Positions 1 to 40,894 of a stretch of DNA of 40,894 bases are shown here, in pieces. Both the position numbers and the translations under genes were made by a program. A model generated the notes under the pieces. That model made no database searches and was not told where the DNA came from. It was given only the letters and a program-made list of their open reading frames with translations. Source of the stretch: Isosphaeraceae bacterium EP7 (GTDB lineage Bacteria; Planctomycetota; Planctomycetia; Isosphaerales; Isosphaeraceae); the NCBI GenBank assembly GCA_038400315.1, contig CP151670.1, forward strand, positions 1-40,894, written 5' to 3'. How positions within the stretch are numbered: the first letter of the stretch is position 1; every line of letters starts with the position of its first letter.

Positions 1-819
1 ATGAGAAAGATCGCATGGCTGTCCGAGAAGGGCGGCGTGGGCAAGAGCACGTGCGCGATCAACACGGCCGCCGGCCTCGCACGTCGCGGCTCGCGTGTGC
101 TTCTGGTCGATGCCGACCCGCAGGCCAATGCCACGCTGGTGCTCACCGAAGGGAAGGGGAGCGGGGGCGCGAGCCTGTCTCACGTCCTCCTCGATCGCGC
201 CGACGCGGAAGAGGCGATCATCCCGACGCGGTTCGAGCGGCTCGACCTGCTCCCCTCGGACGGCACGCTCGCGGACGCCAACGTCACCCTGGCCGGCGAA
301 CTCGGCCGGGAACGCCGGCTCGCGGTGGCCATGCGGGACGTCGAGAAGGCCTACGATTACGTCGTCGTGGACACCAGCCCGGCCCGATCGCTCGTGAACG
401 TCAACGTCCTCTGCTTCGTCGATGAAGTGTACTGCCCAATCGATCCGGGCCTCTTCGCGCTCGCCGGGCTGGCCAAGTTGCAGGACGCCATCGAGGAAGT
501 CCGCAAGTACCTCGACAACGCCAGGCTCAAGATCAGCGGGCTAGTCCTCACCCGAGCCGGCTCGAATAACCTGAGCCGCGACGTCGAGGCCAGGCTCCGG
601 GAGATGTTCGGGCCCCTGGTCATGACCACGACCATCCCCGAGAACATCCGGATCGGCGAGGCCCACAGCCTCTTCCTGCCGGTCCTCGACCACTCGCCCA
701 AGTCCGCCGGCGCGAAGGCGTACGAGTCCCTGACGACGGAGATCCTGAGCCATGGCCGAGAGACGACCCGGACTCGCCCCGCTGCCCGCAAGCCTGCTTC
801 GACCGACCACGCAGCCTGA
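1..819 (+). CDS. parA: ParA-family partition ATPase
   Basis: A ParA/MinD-superfamily ATPase of 272 aa that would drive segregation of the replicon together with a centromere-binding partner. Seen: a deviant Walker A KGGVGKST at residues 10-17 with the signature lysine at 10, VDADPQA at 36-42 (Walker A'), and VVVDTSP at 121-127 (Walker B). There is no N-terminal HTH extension, so it is a short type Ib-like ParA rather than a P1-type one. The stop overlaps the next gene by 68 bp, as expected for a parA-parB pair. The gene starts at the first base of the window, so its ribosome-binding site and promoter cannot be seen here. The assignment to plasmid or phage-plasmid maintenance rather than chromosome segregation is inferred from the short form and the phage/Rep neighbours. 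Confidence 0.93.
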   Translation: MRKIAWLSEKGGVGKSTCAINTAAGLARRGSRVLLVDADPQANATLVLTEGKGSGGASLSHVLLDRADAEEAIIPTRFERLDLLPSDGTLADANVTLAGELGRERRLAVAMRDVEKAYDYVVVDTSPARSLVNVNVLCFVDEVYCPIDPGLFALAGLAKLQDAIEEVRKYLDNARLKISGLVLTRAGSNNLSRDVEARLREMFGPLVMTTTIPENIRIGEAHSLFLPVLDHSPKSAGAKAYESLTTEILSHGRETTRTRPAARKPASTDHAA

Positions 820-1090
820 GCCGGCCCAGGACGACCAGGCGGAAGACGACGGCCAGGAATCGCAGGACGGGCAGGGGGGTGCCCCCGAGACCAAGCCGGC
901 CGTTAAGCGGACCCGGACCCGGCGGCCCGTCGTGTCCACCGTGACGAAGGGCCGAAAGATCCACCTTCCCGATGACGTCCACGATCGGCTCCAGTTGATG
1001 GCCTTCCAGAAGCGATCGACCATCAGCGCCGTGGCCGCCGAGATCCTCGACCGCAACCTGCCAAGGTTCAGAGTCGAGCGGGAGGGGTGA
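752..1090 (+). CDS. Ribbon-helix-helix ParB-like centromere-binding protein
   Basis: A 112-aa protein that starts inside parA, with GGAG about 9 nt upstream of the ATG. Residues 1-60 are polar and likely disordered (Pro, Gln, Asp, Glu). From about residue 66 a basic patch leads into KGRKIHLPDDVHDRLQLMAF, a beta-strand followed by two helices typical of ribbon-helix-helix DNA-binding proteins. Small RHH partners are what type Ib ParA proteins use (ParG and omega types), so this is probably the centromere binder and autorepressor of the par operon. The disordered N-terminal tail would be the part that stimulates the ATPase. No ParB/Spo0J CTPase motif is present. The function is inferred from fold-like pattern and position. 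Confidence 0.72.
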   Translation: MAERRPGLAPLPASLLRPTTQPEPAQDDQAEDDGQESQDGQGGAPETKPAVKRTRTRRPVVSTVTKGRKIHLPDDVHDRLQLMAFQKRSTISAVAAEILDRNLPRFRVEREG

Positions 1091-1094
1091 GCGA

Positions 1095-1184
1095 GCCTAC
1101 CGGAGTGGGCGGAAGATCAGTGAGGTCGCCCAGAAAGTGCTCGACAAGGCCTTGCCCCGGTACGACGTCAACCGGGTGGGGTGA
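1095..1184 (+). pseudogene. Remnant duplicate of the RHH gene 3' end
   Basis: Directly after the RHH gene, a 29-codon stretch without a start codon reads AYRSGRKISEVAQKVLDKAL and ends in RYDVNRVG then TGA. It parallels the last 29 residues of the preceding gene (AFQKRSTISAVAAEILDRNL, ending RFRVEREG) residue for residue in spacing. This is best read as the tail of a second, diverged RHH gene, or a recombination scar that replaced one C-terminus with another. It cannot be expressed alone because no in-frame ATG, GTG or TTG precedes it. Confidence 0.55.
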
Positions 1185-1251
1185 GAACTTCAGCTTAGTG
1201 CTAGGCGTGTCACGTTAAGGAGGCTAAAATTGAGCGTTTCGCACGACTGGC

Positions 1252-1662
1252 GTGATTTTAGTGAGCACGCCAATAATGGCGAATAGAAAACCTACCGAGA
1301 TCGATATACGGCTTGAGAAAATCAAGCAGTCTTTCGGTTTAGTGAGGTGGTTAAGCGTCTGCGGATTGGCTGCGTATTTCGCTTACCTGATTCAGGACGC
1401 GTTTGTCACGATTGCCACGAGCCCACTTCCCCCAGCTTGGGTGCAGGTGGCGACCTTGGCGGTCAATACAATCGGCTCGTTGTCCGGCCCCTCGATCCTG
1501 ATCGTCTTTACTTATCGTAAATACGCCCCTTCAATAAGGGCGAGGCTCGCACGGGTCGCCACCTACGAGAAAGTCTTTGATCCCCATCGGACTTCTTCGA
1601 TGCCCAACAAAGACGAAACTGCCGAGAACAGTAGTGCAGGCAATACGGAGCCCAAGGCGTGA
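1252..1662 (+). CDS. Small two-helix membrane protein
   Basis: Unrecognised 136-aa protein. Two hydrophobic segments (about residues 31-55 and 62-86) are linked by a short loop and followed by a basic, polar C-terminal tail, so it is probably an inner-membrane protein with both ends cytosolic. The GTG at 1252 is the longest start; an in-frame ATG at 1276 (MANRKPTEID) is an alternative, and neither has a good Shine-Dalgarno. A strong AAGGAGG sits at 1217-1223 before a TTG of another frame. The last four bases GTGA are shared with the next gene, which suggests translational coupling and joint function. Base composition is lower in G+C than parA and the virion genes, a possible sign of transfer. 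Confidence 0.6.
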   Translation: MILVSTPIMANRKPTEIDIRLEKIKQSFGLVRWLSVCGLAAYFAYLIQDAFVTIATSPLPPAWVQVATLAVNTIGSLSGPSILIVFTYRKYAPSIRARLARVATYEKVFDPHRTSSMPNKDETAENSSAGNTEPKA

Positions 1663-2183
1663 GTCGCGCACACATTCAGCTAATTCTCGCGTGCTCTGCC
1701 TTGTCACTGGTCATTTCCTATGCTTGGTGGTGCACTTTCAGGCCATGGATACTCCGGGCCAACCTGTTCACGATTCGCGACAATTTATGGGAGAAGATGC
1801 TGCTGAAGAAGAATCTTGACGATCCGGATTATCGAGCACTCCGAGAGGTTATCAACGATCTGATCTCGGCCGCCTCGTGGTTGTCAGGTTTTACCTTCAT
1901 CTTCATGCTTGCGACGAACAGAGAACTGTTGGACGTGATTCGATCTGAGCCAAGCGATAAGGATGTCTTGATCGCAAGGCAGAACGTCGGCCTCTGCATC
2001 GCAGACTATCTATTGCGGATGACGCTTTTCGGGCGGATCATTTGGACTCTTGCTAGCCTCCTGAAATTCGGCGCCGATCTCAAAGGCTACGTAGGGGGCC
2101 AAGCCATTAGACTGATCCGCACCAACGCCTTTGCTCTCCGAGGAAACGAGCACGACACGACGCCAACCCTGCTTCACCAGTGA
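1659..2183 (+). CDS. Membrane-associated protein coupled to the preceding gene
   Basis: Unrecognised 174-aa protein starting at a GTG that overlaps the previous stop (GTGA), so the two form a bicistronic unit. A hydrophobic N-terminal segment (about residues 7-27, ending in YAWWCTF) could be a membrane anchor. A second hydrophobic stretch lies near residues 74-87 (SWLSGFTFIFMLA) and a third weak one near 123-137. The pair has no known domain visible; a two-component membrane effector or an entry-exclusion-type protein is possible but not supported by any motif. Lower G+C than its neighbours. Confidence 0.6.
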   Translation: MSRAHIQLILACSALSLVISYAWWCTFRPWILRANLFTIRDNLWEKMLLKKNLDDPDYRALREVINDLISAASWLSGFTFIFMLATNRELLDVIRSEPSDKDVLIARQNVGLCIADYLLRMTLFGRIIWTLASLLKFGADLKGYVGGQAIRLIRTNAFALRGNEHDTTPTLLHQ

Positions 2184-2204
2184 TCCGGTCGGAGCCCCCG
2201 CGTA

Positions 2205-2365
2205 ACGATTATCGTGTCGCGACGATCGACCTCCGCCGTGCCAAGCATCTCGCTTGTTATGGGCGACGTCCGGCGGTCAGACCCAAACAACCTTCATGGT
2301 TGTTAGGCTGGGGCCGCCGTGGCTCGCAAAACGATTATCGTTTCGCGATGGTCGACCGCCGCCGT
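2205..2365. repeat. Imperfect 35-bp direct repeat, 126 bp apart, with palindromic core
   Basis: Two copies (2205-2239 and 2331-2365) are identical at 31 of 35 positions. Each begins with the near-palindrome ACGATTATCGT, continues with TCGCGA and ends in CCGCCGT. In the second copy the palindrome extends to 15 bp (AAACGATTATCGTTT, 2329-2343, arms of 7 around a central T). The block is non-coding and follows the par region. It could be a protein-binding array such as a centromere or operator, or part of an origin; this is inference. Confidence 0.6.
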
Positions 2366-2456
2366 AACAAGCCTCTCCCTTGGTGCTGGCGGTCGCCCAA
2401 ACAATCATCATAATTAGATGGCAATCGTCGCCAAACAACCTTAATGATTGTTTGGC
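2283..2456. repeat. Nested hairpins with CCAAACAA arms
   Basis: Three related inverted repeats. At 2283-2307, AACAACC pairs with GGTTGTT around TTCAT, extended by CC/GG across an A/A mismatch. At 2430-2456, GCCAAACAA pairs perfectly with TTGTTTGGC around a 9-nt loop. CCAAACAATCAT at 2397-2408 is also a perfect complement of 2444-2455, so two alternative structures share one arm. Mutually exclusive folding resembles a regulatory RNA or a folded ssDNA site. No T-run follows any stem, so none is a standard terminator. Confidence 0.55.
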
Positions 2457-2480
2457 TGCCGAAGCCAAGGCGGGCGGGAG

Positions 2481-2500
2481 TTTTACTGGCTTCTCAGTAA
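2481..2500 (-). terminator. Stem-loop downstream of the MBL operon
   Basis: TTACTG (2483-2488) pairs with CAGTAA (2495-2500) about 28 nt after the last stop of the minus-strand operon. The same TTTTACTGG...TCAGTAA design recurs at 8837-8858, again just after a minus-strand gene end. Placement suggests a transcript 3' end, but there is no U-tract. Confidence 0.35.
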
Positions 2501-2527
2501 CAGGCCCAGGTCGTTGCTCTCCACCCG

Positions 2528-2791
2528 TCAACTCAGCCGGGCGGCGGCCTGCTCCAGCGTGACGTAGTTACCCGCCAGGTACTGCTCCCAACTCTCCCGG
2601 CACATCGCCTCGTCCACCCACGGACAGAACTCCATAAAGGCGGCACGGGCCGTCTCCACCCGATCGGCGTGCCAGCGGAGATGACGGGCCTCGACGTGAC
2701 AACCGCTCGCCCGGGCCGCCTCGACACACTCCCCGAAACGTCGGCAGGCCACGACGGCGGCGGCGAACTTCGCGGCGTGGCGTAGACCCAC
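2528..2791 (-). CDS. Small helical protein closing the MBL operon
   Basis: Unrecognised 87-aa protein, predicted mostly helical, rich in Ala, Arg and Glu, with four cysteines and several histidines (for example CRRFGECVEAARASGCHVEA). It lies 27 bp after the MBL-fold gene on the same strand, so it is probably the last gene of the operon that starts at 6323. It could be an accessory or antidote to the enzymes upstream. Competing frames on both strands here look like composition artefacts. Confidence 0.45.
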   Translation of the reverse strand: MGLRHAAKFAAAVVACRRFGECVEAARASGCHVEARHLRWHADRVETARAAFMEFCPWVDEAMCRESWEQYLAGNYVTLEQAAARLS

Positions 2792-2818
2792 AGCTTGGAA
2801 GTCGATGTCGCCCGAGAA

Positions 2819-4183
2819 TCAAAATGTGAACGACCGCTTCGCGCACAGGAGGCTCTCGGCCTCGGCCATCGCGGTGCCCATCTCGTCGGAATCTGTCGAG
2901 AGGAAATTGCTCTTGGCCTGCAGCTCGGCGACAAGCTTCTCGCGAGGGACCTCGGTCCCTCGCGTGGGGGAACCGTGCTTTCCTTCGAGCGTGGAGACCA
3001 TCGTCTGGAGTCGTGTCTTGCTCGCCTCGTCCTCGGATCGGAGGTCAAACAACTCCCAGAGAGTCTTCGGCGTGGCGTTGAGGCTGCCGTGGTGGCCGAC
3101 CTTATACAACTCCACCCGTCGTAGGAGCGCGAGCTTCTCCTCCCGGTCCGGCGCGTGCTTCAGCGCGTAGAGCCAGTTCTCGATCTGGGCGTCCCCAGGG
3201 AACAGGAAAGCGCGGCCGTCGATCTCGAACAGAAGGATGACGCTCGTATTGTTCATGGCCGCGTCGAGGATGCGGACCAGCTCCAGCATCTGCTCGCCCG
3301 GGATGCGATCGAGCTGCGGGATCAACCACCGTGTGTACGGGGGCTGGTCGGACGGCTTGACGACCCGCCTCGGGAATAGGGGCTTCGTGGCATCGGCGCG
3401 GGCGCCGGGTTCCGGCAGGGCCGATCGGGCCAGGAGGTGCCAGAACTCATCCGGGTCGCGCGCCCGCTCCTTCAAAATCTCCTTCGACTGCCTCAAGTTG
3501 GGCGGCCCCAGGACGTGGACCATCACGCCCGGCAGGAGTTTCGACAGGTGCGTTTTGTCGCCGTAAGCCAGATATTCGGACCGAGCACTCATGCTCATTA
3601 GGTTCTTCACGGCCGAGAGGTTCGCGAGATTGGTCTCGCCAAGAAACTCCAATTCAGTGAGCCGCGGGTCCGTCCTCAGTTTCGCCTCGGCACGCTCGGC
3701 AGCCCGCCGTTGAACCTCCGTCACGAGCGCCGCGGCGAACTCGTTCATCTGGCGGAGCGAGCGGACGAAGGCCGTCTTCGAGAGGCCGGCGCCCTGGGCG
3801 GCCGTCGCGTCCGTGGCGGCCTTGGGGTCCTCGGTCCAGGGCTGGATCACGAGGTCCGGTTTCAGCGCAGCGATAATGTCGCCCGAGCCGTCGCCATCGT
3901 CGTTCGTAGCGAAGCCGCTGATGTGGTCCTTGTGCCGGTGCGTGGCCACGACCGCCGTGAGCTTCCCGTCGGGGTGGGCCGCCGACTTGCAGACCTCCCG
4001 GATCGCCCGGGATACGGCCACGAGGTCGGTCTTGCGAGCGGCCTTGGTTGGTGTTTGCGTGCTGCCGAAATCGATCAGGACATGCCGGTCGTCGCCCTTC
4101 GGGTAGTTGAAGGTCAGCAGGAAGCAATCGCCAAAGCCGACCTGATACATCCGGACGGTGAGGCTCGTCGGAACCTTGCTCAT
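2819..4183 (-). CDS. Metallo-beta-lactamase-fold hydrolase, ComEC/Rec2-like
   Basis: A 454-aa MBL-fold protein. Seen: an opening strand segment RMYQVGFGDCFLLTF as in ComEC-type MBL domains, the metal motif H82-x-H84-x-D86-H87 (THRHKDH), a later FPGD with D331, and KVGHHGS with H364-H365. These are the ligands expected for a two-metal hydrolase. There is no signal peptide and no transmembrane segment, so unlike ComEC it is probably cytosolic. The ATG at 4183 is chosen because it overlaps the upstream TGA as ATGA; a GTG at 4207 is an upstream alternative. The insert between about residues 120 and 300 is long and helical and may carry specificity. Its coupling to a metallopeptidase and an XRE regulator suggests a nuclease or nucleotide hydrolase effector, which is inference. 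Confidence 0.85.
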   Translation of the reverse strand: MSKVPTSLTVRMYQVGFGDCFLLTFNYPKGDDRHVLIDFGSTQTPTKAARKTDLVAVSRAIREVCKSAAHPDGKLTAVVATHRHKDHISGFATNDDGDGSGDIIAALKPDLVIQPWTEDPKAATDATAAQGAGLSKTAFVRSLRQMNEFAAALVTEVQRRAAERAEAKLRTDPRLTELEFLGETNLANLSAVKNLMSMSARSEYLAYGDKTHLSKLLPGVMVHVLGPPNLRQSKEILKERARDPDEFWHLLARSALPEPGARADATKPLFPRRVVKPSDQPPYTRWLIPQLDRIPGEQMLELVRILDAAMNNTSVILLFEIDGRAFLFPGDAQIENWLYALKHAPDREEKLALLRRVELYKVGHHGSLNATPKTLWELFDLRSEDEASKTRLQTMVSTLEGKHGSPTRGTEVPREKLVAELQAKSNFLSTDSDEMGTAMAEAESLLCAKRSFTF

Positions 4184-5982
4184 ATCCAGGCCTCCGGGGT
4201 GGGGCACGACCTGTCCATCGCGCGCAAGCGGTGCATCGCCGAGAACCTCCGGCGGAGCGACTTGCCGTTGCTAAACTCGCCGAAATCCCAGAGGTGCTGG
4301 AGGCGTGTCGACTGCTTCTCGACGTCGTCGAGGCGGTTGTTCACGTGGAATTTGAGGCGGCCGTATTCGTCGAAGATCAGCGTCCCGCCACCCTGGAGGA
4401 TCACCTTGGTGTCGTCCGGCATCCCGAGCGGCTTGCGAACGCCTCGCCGCTCGGGGTCGCGGGGGTCGGGGAAGTCCCCCAGCTCCCCGGCACGCAACTC
4501 GATCTGCTGCTCGTATTCGGCGACCGTCTCGCGCAGGAGGAACCCGTCCTCGGGACCGACCCGGATACAGGGGCGGACCGAGTTCACGTGGGTGAAGACG
4601 CCCTCGGCCAGTTTCAGCGGCCCGCGATTCTCCCACAGGAACCGGAAGACCTCGTCGGGGTCGCGAGTGAGCGATTCGAACCGTGTCCGCGAGTAGCTGA
4701 GCGCGCCCTCGCTGCGCGCACTGGCCGTCGCCCAGAGGCCCGCCTCACCGGTTTTCGGGTTCTTATCGGAGGCGGGCACGATGCCGTACGCAAGGAAGCT
4801 CTCGCGGAGCGCGTCGCGGAACCGGAAGGCGGTGTCGTCGGGGCGGATCTCGGCGTCCGCGGTGAGGATGGCGCTCAGGAAGTCGCCGAATTCAAGATGG
4901 ACAGGCGGGCAATAGTCCAGCCCGCGGATCGTCATCGTCAGGAGGTAATCGGCGGCCCTCCCGCCCTCCTCGGCCACCCGCTCGCGATGGAGCCGCTGGG
5001 ACTGGCCATCGCCGAGGGTCGACAGACGCCACGCCCAGACCTCCAGAAACGCGTTCATCATGGCGGCGACGAGGATCTCGCCGCGCCGATGAGGCTCCTG
5101 GAATTCCGGATCCTCGCGATAGTGACGCGGATCCGGCTCGATGAGGGCTGATTGCCGCAGGGGCCTGCCGCGGACAGCGTTGAGCTCGTCGCCCATCTCC
5201 TCGCCCAGTCCCAGTAGAACGGACTCGCGGAGGTTCTTGACCGTAAGCTTCCGCACATCCACGAATTCGGGTTGGACAGTGACGGCGAGACGCCCCGCGT
5301 GGCGATCGAGCAGTGCACGGACCACGTCATCGATCGCGAAGACGGAAAGCAGCGCCACGACGTCGGACACACCCTCGTGGAAAGCCGCCTGGTCCACCGA
5401 CGACGGATCGAGGAAGCAGGCCCGGAGGCCGTCCACCAAGGCGTGCGTCGTCTCGTGAGCGACCACGTCGTGGGAGAGGCAACTGAAGATCGTCCCGCCA
5501 CCCCGGCCCGGGAAATACCCGAACAGCAACGCCTCGTGCTCCCGCGAGTAGAACGCGTTGGCGTCGGCGAAGGCGTGGGGCGCGACCTTCAATTGGTGCG
5601 GCTTGAACCCCCAGGCAACCCGGCGGCCAAGCGCGAATTCGAATCGAGAAAGGATCCTCATCACGATCGCATAGACGTTTTGGGAGTGGAACCCCGGGTC
5701 GCCGAGGAGTTTCTCGTCGGACGCGTCCAGGAACGGATCCTTACCATCCTTCAGGGGCGGCGCAGCCTTGTAGAGCGTTCTGGATGAAGCGTCGTAATCG
5801 ATAACCTGGACCCGGTAACCCCACGGCCCGCCGGCCAGCTCCTCGGCCGGGATCGAGACCTGGGTCGTCAGGATCGTCCCGTCCCGGTCCTTGACCATCG
5901 GGTCCTGCGCGATAATCGTCAGCTTCCTCGTGGCGGTCGGCGTCATCGACTTCGCCTCCAGGGTCCTCGTGCTCAGCTTCAC
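4180..5982 (-). CDS. HExxH metallopeptidase (gluzincin/M4-like)
   Basis: A 600-aa protein with a zinc-peptidase core. HETTH is at 176-180 in the context SHDVVAHETTHALVDG, and a third-ligand candidate E203 lies in FHEGVSDVVALL, 23 residues after the second His. HExxH plus a downstream E-x-x-SD arrangement is the thermolysin/gluzincin signature. A wide N-terminal region (1-170) and a long C-terminal region (about 330-600) are not assignable; the latter contains VILQGGGTLIFDEYGRLKFH, a beta-hairpin-like segment. No signal peptide is visible, unlike secreted M4 enzymes, so it probably acts inside the cell. ATGA overlaps at both ends (5979-5982 and 4180-4183) bind it tightly to the XRE and MBL genes. 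An intracellular protease co-translated with an MBL-fold enzyme suggests a proteolytic activation or effector pair. Confidence 0.8.
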   Translation of the reverse strand: MKLSTRTLEAKSMTPTATRKLTIIAQDPMVKDRDGTILTTQVSIPAEELAGGPWGYRVQVIDYDASSRTLYKAAPPLKDGKDPFLDASDEKLLGDPGFHSQNVYAIVMRILSRFEFALGRRVAWGFKPHQLKVAPHAFADANAFYSREHEALLFGYFPGRGGGTIFSCLSHDVVAHETTHALVDGLRACFLDPSSVDQAAFHEGVSDVVALLSVFAIDDVVRALLDRHAGRLAVTVQPEFVDVRKLTVKNLRESVLLGLGEEMGDELNAVRGRPLRQSALIEPDPRHYREDPEFQEPHRRGEILVAAMMNAFLEVWAWRLSTLGDGQSQRLHRERVAEEGGRAADYLLTMTIRGLDYCPPVHLEFGDFLSAILTADAEIRPDDTAFRFRDALRESFLAYGIVPASDKNPKTGEAGLWATASARSEGALSYSRTRFESLTRDPDEVFRFLWENRGPLKLAEGVFTHVNSVRPCIRVGPEDGFLLRETVAEYEQQIELRAGELGDFPDPRDPERRGVRKPLGMPDDTKVILQGGGTLIFDEYGRLKFHVNNRLDDVEKQSTRLQHLWDFGEFSNGKSLRRRFSAMHRLRAMDRSCPTPEAWI

Positions 5983-6323
5983 GCCTCATCATCCAGGTCG
6001 ACCATCTTCAACTCGACCGACGCCCCCAACGCCATTGCGTAGCGGAACAACACATTCAGGGTTGGATTATAGATCACGCCCCCCTCCAACTCGCTGACGA
6101 CGTCCAGCGGCAGGCCCGACTCCTTGGCCACGGCTTCGACCGAAATCCCCAGCGACTCGCGTCGGGCCTTCAGGTCGAAGACCAGGCTCTCGAGTTGAAC
6201 CTTGGCGAGCATTGTGCCAGGCTCGCCGGTGATCGTTCCGTCGGCGATCAGTTCGTCAAAGTCGGGCTTGTCTCGGTCGAGCCGCTCAACCAGGGCACGC
6301 TGTTCGGCGGTCAATTCTGGCAT
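5979..6323 (-). CDS. XRE-family HTH regulator of the peptidase-MBL operon
   Basis: A 114-aa protein with a helix-turn-helix of Cro/CI type near residues 56-95 (LKARRESLGISVEAVAKESG followed by LPLDVVSELEGG). The ATG at 6323 is chosen over the upstream GTG-type start because AAGGA lies 5 nt before it. The N-terminal 50 residues are acidic and resemble the extension of HigA-like antitoxins. It is the first gene of the operon and overlaps the peptidase start by ATGA. It would be the autoregulator, and may also be the substrate or sensor cleaved by the peptidase, as in the known XRE/ImmA-type pairs. That role is an analogy and not shown by sequence. Confidence 0.8.
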   Translation of the reverse strand: MPELTAEQRALVERLDRDKPDFDELIADGTITGEPGTMLAKVQLESLVFDLKARRESLGISVEAVAKESGLPLDVVSELEGGVIYNPTLNVLFRYAMALGASVELKMVDLDDEA

Positions 6324-6427
6324 GGGAATCCTTGATGGGTCGACGGTGAGACGGTGGCCGTCCCGTGACAAACGTGACAGAACGCCTCATGCTCTCGAAG
6401 CGGAGGCATTCTGTTGGATAGTAACCT

Positions 6428-7297
6428 CTATCCGGCTACGCCCAAATCTATGTCGACTGTCTTGATGACCGCCGACGTTGGATCCGCATGGACTGCGGTC
6501 GAGACAACCGCTGGCGGTGTAGCAGGAGGCCCATCGGAAGGGTGATTTCGCGACTCCAGGAATCCCTTCGCAATTCCGTTGCCGACTTCCCCTAGCGCTG
6601 AGCTGAGGATCGTGCTCGCAGTGAAACCTACGGCGCCGCACGTCCCAGTTACCATCAATCCCCACACCCAACTCCATCTGCTCTGCCTCTCGGTTGCGTC
6701 AGCCGGAATGGCTCTGGCGATGGATTCTGCTTGATCGAGAAGTTCGTCGGCCGTCGGGGGACTTGTGGATGGGATACTTGTTGTGGTTCCATCCTCTCCC
6801 ACTCCGAGGCCGGCTCTGATCTCTGCTAGACGTGCGTAAAAGCCCGCTTGGAGGCTTTTGTCCTGAACCTGATCGGCTAACTCCCTGATCTGAGTGATTT
6901 TTTCTATGGTTGGAGCTTCCTTAAGGACAAGATCGATAGCCCATCGTAGAGCAATATCTTTCTGTACGCCGTTTCCGATTTGAGATATTGTCTTGATGGA
7001 ATCCTTAGATCTGCCGATTAAAATTTGGCTCCGGGCGACTCGGCCTAATGAATAGTTGCGGGGGCTGAGCGTCTCTTCGGGTTTAACATTATGAGTGGTC
7101 GCAGCCTGAGAATTATTGTCGCCACCCATCACGCGGATTCGTCCGCCCTCTCCACCTCCATGACCATTTGGAACTATCGGAATGGCGATGTCGTTCGTGG
7201 ACCACATGATGAGCATCAGTAATCCTAAAGCCATCCCAAGAGCTGCGCCCCACACACTCGTCGGGACGCTCTTTCGGCCTGTCGCCTTGTCAATCAT
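6428..7297 (-). CDS. Membrane-anchored partner of the secreted caspase-like protein
   Basis: Unrecognised 290-aa protein. The ATG at 7297 has GAAGGGG upstream and lies 16 bp after the caspase-like gene, so the two are co-transcribed. Features: a transmembrane segment near residues 17-33 (VWGAALGMALGLLMLIMW), a Gly-rich linker, then a helical region with repeats of short helices (ALRWAIDLVLKEA, QIRELADQVQDKSLQAGFYA) suggestive of TPR-like or alpha-solenoid structure. A second hydrophobic segment is near residue 210 (WVWGLMVTGTCGAVGFTAST). The C-terminus is Pro/Ala rich. It may tether or sense for the caspase partner at the membrane. Confidence 0.6.
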   Translation of the reverse strand: MIDKATGRKSVPTSVWGAALGMALGLLMLIMWSTNDIAIPIVPNGHGGGEGGRIRVMGGDNNSQAATTHNVKPEETLSPRNYSLGRVARSQILIGRSKDSIKTISQIGNGVQKDIALRWAIDLVLKEAPTIEKITQIRELADQVQDKSLQAGFYARLAEIRAGLGVGEDGTTTSIPSTSPPTADELLDQAESIARAIPADATERQSRWSWVWGLMVTGTCGAVGFTASTILSSALGEVGNGIAKGFLESRNHPSDGPPATPPAVVSTAVHADPTSAVIKTVDIDLGVAG

Positions 7298-7313
7298 GTT
7301 TGGCCCCTTCGAT

Positions 7314-8174
7314 TCAGTAAGGTATACCATTAATCCGGACCACCACGGTCTGGTCTTGCTGCTCGAGTCGACCTCCATCACTCAAGGTGACAACTCCATT
7401 CTTTGCTATGACTTTGAAGGTCTGACTTACACGCCTCCGAATGATATTTCCTGCTTCATCCCACCGAAGCGATTCATTTGAACGTTCTCTCAAGAGCCAT
7501 GTCAGTTCCCCGGTGAACAGAGATCCCTTCATGAGTCCCACAACTTTGTTATTTAGAATGTGTGGGATCCCGCAAAGTGCGTATTCGCCTGGGCTTGATG
7601 AGACCATTGTGATTGTGCCACTCGAGTTGAAAAATAGAGATTGAAAAAGCGGTGACACTTGCGTGGGCGGCTGCTCTACGGGTGCCATGGGCACTCCAGG
7701 AGGCCCATTGGGGCCAACGCTGCAACAATCAAAAATTGTCACGCAAAGACGGGTTTGTTTTGCCTGGATGGCCTTCTGGACAGTTGTGCGATAGAGTCGG
7801 CCTCCTCCATCGCTTGGCGGGATAATAAATGTGCCCTGGTTAACATCTTCATAATAGCCATGGCCACAATACATAAACACAATTGCGTCATCAGCACCGA
7901 CATTCAGCATGGCTATAGTGCGAAGGATGGTTTTCTGGTTTAACTTTTGCTTATCAAGTACGGTTAGCTTCAGCCTGGCCTCAGGCACTTGCTTTTTGAA
8001 TTGGGGAATTAACATGTATATATTACTTTCCATGTCATCCTTTATATCGGGCGAGATAGTGTCGGCAGCTAAGATTACGTGCAATTGGCTCTGAGCAACC
8101 GCCTTGTCACTAAAAAGAAGTAAGAAGCACAGTAATCCCAGAAATGTCGCAAGGCCTCGCATGTGATTTTGCAT
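7314..8174 (-). CDS. Secreted caspase-like (C14-fold) protein
   Basis: A 286-aa protein with a clear signal peptide (LATFLGLLCFLLLF, cleavage likely after AVA near residue 27). The caspase-hemoglobinase dyad is visible: H105 in FMYCGHGYY and C150 in VTIFDCCSV, each after a hydrophobic strand, as in metacaspases and paracaspases. The protein ends after a short beta region and carries no extra effector domain. The start at 8174 has GAGAGGGG about 8 nt upstream; an in-frame ATG four codons later is also possible. Planctomycetes encode many such proteins, so it may be host-derived cargo. Export to the periplasm sets it apart from cytosolic abortive-infection caspases. Lower G+C than the virion genes. 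Confidence 0.82.
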   Translation of the reverse strand: MQNHMRGLATFLGLLCFLLLFSDKAVAQSQLHVILAADTISPDIKDDMESNIYMLIPQFKKQVPEARLKLTVLDKQKLNQKTILRTIAMLNVGADDAIVFMYCGHGYYEDVNQGTFIIPPSDGGGRLYRTTVQKAIQAKQTRLCVTIFDCCSVGPNGPPGVPMAPVEQPPTQVSPLFQSLFFNSSGTITMVSSSPGEYALCGIPHILNNKVVGLMKGSLFTGELTWLLRERSNESLRWDEAGNIIRRRVSQTFKVIAKNGVVTLSDGGRLEQQDQTVVVRINGIPY

Positions 8175-8504
8175 TTACGCGCCCCTCTCTGGCTGGGAAT
8201 CTAAAGTCGACTTGCTGCCCCAGTCAAGCAATTTAGAGTTTGAGCCTGCTCGCAGCCGCGATGCAAGCAAAATATCAGGCGAAATCGAGACATTTGGCTA
8301 TGTCCCTCCTCCGGCAGTGAGCGGAACAACCTGCCGCCTGCCAGAGGAAGGCGGCGGCTTAAGATCCGGACCCAACCGGCCCGGTGCATCTGACGATCAG
8401 GCAGCCACAAGCATTGTGATGATCGCTCGCCCGATCAGGCGAGCGATCGAGGGCGTCGCGTGCGCGCGAGTATAACCGGATACGACGCGGGCGGCGGGAT
8501 TTCC

Positions 8505-8527
8505 AAATAGGGTTTTTGGCCCTATTT
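8505..8527. repeat. Stem-loop A with 7-nt TTTTTGG loop
   Basis: AAATAGGG (8505-8512) pairs perfectly with CCCTATTT (8520-8527) around TTTTTGG. G+C-rich flanks on both sides (GGCGGG before, CCCGCC after) can extend the structure. Confidence 0.55.
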
Positions 8528-8589
8528 AGAATCGCCCGCCGATTTACAGCCCACCTTTTCGCCACAACCCACGGCAGGGACGACGCGAC

Positions 8590-8620
8590 TTCCAAACAGC
8601 ATTCCTGGTGCTGTTTGGAA
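8590..8620. repeat. Stem-loop B with 7-nt TTCCTGG loop
   Basis: TTCCAAACAGCA (8590-8601) pairs perfectly with TGCTGTTTGGAA (8609-8620), 12 bp, around TTCCTGG. Compared with stem-loop A the stem sequence differs but the loop length and the TT..TGG pattern are kept, and both begin with CCAAA. No T-run follows. Confidence 0.6.
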
Positions 8621-8711
8621 TCCGGCCATCCGTCCGCCCGCGTATAACGGCCATCCAATCCACGTCACGCCATGGCGGAGGTTGTCCCCAGGGGCGGGGT
8701 TGTCCCCGCCA

Positions 8712-8735
8712 GTTTTTGATACACCTGTCAAAAAC
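8712..8735. repeat. Stem-loop C
   Basis: GTTTTTGA (8712-8719) pairs perfectly with TCAAAAAC (8728-8735) around an 8-nt loop. It could be a bidirectional terminator; the stem itself supplies the T-rich side. Confidence 0.45.
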
Positions 8736-8836
8736 CCCGGCTGCATGGGCTTTCCCCGATTTTTTGCTCCATAAATCTATTGAGCAAACGAAGTCCTTGT
8801 CCCGGGGAGCGACGCCAGGGCAGCCGGGCAGGGGTC

Positions 8837-8858
8837 TTTTACTGGACGATCAGTAAAA
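8837..8858 (-). terminator. Stem-loop after the replication operon
   Basis: TTTTACTG (8837-8844) pairs perfectly with CAGTAAAA (8851-8858) around a 6-nt loop, 15 nt after the stop of the minus-strand gene ending at 8873. It has the same design as the stem-loop at 2481-2500. Confidence 0.45.
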
Positions 8859-8872
8859 AGGGTCCAGGCTGG

Positions 8873-9373
8873 CTAACGTGACATCGCAGCTTCCGGGACC
8901 ACCATATAAGCCCTCTGCCTCACTTCATCCCAGGCAAACACCGGCAACGGTCTGAACTCTCTCCAGCCGGTGGCATCTCGATCGATCGGAGCGGTCAGTC
9001 CGGGCCAGGCCTTAATGAACTCGGCCCCGACCTGTTCAAGCCTCTGACGCGTCCTCCAGTAGATCGCGTCATCGACCTCGACGCCCGCCTCGATTGACCG
9101 GGCCAGCGTGGCGTCAACTTGGGCGAGAGCCTCGGACGCTTCCTGGAGGAGTGCAGCGAGGGCCTGGGCGTGGGTCGGGTAGTCGAGGTTTATGCTCGTC
9201 ATCCACGATCTCCAGACAGACTTCCACGCTCCGGCCGCATAGATGGCCAGGGCCCGGACCGCGTCCATGAGATGGTGGATCTCGGCTGGCGTCCTAGGTG
9301 GGCCAGGCTGAGACAGGGAGTTGATCAGGCCAATGATCCGATCGAGTTCCTCGAACGCCGGGATCGTGGTCAT
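8873..9373 (-). CDS. Hypothetical helical protein at the end of the replication operon
   Basis: Unrecognised 166-aa protein, mostly helical, with no signal peptide or membrane segment. The middle region is rich in Ala, Glu and Gln and may form a helical bundle, while the C-terminal part (FRPLPVFAWDEVRQRAYMVV) looks like beta-strands. The ATG at 9373 has AGGA about 8 nt upstream. It follows dnaB by 69 bp on the same strand and is probably co-transcribed, so a replication accessory role is possible. Confidence 0.6.
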   Translation of the reverse strand: MTTIPAFEELDRIIGLINSLSQPGPPRTPAEIHHLMDAVRALAIYAAGAWKSVWRSWMTSINLDYPTHAQALAALLQEASEALAQVDATLARSIEAGVEVDDAIYWRTRQRLEQVGAEFIKAWPGLTAPIDRDATGWREFRPLPVFAWDEVRQRAYMVVPEAAMSR

Positions 9374-9442
9374 GCAGGGTGTCCTCGCCGTAGGTGTTCC
9401 GACCTCGCCAGATTGCCGAATGAGGGCAGGGGGCTGGGCTGT

Positions 9443-10831
9443 TCAGAACGGCGAAGACCTGTAGGGGTCGAAGTCGTCGGGTTCCTCCATCGGGACGAAC
9501 CGGGTGCACCATTTCTTCCACCGCACCTGGACCGTGCCCGTCTCACCGTCGCGGTTCTTCGCCACGTTCAGTTCGGCTATCCCAGGCATGTCCTCTGGGT
9601 CGGCCACCTCTGGCCGGTGGATCAGGATGACAATGTTGGCATCCATCTCGAGGCTTCCCGATTCCCTAAGGTGGTGGAGCTTCGGCCGACCATCGCCGGA
9701 CTTCTCCGAGTCGCGATTCACCTGGGCCGCGATGATGACCGGGACCTTAATCTCTTCCGCGAGCAGCTTGAGCCGCCTGGTGATGTCGGCGATGTACTCG
9801 TGCCGCTGCTTGCTGGCCCTCTGGATGCTGCCCTCGTCGGGGACCATGAGTTGGACGTAGTCGACGATGACCGCCCCGATCCTTCCGGGGTGCTGGGCAT
9901 TGTGCCCACGGACGGCCGCTACGACCGACTCGGGAGTCCGGATGAGGGTCGTGTCGGTGAAGAAGTTGTTGTGTGCACCGATTTCTTGATCCGCGTCGAG
10001 AAGCCTTCGATTCTCGTCGGCCGTCAGTCGCTGCCTCTCCAGATTGGTTCGACTAACCCTCGCCCTGGACGGCAGGATCCTGTCCATCAGGGCCTCCCAG
10101 GTGACCTCAAGGCTGAACATCAGGACGTGGAGGCCCTGGTCGGTCCCGACGTGATCCATGATCTGGGAGCAGAGGGCGGACTTGCCGTTGCTGGTACGGG
10201 CGCCGATGACGATGAGTTGCCCCGCCTCGAACCCGCCGATGATGTCGTCCAACTCACGCAAGCCCGTGTAGACCTTCAAGGCCTTGCCGGCGGACCGGGC
10301 GGCTTGCCTTGAGTAGAAGGCGTCGAGCATGTCGCGGGTGGTGGCGAATTTCGCGCCCGTGCCCGAGCTTGAAAGTCGGGTAGCCTCCAATTGGAGACGT
10401 GCAACAGCCTCGTCGCTGGAGAACCGCTCGGAGTAGACGTCCGCCCGGATCTGTTCGGCGACCCGAAGGACTTCGCGACTGACGGCGTACTGGTGGACAA
10501 TCGCCGCATGGCGGACGGCACTCGAGACGTGGGGCGTCTGGTTGACGATGCCGTTGAGTTCGTTCAGGCTGACACTGCTGCCGGCCTTGACCAGGAATTC
10601 GTGGACGGTCAGGGGATCGATCGGCTCCCTGCGATCGTAGAGGGCCTTGATCGCGGCGAAGATCTCCTGGTGCACCCCGCGGTAGAAATCCTGCGGCCGG
10701 ATGGCATTCATCACGGCGACATGATCGCATCCGAGGAGCATGCAGGCACCGAGGATGTTGATCTCGGTCTCGATGCTCTGCGGCGGGAGCTTGTCGTTGC
10801 TGACGTGAGTTGGGATGGCGAGTTGGTTCAT
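9443..10831 (-). CDS. dnaB: Replicative DNA helicase, DnaB-like
   Basis: A 462-aa RecA-fold hexameric helicase that unwinds the fork 5' to 3'. Seen: an N-terminal DnaB domain (PQSIETEINILGACML through about residue 125), a linker, Walker A GARTSNGKSAL at about 210-220, Walker B VIVDYVQLM near 321-329, the sensor strand VPVIIAAQVNR, and LRESGSLEMDANIVILIHR near the arginine-finger region. Length matches chromosomal DnaB (about 450-470). Its ATG overlaps the stop of the initiator gene (ATGA, 10828-10831), so initiator and helicase are co-translated. This arrangement mirrors phage O/P modules, but with a full helicase instead of a loader. Element-encoded DnaB allows replication partly independent of the host. 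Confidence 0.95.
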   Translation of the reverse strand: MNQLAIPTHVSNDKLPPQSIETEINILGACMLLGCDHVAVMNAIRPQDFYRGVHQEIFAAIKALYDRREPIDPLTVHEFLVKAGSSVSLNELNGIVNQTPHVSSAVRHAAIVHQYAVSREVLRVAEQIRADVYSERFSSDEAVARLQLEATRLSSSGTGAKFATTRDMLDAFYSRQAARSAGKALKVYTGLRELDDIIGGFEAGQLIVIGARTSNGKSALCSQIMDHVGTDQGLHVLMFSLEVTWEALMDRILPSRARVSRTNLERQRLTADENRRLLDADQEIGAHNNFFTDTTLIRTPESVVAAVRGHNAQHPGRIGAVIVDYVQLMVPDEGSIQRASKQRHEYIADITRRLKLLAEEIKVPVIIAAQVNRDSEKSGDGRPKLHHLRESGSLEMDANIVILIHRPEVADPEDMPGIAELNVAKNRDGETGTVQVRWKKWCTRFVPMEEPDDFDPYRSSPF

Positions 10832-12126
10832 CGTCCCGCCCCCCGCTGCGTGGCAGCGATCAACGCGGCGGGGTCGCTGACTTTGCTCGCCCAGTAATCG
10901 GCCGTGAGCGGCTGGATTTCCTCGGGAGATGCAACCGGAGTTGTCTTGAGAGACAAAGGCGAGATCGCAAGGGGCTTGGGCTTGACAGGAGGATTAGCCC
11001 ACTGCGATCGGGGCAGCATCGTGCCGTCGTCGAGCATGTTGTCCCAAGGGCCAGACTGCGCCCCTTTGGCCTTCCATCTCTCGGCGATCGTTTCGAGGTA
11101 GCCGAACGTCTCAGGCTCGTCTTTCGACTCGCGAGTGACCTTCCAGTGTTGAAACTTGACCACCTTGAGGATCAAGGCACCGGGCAGGCCGTTGATGTTG
11201 GTCCGGATCCCTCTGGCGACCTTGGGTGCCCAGAACTTCCCGGCCATCACGGCGGCCGTTTCGATGGCTGCCTCGTCTTCGGTTCGATCCGAGGCTTCCG
11301 TCCCTTGATCCTGAACCGACAACACGCTCTCGACCTCTCTGTGTTGGTTCTCTGTATTTTGTCTCTGTATTGTGGGGGGCAAAATCTCAACGAAAACGTT
11401 TAGATCTGGCACTTGAGGGTCAACGTTTTCGTTTAGATCGCTCGCGGGCATGTCAACGTTTTCGTTGCCCTCGGAGACGGACCCCGGCATCGAATGGCAA
11501 CGTTTTCGTTGACCCCCACGCGTCCTTTCCTTGACCGCCCGGTGGGCCTTCGCCCCGAAGTCGAGGGCGTCGAAGCACCACGCAAGTTGGCTGGCGGAGA
11601 GGAGAGGGCCGCCCGTCTCGGGGTCAATCCAGGTCAGGTAGTCCTTGATCGGGAAGAGACCTTCTTTGGTCTCTGAAACGATCCCCTTGGCCACGAGCGT
11701 CTTCTTCGCGACCCTCAGCGTGTTCGCATGATGCCCCGTGCCCCTGGACAGCCCGGCGAGGTTGACGACACACCGGACGGGCTCCGGTTCCACGTCTGAC
11801 GGCTTCTTCGCCCGCATCCCGATGTGCCAGGAATGGAGGAGTAGCTCGTCGAAGACGACCCTTTCGGCCGGGCTCAGGGCGAGCGAGATGGCCCGCTTGA
11901 GGTCGAGAGCCTCGCGGACCCAGTTCTCATTCTTGAGGCTGGCGACGCGGCGTGCGGGGGCACTCCCGGTCGAACGCAGGCCATCGGCGTCGGTGGTAAC
12001 CGTTTGCCTCGTCGTCACGCCCACCACCCGATAAGCCGGGCTTGACGGAGCGACGGCGTGGGCGTACGGAGACCCGCCACTGCGGGGTTGCCCCGCATGG
12101 GTTGCTGAGCTAATATTAGGGGACAA
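10828..12126 (-). CDS. Replication initiator, phage O/plasmid Rep-like
   Basis: A 432-aa protein. Residues about 60-185 form a winged-helix-like domain (LSPAERVVFDELLLHSWHIG, then a helical segment with NTLRVAKKTLVAKGIVSETK) as in phage replication O-type and plasmid initiators. The middle (about 200-270) is low-complexity, with NENVD occurring twice, because the DNA there contains iterons. The C-terminal half (about 285-430) is less conserved and probably contacts DnaB. The TTG at 12126 is chosen because AAGGA precedes it by 7 nt; no ATG or GTG is available for another 33 codons. The gene overlaps dnaB by ATGA. Assignment as initiator rests on the wing-like domain, the internal iterons and the dnaB coupling together. 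Confidence 0.75.
   Translation of the reverse strand: MSPNISSATHAGQPRSGGSPYAHAVAPSSPAYRVVGVTTRQTVTTDADGLRSTGSAPARRVASLKNENWVREALDLKRAISLALSPAERVVFDELLLHSWHIGMRAKKPSDVEPEPVRCVVNLAGLSRGTGHHANTLRVAKKTLVAKGIVSETKEGLFPIKDYLTWIDPETGGPLLSASQLAWCFDALDFGAKAHRAVKERTRGGQRKRCHSMPGSVSEGNENVDMPASDLNENVDPQVPDLNVFVEILPPTIQRQNTENQHREVESVLSVQDQGTEASDRTEDEAAIETAAVMAGKFWAPKVARGIRTNINGLPGALILKVVKFQHWKVTRESKDEPETFGYLETIAERWKAKGAQSGPWDNMLDDGTMLPRSQWANPPVKPKPLAISPLSLKTTPVASPEEIQPLTADYWASKVSDPAALIAATQRGAGR
11349..11510. other. Putative replication origin inside the initiator gene (iterons and paired 13-mers)
   Basis: Four perfect 12-bp copies of AACGTTTTCGTT occur at 11389-11400 (inverted, AACGAAAACGTT), 11422-11433, 11455-11466 and 11499-11510. 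Start-to-start distances are 33, 33 and 44 bp, each close to a whole number of helical turns, so the sites share one face of the DNA. Beside them two tandem 13-mers, TCTCTGTATTTTG (11349-11361) and TCTCTGTATTGTG (11362-11374), form an AT-rich candidate unwinding element. Iterons plus adjacent 13-mers within the initiator coding sequence match the lambda ori-in-O layout. Copies fall in two reading frames, so coding constraint alone does not explain the repetition. Confidence 0.82.
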
Positions 12127-12256
12127 GCCACGGTCCTTGTACGAGAAGCGACCTGGTTAGCTTGCTGGCCGCGTGAGATACGGCCAGCGAGCGACATGCC
12201 CGAATCACGGCGGCCCATATCGTTGGTAGCGATGTGGGCCGCTTCGGTTTTCGGGC
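12122..12256. promoter_or_regulatory. Tandem hairpins in the initiator leader
   Basis: Upstream of the initiator start lie consecutive inverted repeats. CTTGCTGGCC (12161-12170) pairs with GGCCAGCGAG (12182-12191). GCGGCCCATATCG (12210-12222) pairs with CGATGTGGGCCGC (12230-12242), 13 bp with one wobble and a 7-nt loop. An outer GCCCGAA/TTCGGGC pair encloses the second. A short ACAAG/CTTGT pair covers the start-codon region near 12123-12140. This could be a structured 5' leader controlling initiator synthesis or a counter-transcript region. Confidence 0.5.
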
Positions 12257-12485
12257 GAAGACGGATTAGAACCGACGAGCCACTCGCGCGGCAATGGCGC
12301 AATTTCCGCGAGGAAATCCCGTCGATCGTCTTGTGATGGGTTGCATCTTTCGGTAGCATTGATCCCACTTCGGTTGGCCTGGGCCGCTTGCTTGCCGGCG
12401 TCGCATCCCAGGTTGATCTCGATTCAAGGCGATCTCTTCTCTGCCTTTCCAGGGCATTGAGGGGATCGCTTTTTTCATGGGCTGA

Positions 12486-12725
12486 TCACTCGGCGAACGC
12501 GGGCACGAAGGCCCCGCACTCGGCAGCGAGCTTGAGCGTGGCCTCGCGATCCCAGAGGGGCCGGCGCCCGACGCGGCAGGGCCGGAGCTGGCCGCTCGCC
12601 TCGGACCGCTTCAGGAACTTCATGGCAATGGTCGGCGAGATGCCGATCTCTTGGGCGAACGCGCTCGCCGTGATCCACCTCGACGATGCGTCAGTCCGGT
12701 CGGTCGTTAGCGTCGATGAGGCCAT
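12486..12725 (-). CDS. Excisionase-like helix-turn-helix protein
   Basis: A 79-aa DNA-binding protein. ITASAFAQEIGISPTIAMKF looks like the first two helices of a MerR/excisionase-type winged helix, followed by a basic wing (RPCRVGRRPLWDREATLKLA). Length is typical for Xis or AlpA-like proteins. It lies in the early region with the XRE repressor and the recombinase, so it could act as recombination directionality factor or as a transcription switch; sequence cannot decide. It precedes the initiator by about 360 bp on the same strand. Confidence 0.65.
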   Translation of the reverse strand: MASSTLTTDRTDASSRWITASAFAQEIGISPTIAMKFLKRSEASGQLRPCRVGRRPLWDREATLKLAAECGAFVPAFAE

Positions 12726-13045
12726 GAATCGTCCTCGGGTATGAGGCCTGGGTGGGACATGATGAGAGCGGCTGGAAGCGTTGAGTCATCAGTAATCTCT
12801 AACGCAATTCTACCGGCGAAAACCGCGAACCGCGAACTAGACGGCGGACTTTCCCCGCTGCAAGGGCCTCCCCGAGCGATTTAGGGCTGATCGCCCAAAA
12901 ATAAACCCGGCACCGCTCGTCAAGTCCCCGGCAAAGAGATGCAAAAGGCGTAGGTGCTAGTTATTGGGGCGATCAGGAGATCCTCGTCCGAGGAGATTGC
13001 CCTTCGATCCTTCGAATATGTCCCACAGACCAGGTGTCCGAATTC
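12726..13045. other. Intergenic region without visible gene
   Basis: About 320 bp. It contains a short tandem CCGCGAAC-like repeat near 12821-12836 and otherwise no ORF, hairpin or convincing promoter. It probably contains the promoter of the HTH gene downstream on the minus strand. Confidence 0.4.
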
Positions 13046-13339
13046 TCAGATCTGATTTAGAGTTCGCGCGAGTTCGACATAGCCGGCCTCGAGGAGTGCT
13101 GACAGTTCGGCCGGTGTCGCCGACTTGAGCACCCAGGCCAACGAGTCATCCTTTGAGACTAGGGTCGTGGGAATTTCCCCGGGCTTCATCGGCACGCTCT
13201 CATCGCGAGGATCGACGACGAAGAGACAGGCATCCTTGTGGTCGATGCGAGACCGATCATCGGTGAGCCTTTTGCCGAACGACAGTTGGGCTTCGACTTC
13301 AACTGACGAGGCTTGGGCATCACGCTTGGCGAGGATCAT
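13046..13339 (-). CDS. Hypothetical small acidic protein
   Basis: Unrecognised 97-aa protein with GGAG about 7 nt before its ATG. The central part (KDACLFVVDPRDESVPMKPG) reads as beta-strand followed by a Pro-rich loop, and the C-terminus is helical (AELSALLEAGYVELARTL). No membrane segment. It follows the XRE gene by 43 bp on the same strand and is probably co-transcribed with it in the early module. Confidence 0.55.
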   Translation of the reverse strand: MILAKRDAQASSVEVEAQLSFGKRLTDDRSRIDHKDACLFVVDPRDESVPMKPGEIPTTLVSKDDSLAWVLKSATPAELSALLEAGYVELARTLNQI

Positions 13340-13382
13340 GGGAGTCTCCAGGGGGGTTGAGAGATAGTCAGAGGCCTGAAGG

Positions 13383-13721
13383 CTACGGTCTCCGAGTGGG
13401 CCTCAGTCGGTACGACTTGCCGACGAACCACGGGTCGATCAATTCGGGCTTCACGTTGAGGGCGAACGCGAAGACCGAGATCCACATCATGCCCACCGGC
13501 CGCTCGCCATCCTCGACGGCCTGGTAGCTCGCGAGCGTCATCCCCATGGCCGTCGACATCTCGGCCGGAGACGGCCCGCACGCCTCACGCTGCTCCCGGA
13601 GCCGGATGGCCCGCTCGAGGGTCAGGGCGTCCCGGTCGATCGATGGAGTGGCTTGCGGGGCCGCCGGGATGGGCTCCGGGCAGGTCTTGTGTTTCGACTT
13701 GGTCTTCGTGGCTGTGGCCAT
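13383..13721 (-). CDS. XRE-family HTH repressor-like protein
   Basis: A 112-aa protein with a Lys-rich N-terminus and a helix-turn-helix of Cro/CI type around residues 35-85 (LERAIRLREQREACGPSPAE, then MSTAMGMTLASYQAVEDGER). The ATG at 13721 has AGGAA upstream. The open frame continues upstream, but that part is antisense to the recombinase and is a shadow. It is divergent from the recombinase with 132 bp between them, including an inverted repeat, which suits a repressor controlling both directions. No RecA-cleavable C-terminal domain is present, so it is Cro-like or a small repressor. Confidence 0.75.
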   Translation of the reverse strand: MATATKTKSKHKTCPEPIPAAPQATPSIDRDALTLERAIRLREQREACGPSPAEMSTAMGMTLASYQAVEDGERPVGMMWISVFAFALNVKPELIDPWFVGKSYRLRPTRRP

Positions 13722-13793
13722 GCTTGGTTCCTGATGAGGACGTCGGTCCGACGAGTTGATTGAGTGGAGTTGCCCCCCTCCCCCGGCCGATCT

Positions 13794-13828
13794 TTTGTCG
13801 CTAGACAACGCCCTTTGTCTGGCGCAAA
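13794..13828. promoter_or_regulatory. Inverted repeat between repressor and recombinase (operator or attachment-site candidate)
   Basis: TTTGTCGCTAGACAA (13794-13808) is the imperfect inverse of TTTGTCTGGCGCAAA (13814-13828) around CGCCC. The best part pairs AGACAA with TTTGTCT, and TTTG/CAAA close the outer ends, with one bulge and one mismatch. Arm length and a 5-nt spacer fit either an operator for the divergent genes or a tyrosine-recombinase core site. Confidence 0.45.
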
Positions 13829-13853
13829 CCGACGGGCAGGGGGCCCGCATCCG

Positions 13854-14849
13854 ATGACCGACTCCGGCCGCGAGATCGAGATCCTCGAAGGGACCGATGG
13901 CACCGAGCTGGCACGGCCGGACGGGCCCGTCACCGCCCGCAACGCCCCGGCCATCGTCAAGGCCGCCGGCAAGGGCGCCGAGTTCGCCTGGGACGAGTTC
14001 TTCCAGGCGGAGATCGCCAACCACCACACCCGCAAGAACTACATGCACGCCGTCCGGCAGTTCCTCGCCTGGGCCAAGCAACGTGAGCTGGCGATCCCTG
14101 TGATCGCCCCGGGCGACGTGGGGGAATATCTCGGGTCGCTGGAGCTGGCCATCCCGACCAAGAAGCTCCACCTGGCGGCGTTGAAACGATTCTTCGACCG
14201 GCTGGTCAATCGCCACGTCTGCGTCATCAACCCCGCCGCGACGGTCCGGGCCGAGCGTTATTCCATCACGGAGGGAAAGACGCCCATGATCGGCCGTGAC
14301 CAGGCCCGGGCCCTGATCGGGTCGATCGAGGCGTCCGAACCCGTGAGCAAGCGGGACCGCGCCGTTCTGTCGGTCCTCATCTACACGGCGGCACGCGTTG
14401 GGGCCGTCGCCAAGCTGGCGGTGAAGGACCTGGTCCACGACGGGTCGCAGTATTCGCTCCGATTCAGCGAGAAGGGCGGCAAGTCGCGGGAGATCCCCGT
14501 CAGGCATGACCTGGAACTGCTCCTGCTGGACTACCTCCGGTCGGCCGGGATCGTCGACGGGCCGCTGTTCCGGACGGCCAACCGCCGGGCGCGGACCCTG
14601 ACGGGTCGGGCGATGACGGGGATCGACATCTGCCGGCTGATGAAGCGTCGGCTGAAGGCCGCCGGGCTGCCGGGGCACTTCTCGCCGCACTCGTTCCGGG
14701 TGGCGGCGGTGACGGACCTGCTTGGCCAGGGGGTTGCGCTGGAGGATGTGCAGATGCTCGCGGGACACGCGGACCCCCGGACCACGCGGATCTACGACCG
14801 CCGGGGACGCGAGGTGAGCCGCAACCTGGTGGAGCGGATCTCGACGTGA
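13854..14849 (+). CDS. Tyrosine recombinase/integrase
   Basis: A 331-aa site-specific recombinase that would integrate or excise the element or resolve multimers. Seen: an N-terminal SAM-like core-binding domain (about 35-125: TRKNYMHAVRQFLAWAKQRE, TKKLHLAALKRFFDRLVNRH) and a catalytic domain with R181 (TAARVGA), a lysine at 207 or 210 (EKGGK), H279-x-x-R282 (SPHSFR), H305 (LAGHAD) and nucleophile Y314 (RIYDR). All six catalytic positions are intact. The ATG at 13854 is chosen because the upstream extension is low-quality sequence containing the inverted repeat. It is convergent with the 14897 gene and divergent from the XRE gene. It belongs to the XerC/D-like group common in planctomycetes rather than to integron IntI, as no IntI-specific insertion is seen. 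Confidence 0.93.
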   Translation: MTDSGREIEILEGTDGTELARPDGPVTARNAPAIVKAAGKGAEFAWDEFFQAEIANHHTRKNYMHAVRQFLAWAKQRELAIPVIAPGDVGEYLGSLELAIPTKKLHLAALKRFFDRLVNRHVCVINPAATVRAERYSITEGKTPMIGRDQARALIGSIEASEPVSKRDRAVLSVLIYTAARVGAVAKLAVKDLVHDGSQYSLRFSEKGGKSREIPVRHDLELLLLDYLRSAGIVDGPLFRTANRRARTLTGRAMTGIDICRLMKRRLKAAGLPGHFSPHSFRVAAVTDLLGQGVALEDVQMLAGHADPRTTRIYDRRGREVSRNLVERIST

Positions 14850-14852
14850 GCA

Positions 14853-14880
14853 TCTGGAAAGCTGGTCTGCCGATTCCAGA
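14853..14880. terminator. Stem-loop between convergent genes
   Basis: TCTGGAA (14853-14859) pairs perfectly with TTCCAGA (14874-14880) four nt after the recombinase stop and 17 nt before the end of the opposing gene. It is a likely bidirectional terminator, without a clear T-run. Confidence 0.45.
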
Positions 14881-14896
14881 AACAGCGCAGGAAGGG

Positions 14897-15319
14897 TCAT
14901 ACAGTCGGCCTCGCTCGCCCGAACCGGGGGCTGCACCGGCTCGGAATCGGCCCGAAGCTCACTCCTGGCGCAAGGGTCACCCGTCCTCCGAACGCCCCGT
15001 CGAGGGCCCTCCGCCCGCGTTCGGACAGGTCGTCACCGTGGACCGAGGCGACGATGCCCCAACGGTCCGGCGCCGGCCCGTCTTCGATGAGTTGGAGGTT
15101 GAGCCGATGCGGCTCGCCTCGGTCTACGCCGTAGTCGAGCCAGGCCTCGACCGCCATTGCGTCGGCGGTCAGGCCCGACCAGGCTGGCGGGATGCAGGGC
15201 TGGCGGCGAGTCAACTCGACGATGACGACGGGCCCGAGCGGCGGCGAGTCTCCCTGTGTCGTCAGCACGTCCAAGATGGTCCCGAGGGGTGTCAGCGTCT
15301 TCCTCATCCAGTACCGCAT
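14897..15319 (-). CDS. Hypothetical protein, last gene of the PC4-like operon
   Basis: Unrecognised 140-aa protein. The N-terminal half looks like a mixed alpha/beta domain (TLTPLGTILDVLTTQ, GPVVIVELTRRQPC, AMAVEAWLDYGVDRGEPHRL) and the C-terminus is Arg/Pro rich. Its ATG overlaps the stop of the upstream reading frame as TGATG (15317-15321), which supports the start. A plus-strand frame over the same DNA (14846-15436) has poorer composition and no neighbours on its strand. Confidence 0.55.
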   Translation of the reverse strand: MRYWMRKTLTPLGTILDVLTTQGDSPPLGPVVIVELTRRQPCIPPAWSGLTADAMAVEAWLDYGVDRGEPHRLNLQLIEDGPAPDRWGIVASVHGDDLSERGRRALDGAFGGRVTLAPGVSFGPIPSRCSPRFGRARPTV

Positions 15320-15447
15320 CAGTTGCCCTCGACTACCATCGGCGGCATGAATCGCCTCACCTTGCCCATCGCGGTGAAGGCCAGGTCGGCGAGGTGGAAG
15401 GTGTGGTCGTCGTCATCGGGCTCGTTGCAGGCATAGAAGAGTGCCCA
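15319..15447 (-). pseudogene. In-frame 3' extension beyond the TAA of the 101-aa gene
   Basis: After the TAA at 15448-15450, the same frame stays open for 42 codons (beginning WALFYACNEPDDDD, then HTFHLADLAFTAMGKVRRFM, ending in TGA) and ends in a TGATG overlap with the next gene. It has no useful start of its own. It looks like the C-terminal third of an originally longer protein of about 144 aa split by an in-frame nonsense codon, unless read-through occurs. Confidence 0.5.
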
Positions 15448-15753
15448 TTATAAGGAGAGCCTTGGGCATTCGTCGGCGGCATGGGGCCTCTCGGGCACGA
15501 CCCCGCACGGGCCGGGGATCAGGGCGTCGATCTCCAGGGCCAGGTCGGTCGCGACCCTGACGCAATAGGCCGTCTGCGCGTTGCCTCGGGCCTTGCAGAT
15601 CGTAAACATCGACTCTGCGATGGCCGTCGCCTTCGCGGCGGCATGGGGCCCGGCGTGGGCCGTGCGTTCCTCGATGAGGGTCCTGAACGCCGTGCGTGCG
15701 TCGTCGATCGGCATGGCGTCGATGGCCTTGAACTTGATCATGCGCGGTTGCAT
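15448..15753 (-). CDS. Hypothetical helical protein, possibly truncated
   Basis: Unrecognised 101-aa protein with a central helical region (DDARTAFRTLIEERTAHAGP, then AAAKATAIAESMFTICKARG). The ATG at 15753 is preceded by GGAACGGAG, though close to the start; the longer upstream frame is low-quality. The TAA stop is followed by an in-frame extension with protein-like sequence, so the natural protein may have been longer. It follows the second PC4-like gene by 34 bp. Confidence 0.55.
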   Translation of the reverse strand: MQPRMIKFKAIDAMPIDDARTAFRTLIEERTAHAGPHAAAKATAIAESMFTICKARGNAQTAYCVRVATDLALEIDALIPGPCGVVPERPHAADECPRLSL

Positions 15754-15787
15754 CTCCGTTCCGGTATGTGTGAAGTCACGATTCACC

Positions 15788-16186
15788 TCAGGCGGTTTGC
15801 TCGTTTGCGGCAGGCCAAGGGCCCGGCCGCAACTGGGGTTGGACCTGGTAACGACGCTCCGAGTGGTAGCTAAGGCGGGGCCTGAAGGCCTCGGATCGGA
15901 ACTCATCCTTGATGCCATCGATCGCCTCGGCCAGCAGGACGACGTTCGGGGCATTCAGCGAAAAGCCCCGGCCCTTCTGGTGCCACCATTGGCCCGTGCA
16001 AGCATCGCGCTTCCATATGCGAAACTGCATGCGTTTCTCGCCGCCGAATTCAGAGACAGTGACCCGAATTTCTTCCTCGGAGTCCTTCCCGCTGGCGAAC
16101 GTGACCAGACGGTGATCGGGGTCCGATGGGGCGAGCAGCGGCGTCGGCTGACGTAGCGGCTCGTCAGTCTTCTGCTGGAAGTGCAT
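15788..16186 (-). CDS. PC4-like ssDNA-binding protein, second copy
   Basis: A 132-aa protein whose residues about 26-90 match the PC4 / transcriptional coactivator p15 pattern: EEIRVTVSEFGGEKRMQFRI (two strands), then KRDACTGQWWHQKGRGFSL (third and fourth strands), then a helix (NVVLLAEAIDGIKDEF). PC4-like bacterial proteins bind single-stranded DNA as dimers. The ATG at 16186 is preferred (GGAG 9 nt upstream) over a GTG at 16216 with no Shine-Dalgarno. It is a diverged paralogue of the gene immediately upstream. Role in phage replication, recombination or late transcription is inference. Confidence 0.7.
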   Translation of the reverse strand: MHFQQKTDEPLRQPTPLLAPSDPDHRLVTFASGKDSEEEIRVTVSEFGGEKRMQFRIWKRDACTGQWWHQKGRGFSLNAPNVVLLAEAIDGIKDEFRSEAFRPRLSYHSERRYQVQPQLRPGPWPAANEQTA

Positions 16187-16224
16187 AGCTGCGGTCTCCA
16201 GGTTGATCGCGGACACTATGGGGA

Positions 16225-16671
16225 TCAGTCGCCCACCTCGTCGAAGTCCGGGCGACTGGAATACGAAGGGCGGGCAGGGGGTTGCTGGTGGGGTCGCGAG
16301 TCTTCGAGCTGCCTCGGCCCGCTATAGGTTGGCTTGACCACAGCCCTGGCCATCTTCCGCTCCAGGCCCAACTCGGTGATCAGGGCATCGAGGACGTCCC
16401 GAAGCTCCACTAGCTCGGAGATGCGGATGGACCCCCCCTTCCCTTTGACCGGAAACATGGCCCCGGTTGACGGGTCTGGCGACCAGACTCGAAGCCCCAC
16501 GAATTTGTGGGATTCATACTCGCTCAGCGTGACGCGGAACTCGTCGCCGCGTCCTCTCAAGAAAGTCGCTAAGCGAACGCCGTTTTCGGTTGGCGGCTTG
16601 GGGACGTTCACCTCGTCCCTGTATCGCGGGTTGATGTAGATGGCTGTGTCCTCTGATTGAAGACGGATCAA
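16225..16671 (-). CDS. PC4-like ssDNA-binding protein, first copy
   Basis: A 148-aa protein with a PC4-like core at about residues 30-95: RGRGDEFRVTLSEYESHKFV, then GLRVWSPDPSTGAMFPVKGK, GGSIRIS and the helix VELRDVLDALITEL. This matches the strand-strand-strand-helix order of p15/PC4 ssDNA-binding proteins. The C-terminal tail (about 110-148) is Pro/Arg/Ser rich and probably disordered, like the acidic tail position of ssDNA-binding proteins but with different chemistry. Its ATG overlaps the upstream RHH-like gene by ATGA. The two copies in tandem suggest heterodimers or divided functions. Confidence 0.7.
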   Translation of the reverse strand: MIRLQSEDTAIYINPRYRDEVNVPKPPTENGVRLATFLRGRGDEFRVTLSEYESHKFVGLRVWSPDPSTGAMFPVKGKGGSIRISELVELRDVLDALITELGLERKMARAVVKPTYSGPRQLEDSRPHQQPPARPSYSSRPDFDEVGD

Positions 16672-16943
16672 CGTCTTGGAATTGGTTTGTCGTACTTCCT
16701 CGACCGTGCGTAGTCGAGGATTGCGCGGTCAACGAGATCGCTGACGCTCGGGGCCCGGTCCCACTCGGCAAACTCCTGGAGGGCCAGCTTCCAGGCCTCG
16801 CTCGAACGCACCATTGTCGATGCGTTTCGAATGCGATCCTGGTCAACCTGAGGTTTACGACCAGAACCGGGTCGCTTGCCGCCGTGAGCTGCCGGCATGT
16901 CTTCCGGCTTCTTGGGTGCTTTTGCCATGAGAGTCGTCTGCAA
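16668..16943 (-). CDS. Small basic DNA-binding protein
   Basis: A 91-aa basic protein. HGGKRPGSGRKPQVDQDRI is an AT-hook-like basic stretch often seen in phage DNA-packaging and regulatory proteins, and the C-terminal half is helical (EAWKLALQEFAEWDRAPSVS, DLVDRAILDYARSRKY), consistent with a ribbon-helix-helix-type fold. A TTG at 16943 with GGGAGGA 8 nt upstream is the best start; an ATG at 16928 is the alternative. It heads the operon of PC4-like genes and overlaps the next gene by ATGA, so it may be its regulator. Confidence 0.6.
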   Translation of the reverse strand: MQTTLMAKAPKKPEDMPAAHGGKRPGSGRKPQVDQDRIRNASTMVRSSEAWKLALQEFAEWDRAPSVSDLVDRAILDYARSRKYDKPIPRR

Positions 16944-17034
16944 TATGTTGTCCTCCCAAGAAGAGAGGGCCGCAACGTGCGGACGCCTTCTCAGGAGAAT
17001 GGTACGCCTGTGGATTCAGATAGGCAATACAGAC

Positions 17035-17088
17035 AATCAAGTTTCCTCGGTTAATATCCGGAAATTATTTCCGAGTCTCCTCTTGATT
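17035..17088. promoter_or_regulatory. AT-rich divergent promoter region with inverted repeats
   Basis: AATCAAG (17035-17041) is the inverse of CTTGATT (17082-17088). Inside, CTCGG/CCGAG and the palindrome-like GGAAATTATTTCC form a compact symmetrical block, AT-rich compared with its surroundings. It lies between the minus-strand PC4 operon and the plus-strand small-gene run, so it is a candidate operator for both. Confidence 0.45.
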
Positions 17089-17108
17089 AACAGGAATACA
17101 AAGGTAGT

Positions 17109-17219
17109 ATGAGTGTGTCGCCGGTGATGACAGCCGGGACCAATGAAGCGGGGAGACGGGGGGCTACAACCTCCCCCGACTCCCCTGAACGAACCCTGGG
17201 TAAACAGGAGTCCGTCTGA
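17109..17219 (+). CDS. Possible 36-aa leader peptide
   Basis: An ATG at 17109 opens a 36-codon frame (MSVSPVMTAGTNEAGRRGAT...) whose TGA overlaps the ATG of the next gene as TGATG. The coding value is weak, but the overlap and the internal hairpin make a translated leader plausible. Confidence 0.35.
   Translation: MSVSPVMTAGTNEAGRRGATTSPDSPERTLGKQESV
17150..17185 (+). promoter_or_regulatory. Strong hairpin within the leader, attenuator candidate
   Basis: GGGGAG (17150-17155) pairs with CTCCCC (17180-17185) and CGGGGG (17157-17162) with CCCCCG (17173-17178), separated by one A/A mismatch, with a 10-nt loop. It lies in the middle of the possible leader frame and about 20 nt before the Shine-Dalgarno AGGAG of the following gene. 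It could act as a ribosome-dependent attenuator or mRNA stabiliser. No T-run follows. Confidence 0.5.
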
Positions 17220-17485
17220 TGTCTATCCTAACGTCTGCCACTCGTCTGACAAAGAGCCGGATCCTCTTCGACGCCACCCTGGCCCGCCCCCGCGAGCGTC
17301 GCAACTTCGGCTCGGGCCTGCTGGCCTACGTTCCGGCCTACAAGCCCGCCGTGGACGCCGAAGACCGCCAGGCCTACGCCTCGGGCGAGACGATGTCGGC
17401 TGCGGAGCACGACGCAAAGATCGAGTTCGAGGCTGAGATGGCCACCTTCATGGACGCGATGGAGCGGGGCTACTACTTCGCCTGA
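17219..17485 (+). CDS. Small hypothetical protein 1 of the small-gene run
   Basis: Unrecognised 88-aa protein with AGGAG 8 nt before its ATG. The first 35 residues are basic (RLTKSRILFDATLARPRERR) and the rest acidic and helical (AAEHDAKIEFEAEMATFMDA), ending in a Tyr/Phe-rich tail. No known fold. The next gene has a similar plan: Ser/Ala-rich N-terminus, then E-A-E-containing helix, then an aromatic C-terminus. They may be distant paralogues. Confidence 0.6.
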   Translation: MSILTSATRLTKSRILFDATLARPRERRNFGSGLLAYVPAYKPAVDAEDRQAYASGETMSAAEHDAKIEFEAEMATFMDAMERGYYFA

Positions 17486-17556
17486 CGGAGTCGTCCCCCG
17501 AGCCCCGGCCGACCCCGGGGCCTTCCCTCCCATCCCCATGAAACCGGAGCCTCCCG

Positions 17557-17814
17557 ATGGCCACCTTGACCCTGGCAGAGTCCCCCTGCGCCCACGCCTC
17601 GGACATCGACGCCCTGGCATCCGCCGAGTGGCTTTCACGCCCCGTCGGCTACACCGCCCAAGACGAGTCTGACTATCTCGCCGGCCGCCTTCTGAGCCCC
17701 CGGGAGATTGCCGACCGCGAGGAAGCGGAGGCCGAGATCGCCATGCTCTCCAGCATGCCCGCCGAGGCGTGGGCCCTCGAGTTCAACGAGTCGCGGTACG
17801 TCTTCGAGGCCTGA
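17557..17814 (+). CDS. Small hypothetical protein 2 of the small-gene run
   Basis: Unrecognised 85-aa acidic protein, helical from about residue 45 (SPREIADREEAEAEIAMLSS) and ending FNESRYVFEA. It follows the previous gene by 71 bp in the same direction and its AG-rich upstream sequence (GGAGCCTCCCG) contains a GGAG 7 nt from the ATG. The plan matches its upstream neighbour. Function unknown. Confidence 0.6.
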   Translation: MATLTLAESPCAHASDIDALASAEWLSRPVGYTAQDESDYLAGRLLSPREIADREEAEAEIAMLSSMPAEAWALEFNESRYVFEA

Positions 17815-17900
17815 GCCTCGGGCGACGCGGATCCAAACCGGCGGGGTGACAGACGATCCCTCCGAGCCCGAAGCCCAGACTCTTTGCCGGGGGAACTCAC

Positions 17901-18209
17901 GTGCATTGCTTGATGCGGGATTACAACACGGGGCGTCACTCCGATTATTTGATCCGTTGCCGAGCAAGGTCCGAATCCTCGCTCCGCCGGTACCAGGCCC
18001 GCATCGAGCGGGACGGGACGACCTACACCGAGGCCGAGCGGTTCCTTCTGAGCTGGAATCGGTTCCAGCATCCGGCCGCGAAGCAGGGCGAACTTGCCAT
18101 CCGCACACGCCTGTTCATCGCCTGGAGCGAGTGGCTCGCTTCGGGCCAGACCCCCTCTGCCCGCCTCATCATCGAGAGATCGACCAAGGGAGCCCTGACG
18201 TGGATCTGA
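17901..18209 (+). CDS. Small basic hypothetical protein 3
   Basis: Unrecognised 102-aa basic protein rich in Arg and aromatic residues (SDYLIRCRARSESSLRRYQA, then TEAERFLLSWNRFQHPAAKQ). It reads as three or four amphipathic helices and could bind nucleic acid, but no named motif is visible. The GGGGGAACTCACGTG upstream gives a weak ribosome-binding site. It slightly overlaps a GTG-started version of the next gene. Confidence 0.55.
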   Translation: MHCLMRDYNTGRHSDYLIRCRARSESSLRRYQARIERDGTTYTEAERFLLSWNRFQHPAAKQGELAIRTRLFIAWSEWLASGQTPSARLIIERSTKGALTWI

Positions 18210-18262
18210 CCAAAGACGAAGACGGCTGGCCCGGTTCCGACGCGAGCGATGCAGGAGGATCC

Positions 18263-18526
18263 ATGATCCGCATCGCCGGCACGGGCCGGATGAGGTTCTA
18301 CCTTCTCCTCTCGGTCTCGCCCGAGGATGAGTACACGGGGACTCTGCTCCTCTTCGGCCCCGGCCTGAAGCTCAAGAGGGTCGTCGAGATCGCCAAGCAT
18401 GCCCTTCCCGGGCCGGAAGTGCCCCCCGAAGCCAGGTGGGCTGTGGAGGTCTATCGGCTACGTCAGAGCCTCAAGGCAGTTCTGACGATGTTCGACGCCG
18501 GGCCTAGTGCGAGGGTCTCGCTGTGA
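18263..18526 (+). CDS. Small hypothetical protein 4
   Basis: Unrecognised 87-aa protein. The ATG at 18263 has AGGAGG four nt upstream; a GTG at 18200 in the same frame is an alternative that overlaps the preceding gene. The sequence looks like two beta-strands (MRFYLLLSVSPEDE, GTLLLFGPGLKLKR) followed by a helix-rich half (ALPGPEVPPEARWAVEVYRL). No known family recognised. Confidence 0.55.
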   Translation: MIRIAGTGRMRFYLLLSVSPEDEYTGTLLLFGPGLKLKRVVEIAKHALPGPEVPPEARWAVEVYRLRQSLKAVLTMFDAGPSARVSL

Positions 18527-18717
18527 CCCATCTCATCGATCCCGGGAAGTCTTCCCTCCCGCCTCGTCCTCAGGTGGCCAAGTCGAAGGCCGAGGACGAC
18601 GGCTTCTGTTTGTCCAGGTTCGACTGGATCCCGCCGTCGTTCCATCGAGCCTACCTGCGGCAGGACAAGCCGCCGATTGCAACACCGAAAACGCCACGAC
18701 CCAGCAACCACAAATAG
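18523..18717 (+). CDS. Small hypothetical protein 5
   Basis: Unrecognised 64-aa, Pro-rich basic protein beginning at a GTG that overlaps the previous stop (GTGA). The overlap is the main evidence for its being real; no domain is visible. Codon use is similar to the neighbours. Confidence 0.4.
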   Translation: MTHLIDPGKSSLPPRPQVAKSKAEDDGFCLSRFDWIPPSFHRAYLRQDKPPIATPKTPRPSNHK

Positions 18718-18767
18718 CTCAACACGCACGAAGGTCCAAACAAGTGTTCAACTCAGGGAGCGAAATC

Positions 18768-19109
18768 ATGGGCCACGCCATCGCCGATCAGCCTTGCCCC
18801 AGGGTCAAAGAGGCCAATGGCTACATCCTCAAGGTGGGTCGTCAGGATCCCAGTCGCCCCCTGACCACCTGGCTGCTGATGGAATTATGGCCTCCCGAGC
18901 GGGATCAACTCAACGCGATCAGGAACCACTACACGATCGTCGGACGCGGCGTCAGCCTCAAGACCGCGATCCGGATCGCAGCCAGGTACCTCACCGGCTC
19001 GACGGGCGACTCGGACGATCACAACCACAAGTTCGAGATCTACCGGCACGACCGTCTCAGGGCCGTCGTCTCGGGCTTCGACTACGACTGGACGGCCGAG
19101 ATCGTCTGA
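18768..19109 (+). CDS. Hypothetical protein 6 of the small-gene run
   Basis: Unrecognised 113-aa protein; the ATG at 18768 has GGGAG 8 nt upstream and the longer open frame before it is poor. It reads as alpha/beta: KEANGYILKVGRQDPSRPLT (strands), WLLMELWPPERDQLNAIRNH (helix), SLKTAIRIAARYLTG (helix), DHNHKFEIYRHDRLRAVVSG (strands). It is the last gene of the run and is followed by a terminator-like hairpin. No function assigned. Confidence 0.6.
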   Translation: MGHAIADQPCPRVKEANGYILKVGRQDPSRPLTTWLLMELWPPERDQLNAIRNHYTIVGRGVSLKTAIRIAARYLTGSTGDSDDHNHKFEIYRHDRLRAVVSGFDYDWTAEIV

Positions 19110-19126
19110 TGACGGAAGGACGCGAC

Positions 19127-19156
19127 GACGCCCCGACCCAATGGCTTCGGGGCGTC
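19127..19156 (+). terminator. Terminator hairpin after the small-gene run
   Basis: GACGCCCCGA (19127-19136) pairs perfectly with TCGGGGCGTC (19147-19156), 10 bp with a 10-nt loop, 17 nt after the last stop. The trailing sequence ATTGAAAC lacks a T-run, but position and strength suit a terminator. Confidence 0.6.
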
Positions 19157-19323
19157 ATTGAAACACTGCTCACCTGCTTAGCTGTCGTGTTCGGCGAGAA
19201 GTCTCCGAGAATGCTTGATCATTTAAAATGTTTTTTCGGCATTCCCGGGACCGGCCGACCGAGAATGGGTGATGCCTAGGGGTCGCAAAGAATTGCATTC
19301 TGATAGAAGGTGAGCATTAACAC

Positions 19324-20208
19324 TTAAGAATGTCTGCAATGCTTTTTAAGCCATTCTATCAGAACGTTATAATCCCTGTACGACATCCTATGGTTGACTT
19401 TTCGTTGAAAGTCCAGCGCACCCGCAGTGAACCGGGTGGTTGCAACGACAATGCCTGCTGTAGCTCTTTCCTGCTCGACGATCCCGTAGAGACTTCGCAC
19501 GATCTCGACACCGACGGGGTTATTCTCCGCGTAACGTTTGCACTCGACGAGGAAAAGAAATCTCCCATATGCGGTATTCATGTAGGCAAGGATATCTCTC
19601 CCTCCGTCATTGGTCGGTGGAGTGAGTGTTACATCCAGCCCATCTCGAGCAAGGAGTTCGCAGATCAATTCCTCGAATTCTCGGGGTGGTAGTTCACGCA
19701 TAATAGATGGATTTTTCGATAACTTGTTGATGATTGGCTGCCATTGCTTTCCTGCAACAACGATGATCTTCTGGGATTCTTCGGGAGGTGATTCGGCTGA
19801 TAGGATGTGCTGTTGGACATCTTCAGGCAAATATTCAAGTTCAAGTCCAGAATAGCCAAATAAAAATATCGATGGATCTTCAAATAAATTGGCTAATCTT
19901 CTATCATAGTGTTTAGATAAGTAATTTAAAATCCGGTTGACGACCTGGACTGTAGTTCCGTTGACTCCATAAACGATTCCGGCATTTCCGTCGGGCCCTG
20001 CGGCTTGACGAACGACCTCGACTTCCACGTCAGATATTTCAATGACTAGCTCAACGCCTGGCGATCCTGGCTTTAATTCTGCACCCCATTTCCAGAGAGT
20101 TGCGTCTCCAATTAATGTTTCGTTTGCGCCATCTTTCAGAAGCACCATACTGAATGAAGATCCAATTGAACGTTGACTCTTATTTCTATAAACATAAAGT
20201 TTACTCAT
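19324..20208 (-). CDS. Mrr-type restriction endonuclease-like protein
   Basis: A 294-aa protein. The C-terminal half has the Mrr catalytic pattern: PPREFEELICELLARDGLDV, then D205 in NDGGRDILAYM, and E222-x-K224 in FLVECKRY. This is the PD-(D/E)xK core of type IV/Mrr nucleases. The N-terminal part (about 1-150) is not a typical Mrr winged helix and contains strand-rich sequence with VIEISDVEVEVV; it may be a sensor domain. The region is clearly lower in G+C than both neighbours, a sign of recent transfer. It follows the 64-aa gene by one base or so, so the two are a unit. Likely role: defence against modified or foreign DNA. Confidence 0.8.
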   Translation of the reverse strand: MSKLYVYRNKSQRSIGSSFSMVLLKDGANETLIGDATLWKWGAELKPGSPGVELVIEISDVEVEVVRQAAGPDGNAGIVYGVNGTTVQVVNRILNYLSKHYDRRLANLFEDPSIFLFGYSGLELEYLPEDVQQHILSAESPPEESQKIIVVAGKQWQPIINKLSKNPSIMRELPPREFEELICELLARDGLDVTLTPPTNDGGRDILAYMNTAYGRFLFLVECKRYAENNPVGVEIVRSLYGIVEQERATAGIVVATTRFTAGALDFQRKVNHRMSYRDYNVLIEWLKKHCRHS

Positions 20209-20209
20209 A

Positions 20210-20404
20210 TTATACTCGTCCCTTTAGGATTACCTTGCAGTCCTCGGCTTTTTGCGCCAGGACGAATCTGGGATTCGAGACATGGTCGAGAAGAGTTGCG
20301 ACTTCTTTCGCACGAGGAGCGAGCCTTCCAGGGGAGGCCATGACGAATTCTCTTAAACCAGCCAGGTTAGTAACGATATAGCGCTGTGAGTTTTCCTTCT
20401 TCAT
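20210..20404 (-). CDS. Small partner of the Mrr-like nuclease
   Basis: Unrecognised 64-aa protein directly upstream of the nuclease on the same strand with essentially no gap. A TTG at 20437 in the same frame is possible, but the ATG at 20404 (GGATGAG upstream) gives a cleaner start. It has an LREF helix and a basic centre (GRLAPRAKEVATLLDHV) that could bind DNA, so it may be an antidote or regulator. Low G+C like its partner. Confidence 0.55.
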   Translation of the reverse strand: MKKENSQRYIVTNLAGLREFVMASPGRLAPRAKEVATLLDHVSNPRFVLAQKAEDCKVILKGRV

Positions 20405-20600
20405 CGTCCACTCATCCAAAATTTTGAGTATACCCAAATTTCTTTGGTTTTAAATGGACGCTTTCTTCGGCCTTGGGCGTACGGCCTCCGATCCTGATAC
20501 TTTCCGGCGATGAGGCCGACTGGAACATCGACCGAACTCGAAGCCCACCGACAATTCACCGGTAGAAGCCGAAGGGGCGGAGGTCCGCACTTTCCGCACC

Positions 20601-20726
20601 ATGCACGGGGCGGTCTGCGTGCTCATTCTGGAGGTGGTTGCCACGCCCGTCGCGGACGGCCCCGACCTTCGATCCTCGGCCCGGGTGATGTGCGATCGGG
20701 ACGGGGTGCTGACCCTGGAAACATGA
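20601..20726 (+). CDS. Very small possible protein
   Basis: A 41-codon frame (MHGAVCVLILEVVATPVADG then PDLRSSARVMCDRDGVLTLET) with a strand-rich, protein-like sequence. The frame is open upstream to 20517 without a start codon, so this may be the tail of a lost gene. A terminator-like hairpin follows. Low confidence. Confidence 0.3.
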   Translation: MHGAVCVLILEVVATPVADGPDLRSSARVMCDRDGVLTLET

Positions 20727-20752
20727 GGCATGAGCTTTGGCGCCAACGCGAA

Positions 20753-20785
20753 ACGCCCGCCACCGCGTGATGCGAAGGCGGGCGT
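20753..20785. terminator. G+C-rich stem-loop
   Basis: ACGCCCGCC (20753-20761) pairs perfectly with GGCGGGCGT (20777-20785), followed by CTTCGTT on the plus strand. Probable terminator for plus-strand transcription from the small frame at 20601. Confidence 0.55.
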
Positions 20786-20916
20786 CTTCGTTGGGTCAGG
20801 CTTCGTGGCGAGTTGTTCGGCTGAGCCCGGTTGCATTCGTCGCCCAGGCCAGTGAGGATCTTGGCCTGGCCCCAAGGTGTGGGGCAGTCAGCCCGACTCT
20901 CCGCCGGACCAACGAC

Positions 20917-21054
20917 GTGACCAACGAGACCCTTTTTGCGGCCGGCATCAACATCGGGCCGATCTACGTCTGGCTGGCCGGAATCATCGCGGCCGTCGCC
21001 CTGCTGGTCGTCTTCGTGGTGATCGTCCTGAAGTCGAATACGCCACCGGAATAG
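20917..21054 (+). CDS. Small single-pass membrane protein
   Basis: A 45-aa frame from a GTG at 20917, consisting of a short polar N-terminus (NETLFAAGINIGPIYVW) and a strong transmembrane helix (LAGIIAAVALLVVFVVIVL) with a KSNTPPE tail. It lies between two hairpin terminators and is convergent with the virion module. A phage holin-like role is possible but no ribosome-binding site is clear; the long hydrophobic run is the main evidence that it is a gene. Confidence 0.45.
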   Translation: MTNETLFAAGINIGPIYVWLAGIIAAVALLVVFVVIVLKSNTPPE

Positions 21055-21057
21055 AAC

Positions 21058-21092
21058 AAGGCCCGACACGGCAATCACGCCGGGCGGGCCTT
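21058..21092. terminator. Bidirectional terminator at the end of the virion module
   Basis: AAGGCCCG (21058-21065) pairs perfectly with CGGGCCTT (21085-21092), with a possible inner pairing. It lies between the convergent 20917 (+) and 21111 (-) genes. Confidence 0.6.
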
Positions 21093-21110
21093 GGTGCCGG
21101 AGGTGTCGGA

Positions 21111-21488
21111 TCAGGTGCGCGGGAGTTCGGCCGACTTGCAGGCGAGGCACTCATTCCAGGCGACGATCTCGCCGGAGCGGGTGCACCGGCGGCCGGAACA
21201 TCCGCACTGGTAGTCGCGGGTGAATTCCCGGCAGGCCAGGGCCAGCTTCGTCGCGGGCGGAAGAAACTTGGGCGGCGCCGAGTCAGGCTGGGGCGGGCTC
21301 TCTCCGCGCGAGATGTCTGGCGGGCGGGCGTCGGCGACGATTCCTGGCCGGGTCGCAGGGGATGCCGCGGGGGTCGGCCATTCCCCACGCTCCTTGGCGG
21401 CCGTGATCAATTCGGCGTTCCTCGACACCTCGGCCAACGCTTCCAAGGGGATCAGGGCGATCGCGGCGATGACCTCTTCGTTCGTCAT
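21111..21488 (-). CDS. Virion-module small protein with cysteine-rich tail
   Basis: Unrecognised 125-aa protein. The start at 21488 overlaps the previous stop (ATGA). N-terminal helix (NEEVIAAIALIPLEALAEVS), a Pro-rich linker, and a C-terminal Cys cluster (CREFTRDYQCGCSGRRCT, NECLACKSAE) that could bind one zinc ion. It is the last gene of the structural operon, so it may be a tail or spike accessory. Confidence 0.6.
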   Translation of the reverse strand: MTNEEVIAAIALIPLEALAEVSRNAELITAAKERGEWPTPAASPATRPGIVADARPPDISRGESPPQPDSAPPKFLPPATKLALACREFTRDYQCGCSGRRCTRSGEIVAWNECLACKSAELPRT

Positions 21489-22840
21489 AGAGTGACGCTC
21501 CCCGAGACGTTGGCGTCGGCCCCCGCGAGGTTCAGCGTGGCTCCGCAGCCGTCGGCCGCCGAACTCTGCACCATCGCCACGCTGACCCCCGCCGTCGGCG
21601 TGCTCGAGCACGTCGCGTAGCCCGGATTGAGGCCGTTCCACCGGAGTTCCGACACGGTGCCGCCCAAGCCGTCGATGCAGTTCCCGCTGCCGACGATGCC
21701 CCGGATGAACGCATACCGATACTTCTGGCCGCCGATCAGGGTGCAGGTGCTGAGGAAGGTGCCGTCGGTGCCGGGGACGTAGGCGCAGGTGTAAGTCCCG
21801 GGATTGGCGACGGGGTTGGTGCCGCCGCCCACGTTGCCGATGGTGATCGTCACCGATGCGGGCATCGGAGTTACGCACTGCGAAGATGCCCACATGCCGG
21901 ACGGATAGGGTAAATTCCTGAAGATGATGTGACTTCCGGCGTCCGTCGCACAGCCGATCGTGACATCGGGCCAGCTTGTTGTCGTGTAATTTGCTGCCGA
22001 CGCGGTAATCGTCCACAGCCCCATGTGGAGGGCGGTGAATGGCAGCGAGGGCGTCTCGTATTGTCCGTCCATGCCAGACGGATCGATCGACGTGATGCCC
22101 GTCGTGAAGCTATAGCCGCCCGTGCTGGTAAAGGTTACCGATGCCCCGGGGATGTAGCAGTTGTCGGCACCGTCCATGATCAGGACAATTTTAAACGTAT
22201 CGGCGCGAGTCCAGGTGACGGTGGCCGTGCCCGTCTCGTCGCACGTGGACAGCGTGACCGTCGAAGGGGAGACGGATGCCGTATAGCCCGTCCCGCCGAC
22301 CGCGGTGATCGTGTAGACGCCCATCGGGAGGCCGATGAGTGTATAGGGGCTCGCCGTCGAGGTGCCGACCGTGACCCCAAGCGAGTCCTTGACGGTGATG
22401 GTGACCCCGACCGATCCGGAGAGCGACGCGAGGCTGCAAGCATCGACGACGGAGACGACGATCTCGCCAAGGCATGGCGGGCTCCCCCCGCCCTTCCGGA
22501 TATCCTGGAAGTACATCTCCCCCGTGGGGGCGGGGAAAAGGGCCGTCTTCTTCCCTGACAGTCCCGCCACGCCGTTGATCTCGTAGGCGTCAGACGTCCC
22601 CGACCGCGAGCCCCCGACCTCCGACCACGAATAGGGCGAGGACGCACCCGTGATCGTGGCGAGGATCGGCAGCGTGGGGTTGGATGTCATCGCCAGCCCG
22701 GACCTCGCCCGGTGGCCCTGGACGTTGCCGGCCATGCCCGGCTTAAGGAAGCGGCGGGCGCCCTCGCCGATGGTGTTCAATTCGGACGCGGCGGGCTGGC
22801 TGTCGCCCTCGCGGAATCGCCGGATGTCGAGGTTTGCCAT
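21485..22840 (-). CDS. Large beta-rich virion surface protein with CnaB-like domains
   Basis: A 451-aa protein. Residues about 1-115 are a virion-specific head region. Thereafter come beta domains of carboxypeptidase-regulatory/CnaB type: GVTITVKDSLGVTVGTS then YTLIGLPMGVYTITAVGGTG, a second unit with DGQYETPSLPFTALHMGLWT, and a third with ASVTITIGNVGGGTNPVANP. Many Gly, Ser, Thr and several Cys, typical of extended surface or fibre proteins. It begins at a TGATG overlap with the 35-aa frame and ends by ATGA with the next gene. Likely a spike, fibre or decoration protein; host binding is inference. Confidence 0.65.
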   Translation of the reverse strand: MANLDIRRFREGDSQPAASELNTIGEGARRFLKPGMAGNVQGHRARSGLAMTSNPTLPILATITGASSPYSWSEVGGSRSGTSDAYEINGVAGLSGKKTALFPAPTGEMYFQDIRKGGGSPPCLGEIVVSVVDACSLASLSGSVGVTITVKDSLGVTVGTSTASPYTLIGLPMGVYTITAVGGTGYTASVSPSTVTLSTCDETGTATVTWTRADTFKIVLIMDGADNCYIPGASVTFTSTGGYSFTTGITSIDPSGMDGQYETPSLPFTALHMGLWTITASAANYTTTSWPDVTIGCATDAGSHIIFRNLPYPSGMWASSQCVTPMPASVTITIGNVGGGTNPVANPGTYTCAYVPGTDGTFLSTCTLIGGQKYRYAFIRGIVGSGNCIDGLGGTVSELRWNGLNPGYATCSSTPTAGVSVAMVQSSAADGCGATLNLAGADANVSGSVTL

Positions 22841-22947
22841 CAGGAGCAGACTCCATGACCGGACCGCATCTCGCCGCCGAATCCGGAGAGAAACGGGGCG
22901 ATCTTCAGGTCGTCGTTGAGCATCACCACCGAGTTCGAGCCGATCAT
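22840..22947 (-). CDS. Possible 35-aa virion-module peptide
   Basis: A 35-codon frame (MIGSNSVVMLNDDLKIAPFL...) ending in a TGATG overlap with the 451-aa gene and starting 5 nt after the preceding small membrane gene. The overlap is the evidence; the start lacks a Shine-Dalgarno and the open frame extends upstream. Confidence 0.35.
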   Translation of the reverse strand: MIGSNSVVMLNDDLKIAPFLSGFGGEMRSGHGVCS

Positions 22948-22952
22948 TGGAG

Positions 22953-23144
22953 CTATCGCCGCCCGTGGCCGTCGTGGGGCTTGTTCTTCCGCCGCCGCGA
23001 CCGCCAAGACTCGACCTTCGCCCGCATCGCAGAGGGCCATTCCGTGGCCATCAGCATCGAGATGAGCATCCAGGCGACCGCCCACCCGGTAGTCAACATC
23101 CCGGCCCAGAGGAGCGGTGAGGCATCGTCGTCATCGGAGTTCAT
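22953..23144 (-). CDS. Small membrane protein in the virion module
   Basis: A 63-aa frame with an acidic start (MNSDDDDASP), one hydrophobic helix (LLWAGMLTTGWAVAWMLISM) and a strongly basic tail (RAKVESWRSRRRKNK). Size and charge pattern are compatible with a holin or virion membrane protein. AAGGCG lies upstream of the ATG. Longer overlapping frames here are shadows. Confidence 0.5.
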   Translation of the reverse strand: MNSDDDDASPLLWAGMLTTGWAVAWMLISMLMATEWPSAMRAKVESWRSRRRKNKPHDGHGRR

Positions 23145-23236
23145 GGTCGCCTTCGGGCTGGGGATGGGCGGGCAGTCCGGGCCGCCGACGTGTTGAAGGC
23201 ACCGGCCCCTCGATGCGGGGGATCCTGGACTCCGTC

Positions 23237-24019
23237 TCATTCGGTTAGGATGCAGACGATCGAGGAGGATGGGTCGCCGTTGACGCACGACGCCTTGGTC
23301 ACGGTCCCGGTCTCGTAATAGAAGGGGGTGCAGGTGTTGGCGCCGAAGCCGGAGCCCGCCCAGCGATAGAGTTCCTCGTAGCCGAGGAATGAAATCCAGC
23401 GGTAGAGGACCCAGCTGTACGTCGTGACGCCGCCCACCGTCGCGGAGACGCAGACCAGGAAGTAGGTGTAGCCGCTGGGAGCCATGACCCACAGGGCCAT
23501 GCCGCTCGTCACGCCGAAGGACGGCAGCCCGACGGGAGCGGGCGACCAAGTGAACGTCAGGTTGCTATAGACCGCGCCGGCCCCGCCGACGCAGCCGCTC
23601 GGCGACGGGTTCGTGCCGTAGGACGAGATCGTCAGGTGGACCGTCGTCGGGGCCGACGAGCCGCAGCCGCATGGCGGAGGGACGGGCCCCGATGGTTCTC
23701 GCCTCTGATAGGCGATCCAGAGCCCCTGGGTCAGCCGGGCGACCAGCAGCGACCCCGGCGGCGGCACCTGCCCCCCTTGGACGAGCACGGGGACCGTCTG
23801 TGTGGCGTCCTCAATGATTGTGGGGACCGCGCCCTCGGACTCGGAGGCCATCGCCGAGACGGGGTGGGTCAGGAACATCCTCGGCACGGTCGTCGGGTAG
23901 TTCCCGCCGTCATACGTCTTGCCGAGGTAGGCCGGGCAACCCTCGATGGGCCGGGCCATCGGAGTGGCCGGGGCGTCCATGCGGCGGCGGAGGATGGCGA
24001 GTTCGTCTTCGAGCGTCAT
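23237..24019 (-). CDS. Virion surface protein, paralogue of the 103-aa gene plus extra domain
   Basis: A 260-aa protein starting at 24019 in an ATGA overlap. Its first 15 residues (MTLEDELAILRRRMD) closely match those of the 103-aa gene (MMLSDEIAILRRRMD), and both share YPTT, a GS.LV..L.QGLW pattern and similar spacing. After about residue 100 a new beta-rich domain begins at the PPCGCGSS junction and ends with several Cys. This suggests a duplicated head/tail adaptor-like N-terminal module with an added surface domain. Function in the virion is inferred from the operon. Confidence 0.65.
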   Translation of the reverse strand: MTLEDELAILRRRMDAPATPMARPIEGCPAYLGKTYDGGNYPTTVPRMFLTHPVSAMASESEGAVPTIIEDATQTVPVLVQGGQVPPPGSLLVARLTQGLWIAYQRREPSGPVPPPCGCGSSAPTTVHLTISSYGTNPSPSGCVGGAGAVYSNLTFTWSPAPVGLPSFGVTSGMALWVMAPSGYTYFLVCVSATVGGVTTYSWVLYRWISFLGYEELYRWAGSGFGANTCTPFYYETGTVTKASCVNGDPSSSIVCILTE

Positions 24020-24327
24020 GAAAATACCCATAAGCCTTGGACGAGCGTCACCACGTAGTTCGATCCGACATCCGGGGCCGTCGCGCCCGTGTGCAGGGCG
24101 TAGAACGTCCCGGAGATCGGCGTGTAGGTCGGGCTGCTGTTCTCGGCCTCGACGCACTCCGCCGAGACTTGCTGGACGCCGTACATGACGCCGGCCGTCG
24201 TCGGGTAGCTCGACACGGCCAGCGTCGTTACCACGCAGCACGCGGCCCCCTCGGACCACCGCGTCGTGGTCGCCGCGTGCTCGTCCATGCGTCGCCTGAG
24301 GATCGCGATCTCGTCGCTGAGCATCAT
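24016..24327 (-). CDS. Virion-module protein with LRRRMD N-terminus
   Basis: A 103-aa protein with GGGAGG 6 nt before the ATG at 24327; ATGA overlaps link it to both neighbours. The N-terminal MMLSDEIAILRRRMDEHAAT is a charged helix, perhaps an assembly tag shared with the next gene. The rest is beta-rich (SYPTTAGVMYGVQQVSAECV, NYVVTLVQGLWVF) with three Cys. It aligns with the first half of the 260-aa protein. Function unknown. Confidence 0.65.
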   Translation of the reverse strand: MMLSDEIAILRRRMDEHAATTTRWSEGAACCVVTTLAVSSYPTTAGVMYGVQQVSAECVEAENSSPTYTPISGTFYALHTGATAPDVGSNYVVTLVQGLWVFS

Positions 24328-24503
24328 CGAGTCCTCCCCTTCTTCTGCTCGGCCCGGCGGTCGCTGATCTGGATCGTGGTGGACTGCTGGCCGTCGAAGT
24401 TCCAACTGACCCCGACCACCGTGGGATACTGCGGCGGCTTGCCCTGCTCGGAGCCGACGTTGACCCGAAGCGAGATGCCCCGTCCGGTGATCGCCTTGAT
24501 CAG
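24324..24503 (-). CDS. Small virion-module protein, apparently starting at CTG
   Basis: A 59-aa frame (LIKAITGRGISLRVNVGSEQ..., basic and strand-rich: VVGVSWNFDGQQSTTIQIS). No ATG, GTG or TTG is available near its start. The CTG at 24503 overlaps the TGA of the 925-aa gene as CTGA, mimicking the ATGA coupling used by other genes here, and its own stop makes an ATGA overlap with the next gene. A -1 shift from the preceding gene is an alternative. Open frame and coupling on both sides argue that it is translated. Confidence 0.5.
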   Translation of the reverse strand: MIKAITGRGISLRVNVGSEQGKPPQYPTVVGVSWNFDGQQSTTIQISDRRAEQKKGRTR

Positions 24504-27277
24504 GCGGGTAGGTTCAAGGTGTTGGTCCGGTTGCCGCCGCTGAGGGCGGCGGTGATCCGGGCCGTCCCGGGAGTGCCGGCCGCCGCGAACGAGACATTCG
24601 ACGTCCCGGCCCCGGCCGTGTTCCCCGCCGCATAGGCGAGGATCGGCGACATCGCCTGACGCATGTTGATTCCCGACTCGACCACGATCGAATCCAAGCC
24701 GTCGGAAGCGAGCTTGAATCCGTTCTTGCCCGTCAGGGTCGTCACCGTGCCGATTGTCCACGTCGCGGCATCGGCCTTCATCTCGGCAAGCGTCGGGCCG
24801 GAGCCGCCGCCGCCTGTGGTGGGCAGGTTGGTCGTCTGGCCCGTGTTGTTGAACGCCTGCGTGGCGGCAAGCGTCATCCCGCCTGACGTGGGCAGGTTGG
24901 TGATCTTGGCGAGGATCGCCGTGCTGAGCTTGGAGTCGGCCGAGTTGGCGGATGCGGCTGCGGCCGTCGACGTGGCGACGGCCGAGGCGACCGACGCATC
25001 GAGGTTTTCGAGAGCGGCCCCGCGTGGTGCGGTGTAGCCCTGGGCCGTCATCGAGGCCGTCATATCGACGCCGATCGCCGTGTGCTCGGACGAGGCGAGG
25101 ACCATGTTGGTCTTGTTCGTCAGGTTGCCGATCGTCCAACTGGGGATCGCGGCCGCGATCTCCGAGAGCGTCGGCGCTCCGCCCGTCCCCGTGACGTTGA
25201 CGGTCGTCACGTTGTAGTAGGGCAGGTCGAGCTTCCGCTGGATCGCCATCCCGTAATTGATCGCGACGCCCAGCGGGACCGTCTGCGACGACTCGTTAGG
25301 CCGACCCTGGCTCGTCGCGTAGTAGGCCGCCGCCGGGGAGCCCAGGGAGACGATCGTCGAGCCGTTGTCGAGCGCGTTGACCGCGTCAATCATCGCCGTG
25401 GCGATGGCTGTGACGGACGCGGACTGCGCCGCCCGGGGAGCACTGACGCTGAGGTAGACGGTCGCGACGCCGGAGGCGATCATGTCATTCGCGATCTTCG
25501 CCATGCCGGTCGAGAGACCAACGGCGGTCGTCTCGCTCACTCCCGCCTCGACGATCGGCGTGAAATTCTGCGCCAGGCAAGTCGACAGGAAATTGCCGTA
25601 GTTCGAGCCAACCTGGAGATAGGCGCCGGCCGTCTGGCCCGAGAGGGTCGCGGTGATCGTCTTCGTGCCCCAGAACGTCGGAACATCGGCCCCGGAGCAC
25701 GTGAGCGAAGCTTGGGCCGCGAGGGTCGGGGTCGATCCGGCGCCGGCGAATGTGATCGACTTCCCGGCCGCCGTCGCCGCGTTCGTGAGCGCCAGAGCGA
25801 TCGCCGACGGGGCCGCGTTATAGGCGATCGTCGCCGTGGTGGTCAGCCCGGCGATCCCCCATGAGCTGAGGTTCAGCGTGTAGGTTCCGGCCGCGTTCGT
25901 CACGGCCCCGTGGTAGCCGACGAAGAACGTCCCGGGGGTCTGCGAGTTGACCGCCGTGCCGGTCAGGCTCCCGGACGCGAGGACCATCTGATTCGCGGCC
26001 ACCCTGGATCGCGCGGCGTCGAAATAGGCGGCGATCCCGCTCCACAGGTTCGCGATCGTCAGGAAGTTCCCTCCCCAGAGGCAGAACCGGGCCGAGGCCC
26101 GTCGCGTCCGGCCCAACGCCTCGAGGGACTTCACCTTCTGCGGCGTCGTCGGCGTTGAATCGACATATTCGACGATATAACTGTACGACGTGTCGGCGCC
26201 GACGCCGGAGTCGACGAACGTCGCCGGGGCGGACGCCGAGTTGGTGAAGGATGTCGCGAAGATCGGCGTCAGGGAGGTCGTCGAGGAGCCGGGGACCGGG
26301 TATCGGTAGAGGTTCGCCGTCACCGGCCAGATTCCGGCCTTGGGACGGGTCAGGGACATCGTCACGCTGGACCCGTTCGAGCCGGCGAACGACAGCGCCC
26401 CGGGCTCCATCGTCCCGGAGGAAGAGGTGTACGCCGTTGCGCGGGCGAGAGCCCACGGGTCCTGGTAGAAATTCTGGAAATTGGTGTTCGCCGTGCTGTC
26501 CCACGACTGATTATCGACGATCGCGCAGTAGTTCACGCCGGCGAATGTCATGCCCGACGATGAGTCGATCGCCTGGGCGACGTTGATGTCATTGTTGACC
26601 GACCCGAAGGAGATCGCGCCCGCCCCGGTGTACGAGAATTGGGCGTTGGCCGCCTGGGCGCCATAGTCGTAGATATTCAGGATGCGGGCGTTCCCGGCGG
26701 CAATGGCCGTGATCGCGACGGCGTACTTCACCCCCGGGAGGAGGATTCGCGGGACTCCGCCGGGGAGGAGGATCCGCACGGTCCCTCCCGTCGTCTTCTC
26801 GGCGATCTGGACGGCGCCGTTCTCATTTACGGTCGCGCCGATCGAGATGCCGCTGATCCCCGCGTCGGTGCCGAATAGGTCGATGGACCGCCCGGCCGGA
26901 TGCATCCGGTCGCCGGCCGGGATCTCGTGCATGAACACGCACGCGATCGTCATGTTCGCCGGCACCGAGGTCGGGCCGCGACCCTGCCAGCGGAGGCCAC
27001 GCTGACCGATCTGCCACCGCATCCCCTTGACGGTCCCGGCATCGCCGAAGGACGACGTGACCCAACTCGGGAACGTGCCGGTCCCGCCCTGCGAGTTGCC
27101 GTTAAAGGCCGTCCCGAGCTTCGGCGCGAACGGGGTTGAGGATTCGAGGTTCACGAGGTCGTGAGGGCAGCCGGCGCCCTGGGTGTAGGGCGACAGGAAC
27201 GTCACGGTCGGGTTTGCGACGGTGTCGATCCGGGGGTCGGCCGGCGGGGCGGTGCTGGGATAGGGCACGGGTCGCAC
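24500..27277 (-). CDS. Giant tail-fibre-like virion protein
   Basis: A 925-aa protein, the largest in the window. Residues about 30-270 have a concanavalin/LamG-like pattern: short strands and helices including WQGRGPTSVPANMTIACVFM and IACVFMHEIP with a variable binding face. Around 340-390 there is an Fn3-like unit (DSGVGADTSYSYIVEYVDST) ending in a VKSLEAL boundary. The middle (about 400-690) alternates Gly/Ser/Thr-rich strands and a helical segment (MIDAVNALDNGSTIVSLGSP) that could be an SGNH-hydrolase-like domain, not provable here. The C-terminal 150 residues include Ala-rich coiled-coil (DASVASAVATSTAAAASANS) and a beta tip. Trimeric receptor-binding fibre is the natural reading. No chaperone is visible. 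Confidence 0.7.
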   Translation of the reverse strand: MRPVPYPSTAPPADPRIDTVANPTVTFLSPYTQGAGCPHDLVNLESSTPFAPKLGTAFNGNSQGGTGTFPSWVTSSFGDAGTVKGMRWQIGQRGLRWQGRGPTSVPANMTIACVFMHEIPAGDRMHPAGRSIDLFGTDAGISGISIGATVNENGAVQIAEKTTGGTVRILLPGGVPRILLPGVKYAVAITAIAAGNARILNIYDYGAQAANAQFSYTGAGAISFGSVNNDINVAQAIDSSSGMTFAGVNYCAIVDNQSWDSTANTNFQNFYQDPWALARATAYTSSSGTMEPGALSFAGSNGSSVTMSLTRPKAGIWPVTANLYRYPVPGSSTTSLTPIFATSFTNSASAPATFVDSGVGADTSYSYIVEYVDSTPTTPQKVKSLEALGRTRRASARFCLWGGNFLTIANLWSGIAAYFDAARSRVAANQMVLASGSLTGTAVNSQTPGTFFVGYHGAVTNAAGTYTLNLSSWGIAGLTTTATIAYNAAPSAIALALTNAATAAGKSITFAGAGSTPTLAAQASLTCSGADVPTFWGTKTITATLSGQTAGAYLQVGSNYGNFLSTCLAQNFTPIVEAGVSETTAVGLSTGMAKIANDMIASGVATVYLSVSAPRAAQSASVTAIATAMIDAVNALDNGSTIVSLGSPAAAYYATSQGRPNESSQTVPLGVAINYGMAIQRKLDLPYYNVTTVNVTGTGGAPTLSEIAAAIPSWTIGNLTNKTNMVLASSEHTAIGVDMTASMTAQGYTAPRGAALENLDASVASAVATSTAAAASANSADSKLSTAILAKITNLPTSGGMTLAATQAFNNTGQTTNLPTTGGGGSGPTLAEMKADAATWTIGTVTTLTGKNGFKLASDGLDSIVVESGINMRQAMSPILAYAAGNTAGAGTSNVSFAAAGTPGTARITAALSGGNRTNTLNLPA

Positions 27278-27409
27278 TCCGGTGGATGGTTCTGGGCCGA
27301 ATTCAAACGCGGAGATGCCCGCCCGGTCACGGGCGAGACCCCGGCCGAGGAGTTCAGGACGTGCGAGATCGAGTAGGCATGCACGCCGAACGTCGCCGAG
27401 ATTCCGCCC

Positions 27410-27449
27410 GACGGCCCGCCCCCGCCGAGCGGCGGCCGGGGCGGGCGTC
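27410..27449. terminator. G+C-rich hairpin between connector and fibre genes
   Basis: GACG (27410-27413), a bulged G, then CCCGCCCC (27415-27422), pair with GGGGCGGG (27438-27445) and CGTC (27446-27449). It lies in the 213-bp gap between the 27491 gene and the fibre gene, so it may separate head and fibre transcription units or limit fibre expression. The rest of the gap holds nothing convincing. Confidence 0.5.
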
Positions 27450-27490
27450 TCGGTTCACTCGGTCGGGGCGGCCCGCGATGTGCCGCTCGT

Positions 27491-27946
27491 TCAGCTGCAG
27501 GGGAAGCCCGTTGGGTCGCCGTGCCCGCCGATGTTCAGGTCGATGACCCCGGCCGTGATGGCCGAGTCGCCGAACCCGTGGACCTTGCCGAGCCTCTTCC
27601 AGAGGGCGGAGATCGCGGCCGCGAGGCCTCCCCCGCCGGAGAACGTCTCCTTGTAGTCCAGCTCCTGAATGGAGGTGGACGAGAACGAGGCGGTCAGGGA
27701 CTCCAGCGTGTAGACCTCCGCCAGCTCGAGCATCAGGTCCAGGCTGCCCGCGTCGACCGTGTCGAGGTCGGCCTGCGACACGACCCCCAGCGCGGCGACC
27801 GAGCCGCCCGCCCCGCGGATGGACCGGGAGATCGGGCCCACCAGGTCCGGGTTCGAGCCAGTGGCGGCGGCCGACTTGCCCGCCCTGGTGAGCCAAGGGC
27901 CTACGCGTGAGACGATCTCGGCCTCGACCTGGGCGAGCGTCGCCAT
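27491..27946 (-). CDS. Putative head-tail connector/adaptor
   Basis: A 151-aa protein downstream of the capsid genes. It reads as helical (QVEAEIVSRVGPWLTRAGKS, TVDAGSLDLMLELAEVYTLE) with a long helix-loop and a GGGG segment, the size and composition of phage head-tail adaptors. No specific family match can be claimed. Its position between capsid and fibre genes is where connector proteins are found. Confidence 0.5.
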   Translation of the reverse strand: MATLAQVEAEIVSRVGPWLTRAGKSAAATGSNPDLVGPISRSIRGAGGSVAALGVVSQADLDTVDAGSLDLMLELAEVYTLESLTASFSSTSIQELDYKETFSGGGGLAAAISALWKRLGKVHGFGDSAITAGVIDLNIGGHGDPTGFPCS

Positions 27947-27949
27947 GGT

Positions 27950-28153
27950 TCAGGCCCCCTTCTTGGGGGCGCCGGCCGGCGCCCCGGCCTCGGACGGCGG
28001 GGCCGCGGGCTTGTGGCCCTGCGCGTCCACGTAGGCCTTGATGTGCGCCACCTGCTCGGTCAGCGTCTTCAAGTCGCGGGCCATCGCCGCCAGGCTCTCG
28101 GCCTGTTGGGCGACGGCCGCGGCCCGCTTCTTCTCGGCGTAGACGTTCGCCAC
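27950..28153 (-). CDS. Small coiled-coil virion-module protein
   Basis: A 67-aa frame beginning at a GTG (28153) with AGGAGGG about 8 nt upstream. A long helix (AEKKRAAAVAQQAESLAAMA, then RDLKTLTEQVAHIKAYVDA) is followed by a Pro/Ala-rich tail ending in PKKGA. It lies 3 bp from the 27491 gene. Possibly an assembly or scaffold accessory. Confidence 0.55.
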   Translation of the reverse strand: MANVYAEKKRAAAVAQQAESLAAMARDLKTLTEQVAHIKAYVDAQGHKPAAPPSEAGAPAGAPKKGA

Positions 28154-28225
28154 GATCCGACCCTCCTTCAGCGTTCGATGCGATTCGATCGCCCGGCCGG
28201 GAACAGCCCGACCGGGCATCTCGGA

Positions 28226-29308
28226 TCAATAGACGAGGGCGGCGGGCACGTCGTAGCTGCCGCTGGCCTTGAGCTGGACGACGACTCCGTTGAGCCGATT
28301 GACCACGCCCATCCCGAACCGGTGCCGCCAGAATGAGGATTCCATGGGGAATTCCTCGTCCTTGGCCACCAGTTGCAGCCCCCGGCCGAATCCCTGCTCG
28401 ATCGGGTCGATCCGCTCGTATAGCGGGGCCGGGGCATCGGCGTGAATGCCGAGCATGTACCCGGTGGGAATCCACCTCCAGGTGGCCACCCAGGCGCCCG
28501 ACACTCGGCCGATGATCCGGGCCGAGGACGGGATATTGGGGCTGCCCGCTGGCCGGGCGGTGTCGTCGCCGAGGACGATGAACCGATCCGGCTCATCCAC
28601 GAAGCCGGTCATGGCCTTGGTGACGTTGGCCTGGTCGGGGTGGATCAGTACCACCACGTTGGAGCCGCCGGCCGACTCGCCGTAGTGCTCCTCCAATTCG
28701 GCAACGATCACGGCATAGGGGTCGTTCGTATCGCTGATCGCCGATGCGAGGTAATTGGACACGATGAAGTGATTCTCGGTCGCGTAGGCCGAGGTGCCGA
28801 TCGTCGGTTCGAACAGGACGCCATCCCCGTTGGCGAACGGCTGGATGATCAGATCGCCCCACTCCTGATCCTTGAATGTACGGGCGACGTTGTTGAACAG
28901 GGCTCTGAGGATCTGCTTGCGGACGACGTTGCGGCCTTGATTGAGGACCGTCTCGACGTGGCGGTTGAGTTCTTGGAGGCGCATCTTCTTGATGGTCACG
29001 TCATCGACCAAAATCTGCGCCGCGTAGTCTTCGAGCGGGAGCGCGACTTCGTAGCCCGGTCCGGCCTTGACCGCCTGTGGCGCGGTCTGCTCCATGCGGA
29101 GCTGAAGCTCGCCGCCGCCGATCGTCTTGAATCGCCACTTGTAGAGGTCCGTCGACTGATCGACGAAGAACTCCGTGCTAGTGGCGATCTCCTGGTTGAA
29201 CCTGTCGATCAGCTCGACCGTGGCGCCGTAAATCGTCGTCTGCCCGACCTGGTTGACATACGAGTTGTCCAGGTCCGGCAGGCCGAGCGCACCGTGAATC
29301 ACGCCCAT
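28226..29308 (-). CDS. Major capsid protein (HK97-fold type, inferred)
   Basis: A 360-aa protein whose ATG (29308) has a perfect AGGAGG 7 nt upstream, as expected for the most highly made virion protein. It has a helix- and strand-rich pattern with long charged helices (KKMRLQELNRHVETVLNQGR) and a beta tail (MGVVNRLNGVVVQLKASGSY). It is preceded by a decoration-like gene and a scaffold gene and follows portal and terminase, the standard order. The 'VVVLIHPDQANVTKAMTGF' stretch is reminiscent of P-domain sequences. HK97 fold is inference; the sequence was not matched. Confidence 0.78.
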   Translation of the reverse strand: MGVIHGALGLPDLDNSYVNQVGQTTIYGATVELIDRFNQEIATSTEFFVDQSTDLYKWRFKTIGGGELQLRMEQTAPQAVKAGPGYEVALPLEDYAAQILVDDVTIKKMRLQELNRHVETVLNQGRNVVRKQILRALFNNVARTFKDQEWGDLIIQPFANGDGVLFEPTIGTSAYATENHFIVSNYLASAISDTNDPYAVIVAELEEHYGESAGGSNVVVLIHPDQANVTKAMTGFVDEPDRFIVLGDDTARPAGSPNIPSSARIIGRVSGAWVATWRWIPTGYMLGIHADAPAPLYERIDPIEQGFGRGLQLVAKDEEFPMESSFWRHRFGMGVVNRLNGVVVQLKASGSYDVPAALVY

Positions 29309-29373
29309 CGTGAACCTCCTAGCGAGGAGAAAAGCCGGCCATGGCGGACCCGGCGGGAAATGAAGCGAGGCGG

Positions 29374-29790
29374 TCAGGCCACGAGGGCCGGCTTGGGGAA
29401 GTCGAGGTAGATGATCTTGGAGAACTCGCCGTCGGAGGTCGCCTCCACGCGGCCGACGACGATCGAGACGGTTCCCGCCGCGGTATCCAGGTCGCCGGCG
29501 TCGTTGACATAGACCAAGGCGCCGCAGCTGAGCCCAGAGACGTTGAAGCCCGAGATGTAACCTCTCCGCATGATGCCGGCCGCCTGCCCGGGCGAGACGC
29601 CGCGGAGGTTCACACCGATTGGATTTTTCTTGCCCGACACCGTGAGGGCTGCGACGCCGACTTTGCCGGTGGCGAGCAGATACCCGCACTTGCCCGCGGC
29701 CATCGCCTCGGCCGGGACGTGGGTGTAGAGCTCGCAGTTAGGGAAGTTGGTCGGGTTCAGATTGTTCGCATCGAACGTGATCACAGCCAT
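29374..29790 (-). CDS. Capsid decoration/stabilising protein
   Basis: A 138-aa beta-rich protein with AAAGGGG before its ATG (29790). Its repeated short strands (CGYLLATGKVGVAALTVSGK, SIVVGRVEATSDGEFSKIIY) and position between scaffold and major capsid protein fit head decoration proteins of the DUF2190/gpD-like type. Length is in the usual 100-150 range. Specific family not confirmed. Confidence 0.65.
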   Translation of the reverse strand: MAVITFDANNLNPTNFPNCELYTHVPAEAMAAGKCGYLLATGKVGVAALTVSGKKNPIGVNLRGVSPGQAAGIMRRGYISGFNVSGLSCGALVYVNDAGDLDTAAGTVSIVVGRVEATSDGEFSKIIYLDFPKPALVA

Positions 29791-29816
29791 TGAATCGCCC
29801 CTTTCCGAGCGTGAGG

Positions 29817-30566
29817 TCAGATGCCGCCGAGCCGGCCGTTCTGGAAATACTTCTCGACCCGCGAGCCCATCGGCGCGGGAACCGGTCGTGAGCCGGACGA
29901 TGCCGACTGGTGGCCCCTGGGGAGACCAGGTGCTGCCTGAGCCTGCCCCGGCCTGAGGCTGGGCAGGAACTCGGCCCACTGCTTCGCCGCGTGGTCGGCG
30001 AGCCTGATCGGCTGGCCGTCCTCGCCCTCGCGGGGGACGACGTAGGCGACCTTGGCGTCCCTGGCCCCGACCTTCTCGTCCCTGATCTCGAACCGGAGAT
30101 CGGCGGCGAGCGTGGACAGGACCCTGGGATTGAAGCCGCCGACCTCGGCGACGGTGCGAAGCTCCTCGGCCCGCTCCATTCGAGAGGCCCTCTCGGCGGC
30201 GGCCTTGCCGTCCTCGATGGCCTTCGTCAGCTCTTCGGCCTTGCCGAGCTTGCGGTAGTGGTCGAGGGCCTCGATGTCCTTAGCGGAGGCCACGACCGAG
30301 CCGGCGGGCACCCTGCCCTCGGCCTGGGCGAGCTTCTCGCGGGCCTCGGTCAGCTCGCGGTGGAGGTCGCGGGCATAGCCGATGGCGTCGTTCTCGCGGG
30401 CCTTGAGCTGGTCGGCGAACCCGCTCGCCTCGGAGGCCTTGAGCCTCCTGGCCTCGGCGGCCTCCAGCTTGGCCAGCTTGTCGCCGACGATCTTCAGTTC
30501 GGCGGTCGGATCGGCGACGGCTCCGCCGCCTCCCCCGTCCGCGTCGGGGTTCAATCGGATGATCAT
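29817..30566 (-). CDS. Scaffolding protein
   Basis: A 249-aa protein with a long coiled-coil (about 25-130: KIVGDKLAKLEAAEARRLKA, KARENDAIGYARDLHRELTE, AREKLAQAEGRV) and a C-terminal basic, Pro-rich tail (GSRPVPAPMGSRVEKYFQ). This is the typical design of phage scaffolds, which bind the inside of the capsid shell during assembly and then leave. It overlaps the portal gene by ATGA. No protease domain is present, so a separate or host protease would be needed if it is cleaved. Confidence 0.72.
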   Translation of the reverse strand: MIIRLNPDADGGGGGAVADPTAELKIVGDKLAKLEAAEARRLKASEASGFADQLKARENDAIGYARDLHRELTEAREKLAQAEGRVPAGSVVASAKDIEALDHYRKLGKAEELTKAIEDGKAAAERASRMERAEELRTVAEVGGFNPRVLSTLAADLRFEIRDEKVGARDAKVAYVVPREGEDGQPIRLADHAAKQWAEFLPSLRPGQAQAAPGLPRGHQSASSGSRPVPAPMGSRVEKYFQNGRLGGI

Positions 30567-32146
30567 GATTCCACCTCGTTAGGAGCGTCGATTGAGGAGT
30601 CCGAGGCGGGATTGAGTGCGGCCTTCTCGGCCGAGGCCGCCGCGATCTCGCCGTCGTCGAAGCCCGTCCGCCGCATGGCGATGGCCAGCGGTACGCCCGC
30701 CGACACCAGGGCGCCTAAGGCCGATGCCCTGGCCTGCTCGTCTGCGATGCGGTCGGCCTCGTCGAGCCCAAAGACCGGCCTGGAGCCGATCGAGTGGTCG
30801 AGCGTGCCGGCCCGGTAGCTTTCCAGGCCGAAGCCCTCATAGCCGGCATACCCCTCGAAGCCGCCGATCGCGGCGGCCATCTGGTGGGCCCGGACCAGGG
30901 CGTCGTCGTAGCTCGCCCTGCGTCCGAGCACCTTGGCCTCGGCGGGCTGTCGTGCAATCCGCAGGGCCTCGCCGCTGGCGTCCCCGCTGGCACGCAGGCG
31001 GTCGAATCGCAGCTCGGGGAAGTCGCGCTCGATCTCGGCGGAGAGCCCGGCGATCGAGGCCACCACGTCGGCGATGTTGAGATTGGTGACCAGGGCCGTG
31101 GGAGTCCCCGCCCCCTCGCCCAGCCAGATCGCCGGATGCTGGTCGCGCCCGGGATCGGACCGCCCCTCGGCCTGCGTGGCGGCGAACTGGCTGACCGGCC
31201 CCGACTTCGGGGCGGGCATCGTGACCCCGACGGACGGCTGCTTGGCCGGGAACGCCCACGGGGCATTCGCCATCCGCCGCACGAAGTCGTTCAGGACCGA
31301 GGCCTGATCGTCCACCTCGAAGATCTTGCCCCGCTCGGCGTGCAGCTCCGACCACCCCGCCCCGGCCCCGACGTCGAGGTGCTGGGCCCAGACGAACGGG
31401 ACGAACCCGTAGGGCAATACCCACTCGACGCCCTCGGGCCCCCAGGCGTACGGGGCGTCGTCACGCGTCGTGCGATAGAGGACGTCGTCGCCGTCCCCCC
31501 GCTCGACCACCTTGGCATAGCGGGCCGTCCGCCCGGGGTACTCCGGGTCGGGCCGGTCCTCCTGGAAGGTGTAGCCCCGGACGTTGCCGCCGCGGTCCAG
31601 CTCGAAGTCGACCAGCTTGCGGGGGTCGACCGGGACGAGCGTGACGCGGCCCTTGGCCGGGTCGTTGTGGACCTCCATCGGTGCGTCGCCCATCACGGCG
31701 CCGTACCGGCCCCAGATCGACTTGCCCGTCTGCCAGTTGGAGTCCCGCCAGAGCCGAGACAGGGCCAGGCGTAACGCGGGGCTCGCCCCGGCGATCGGCA
31801 ACGCGGCACGGGTCACCGACCCGTCGCCGGCCGCGGTGTCGAGCGGGCCGCCCATCAGGTGGGTGGCCCAGAACTCGCCCAGTCGGTAGCTCGGGTTGTA
31901 GATCGAGCGGATCGAGCGGTAGAGGCCGAGCCTCGACCGCATGGCGGGCGCGAGGCCGTTGAGGACGTCGCGATAGACCGAATTCTCGTACAGGCCCCAG
32001 TAGACCTGGTAGCGTTGGAGCCGGGCCTCATAGGACGCGAAGTCGCCCCGGCCCCCCGCCCCTCGCGAGGTGGAGAACGACGACTCGCGGAACGCGTTGA
32101 GCCCCGCCCGGATCCCGGTCATGAATCGCCCCAGCATGTTGGCCAT
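30563..32146 (-). CDS. Phage portal protein
   Basis: A 527-aa protein forming the ring through which DNA is packaged. Seen: an N-terminal region followed by the conserved-type segment with YRSIRSIYNPSYRLGEFWAT, a beta-rich domain with RVTLVPVDPRKLVDFELDRG, the long helical core (VASIAGLSAEIERDFPELRF), and a helical C-terminal crown (RASYDDALVRAHQMAAAIGG). The size suits large portals. The ATG at 32146 is set by a TGATG overlap with terminase; the upstream part of the open frame is antisense-like. Adjacent terminase makes the assignment firm. Confidence 0.85.
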   Translation of the reverse strand: MANMLGRFMTGIRAGLNAFRESSFSTSRGAGGRGDFASYEARLQRYQVYWGLYENSVYRDVLNGLAPAMRSRLGLYRSIRSIYNPSYRLGEFWATHLMGGPLDTAAGDGSVTRAALPIAGASPALRLALSRLWRDSNWQTGKSIWGRYGAVMGDAPMEVHNDPAKGRVTLVPVDPRKLVDFELDRGGNVRGYTFQEDRPDPEYPGRTARYAKVVERGDGDDVLYRTTRDDAPYAWGPEGVEWVLPYGFVPFVWAQHLDVGAGAGWSELHAERGKIFEVDDQASVLNDFVRRMANAPWAFPAKQPSVGVTMPAPKSGPVSQFAATQAEGRSDPGRDQHPAIWLGEGAGTPTALVTNLNIADVVASIAGLSAEIERDFPELRFDRLRASGDASGEALRIARQPAEAKVLGRRASYDDALVRAHQMAAAIGGFEGYAGYEGFGLESYRAGTLDHSIGSRPVFGLDEADRIADEQARASALGALVSAGVPLAIAMRRTGFDDGEIAAASAEKAALNPASDSSIDAPNEVES

Positions 32147-33567
32147 CAGCCCCGCCAATCGTCGAAGGGATTGTCGGAGTAGCCGACCGCCCGCAGGCCG
32201 GCGTGGTGCATGACGCCGTATCGGAAGGCGTCGTAGGAGTCGTCGCCGCCGACCCCGTCGTCGTCGGTGTCCACCTTCCGGACCTTCTCCGGCTGGGCCG
32301 GGTCGTGCTCCATCGCCGGCAGGCACTCGATGAGCCTCGGGCACCGCTCGGAGATGAACAGCGTCGGGGGGATGCCCCGCTCGGGATCGCCCAGCCGTTT
32401 AAGGATTGTGCCGGCCCCGTTGATCCGGTCGTTGATCGCCCGCTCGAGGACCAGCCCGGCGTCCTCGTAGTCCTCGGCGATCGTCCGGCCGTTGCGGTCC
32501 TTGCTGAAGACGTCGTGGCCGGCGACGGTGGCCAGCACCCGGTGCGGCTCGATGCCGTTGCGGCCGAGCATGTCGCGGATGGCCGATGCGTGGGTCTCGG
32601 GGAGGGCCCGGCGTTCCGCATGCTCGTCGAGGGCGTAGATGTTGCCGTCGCCGTCGGAGCCCATCAGGTAGCAGGCGGTGTAATGGGTGAAGCCGTAGTC
32701 CAGGGCCAGCCAGACGTCCCATTCCAGCGGCACATCGAACGCCGGCAGGACGTGGAGATCGGCCCGCCAGGTGGTGAAGAACTGGCCGGCGGCGATGTCC
32801 CAGTCCCCGTACCGCCAGGCCCGCAGCTGCCAGCCGGTGAGTCGGTCGAGCACCTTGCGGTAGCCGGGATTGGTGGCCCGATTGTCGTCCACGGTGGCCG
32901 GGATGAACCGGGTCTCGTGCTCGGCCCCCTTGCGGGCCGGGGAGACGAACCGACGCTTGTACCAGGCGTGGCCGATGCCGCCGGGGTTGGTGGTCGAGTA
33001 GATCCGGGGCCGCCAGCCGGGCTTGCTGGTCCGGTTGCATGTCTGGATCGCCTTGTATTTGGAGGAGGTCAGCGTCGTCGCTTCCTCGACCCCGATGGTG
33101 TCGTATTCCAGCCCGAGATACTTGTCGATGTCCTTCTCATTCTGGAAATGACCGGTCACGATCCGGCTGCCGTTGGGGAACCGGAGCTGGCCCTTCGTCG
33201 GCACGTAGTCGTATTCCAGGCCGCCGATGACCTTGGGCAACAGGTCTTCCATCCCCTCGGTGTTGGACCGGCCGACCTTCCTGAGCAGCAGGCACTTCAG
33301 CCCGGGATAGCGTTGGCAGTCGTCGGCGGCCATCTGGGCCATCATCCAATGGCTCTTGCCCCCGCCTCGCGCCCCGCCGTAGCCAACCTCGTCGGGGCCG
33401 TCGGGGCGGTCGCATTCGCGGGCGGCGGCCGAGGCCCTCAGCTGCTTCGGCTGGAGCGGGCACCCCGCCCGGATCAGGTTCGACACCAAGTCCGGGGGGC
33501 AGCCGGCGTCGCGTGCCGCAGCGGCGAACCGGTCGAAGGCCAGAGCCGCGAGAGCATTGCCGGCCAT
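32146..33567 (-). CDS. terL: Terminase large subunit
   Basis: A 473-aa packaging motor/nuclease. Seen: Walker A GGARGGGKS at about 64-72, Walker B TIGVEE at about 156-161 (E is the catalytic glutamate), coupling motif STTNPGG near 190-196, and the RNase H-like nuclease with D289 in LALDYGFTH and acidic DDSYDAFRYG near 446. All main motifs are intact, so it should be functional. It overlaps the portal start (TGATG) and lies 16 bp after the small-terminase-like gene. DNA cutting mode (pac or cos) cannot be read from this. Confidence 0.95.
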   Translation of the reverse strand: MAGNALAALAFDRFAAAARDAGCPPDLVSNLIRAGCPLQPKQLRASAAARECDRPDGPDEVGYGGARGGGKSHWMMAQMAADDCQRYPGLKCLLLRKVGRSNTEGMEDLLPKVIGGLEYDYVPTKGQLRFPNGSRIVTGHFQNEKDIDKYLGLEYDTIGVEEATTLTSSKYKAIQTCNRTSKPGWRPRIYSTTNPGGIGHAWYKRRFVSPARKGAEHETRFIPATVDDNRATNPGYRKVLDRLTGWQLRAWRYGDWDIAAGQFFTTWRADLHVLPAFDVPLEWDVWLALDYGFTHYTACYLMGSDGDGNIYALDEHAERRALPETHASAIRDMLGRNGIEPHRVLATVAGHDVFSKDRNGRTIAEDYEDAGLVLERAINDRINGAGTILKRLGDPERGIPPTLFISERCPRLIECLPAMEHDPAQPEKVRKVDTDDDGVGGDDSYDAFRYGVMHHAGLRAVGYSDNPFDDWRG

Positions 33568-33583
33568 CGACTCCCCCCATCCG

Positions 33584-33943
33584 CTACGGCGAAGGCTCAG
33601 GGCCGTAGATCTTGGCGAGCCGCTCGGCGAAGGCCGCGTCCGTGATGTGAACGTGCAGCCCGGCCTGCGAATCTTCGGGGTCCGTCGCGACCCTCGGCTT
33701 GCCCAGGATGCGGTCGATCAGGTAGGCCCCAGCCTTGAAGTCGGGCGGACGGGTATAGACCCGGACTTCGCCGTCCTTGCCGGCCTCGGCGACGACAACT
33801 CCGTCGGCGAGTTCGAACATGCGGTCGATGATCGACGGCAGCCGGTCGGCGATCTTCCGCTCGGACTTGGCGATTGTCCCGGCGAATTTCTCCGCCTTGG
33901 GCGGCCGGCCGGCGCCGGGACGTGACCCTCCGGTGCCGCTCAT
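33584..33943 (-). CDS. Terminase small-subunit-like protein
   Basis: A 119-aa protein with a basic AT-hook-like start (GGSRPGAGRPPKAEKF), a helical middle (IADRLPSIIDRMFELADGVV) and a C-terminal part with DPEDSQAGLHVHITDAAFAE. This plan, next to TerL, fits a DNA-recognition subunit, sometimes annotated as a terminase small subunit in planctomycete phages. It is not a classical TerS with a visible HTH; the following 75-aa HTH gene may supply that function. Confidence 0.6.
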   Translation of the reverse strand: MSGTGGSRPGAGRPPKAEKFAGTIAKSERKIADRLPSIIDRMFELADGVVVAEAGKDGEVRVYTRPPDFKAGAYLIDRILGKPRVATDPEDSQAGLHVHITDAAFAERLAKIYGPEPSP

Positions 33944-33972
33944 GGCGAAATCCTCCGGGAGAATTCAAGAAT

Positions 33973-34200
33973 TCAATCGCGCGACCGGCCCGGATTTCGG
34001 GCGGCCTCCCTGACGAGGCGGATGGAGCGGTCGATGTCCGCGAGGAATTCCGGGGGGATCAGGGCCATTCGACGTTGCAAGGTACGCCTGTGGCAGCCGG
34101 CCTTCTTGGCGGCCGCGGACATCGTGACGTCCCCGCGCATGCGAACATCGCGATAGGCGACAAGGTCGCGGGCGATTCGATCGAGCTGCTTGACGGTCAT
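33973..34200 (-). CDS. Small HTH protein, terminase-associated
   Basis: A 75-aa basic protein with an HTH-like segment (TMSAAAKKAGCHRRTLQRRM) similar to the Fis/TerS-type N-terminal helix-turn-helix. The ATG at 34200 has GGAG 8 nt upstream. It is the first gene of the virion operon, so it may be the true small terminase, a late-gene regulator, or both. The longer N-terminal extension to 34239 lacks support. Confidence 0.6.
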   Translation of the reverse strand: MTVKQLDRIARDLVAYRDVRMRGDVTMSAAAKKAGCHRRTLQRRMALIPPEFLADIDRSIRLVREAARNPGRSRD

Positions 34201-34288
34201 TTCGCACGCTCCACGCCCGGCAAAGACTCCCCCCTGCATATATTCGTGAGAATGCGTCAGAGATTATCCATTCTCTTTTCCACAAGAC

Positions 34289-34316
34289 TTGACGTGATAA
34301 CATCTTACCCTAAAAT
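34289..34316 (+). promoter_or_regulatory. Promoter for the divergent regulator
   Basis: TTGACG (34289-34294) and TAAAAT (34311-34316) with 16-bp spacing, a good sigma-70-type promoter, 39 nt before the ATG at 34355. The whole 34240-34330 stretch is AT-rich compared with the module. Confidence 0.7.
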
Positions 34317-34354
34317 TGGATAGGACACTAACTCAGGCGAGCAGGGGTCTATCC

Positions 34355-35260
34355 ATGCCGATTGCCTCGCTGACGACGGCCCAGGCCGACCCGGGCGTCA
34401 TAGGGCACAAGGTCCAACGCCTCCTCGACGCGATGGCAGGCCTGCCCATGATCGCGCCCGTTGGAAGGCTAGCCTCCGAGATGGGGTGGCCTGCCCGCGT
34501 CCTCTGCCGGGTCCTCGACGAGGCCGAGGCCCTCCACAGGCTCCAGCGATGGGACGACTGCCCCGACGGGCCGGCGGCCATCATCTCGCCGTCCGAAATG
34601 GCCGCTCGGGGCCTCGCCCCCGGCGACGACGGACGTTGGATCAAGGAAAGCTCCAGATCCTACCGGGGCCGGCGGCACGCCAACGACCCGGTGCGGGAGT
34701 CGGAGCTGTTCGCCGGCGGCTGTGTCGGCGGATGGGAATCGACCGCCGGCGTCCATTCGGGGTTCACCGGCGGCTTCGACATCCTGCCCGGTAAGGGCCC
34801 TTCCCCGCTCGACCTGATGATCGCGGCCGAGGATCTGGCCGATGCCCCACTCGTTGAGGATGAGCCGGACAGGTCGAGAGGCGGCCGGCCGGCGGACCTA
34901 TCATCCCTCAAGGGCATGGCAGGCCGTACGGGCTCTCTGCCTCCCCTGACTCTCGTCGGGGAAGGTGGGATCTGGTGCGGCCCGCAACCTCGTCAGGTCG
35001 GAACCGAGAAGAACTGGGTTGGCCGTCGGGTCGATGGACGCGGCTACGTCACCGCCAGAGGCAAGGTCGAGGAGTCTGCCAGGATTGCCCCCCACTGCCC
35101 GGGGTGCGGCGGCCGGGAACTGTCCGTGGCCGAGTTCTGCGTCCGGTGCTCTTCTCCGGCGACGGGCACGGCAAACTCGAGTAGTAAGACGAGGCGGATG
35201 AGGGAGGAATATGACGAGCACCAGAGCGAACGGGCGATGCTGCACCTTGTTCTAAGGTGA
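34355..35260 (+). CDS. Winged-helix and zinc-ribbon regulator divergent from terminase
   Basis: A 301-aa protein. The ATG at 34355 has AGGGG 8 nt upstream and a clear promoter. The N-terminal part (about 1-60: VIGHKVQRLLDAMAGLPMIA, GRLASEMGWPARVLCRVLDE) fits a winged helix. A long Gly/Pro/Ser-rich middle follows (about 90-230). Near the C-terminus, CPGCGGRELSVAEFCVRC is a zinc-ribbon motif with four cysteines. It could be a transcription regulator of late genes. It is followed by a hairpin. It is not a recognised family as a whole. Confidence 0.65.
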   Translation: MPIASLTTAQADPGVIGHKVQRLLDAMAGLPMIAPVGRLASEMGWPARVLCRVLDEAEALHRLQRWDDCPDGPAAIISPSEMAARGLAPGDDGRWIKESSRSYRGRRHANDPVRESELFAGGCVGGWESTAGVHSGFTGGFDILPGKGPSPLDLMIAAEDLADAPLVEDEPDRSRGGRPADLSSLKGMAGRTGSLPPLTLVGEGGIWCGPQPRQVGTEKNWVGRRVDGRGYVTARGKVEESARIAPHCPGCGGRELSVAEFCVRCSSPATGTANSSSKTRRMREEYDEHQSERAMLHLVLR

Positions 35261-35272
35261 GCCTGGGCATTC

Positions 35273-35307
35273 AACCCGGTCGATGTCATGGCACAGCGGA
35301 CCGGGTT
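35273..35307 (+). terminator. Terminator hairpin after the regulator
   Basis: AACCCGGT (35273-35280) pairs perfectly with ACCGGGTT (35300-35307), 13 nt after the stop. The following bases TAACTGG give little T-run. The rest of the gap to 35441 holds nothing convincing. Confidence 0.5.
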
Positions 35308-35441
35308 TAACTGGTCGGACTAACGATGGAGCAAGGAGCGGGATGAGCCCGATTGGCAGAGTTCTTGTGCGACACGGATTTCGCGCCGTAACATGACGAA
35401 TCCGGATACTCGATCTTGCTCGGCCGAATGTAGGGGCATTT

Positions 35442-35784
35442 ATGGACGAATCGGCAATCCTCATCTCGGTGCGCGCCGCAGACCCCCGACAGGCAAACCA
35501 ACTCGCAGAGTCGCTTCCAGACGGTCTCGGGCGTCTCGGTAGAGAGGCAACGAGAGCGTTCGGACACGCAAGATCTGGGCGCCTCGCTCGCCCTGATCTT
35601 CGGCGCCCCGGCCGCCGTCGCGTTGGCGAAGGGGATCGCAGCCTTCCTGAGTAAGTATCAGTCGGCCTCGGTCACGATCCGAACCGGGCGGGGCGAGGTT
35701 GTGTTGGAGAATGTGACGAGCCAAACGGCCCTGGAGGCGCTCAAGGAGGCTCTCCGCGCAGGCGGATCCCAGGGGCCGATCTGA
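35442..35784 (+). pseudogene. EACC1 (effector-associated constant component) gene with apparent +1 frameshift
   Basis: The N-terminus (MDESAILISVRAADPRQANQ then LAESL) is in one frame, and the rest is in another: VSVERQRERSDTQDLGASLA, LIFGAPAAVALAKGIAAFLS, SASVTIRTGRGEVVLENVTS, ending TGA at 35782-35784. The joined product matches the pattern of EACC1, a small component found beside caspase and other effector genes in NTP-dependent bacterial conflict systems. The break falls at about 35517-35519 (CTTCCAGAC): dropping one C restores the full protein. Either a frameshift mutation, a sequencing error, or +1 recoding. A caspase gene follows 12 bp later, as expected for the family. Confidence 0.65.
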
Positions 35785-35796
35785 AAATCGAATAAA

Positions 35797-37710
35797 ATGT
35801 CAAAGACGCATTTTTTAGCGGTGATCCTCGGCGCCAAGGAATTCCCCGACGCCCCCGGGTTCACCTCGGACCTGGCCTTCGAGAGATCTCGCGACCTGTT
35901 CAAGAAATATGCGGCGGCGGACCTTGGAGTCCGGTTCGCGGGCTTCCGCGCCAAGGCTGAGCAGATGCAGTCCGCCGACGGCCTGGACTTGTTCAACTCC
36001 GATCGGTCCGCCGACGACCAGGACGCCATGATCGGCCGCTTCCTCAAAGGACGCCTCGAACGCCTGAAGGCCGAGGGGAAGGAGGACATCACGCTCCTGC
36101 TCTATTACGTCGGCCACGGCGCGTTCAGCGGGCAGGACTTCTACTTCGCGGTGAAGAAGACCAGGGCCGAGAACCCGCTCGCATCGAGCTTCATCGGGAA
36201 GACCCTCGCCGAGACGGTCAAGCGAGAGGCCGCTTGGATCAGGTTGTGCGCGATCCTGGATGCCTGCTTCTCCGCGGAGGCCGCCCGCCTATTCCTCGGG
36301 TCCGGGGACGAGGCCGCCGCGAGGTCCTTCGTTAAACGCGGCATCTCCCTGCTGTGCTCGGCCCCGAGTAACGCGGTGAGCTACATCCTCCCGGACAGTT
36401 CGGGCACCGCGTTCACCGACGGTTTCGTCTCGGCTCTCCGCGAAGGGGTCGCGTCCGGCGATCAGTTCCTAACCCTCCGCCAGCTGAAGGACCTCGCTTC
36501 TCGCAAGATCGAATCACGCAAGGAAGATTTGAAAGCGCGTCTCGACGAAAGAGCGGTCGCCGACTATGACCCGCCCGACCCCCAGCTCCACTCACCGAGT
36601 CAGCCGGGTGGTGACCTCGCGGATGTCCCCTTATTCCCGAACCCCGCACGTGTCGCCTCGCAGTCGTCGGGAGACCGTACGGAGCCTTCAGGGCCTGTCG
36701 CTCGGACAGAGACCACGGGGCAGAGCCCCGATCCTCCCGGTAATGACGTCTCGGCTCTCCTCGAGAAAAAGATGAAGCTCGTGGAGGCGAAACGAACGGA
36801 GAGGCAGAAGAATGTTGAGGATCTGATGAGGCGGCAGGAGGAGGCTAGGGTCGAGGTGAGAGAAGAAGTCGAGGGCATTCACGAGCGTGTGCTCGACGCG
36901 ACCCGCATCGCGAAGTGGCTCGATCAGCTGAAGACACGACTCCAGAAAGAAGACGAGGCAGCGGCCACAGACTTCCAGCGCCTCTCCGCCATCGGCAAGG
37001 AATTGCCGAGTCGATCGAAGGTGTTTAAGGAGGATCTCCGCCGCGTCAGACTCGCGAGCGAGCGTGCGTCTGCGCGACGGCTCGCCGCGAAGCAGATGAC
37101 TGCACCGGCGACCACGACGCTTGTCGCGCACTACGATTACAGCACTCGCGAGTCCTCCCAGCGTGTGCCGTTCGCCTCGTGGGTGGAATCGAAGCTGAGC
37201 GAAGCGGCGGATCGTCGCGTGCGGTCGATGAGGTGGAACTGGGCTCGGGCTGCGTGGCGATGGGCAAAGGATGCGTTCACTTCATACTGGCCGATACTCG
37301 CCCTCTGGCCCTATTTCGGGTTCCTGATCTGGTGTGGGCTCGCTTCGCCGCTGTTCTGGGGTTCCACCGAGTCGCTCTTGAGCAAGGTGCTCGCGAGAAT
37401 CCAAAACATCTACATCCTAGGAATCTACATCGTCCCAGGCGCGTTCCTATTCTTTGGGTGTATATCCATCAGTAAAAAATCCGTCGATGAATTTACAGTC
37501 GGATGCATTAGCGCCTTCGTCGGTGCTCTCCTTCTCTTTTTGGGAGTTAAGTTGACCCTAGAATGGGGATATGGCGCATTGATGATCCCCCAAAAGTTGG
37601 CGAAACTATCGACGATGACCGGTTTTCTGATCGGTATCGCTCATCTAGTTTTAATCCTTTTGGGGCCCGGTATCGTCACCCTCGCCCTATCGAAGCGCGA
37701 CAGATGGTGA
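35797..37710 (+). CDS. Membrane-anchored caspase-like effector
   Basis: A 637-aa protein. N-terminal C14-like caspase domain (about 1-230) with H107 in LYYVGHGAF and C157 in AILDACFSAEA. A Pro/Ser-rich linker (about 245-310) follows, then a long coiled-coil (about 315-430: LLEKKMKLVEAKRTERQKNV, RRQEEARVEVREEVEGIHER). Then come several transmembrane helices from about residue 490 (FGFLIWCGLASPLFWG, IYIVPGAFLFFGCISI, FVGALLLFLGVKLTL, LIGIAHLVLILLGPGIVTLAL). Caspase plus coiled-coil plus membrane domain suggests a membrane-located death effector released or activated on infection. It is directly downstream of EACC1 and coupled to it. No proteolytic maturation site is visible. Confidence 0.85.
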   Translation: MSKTHFLAVILGAKEFPDAPGFTSDLAFERSRDLFKKYAAADLGVRFAGFRAKAEQMQSADGLDLFNSDRSADDQDAMIGRFLKGRLERLKAEGKEDITLLLYYVGHGAFSGQDFYFAVKKTRAENPLASSFIGKTLAETVKREAAWIRLCAILDACFSAEAARLFLGSGDEAAARSFVKRGISLLCSAPSNAVSYILPDSSGTAFTDGFVSALREGVASGDQFLTLRQLKDLASRKIESRKEDLKARLDERAVADYDPPDPQLHSPSQPGGDLADVPLFPNPARVASQSSGDRTEPSGPVARTETTGQSPDPPGNDVSALLEKKMKLVEAKRTERQKNVEDLMRRQEEARVEVREEVEGIHERVLDATRIAKWLDQLKTRLQKEDEAAATDFQRLSAIGKELPSRSKVFKEDLRRVRLASERASARRLAAKQMTAPATTTLVAHYDYSTRESSQRVPFASWVESKLSEAADRRVRSMRWNWARAAWRWAKDAFTSYWPILALWPYFGFLIWCGLASPLFWGSTESLLSKVLARIQNIYILGIYIVPGAFLFFGCISISKKSVDEFTVGCISAFVGALLLFLGVKLTLEWGYGALMIPQKLAKLSTMTGFLIGIAHLVLILLGPGIVTLALSKRDRW

Positions 37711-37956
37711 CCCGTCATGAGCTCTGAGGCTTCGCGAGATGCGGGGTTCGTGGTTCCTTGGGGACGATCTTCTCTGTGAACGCTCAGACTCGACGCTGGC
37801 GTCTCTAGAAGCGGCCCGGATCATCCATCTTAGTAACCCCAATAAGAGGGTCGCCGTCTTTCACAATGCGTAGCAGGCATTTAGGGCGTTCACCTACGGT
37901 CATAAAGTCCCTGTTAGCTTCCGGTCGTCCCAAGTCTCAATCTGATCAACGGGACT

Positions 37957-38271
37957 TCAGCGATCGGCCTCGGCAGTCCAACCGTAGGGAGTGTAGCGGC
38001 AATCGAGTGTGCCGTCGTCGAACAGATCGATTAATGCATAGCCTTCGGGGAATCCCCGGTTCTTGCCCCTCCACCAGCTGCCGCAGACGGCCCCGTTGCA
38101 ATAGAAGTGGATCCCCTTGATCTCGACGTGCTCCACCTGGTGGAGGTGCCCGCTCAGGCAGGCCCTCACGTTCGGGTGCCGGGAGAGCAGGTCGACGATC
38201 AGCCCCGCGTCGGCGTGGATGTGGCCCTCCTCGATCGCGCTGTTGCCGGACAACCCCCTCGACCGGTTCAT
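37957..38271 (-). pseudogene. C-terminal remnant of a metallophosphoesterase
   Basis: A 104-codon frame containing LSGHLHQVEHVEIKGIHFYC, the GHxH metal motif of calcineurin-like phosphoesterases, followed by the usual C-terminal strands (GYALIDLFDDGTLDCRYTP). The two N-terminal metal motifs (DxH, GD, GNH) are absent, so the enzyme is about half its normal length. The possible ATG at 38271 lies inside the palindrome at 38270-38288. Read as a truncated gene at a rearrangement point. The 246 bp before the caspase gene end hold nothing convincing. Confidence 0.7.
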
Positions 38272-38288
38272 TATGCATTCTGCATAAT
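38270..38288. repeat. Perfect palindrome at the truncation point
   Basis: ATTATGCA (38270-38277) pairs with TGCATAAT (38281-38288) around TTC. It is AT-rich in G+C-rich surroundings and lies exactly where the metallophosphoesterase remnant begins, so it may mark an insertion or recombination site. Confidence 0.5.
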
Positions 38289-38380
38289 TCGCCTGCCCAA
38301 GGCGATGGGCGTCGCGACTTCGGAAGAGTTTAACCGTCTAATCCCCCCTTGATCGCAAGAATTGCAGGAGGGGTCGCCGA

Positions 38381-38971
38381 TCAGACCAACCGCTTGCCGG
38401 CGATCACCAGCACCCCGGCCAGGCCGACCATCAGGAGGGATGACGGCTCCGGGGCGGCCCTGTTGGCCGATAGGCTGGCTCTCGTTACGGTGGTGGCCGG
38501 GAAGATGCCTACGGACCTGATCGCGGACGCAAAGATCGAAGTCCCGTAGCCGAAAATGCCGGATTCGAAGAAGTTGCCCGTCGGATCGAGAAACTCATAA
38601 CTGGCGGAACTCGAGCCCGACGTCCCCCCGGTGCCGTAGCTTAAGAAGAGAGAATCCGACCCCTGGCCCGCGACAGAGTCCCGATAATTGAACCGCAGGT
38701 TCGTTGAGTTGCCGCGTTGATAGATCGCTTCAACGCCGCCGACGTTGATGCTGGCGAAGTCGATTCGGCCATTGGCCAGGTCGCCGAAGGCCGTGAACGA
38801 TGCCTGGCCGGGACCGGAGAAGTCGATGACGTCGTCAGGGGAGCCGGGCTGCGCGATACGCTGCTCACCAATGACGTAGCCCGAGACCATACCGCTTATC
38901 GTGTCGGCGCGGGTCTGCGTGGCGGCCATAAAAAGGACGAAGATGGCGGCCGATCCGCAAAACATTCTCAT
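38381..38971 (-). CDS. PEP-CTERM sorted exported protein
   Basis: A 196-aa secreted protein. Signal peptide at 1-22 (MFCGSAAIFVLFMAATQTRA). C-terminal PEP-CTERM signal: APEPSSLLMVGLAGVLVIAG followed by KRLV, the Pro-Glu-Pro motif, membrane helix and basic tail recognised by exosortase. AAGGA 7 nt before the ATG. The middle is a beta-rich domain with Gly/Ser/Asn repeats. PEP-CTERM proteins mark Gram-negative-type, exopolysaccharide-forming hosts such as planctomycetes. It is probably host-derived. Confidence 0.8.
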   Translation of the reverse strand: MRMFCGSAAIFVLFMAATQTRADTISGMVSGYVIGEQRIAQPGSPDDVIDFSGPGQASFTAFGDLANGRIDFASINVGGVEAIYQRGNSTNLRFNYRDSVAGQGSDSLFLSYGTGGTSGSSSASYEFLDPTGNFFESGIFGYGTSIFASAIRSVGIFPATTVTRASLSANRAAPEPSSLLMVGLAGVLVIAGKRLV

Positions 38972-39139
38972 ATGATCTTCCTTGTGAGATCCTTCGCTTC
39001 ACTGCGGCACCTCGCCACCAACGCGGCATGATGAAAGCGACGGATGTCCTCAGCAAGGAGCGGGTCCTAGACGTTTCGTATTTCCCCCTTTGCATCCTTT
39101 ATCATGGCCGCTCGGCATGCGATCCGACGCCTAATCACT

Positions 39140-39543
39140 CTAGCGGGGGTCGCCCGCATGCAGTCGCTTCGGCTCGGCCCCTTCCCTGTCGATGAGCCAG
39201 GTGGGGATAGCCGCTGCCCTGGCCTGATTGGCGAGTCCTTCGACCTTCGCGATCGGGGGAGGAACGGGTGGAAGACCAGGCAGAGGTCTGCCCCTTCCCT
39301 GAACATTGCGGCGTTGCGGATCGGGCCGGCCATCTAGCCGAGTTCGTCCCATCGTGCGGGGTGTTCCTCGCAGGCGATGCCCAGCTCCTGACAGGCCAGC
39401 TTGAAGGCCTGATCGACGCCTCTGGCACCGCCATGGACGATGACCAGGTCGGGACCATGCTCGGCGATCAGAAGCTTAAGGATCGTGGTGGTCATCGTCG
39501 GGCGAAGACTCCAGTCTCGATCGCCCGTGACGATTACTCTCAT
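39140..39543 (-). pseudogene. Broken DUF2493/SLOG-family gene
   Basis: The start MRVIVTGDRDWSLRPTMTTT and VIVHGGARGVDQAFKLACQE match DUF2493, a SLOG-superfamily nucleotide-binding domain. The frame stops at TAG (39334-39336) after HPARWDELG, then continues in frame as MAGPIRNAAMFREGADLCLV, the expected next segment. A further shift near 39245 is needed to reach the C-terminal VEGLANQARAAAIPTWLIDR. So one nonsense and one frameshift disable the gene. SLOG proteins sense nucleotides or act in conflict systems. Confidence 0.7.
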
Positions 39544-39700
39544 TGGGCTCCCTCGCGAATTCGGGGAGATTAGACGGGCTAAACCCCCTCCGTAAATCTC
39601 GGAATCTTGCCGGACGTTTGCACCGTCCAACCCCCTCCCCCGCTCCTTCGAAGTACGCCCCATCGCCGCCATGCTCCGAGGCAGCCCGCAAGCAGAGATC

Positions 39701-40096
39701 TCACCCGCTCCCCGGCTCCCCGAAGCATGCCGCCAGCACGATGATCATCCCGAGACCTGTGAAGCAGACCGGGCAGAACCACATCTGCGAGAGCGACGAG
39801 CCGCAGGCAACGCCCGGTTCATCCGGATCATAGAGGACCTCGATCAGTTCGCCGACGGGAGGCCCGCCGCTGCCGCTGGTCAGTCGAGCCCGGTGTCGCT
39901 CCCCGGAGATCCGGCCCTCGAACTCGACGTCGATCTCGGGGACGGTATCCACGTCCCCCTCGGAGGCGACCACGACGGCGACGGTCCGGATGCCCGACCT
40001 CGCGAGTCGGAAGGATCGTCTGGCCCTGGTCAGACCGACAATGAGGATGGCCACGCCGAAGGCGACCATCACGATTCGCAGTATGGTCGTCCCCAT
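39701..40096 (-). CDS. DUF3592-like membrane protein
   Basis: A 131-aa protein with two transmembrane segments (about 6-21, VAFGVAILIVGLT, and about 105-125, FCPVCFTGLGMIIVLAACF) flanking a beta-rich extracytosolic domain containing VAVVVASEGDVDT and VGELIEVLYDPDEPG, the DUF3592 pattern. AGGAGG lies 7 nt before the ATG at 40096. Function of the family is unknown. It is the last gene before the end of the window. Confidence 0.7.
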   Translation of the reverse strand: MGTTILRIVMVAFGVAILIVGLTRARRSFRLARSGIRTVAVVVASEGDVDTVPEIDVEFEGRISGERHRARLTSGSGGPPVGELIEVLYDPDEPGVACGSSLSQMWFCPVCFTGLGMIIVLAACFGEPGSG

Positions 40097-40894
40097 CTGC
40101 TCGCCTCCTCTCTCGTCAAGCTATCTGTGAAGCATGGCCTCACCCCTACCCTGCCCTCCGGTGCCTACCTCGGCAAGAACCCAGTTTTCGTAATGGACTC
40201 AGGGCGACTCGACATCCAGCATGCCCCCCCTCCCCTACCCCGATCCGCGACGCCACCTCGACTCCTCGACCCACTCAAGCACCGTGGTCCTTGCGCCCCA
40301 AGGAACCACGGAACGACAGCCCCAAACCCACAAAGGCCGCTAGACCTCAAGTTCGCGAGTACCATGGTCCCACCACCCTAACGAACCAAACTCCCATCGC
40401 ACTAAAGTTCGTCGGGATTCTGGAACGATGGTTCCATGACCCTTTAGGGTGAGAGTACGTTGGATCTAAAGTCCCGGAGTTCCTTCGTGCGTGGGTCCAT
40501 TGGTACTTATGGGCAATGGTTCTAGAGGACAATAGAGCCAAAGCGCCATGGAACCTTCGGACGTCGGTTCTCATGCACTCTGGCCCCCGCGAACCAAGGT
40601 GCAACGGGATTGCCGGATCTTAGGAACCATGGCACCACCGATCTCCAGGGCCGAAGGTCTGAAGGGTCATGGCACTCCAGGACCTCTGCCCTCCGGCGAC
40701 AAAGTTCCACGGGACCGACGTGCTGTGGCACTCAGAGCCCTCGGTGCTTTAGGCCGGTCGAACTGAGGTGCTCTGGAGCCGAAGGTTTTTGGCTCGAAGG
40801 GGCCAAAGCCCCGATGGGCCGTAGGACTGAAGGAGCATAGAACTCAAGCCCCGAAGTCCCGCTGCCGATTGACTGAAGACGGAGGGACTTAGGG
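40097..40894. other. Non-coding region with degenerate short repeats at the window end
   Basis: About 800 bp without a credible gene. From about 40290 on, short motifs recur in degenerate form: CCATGG (40362, 40547, 40628), GGAACC/GGTTCC-like words (40299, 40430, 40550, 40623), AAAGTTC (40404, 40701) and TGGCACTC (40669, 40726). The spacing is irregular. If the molecule is circular this region is immediately upstream of parA, where centromere arrays for RHH-type partition proteins are normally found. That link is inference. Confidence 0.5.

Follow-up and report, generated by a model that had tools for sequence, protein, structure and literature searches.

The window, that is, the whole stretch of DNA analysed here, has a length of 40,894 bp and is the entire contig C4 of a five-contig 7.2-Mb (7,199,273-bp) genome. 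Its features are collected in Table 1. The three virion genes match phrog_3990 (E = 4.4e-27), phrog_104 (2.2e-4, a weak match) and phrog_2 (1.2e-30), and a tyrosine recombinase gene is also encoded on the contig. A 40.9-kb contig with both plasmid and virion genes would naturally be read as a phage-plasmid. The earlier note had described what looked like a phage-plasmid with its own DnaB, and plasmid, virion and DnaB genes were all found on the contig. In the genome of the window, 49 matches to PF07587 (PSD1) were detected, versus 0 in 14 control genomes. Since we take this family to be a marker of planctomycetes and their neighbours, the counts are consistent with, though not proof of, a planctomycete host for the element.

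Several further features of the element were observed. Two caspase-like peptidase genes are present on the one phage-plasmid, at 7314-8174 (-) and 35797-37710 (+), with PF00656 E-values of 4.4e-6 and 7e-5. A gene of an Mrr-type restriction endonuclease at 19324-20208 (-) (PF04471, E = 2.9e-23) shows a low third-position GC of 0.43 and is possibly a recent arrival. About 1.4 kb downstream of parA, at 2199-2471, two imperfect repeats are interleaved (67 nt twice and 41 nt twice), containing the words AACGATTATCGT and CCAAACAACCTT. This region is a candidate for a centromere or a second control region.

Table 1. Features of the 40,894-bp window, and the evidence for each
Feature	Position	Strand	Evidence or remark
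ParA-type ATPase (plasmid partition)	1..819	+	PF13614 E=5.5e-45; start codon is the contig's first base
DnaB-type replicative helicase, 462 aa	9443..10831	-	PF03796 E=1.3e-65, PF00772 E=2.8e-19
Initiator gene (P0001), 432 aa	10828..12126	-	ORF counted from the first TTG, with a possible start further inside
Winged-helix region related to Phage_rep_O, ~residues 66-170	11617..11931	-	hhalign 96.6% and 95.7%
Iteron copy 1 (gene order), AACGAAAACGTT	11499..11510	-	read as QRKRC
Iteron copy 2	11455..11466	-	read as NENVD
Iteron copy 3	11422..11433	-	read as NENVD
Iteron copy 4, inverted	11389..11400	+	read as NVFVE
Tandem 13-mer a, CACAATACAGAGA (coding strand)	11362..11374	-	sequence and period test
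Tandem 13-mer b, CAAAATACAGAGA	11349..11361	-	sequence and period test
Tandem 13-mer c, ACCAACACAGAGA	11336..11348	-	sequence and period test
Virion genes: major head protein, portal-like (weak), terminase large subunit	28226..33567	-	PHROG matches

The stop of the initiator gene overlaps the start of dnaB by 4 bp, and the coupling of the two genes claimed in the earlier note is thereby confirmed. The window DnaB shows 35-39% identity to the main dnaB products of the host family (among the matches listed) and approximately 31-33% to phage DnaBs (25 listed of 1299). By these figures it stands closer to the host family's own dnaB than to the listed phage DnaBs, and is perhaps host-derived. A Pfam scan of 30 window ORFs revealed no separate helicase loader. 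No Rep_3-type initiator was found either: the initiator has no Pfam match, and no such protein is present among the 30 ORFs (Pfam, E up to 0.1 or 0.01).

Within the initiator gene, at codons 206-247 of 432, the word AACGAAAACGTT (other strand AACGTTTTCGTT) occurs in four exact copies starting at 11389 (inverted), 11422, 11455 and 11499. The start-to-start spacings are 33, 33 and 44 bp, exactly as described earlier, and the 7,199,273-bp genome contains no further exact copy. The word is a dyad, AACG-N4-CGTT, in which the palindrome covers 8 of 12 positions. If a single mismatch is allowed, 10 sites were found in the whole genome versus 9 for a reversed control pattern, indicating that the motif is at background away from the cluster. 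With up to two mismatches, the window has 5 matches, whereas shuffled sequences have 1.38 on average (1 of 100 shuffles reached 5). In 60 first-order Markov windows, no 12-mer was present three times, without mismatch, inside a 160-bp stretch. The copies at 11455 and 11422 are read in one frame as NENVD and that at 11499 in another as QRKRC, so the claim of two reading frames is correct; the inverted copy is read as NVFVE. As four copies give three peptides in two frames, it is the DNA, not the peptide, that is repeated.

The array was reached by 0 of 500 synonymous-codon shuffles, in which the protein is kept, and by 0 of 500 codon-order shuffles, which shows a constraint on the DNA itself. 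In the positive controls of the synonymous test, the lambda O array was reached in 0 of 200 shuffles, and that of P22 gene 18 in 2 of 200. Six control genes (the dnaB, terminase and integrase of the window, and three dnaB genes of other loci) gave no such signal: between 18 and 60 of the 60 shuffles did as well as the gene itself. The copies had also been described as helically phased. The phase is exact at 11.0 bp per turn, but not at 10.0 or 10.5, and at 10.5 bp per turn it drifts to about half a turn across the array. The phasing is thus a weak claim.

The earlier note had placed two AT-rich tandem 13-mers next to the iterons. The repeats are real, but they are three in number (11336-11374). 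They are located 3' of the array in the gene direction, 14 bp from the nearest iteron. Their 21 of 26 period-13 matches are the unique best among 40,856 window positions, while Tandem Repeats Finder at score 30 listed nothing in 11200-11600. As the three 13-mers fall in all three reading frames, they are again repeats of DNA and not of peptide. Of their 39 bases, 24 are A or T, and the coding strand has 22 A and 2 T (counted by eye). The AT-richest 50-mer nearby, starting at 11356, is within the top 1.35% of the window, and the 75 bp downstream of the iterons are 52% AT versus 38% for the gene, which is a moderate enrichment only. In stability, the tract ranks among the lowest 1.2-1.7% of the element, a moderate instability; the least stable windows start elsewhere, at 19.85-20.18 kb. 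Aligning the DNA of the AT tract to P22 and lambda gave no useful information.

The initiator itself has no Pfam match at E up to 10 and no PHROG match at E up to 1. According to hhalign, a profile of P0001 and its relative L006 matches the Phage_rep_O members at 96.6% when L047 is included, and at 95.7% when only six members from other phylum genomes are used; these profiles are of low diversity, one of them consisting of two sequences (P0001 and L006). The control gave 0.1%; it consisted of two Cro-type HTH proteins, from the window and from L043, instead of a second winged-helix family. The link of P0001 to Phage_rep_O runs partly through the chain from L006 to L047, and the direct comparison of P0001 with L047 is suggestive only (E = 0.027). 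P0001 does not reach the curated cut-off of PF04492, and no PF04492 match occurs anywhere in its own genome. From the profile match, the lack of a Pfam match and the direct E-value, we therefore call P0001 a diverged relative of the O proteins, and not a PF04492 member.

A profile of the three initiator sequences matched one PDB sequence, at chance level (E = 0.25), and an AlphaFold model of the initiator from the single sequence had a mean pLDDT of 34 and was discarded. A Y-x3-[IC]-x3-W string is common to all three initiators (P0001, L006 and L047) and resembles a DnaD motif. A DnaD-like C-terminal domain was considered as a guess and set aside, as it has no Pfam support.

When the 44 other genomes in the bacterial family were searched, one gave a homologue of P0001. 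This protein, L006 (G008:C16), shares 28-29% identity with P0001 over the winged helix (29% over residues 62-181), with E-values of 8e-10 in the pairwise comparison and 2.9e-6 in the genome. In its linker after the winged helix, palindromic repeats of the TTCCAC-N4-GTGGAA type are located 21 bp apart, and dnaB follows with a 4-bp overlap. A third initiator, L047 (G008:C5), was found via the C-terminal half of L006. L047 is assigned to Phage_rep_O by Pfam (E = 1.4e-10, above the cut-off), has palindromic ACAAATTTGTTTC-type repeats 19-27 bp apart in its linker, and is followed 6 bp downstream by a DnaB-like ORF. Both relatives are in a single genome. Synonymous shuffles reached the array of L006 in 2 of 300 cases and that of L047 in 0 of 300. 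Among the 45 family genomes, from 40 of which a dnaB was obtained at E up to 1e-20, more than one dnaB at this threshold was confined to G000 (1 extra) and G008 (2 extra). The extra copies are those of the window and of the L006 and L047 loci, and all three follow an initiator with linker repeats.

Thus, the place of the repeats is kept and their sequence is changed, as would be expected for sites that co-vary with their reader protein. According to a passage in the phage L paper, the iterons co-vary with the initiator in lambda, P22 and L (PMC8022706). In the 75 bp 3' of the repeats, L006 and L047 show no significant tandem tract, and the AT contents are 44 versus 41% and 40 versus 40%, respectively. 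The lack of a clear tandem or AT-rich tract in both argues against a fixed design of the opening region.

According to the earlier note, absence of the repeats in close relatives despite a conserved protein would refute its reading. The two distant relatives do have repeats, and no close one was found in the collections searched. No close relative of P0001 was found in viral contigs, plasmids or phages. In the 392 phylum genomes, neither the P0001 protein nor the three-sequence profile gave any beyond its own, with up to four candidates per genome scored. No relative of the L006 protein was found in phages, plasmids or viral contigs. A locus in G013 (L046, E = 9.3e-4 to the L006 protein) was dropped, as no initiator-like ORF was seen there.

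These results lead us to propose that 11336-11510 is a putative O-type (P22/lambda) intragenic replication origin of the 40.9-kb phage-plasmid with its own DnaB, with a probability of roughly 0.87. Five lines of evidence make this reading the best supported: the relation of the winged-helix region to Phage_rep_O, the array in the middle of the gene, the A-rich repeats 3' of it, the overlap with dnaB, and the layout in both relatives. At ori-lambda, as outlined in PMC5043065, O dimers bind iterons with inverted repeats, and the adjoining A+T-rich tract opens. By analogy, dimers of the initiator would bind the four dyad iterons via the winged-helix domain, and the resulting complex would strain and open the adjoining A-rich tandem 13-mers. 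The DnaB from the overlapping next gene would then be placed on the opened strand, probably through contact with the C-terminal part of the initiator. Such an origin would be used in the plasmid state, in the lytic cycle or in both.

The repeats could instead be initiator-binding sites for autoregulation, or for copy-number or incompatibility control of the initiator-dnaB operon, with replication starting elsewhere. The array does lie inside the operon that it could control, and the element has other repeat clusters, for example that at 2199-2471. In addition, the cumulative GC skew of the window is lowest at 9091, which is close to the array but outside it, although this signal is weak and not decisive. 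However, the array starts roughly 600 bp into the gene, behind the winged-helix region and beside A-rich tandem repeats, as in the origins of P22 and lambda, and we consider a purely regulatory role improbable. Still less probable is a partition (parS-like) site or a site for a host protein of the plasmid, unrelated to initiation. The element carries a ParA gene, and clustered dyad sites are typical of centromeres, but the array is about 10.5 kb from the end of parA and inside the initiator gene, and the distant relatives keep its place and change its sequence, in the manner of sites co-varying with an initiator. Selection of a repetitive, disordered protein linker for its peptide sequence is scarcely credible, since only the NENVD shared by two of the four copies speaks for it, whereas the remaining copies are inverted or read in a different frame, the 13-mers fall in all three frames and the synonymous shuffles never reached the array.

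Arrays like that of the preferred reading, an O-type origin inside the initiator gene, were surveyed more widely. With dnaB as bait, 22 loci were found in genome contigs. In 14 of these, a gene judged by eye to be ribosomal-protein-L9-like is just upstream; we take it to be that of ribosomal protein L9, and the 14 loci were set aside by this neighbour as chromosomal dnaB. In viral contigs, the dnaB bait gave 14 loci and the DnaB beside L006 gave 10 more. A set of 22 initiator-type genes was then compared, with 60 synonymous shuffles each. It consists of P0001, L006, L047, L093, five genes picked by eye from the ORFs upstream of the bait dnaB (L007, L012, L017, L035 and L041) and 13 of the 15 PF04492 places. 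The remaining two places were excluded, L103 because no listed ORF fits the match and L113 because the match is in a 2008-aa open frame. The array was reached by at most one shuffle in 10 of the 22 genes; 4 are borderline (2-4 shuffles) and 8 are without an array (8 or more). Of the 392 phylum genomes, 14 have a PF04492 match, which exceeds the cut-off in 10; among the 14 control genomes, 2 have one.

A search for the iteron pair in viral contigs gave nine contigs. In one of them, L093, the pair is in the linker of an HTH-type initiator; in three it is in the same kind of 1034-1042-aa gene, in one it is in a 126-aa ORF, and in four no ORF of 100 aa crosses it. The L093 gene was found by the DNA pattern alone, its HTH match to PF13730 being weak (E = 0.0024, below the cut-off). 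At L093:2485-3681 (-), AACGAAAACGTT occurs twice in the linker together with two copies with 2 mismatches, all 21-22 bp apart. In a 180-kb viral contig, at L098:3855-3955, four near-palindromic ACGAAAACGTTTTCG-like repeats were observed 28-29 bp apart, with no 100-aa ORF across them.

Fifteen O-type genes of named phages were examined in the same way. They were hand-picked (lambda, P22 and KS9, and 12 from 80 rows listed of 438 and 274 records), and the genes of HK97 and HK446 are nearly alike. For thirteen of them, no more than 1 of 60 shuffles matched the repeats of the gene, and 12 of the 15 have an array in the linker. In MPK9, the repeats are in the C-terminal half of the gene and not in the linker, and Haboob (5 of 60 shuffles) and SDFMU_Pfc (60 of 60) fail the array test. 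An O-like gene is annotated beside a gene of a DnaB-like or replicative helicase in P22, HK97, Haboob, Midgardsormr38 and SDFMU_Pfc, and in KS9 the two genes adjoin in the other order. Partners of the P or DnaC type accompany the O-type gene in lambda, SPN3UB and MPK9. According to this survey of arrays and helicase neighbours, the replication module of the window is of a common kind.

The least expected by-product concerns the tandem repeats just 3' of the iterons, which were tested in 15 genes with 1000 shuffles. Repeats as good as the observed ones appeared in no shuffle for the window (period 13), L102 (14), L105 (15) and L093 (12), in 1 for P22 (period 14), 2 for L100 (16) and 9 for L012 (11), and in 23 for L101 (15) and 46 for L108 (11). 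The repeats are not significant in lambda (154, period 15), L104 (95), L114 (99), L047 (207), L006 (724) and KS9 (940). Immediately 3' of the iterons, 6 of the 15 named phage O genes have two ACAAAAGA-like words at a distance of 13-15 bp, namely lambda, P22, HK97, HK446, IPK and SEN22 (loci L119, L120, L122, L125, L128 and L129), where the word was chosen after the data had been seen and HK97 and HK446 count nearly as one. The likeness of these words may come partly from shared ancestry or coding. The strand asymmetry of the lambda tract is already known from a passage in PMC5043065. We treat the strand-biased tandem motif 3' of the iterons in some O-type origins as a lead and not as a result. 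One can speculate that A-rich direct repeats of 13-16 bp, located 3' of the iterons irrespective of iteron sequence, form a strand-specific single-strand code with the core ACAAAAGA in these six phages (ACAATACAGAGA/ACAAAATACAGAGA in the window), which would guide DnaB or the initiator's C-terminal region onto one strand, like the 13-mers of oriC; this idea is doubtful.

No paper on this element was found by title or start of abstract among the open-licence literature on planctomycete phage-plasmids and prophage origins. Like lambda, the window has four dyad iterons midway through its initiator gene, followed in the gene direction by an AT-rich strand-asymmetric tract; passages in PMC3349717, PMC7466680 and PMC5043065 give this order of iterons and asymmetric tract for ori-lambda. 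However, the lambda iterons are spaced at 20, 24 and 23 bp instead of 33, 33 and 44 bp, and lambda uses the loader P and the host DnaB, whereas the window has its own DnaB in that place and no P after the O-like gene. The P22 and HK97 modules are closer. In both, an O-like initiator with mid-gene iterons is followed by the phage's own DnaB-like gene with a 4-bp overlap, as in the window; in P22 these are gene 18, which contains an annotated rep_origin, and gene 12. Tandem A-rich repeats 3' of the iterons are shared by the window and the module of P22, HK97 and phage L. The differences are in the iterons (12-14 bp at spacings of 33, 33 and 44 bp with one inverted in the window, words at 20, 24 and 14 bp in P22), in the initiator (432 aa with no detectable Pfam match, against 271 aa in P22) and in the ParA of the window element. 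Thus, the origin inside an O-like gene claimed in the earlier note is supported, but its closer model is P22/HK97, with an own DnaB beside the O-like gene, and not lambda, with a P loader and the host DnaB.

The phage-plasmids P1 and P7 also carry their own DnaB homologue (ban), like the window element, and the lytic origin oriL of P1 is postulated within repL (PMC9948254). In Rep_3 iteron plasmids, initiator-binding repeats lie beside an A+T-rich tract, which resembles the window; passages in PMC5043065 describe 13-mers in the A+T-rich tract by the iterons of RK2 and the binding of plasmid iterons by initiator monomers. Unlike in these plasmids, the window has dyad sites within the gene itself, and a Rep domain was not found in its initiator. 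The proposed origin would add a phage-plasmid from a planctomycete-type host to the carriers of P22-type replication modules, and suggests that an initiator with no Pfam or PHROG match can be recognised via intragenic iterons, since these stand out more readily than protein homology. Should the origin be functional, the compact cassette of origin, initiator and helicase might serve vectors in such bacteria. The arrangement has long been known from lambda and P22, and what is new is a diverged, largely ordinary example in an under-sampled host group.
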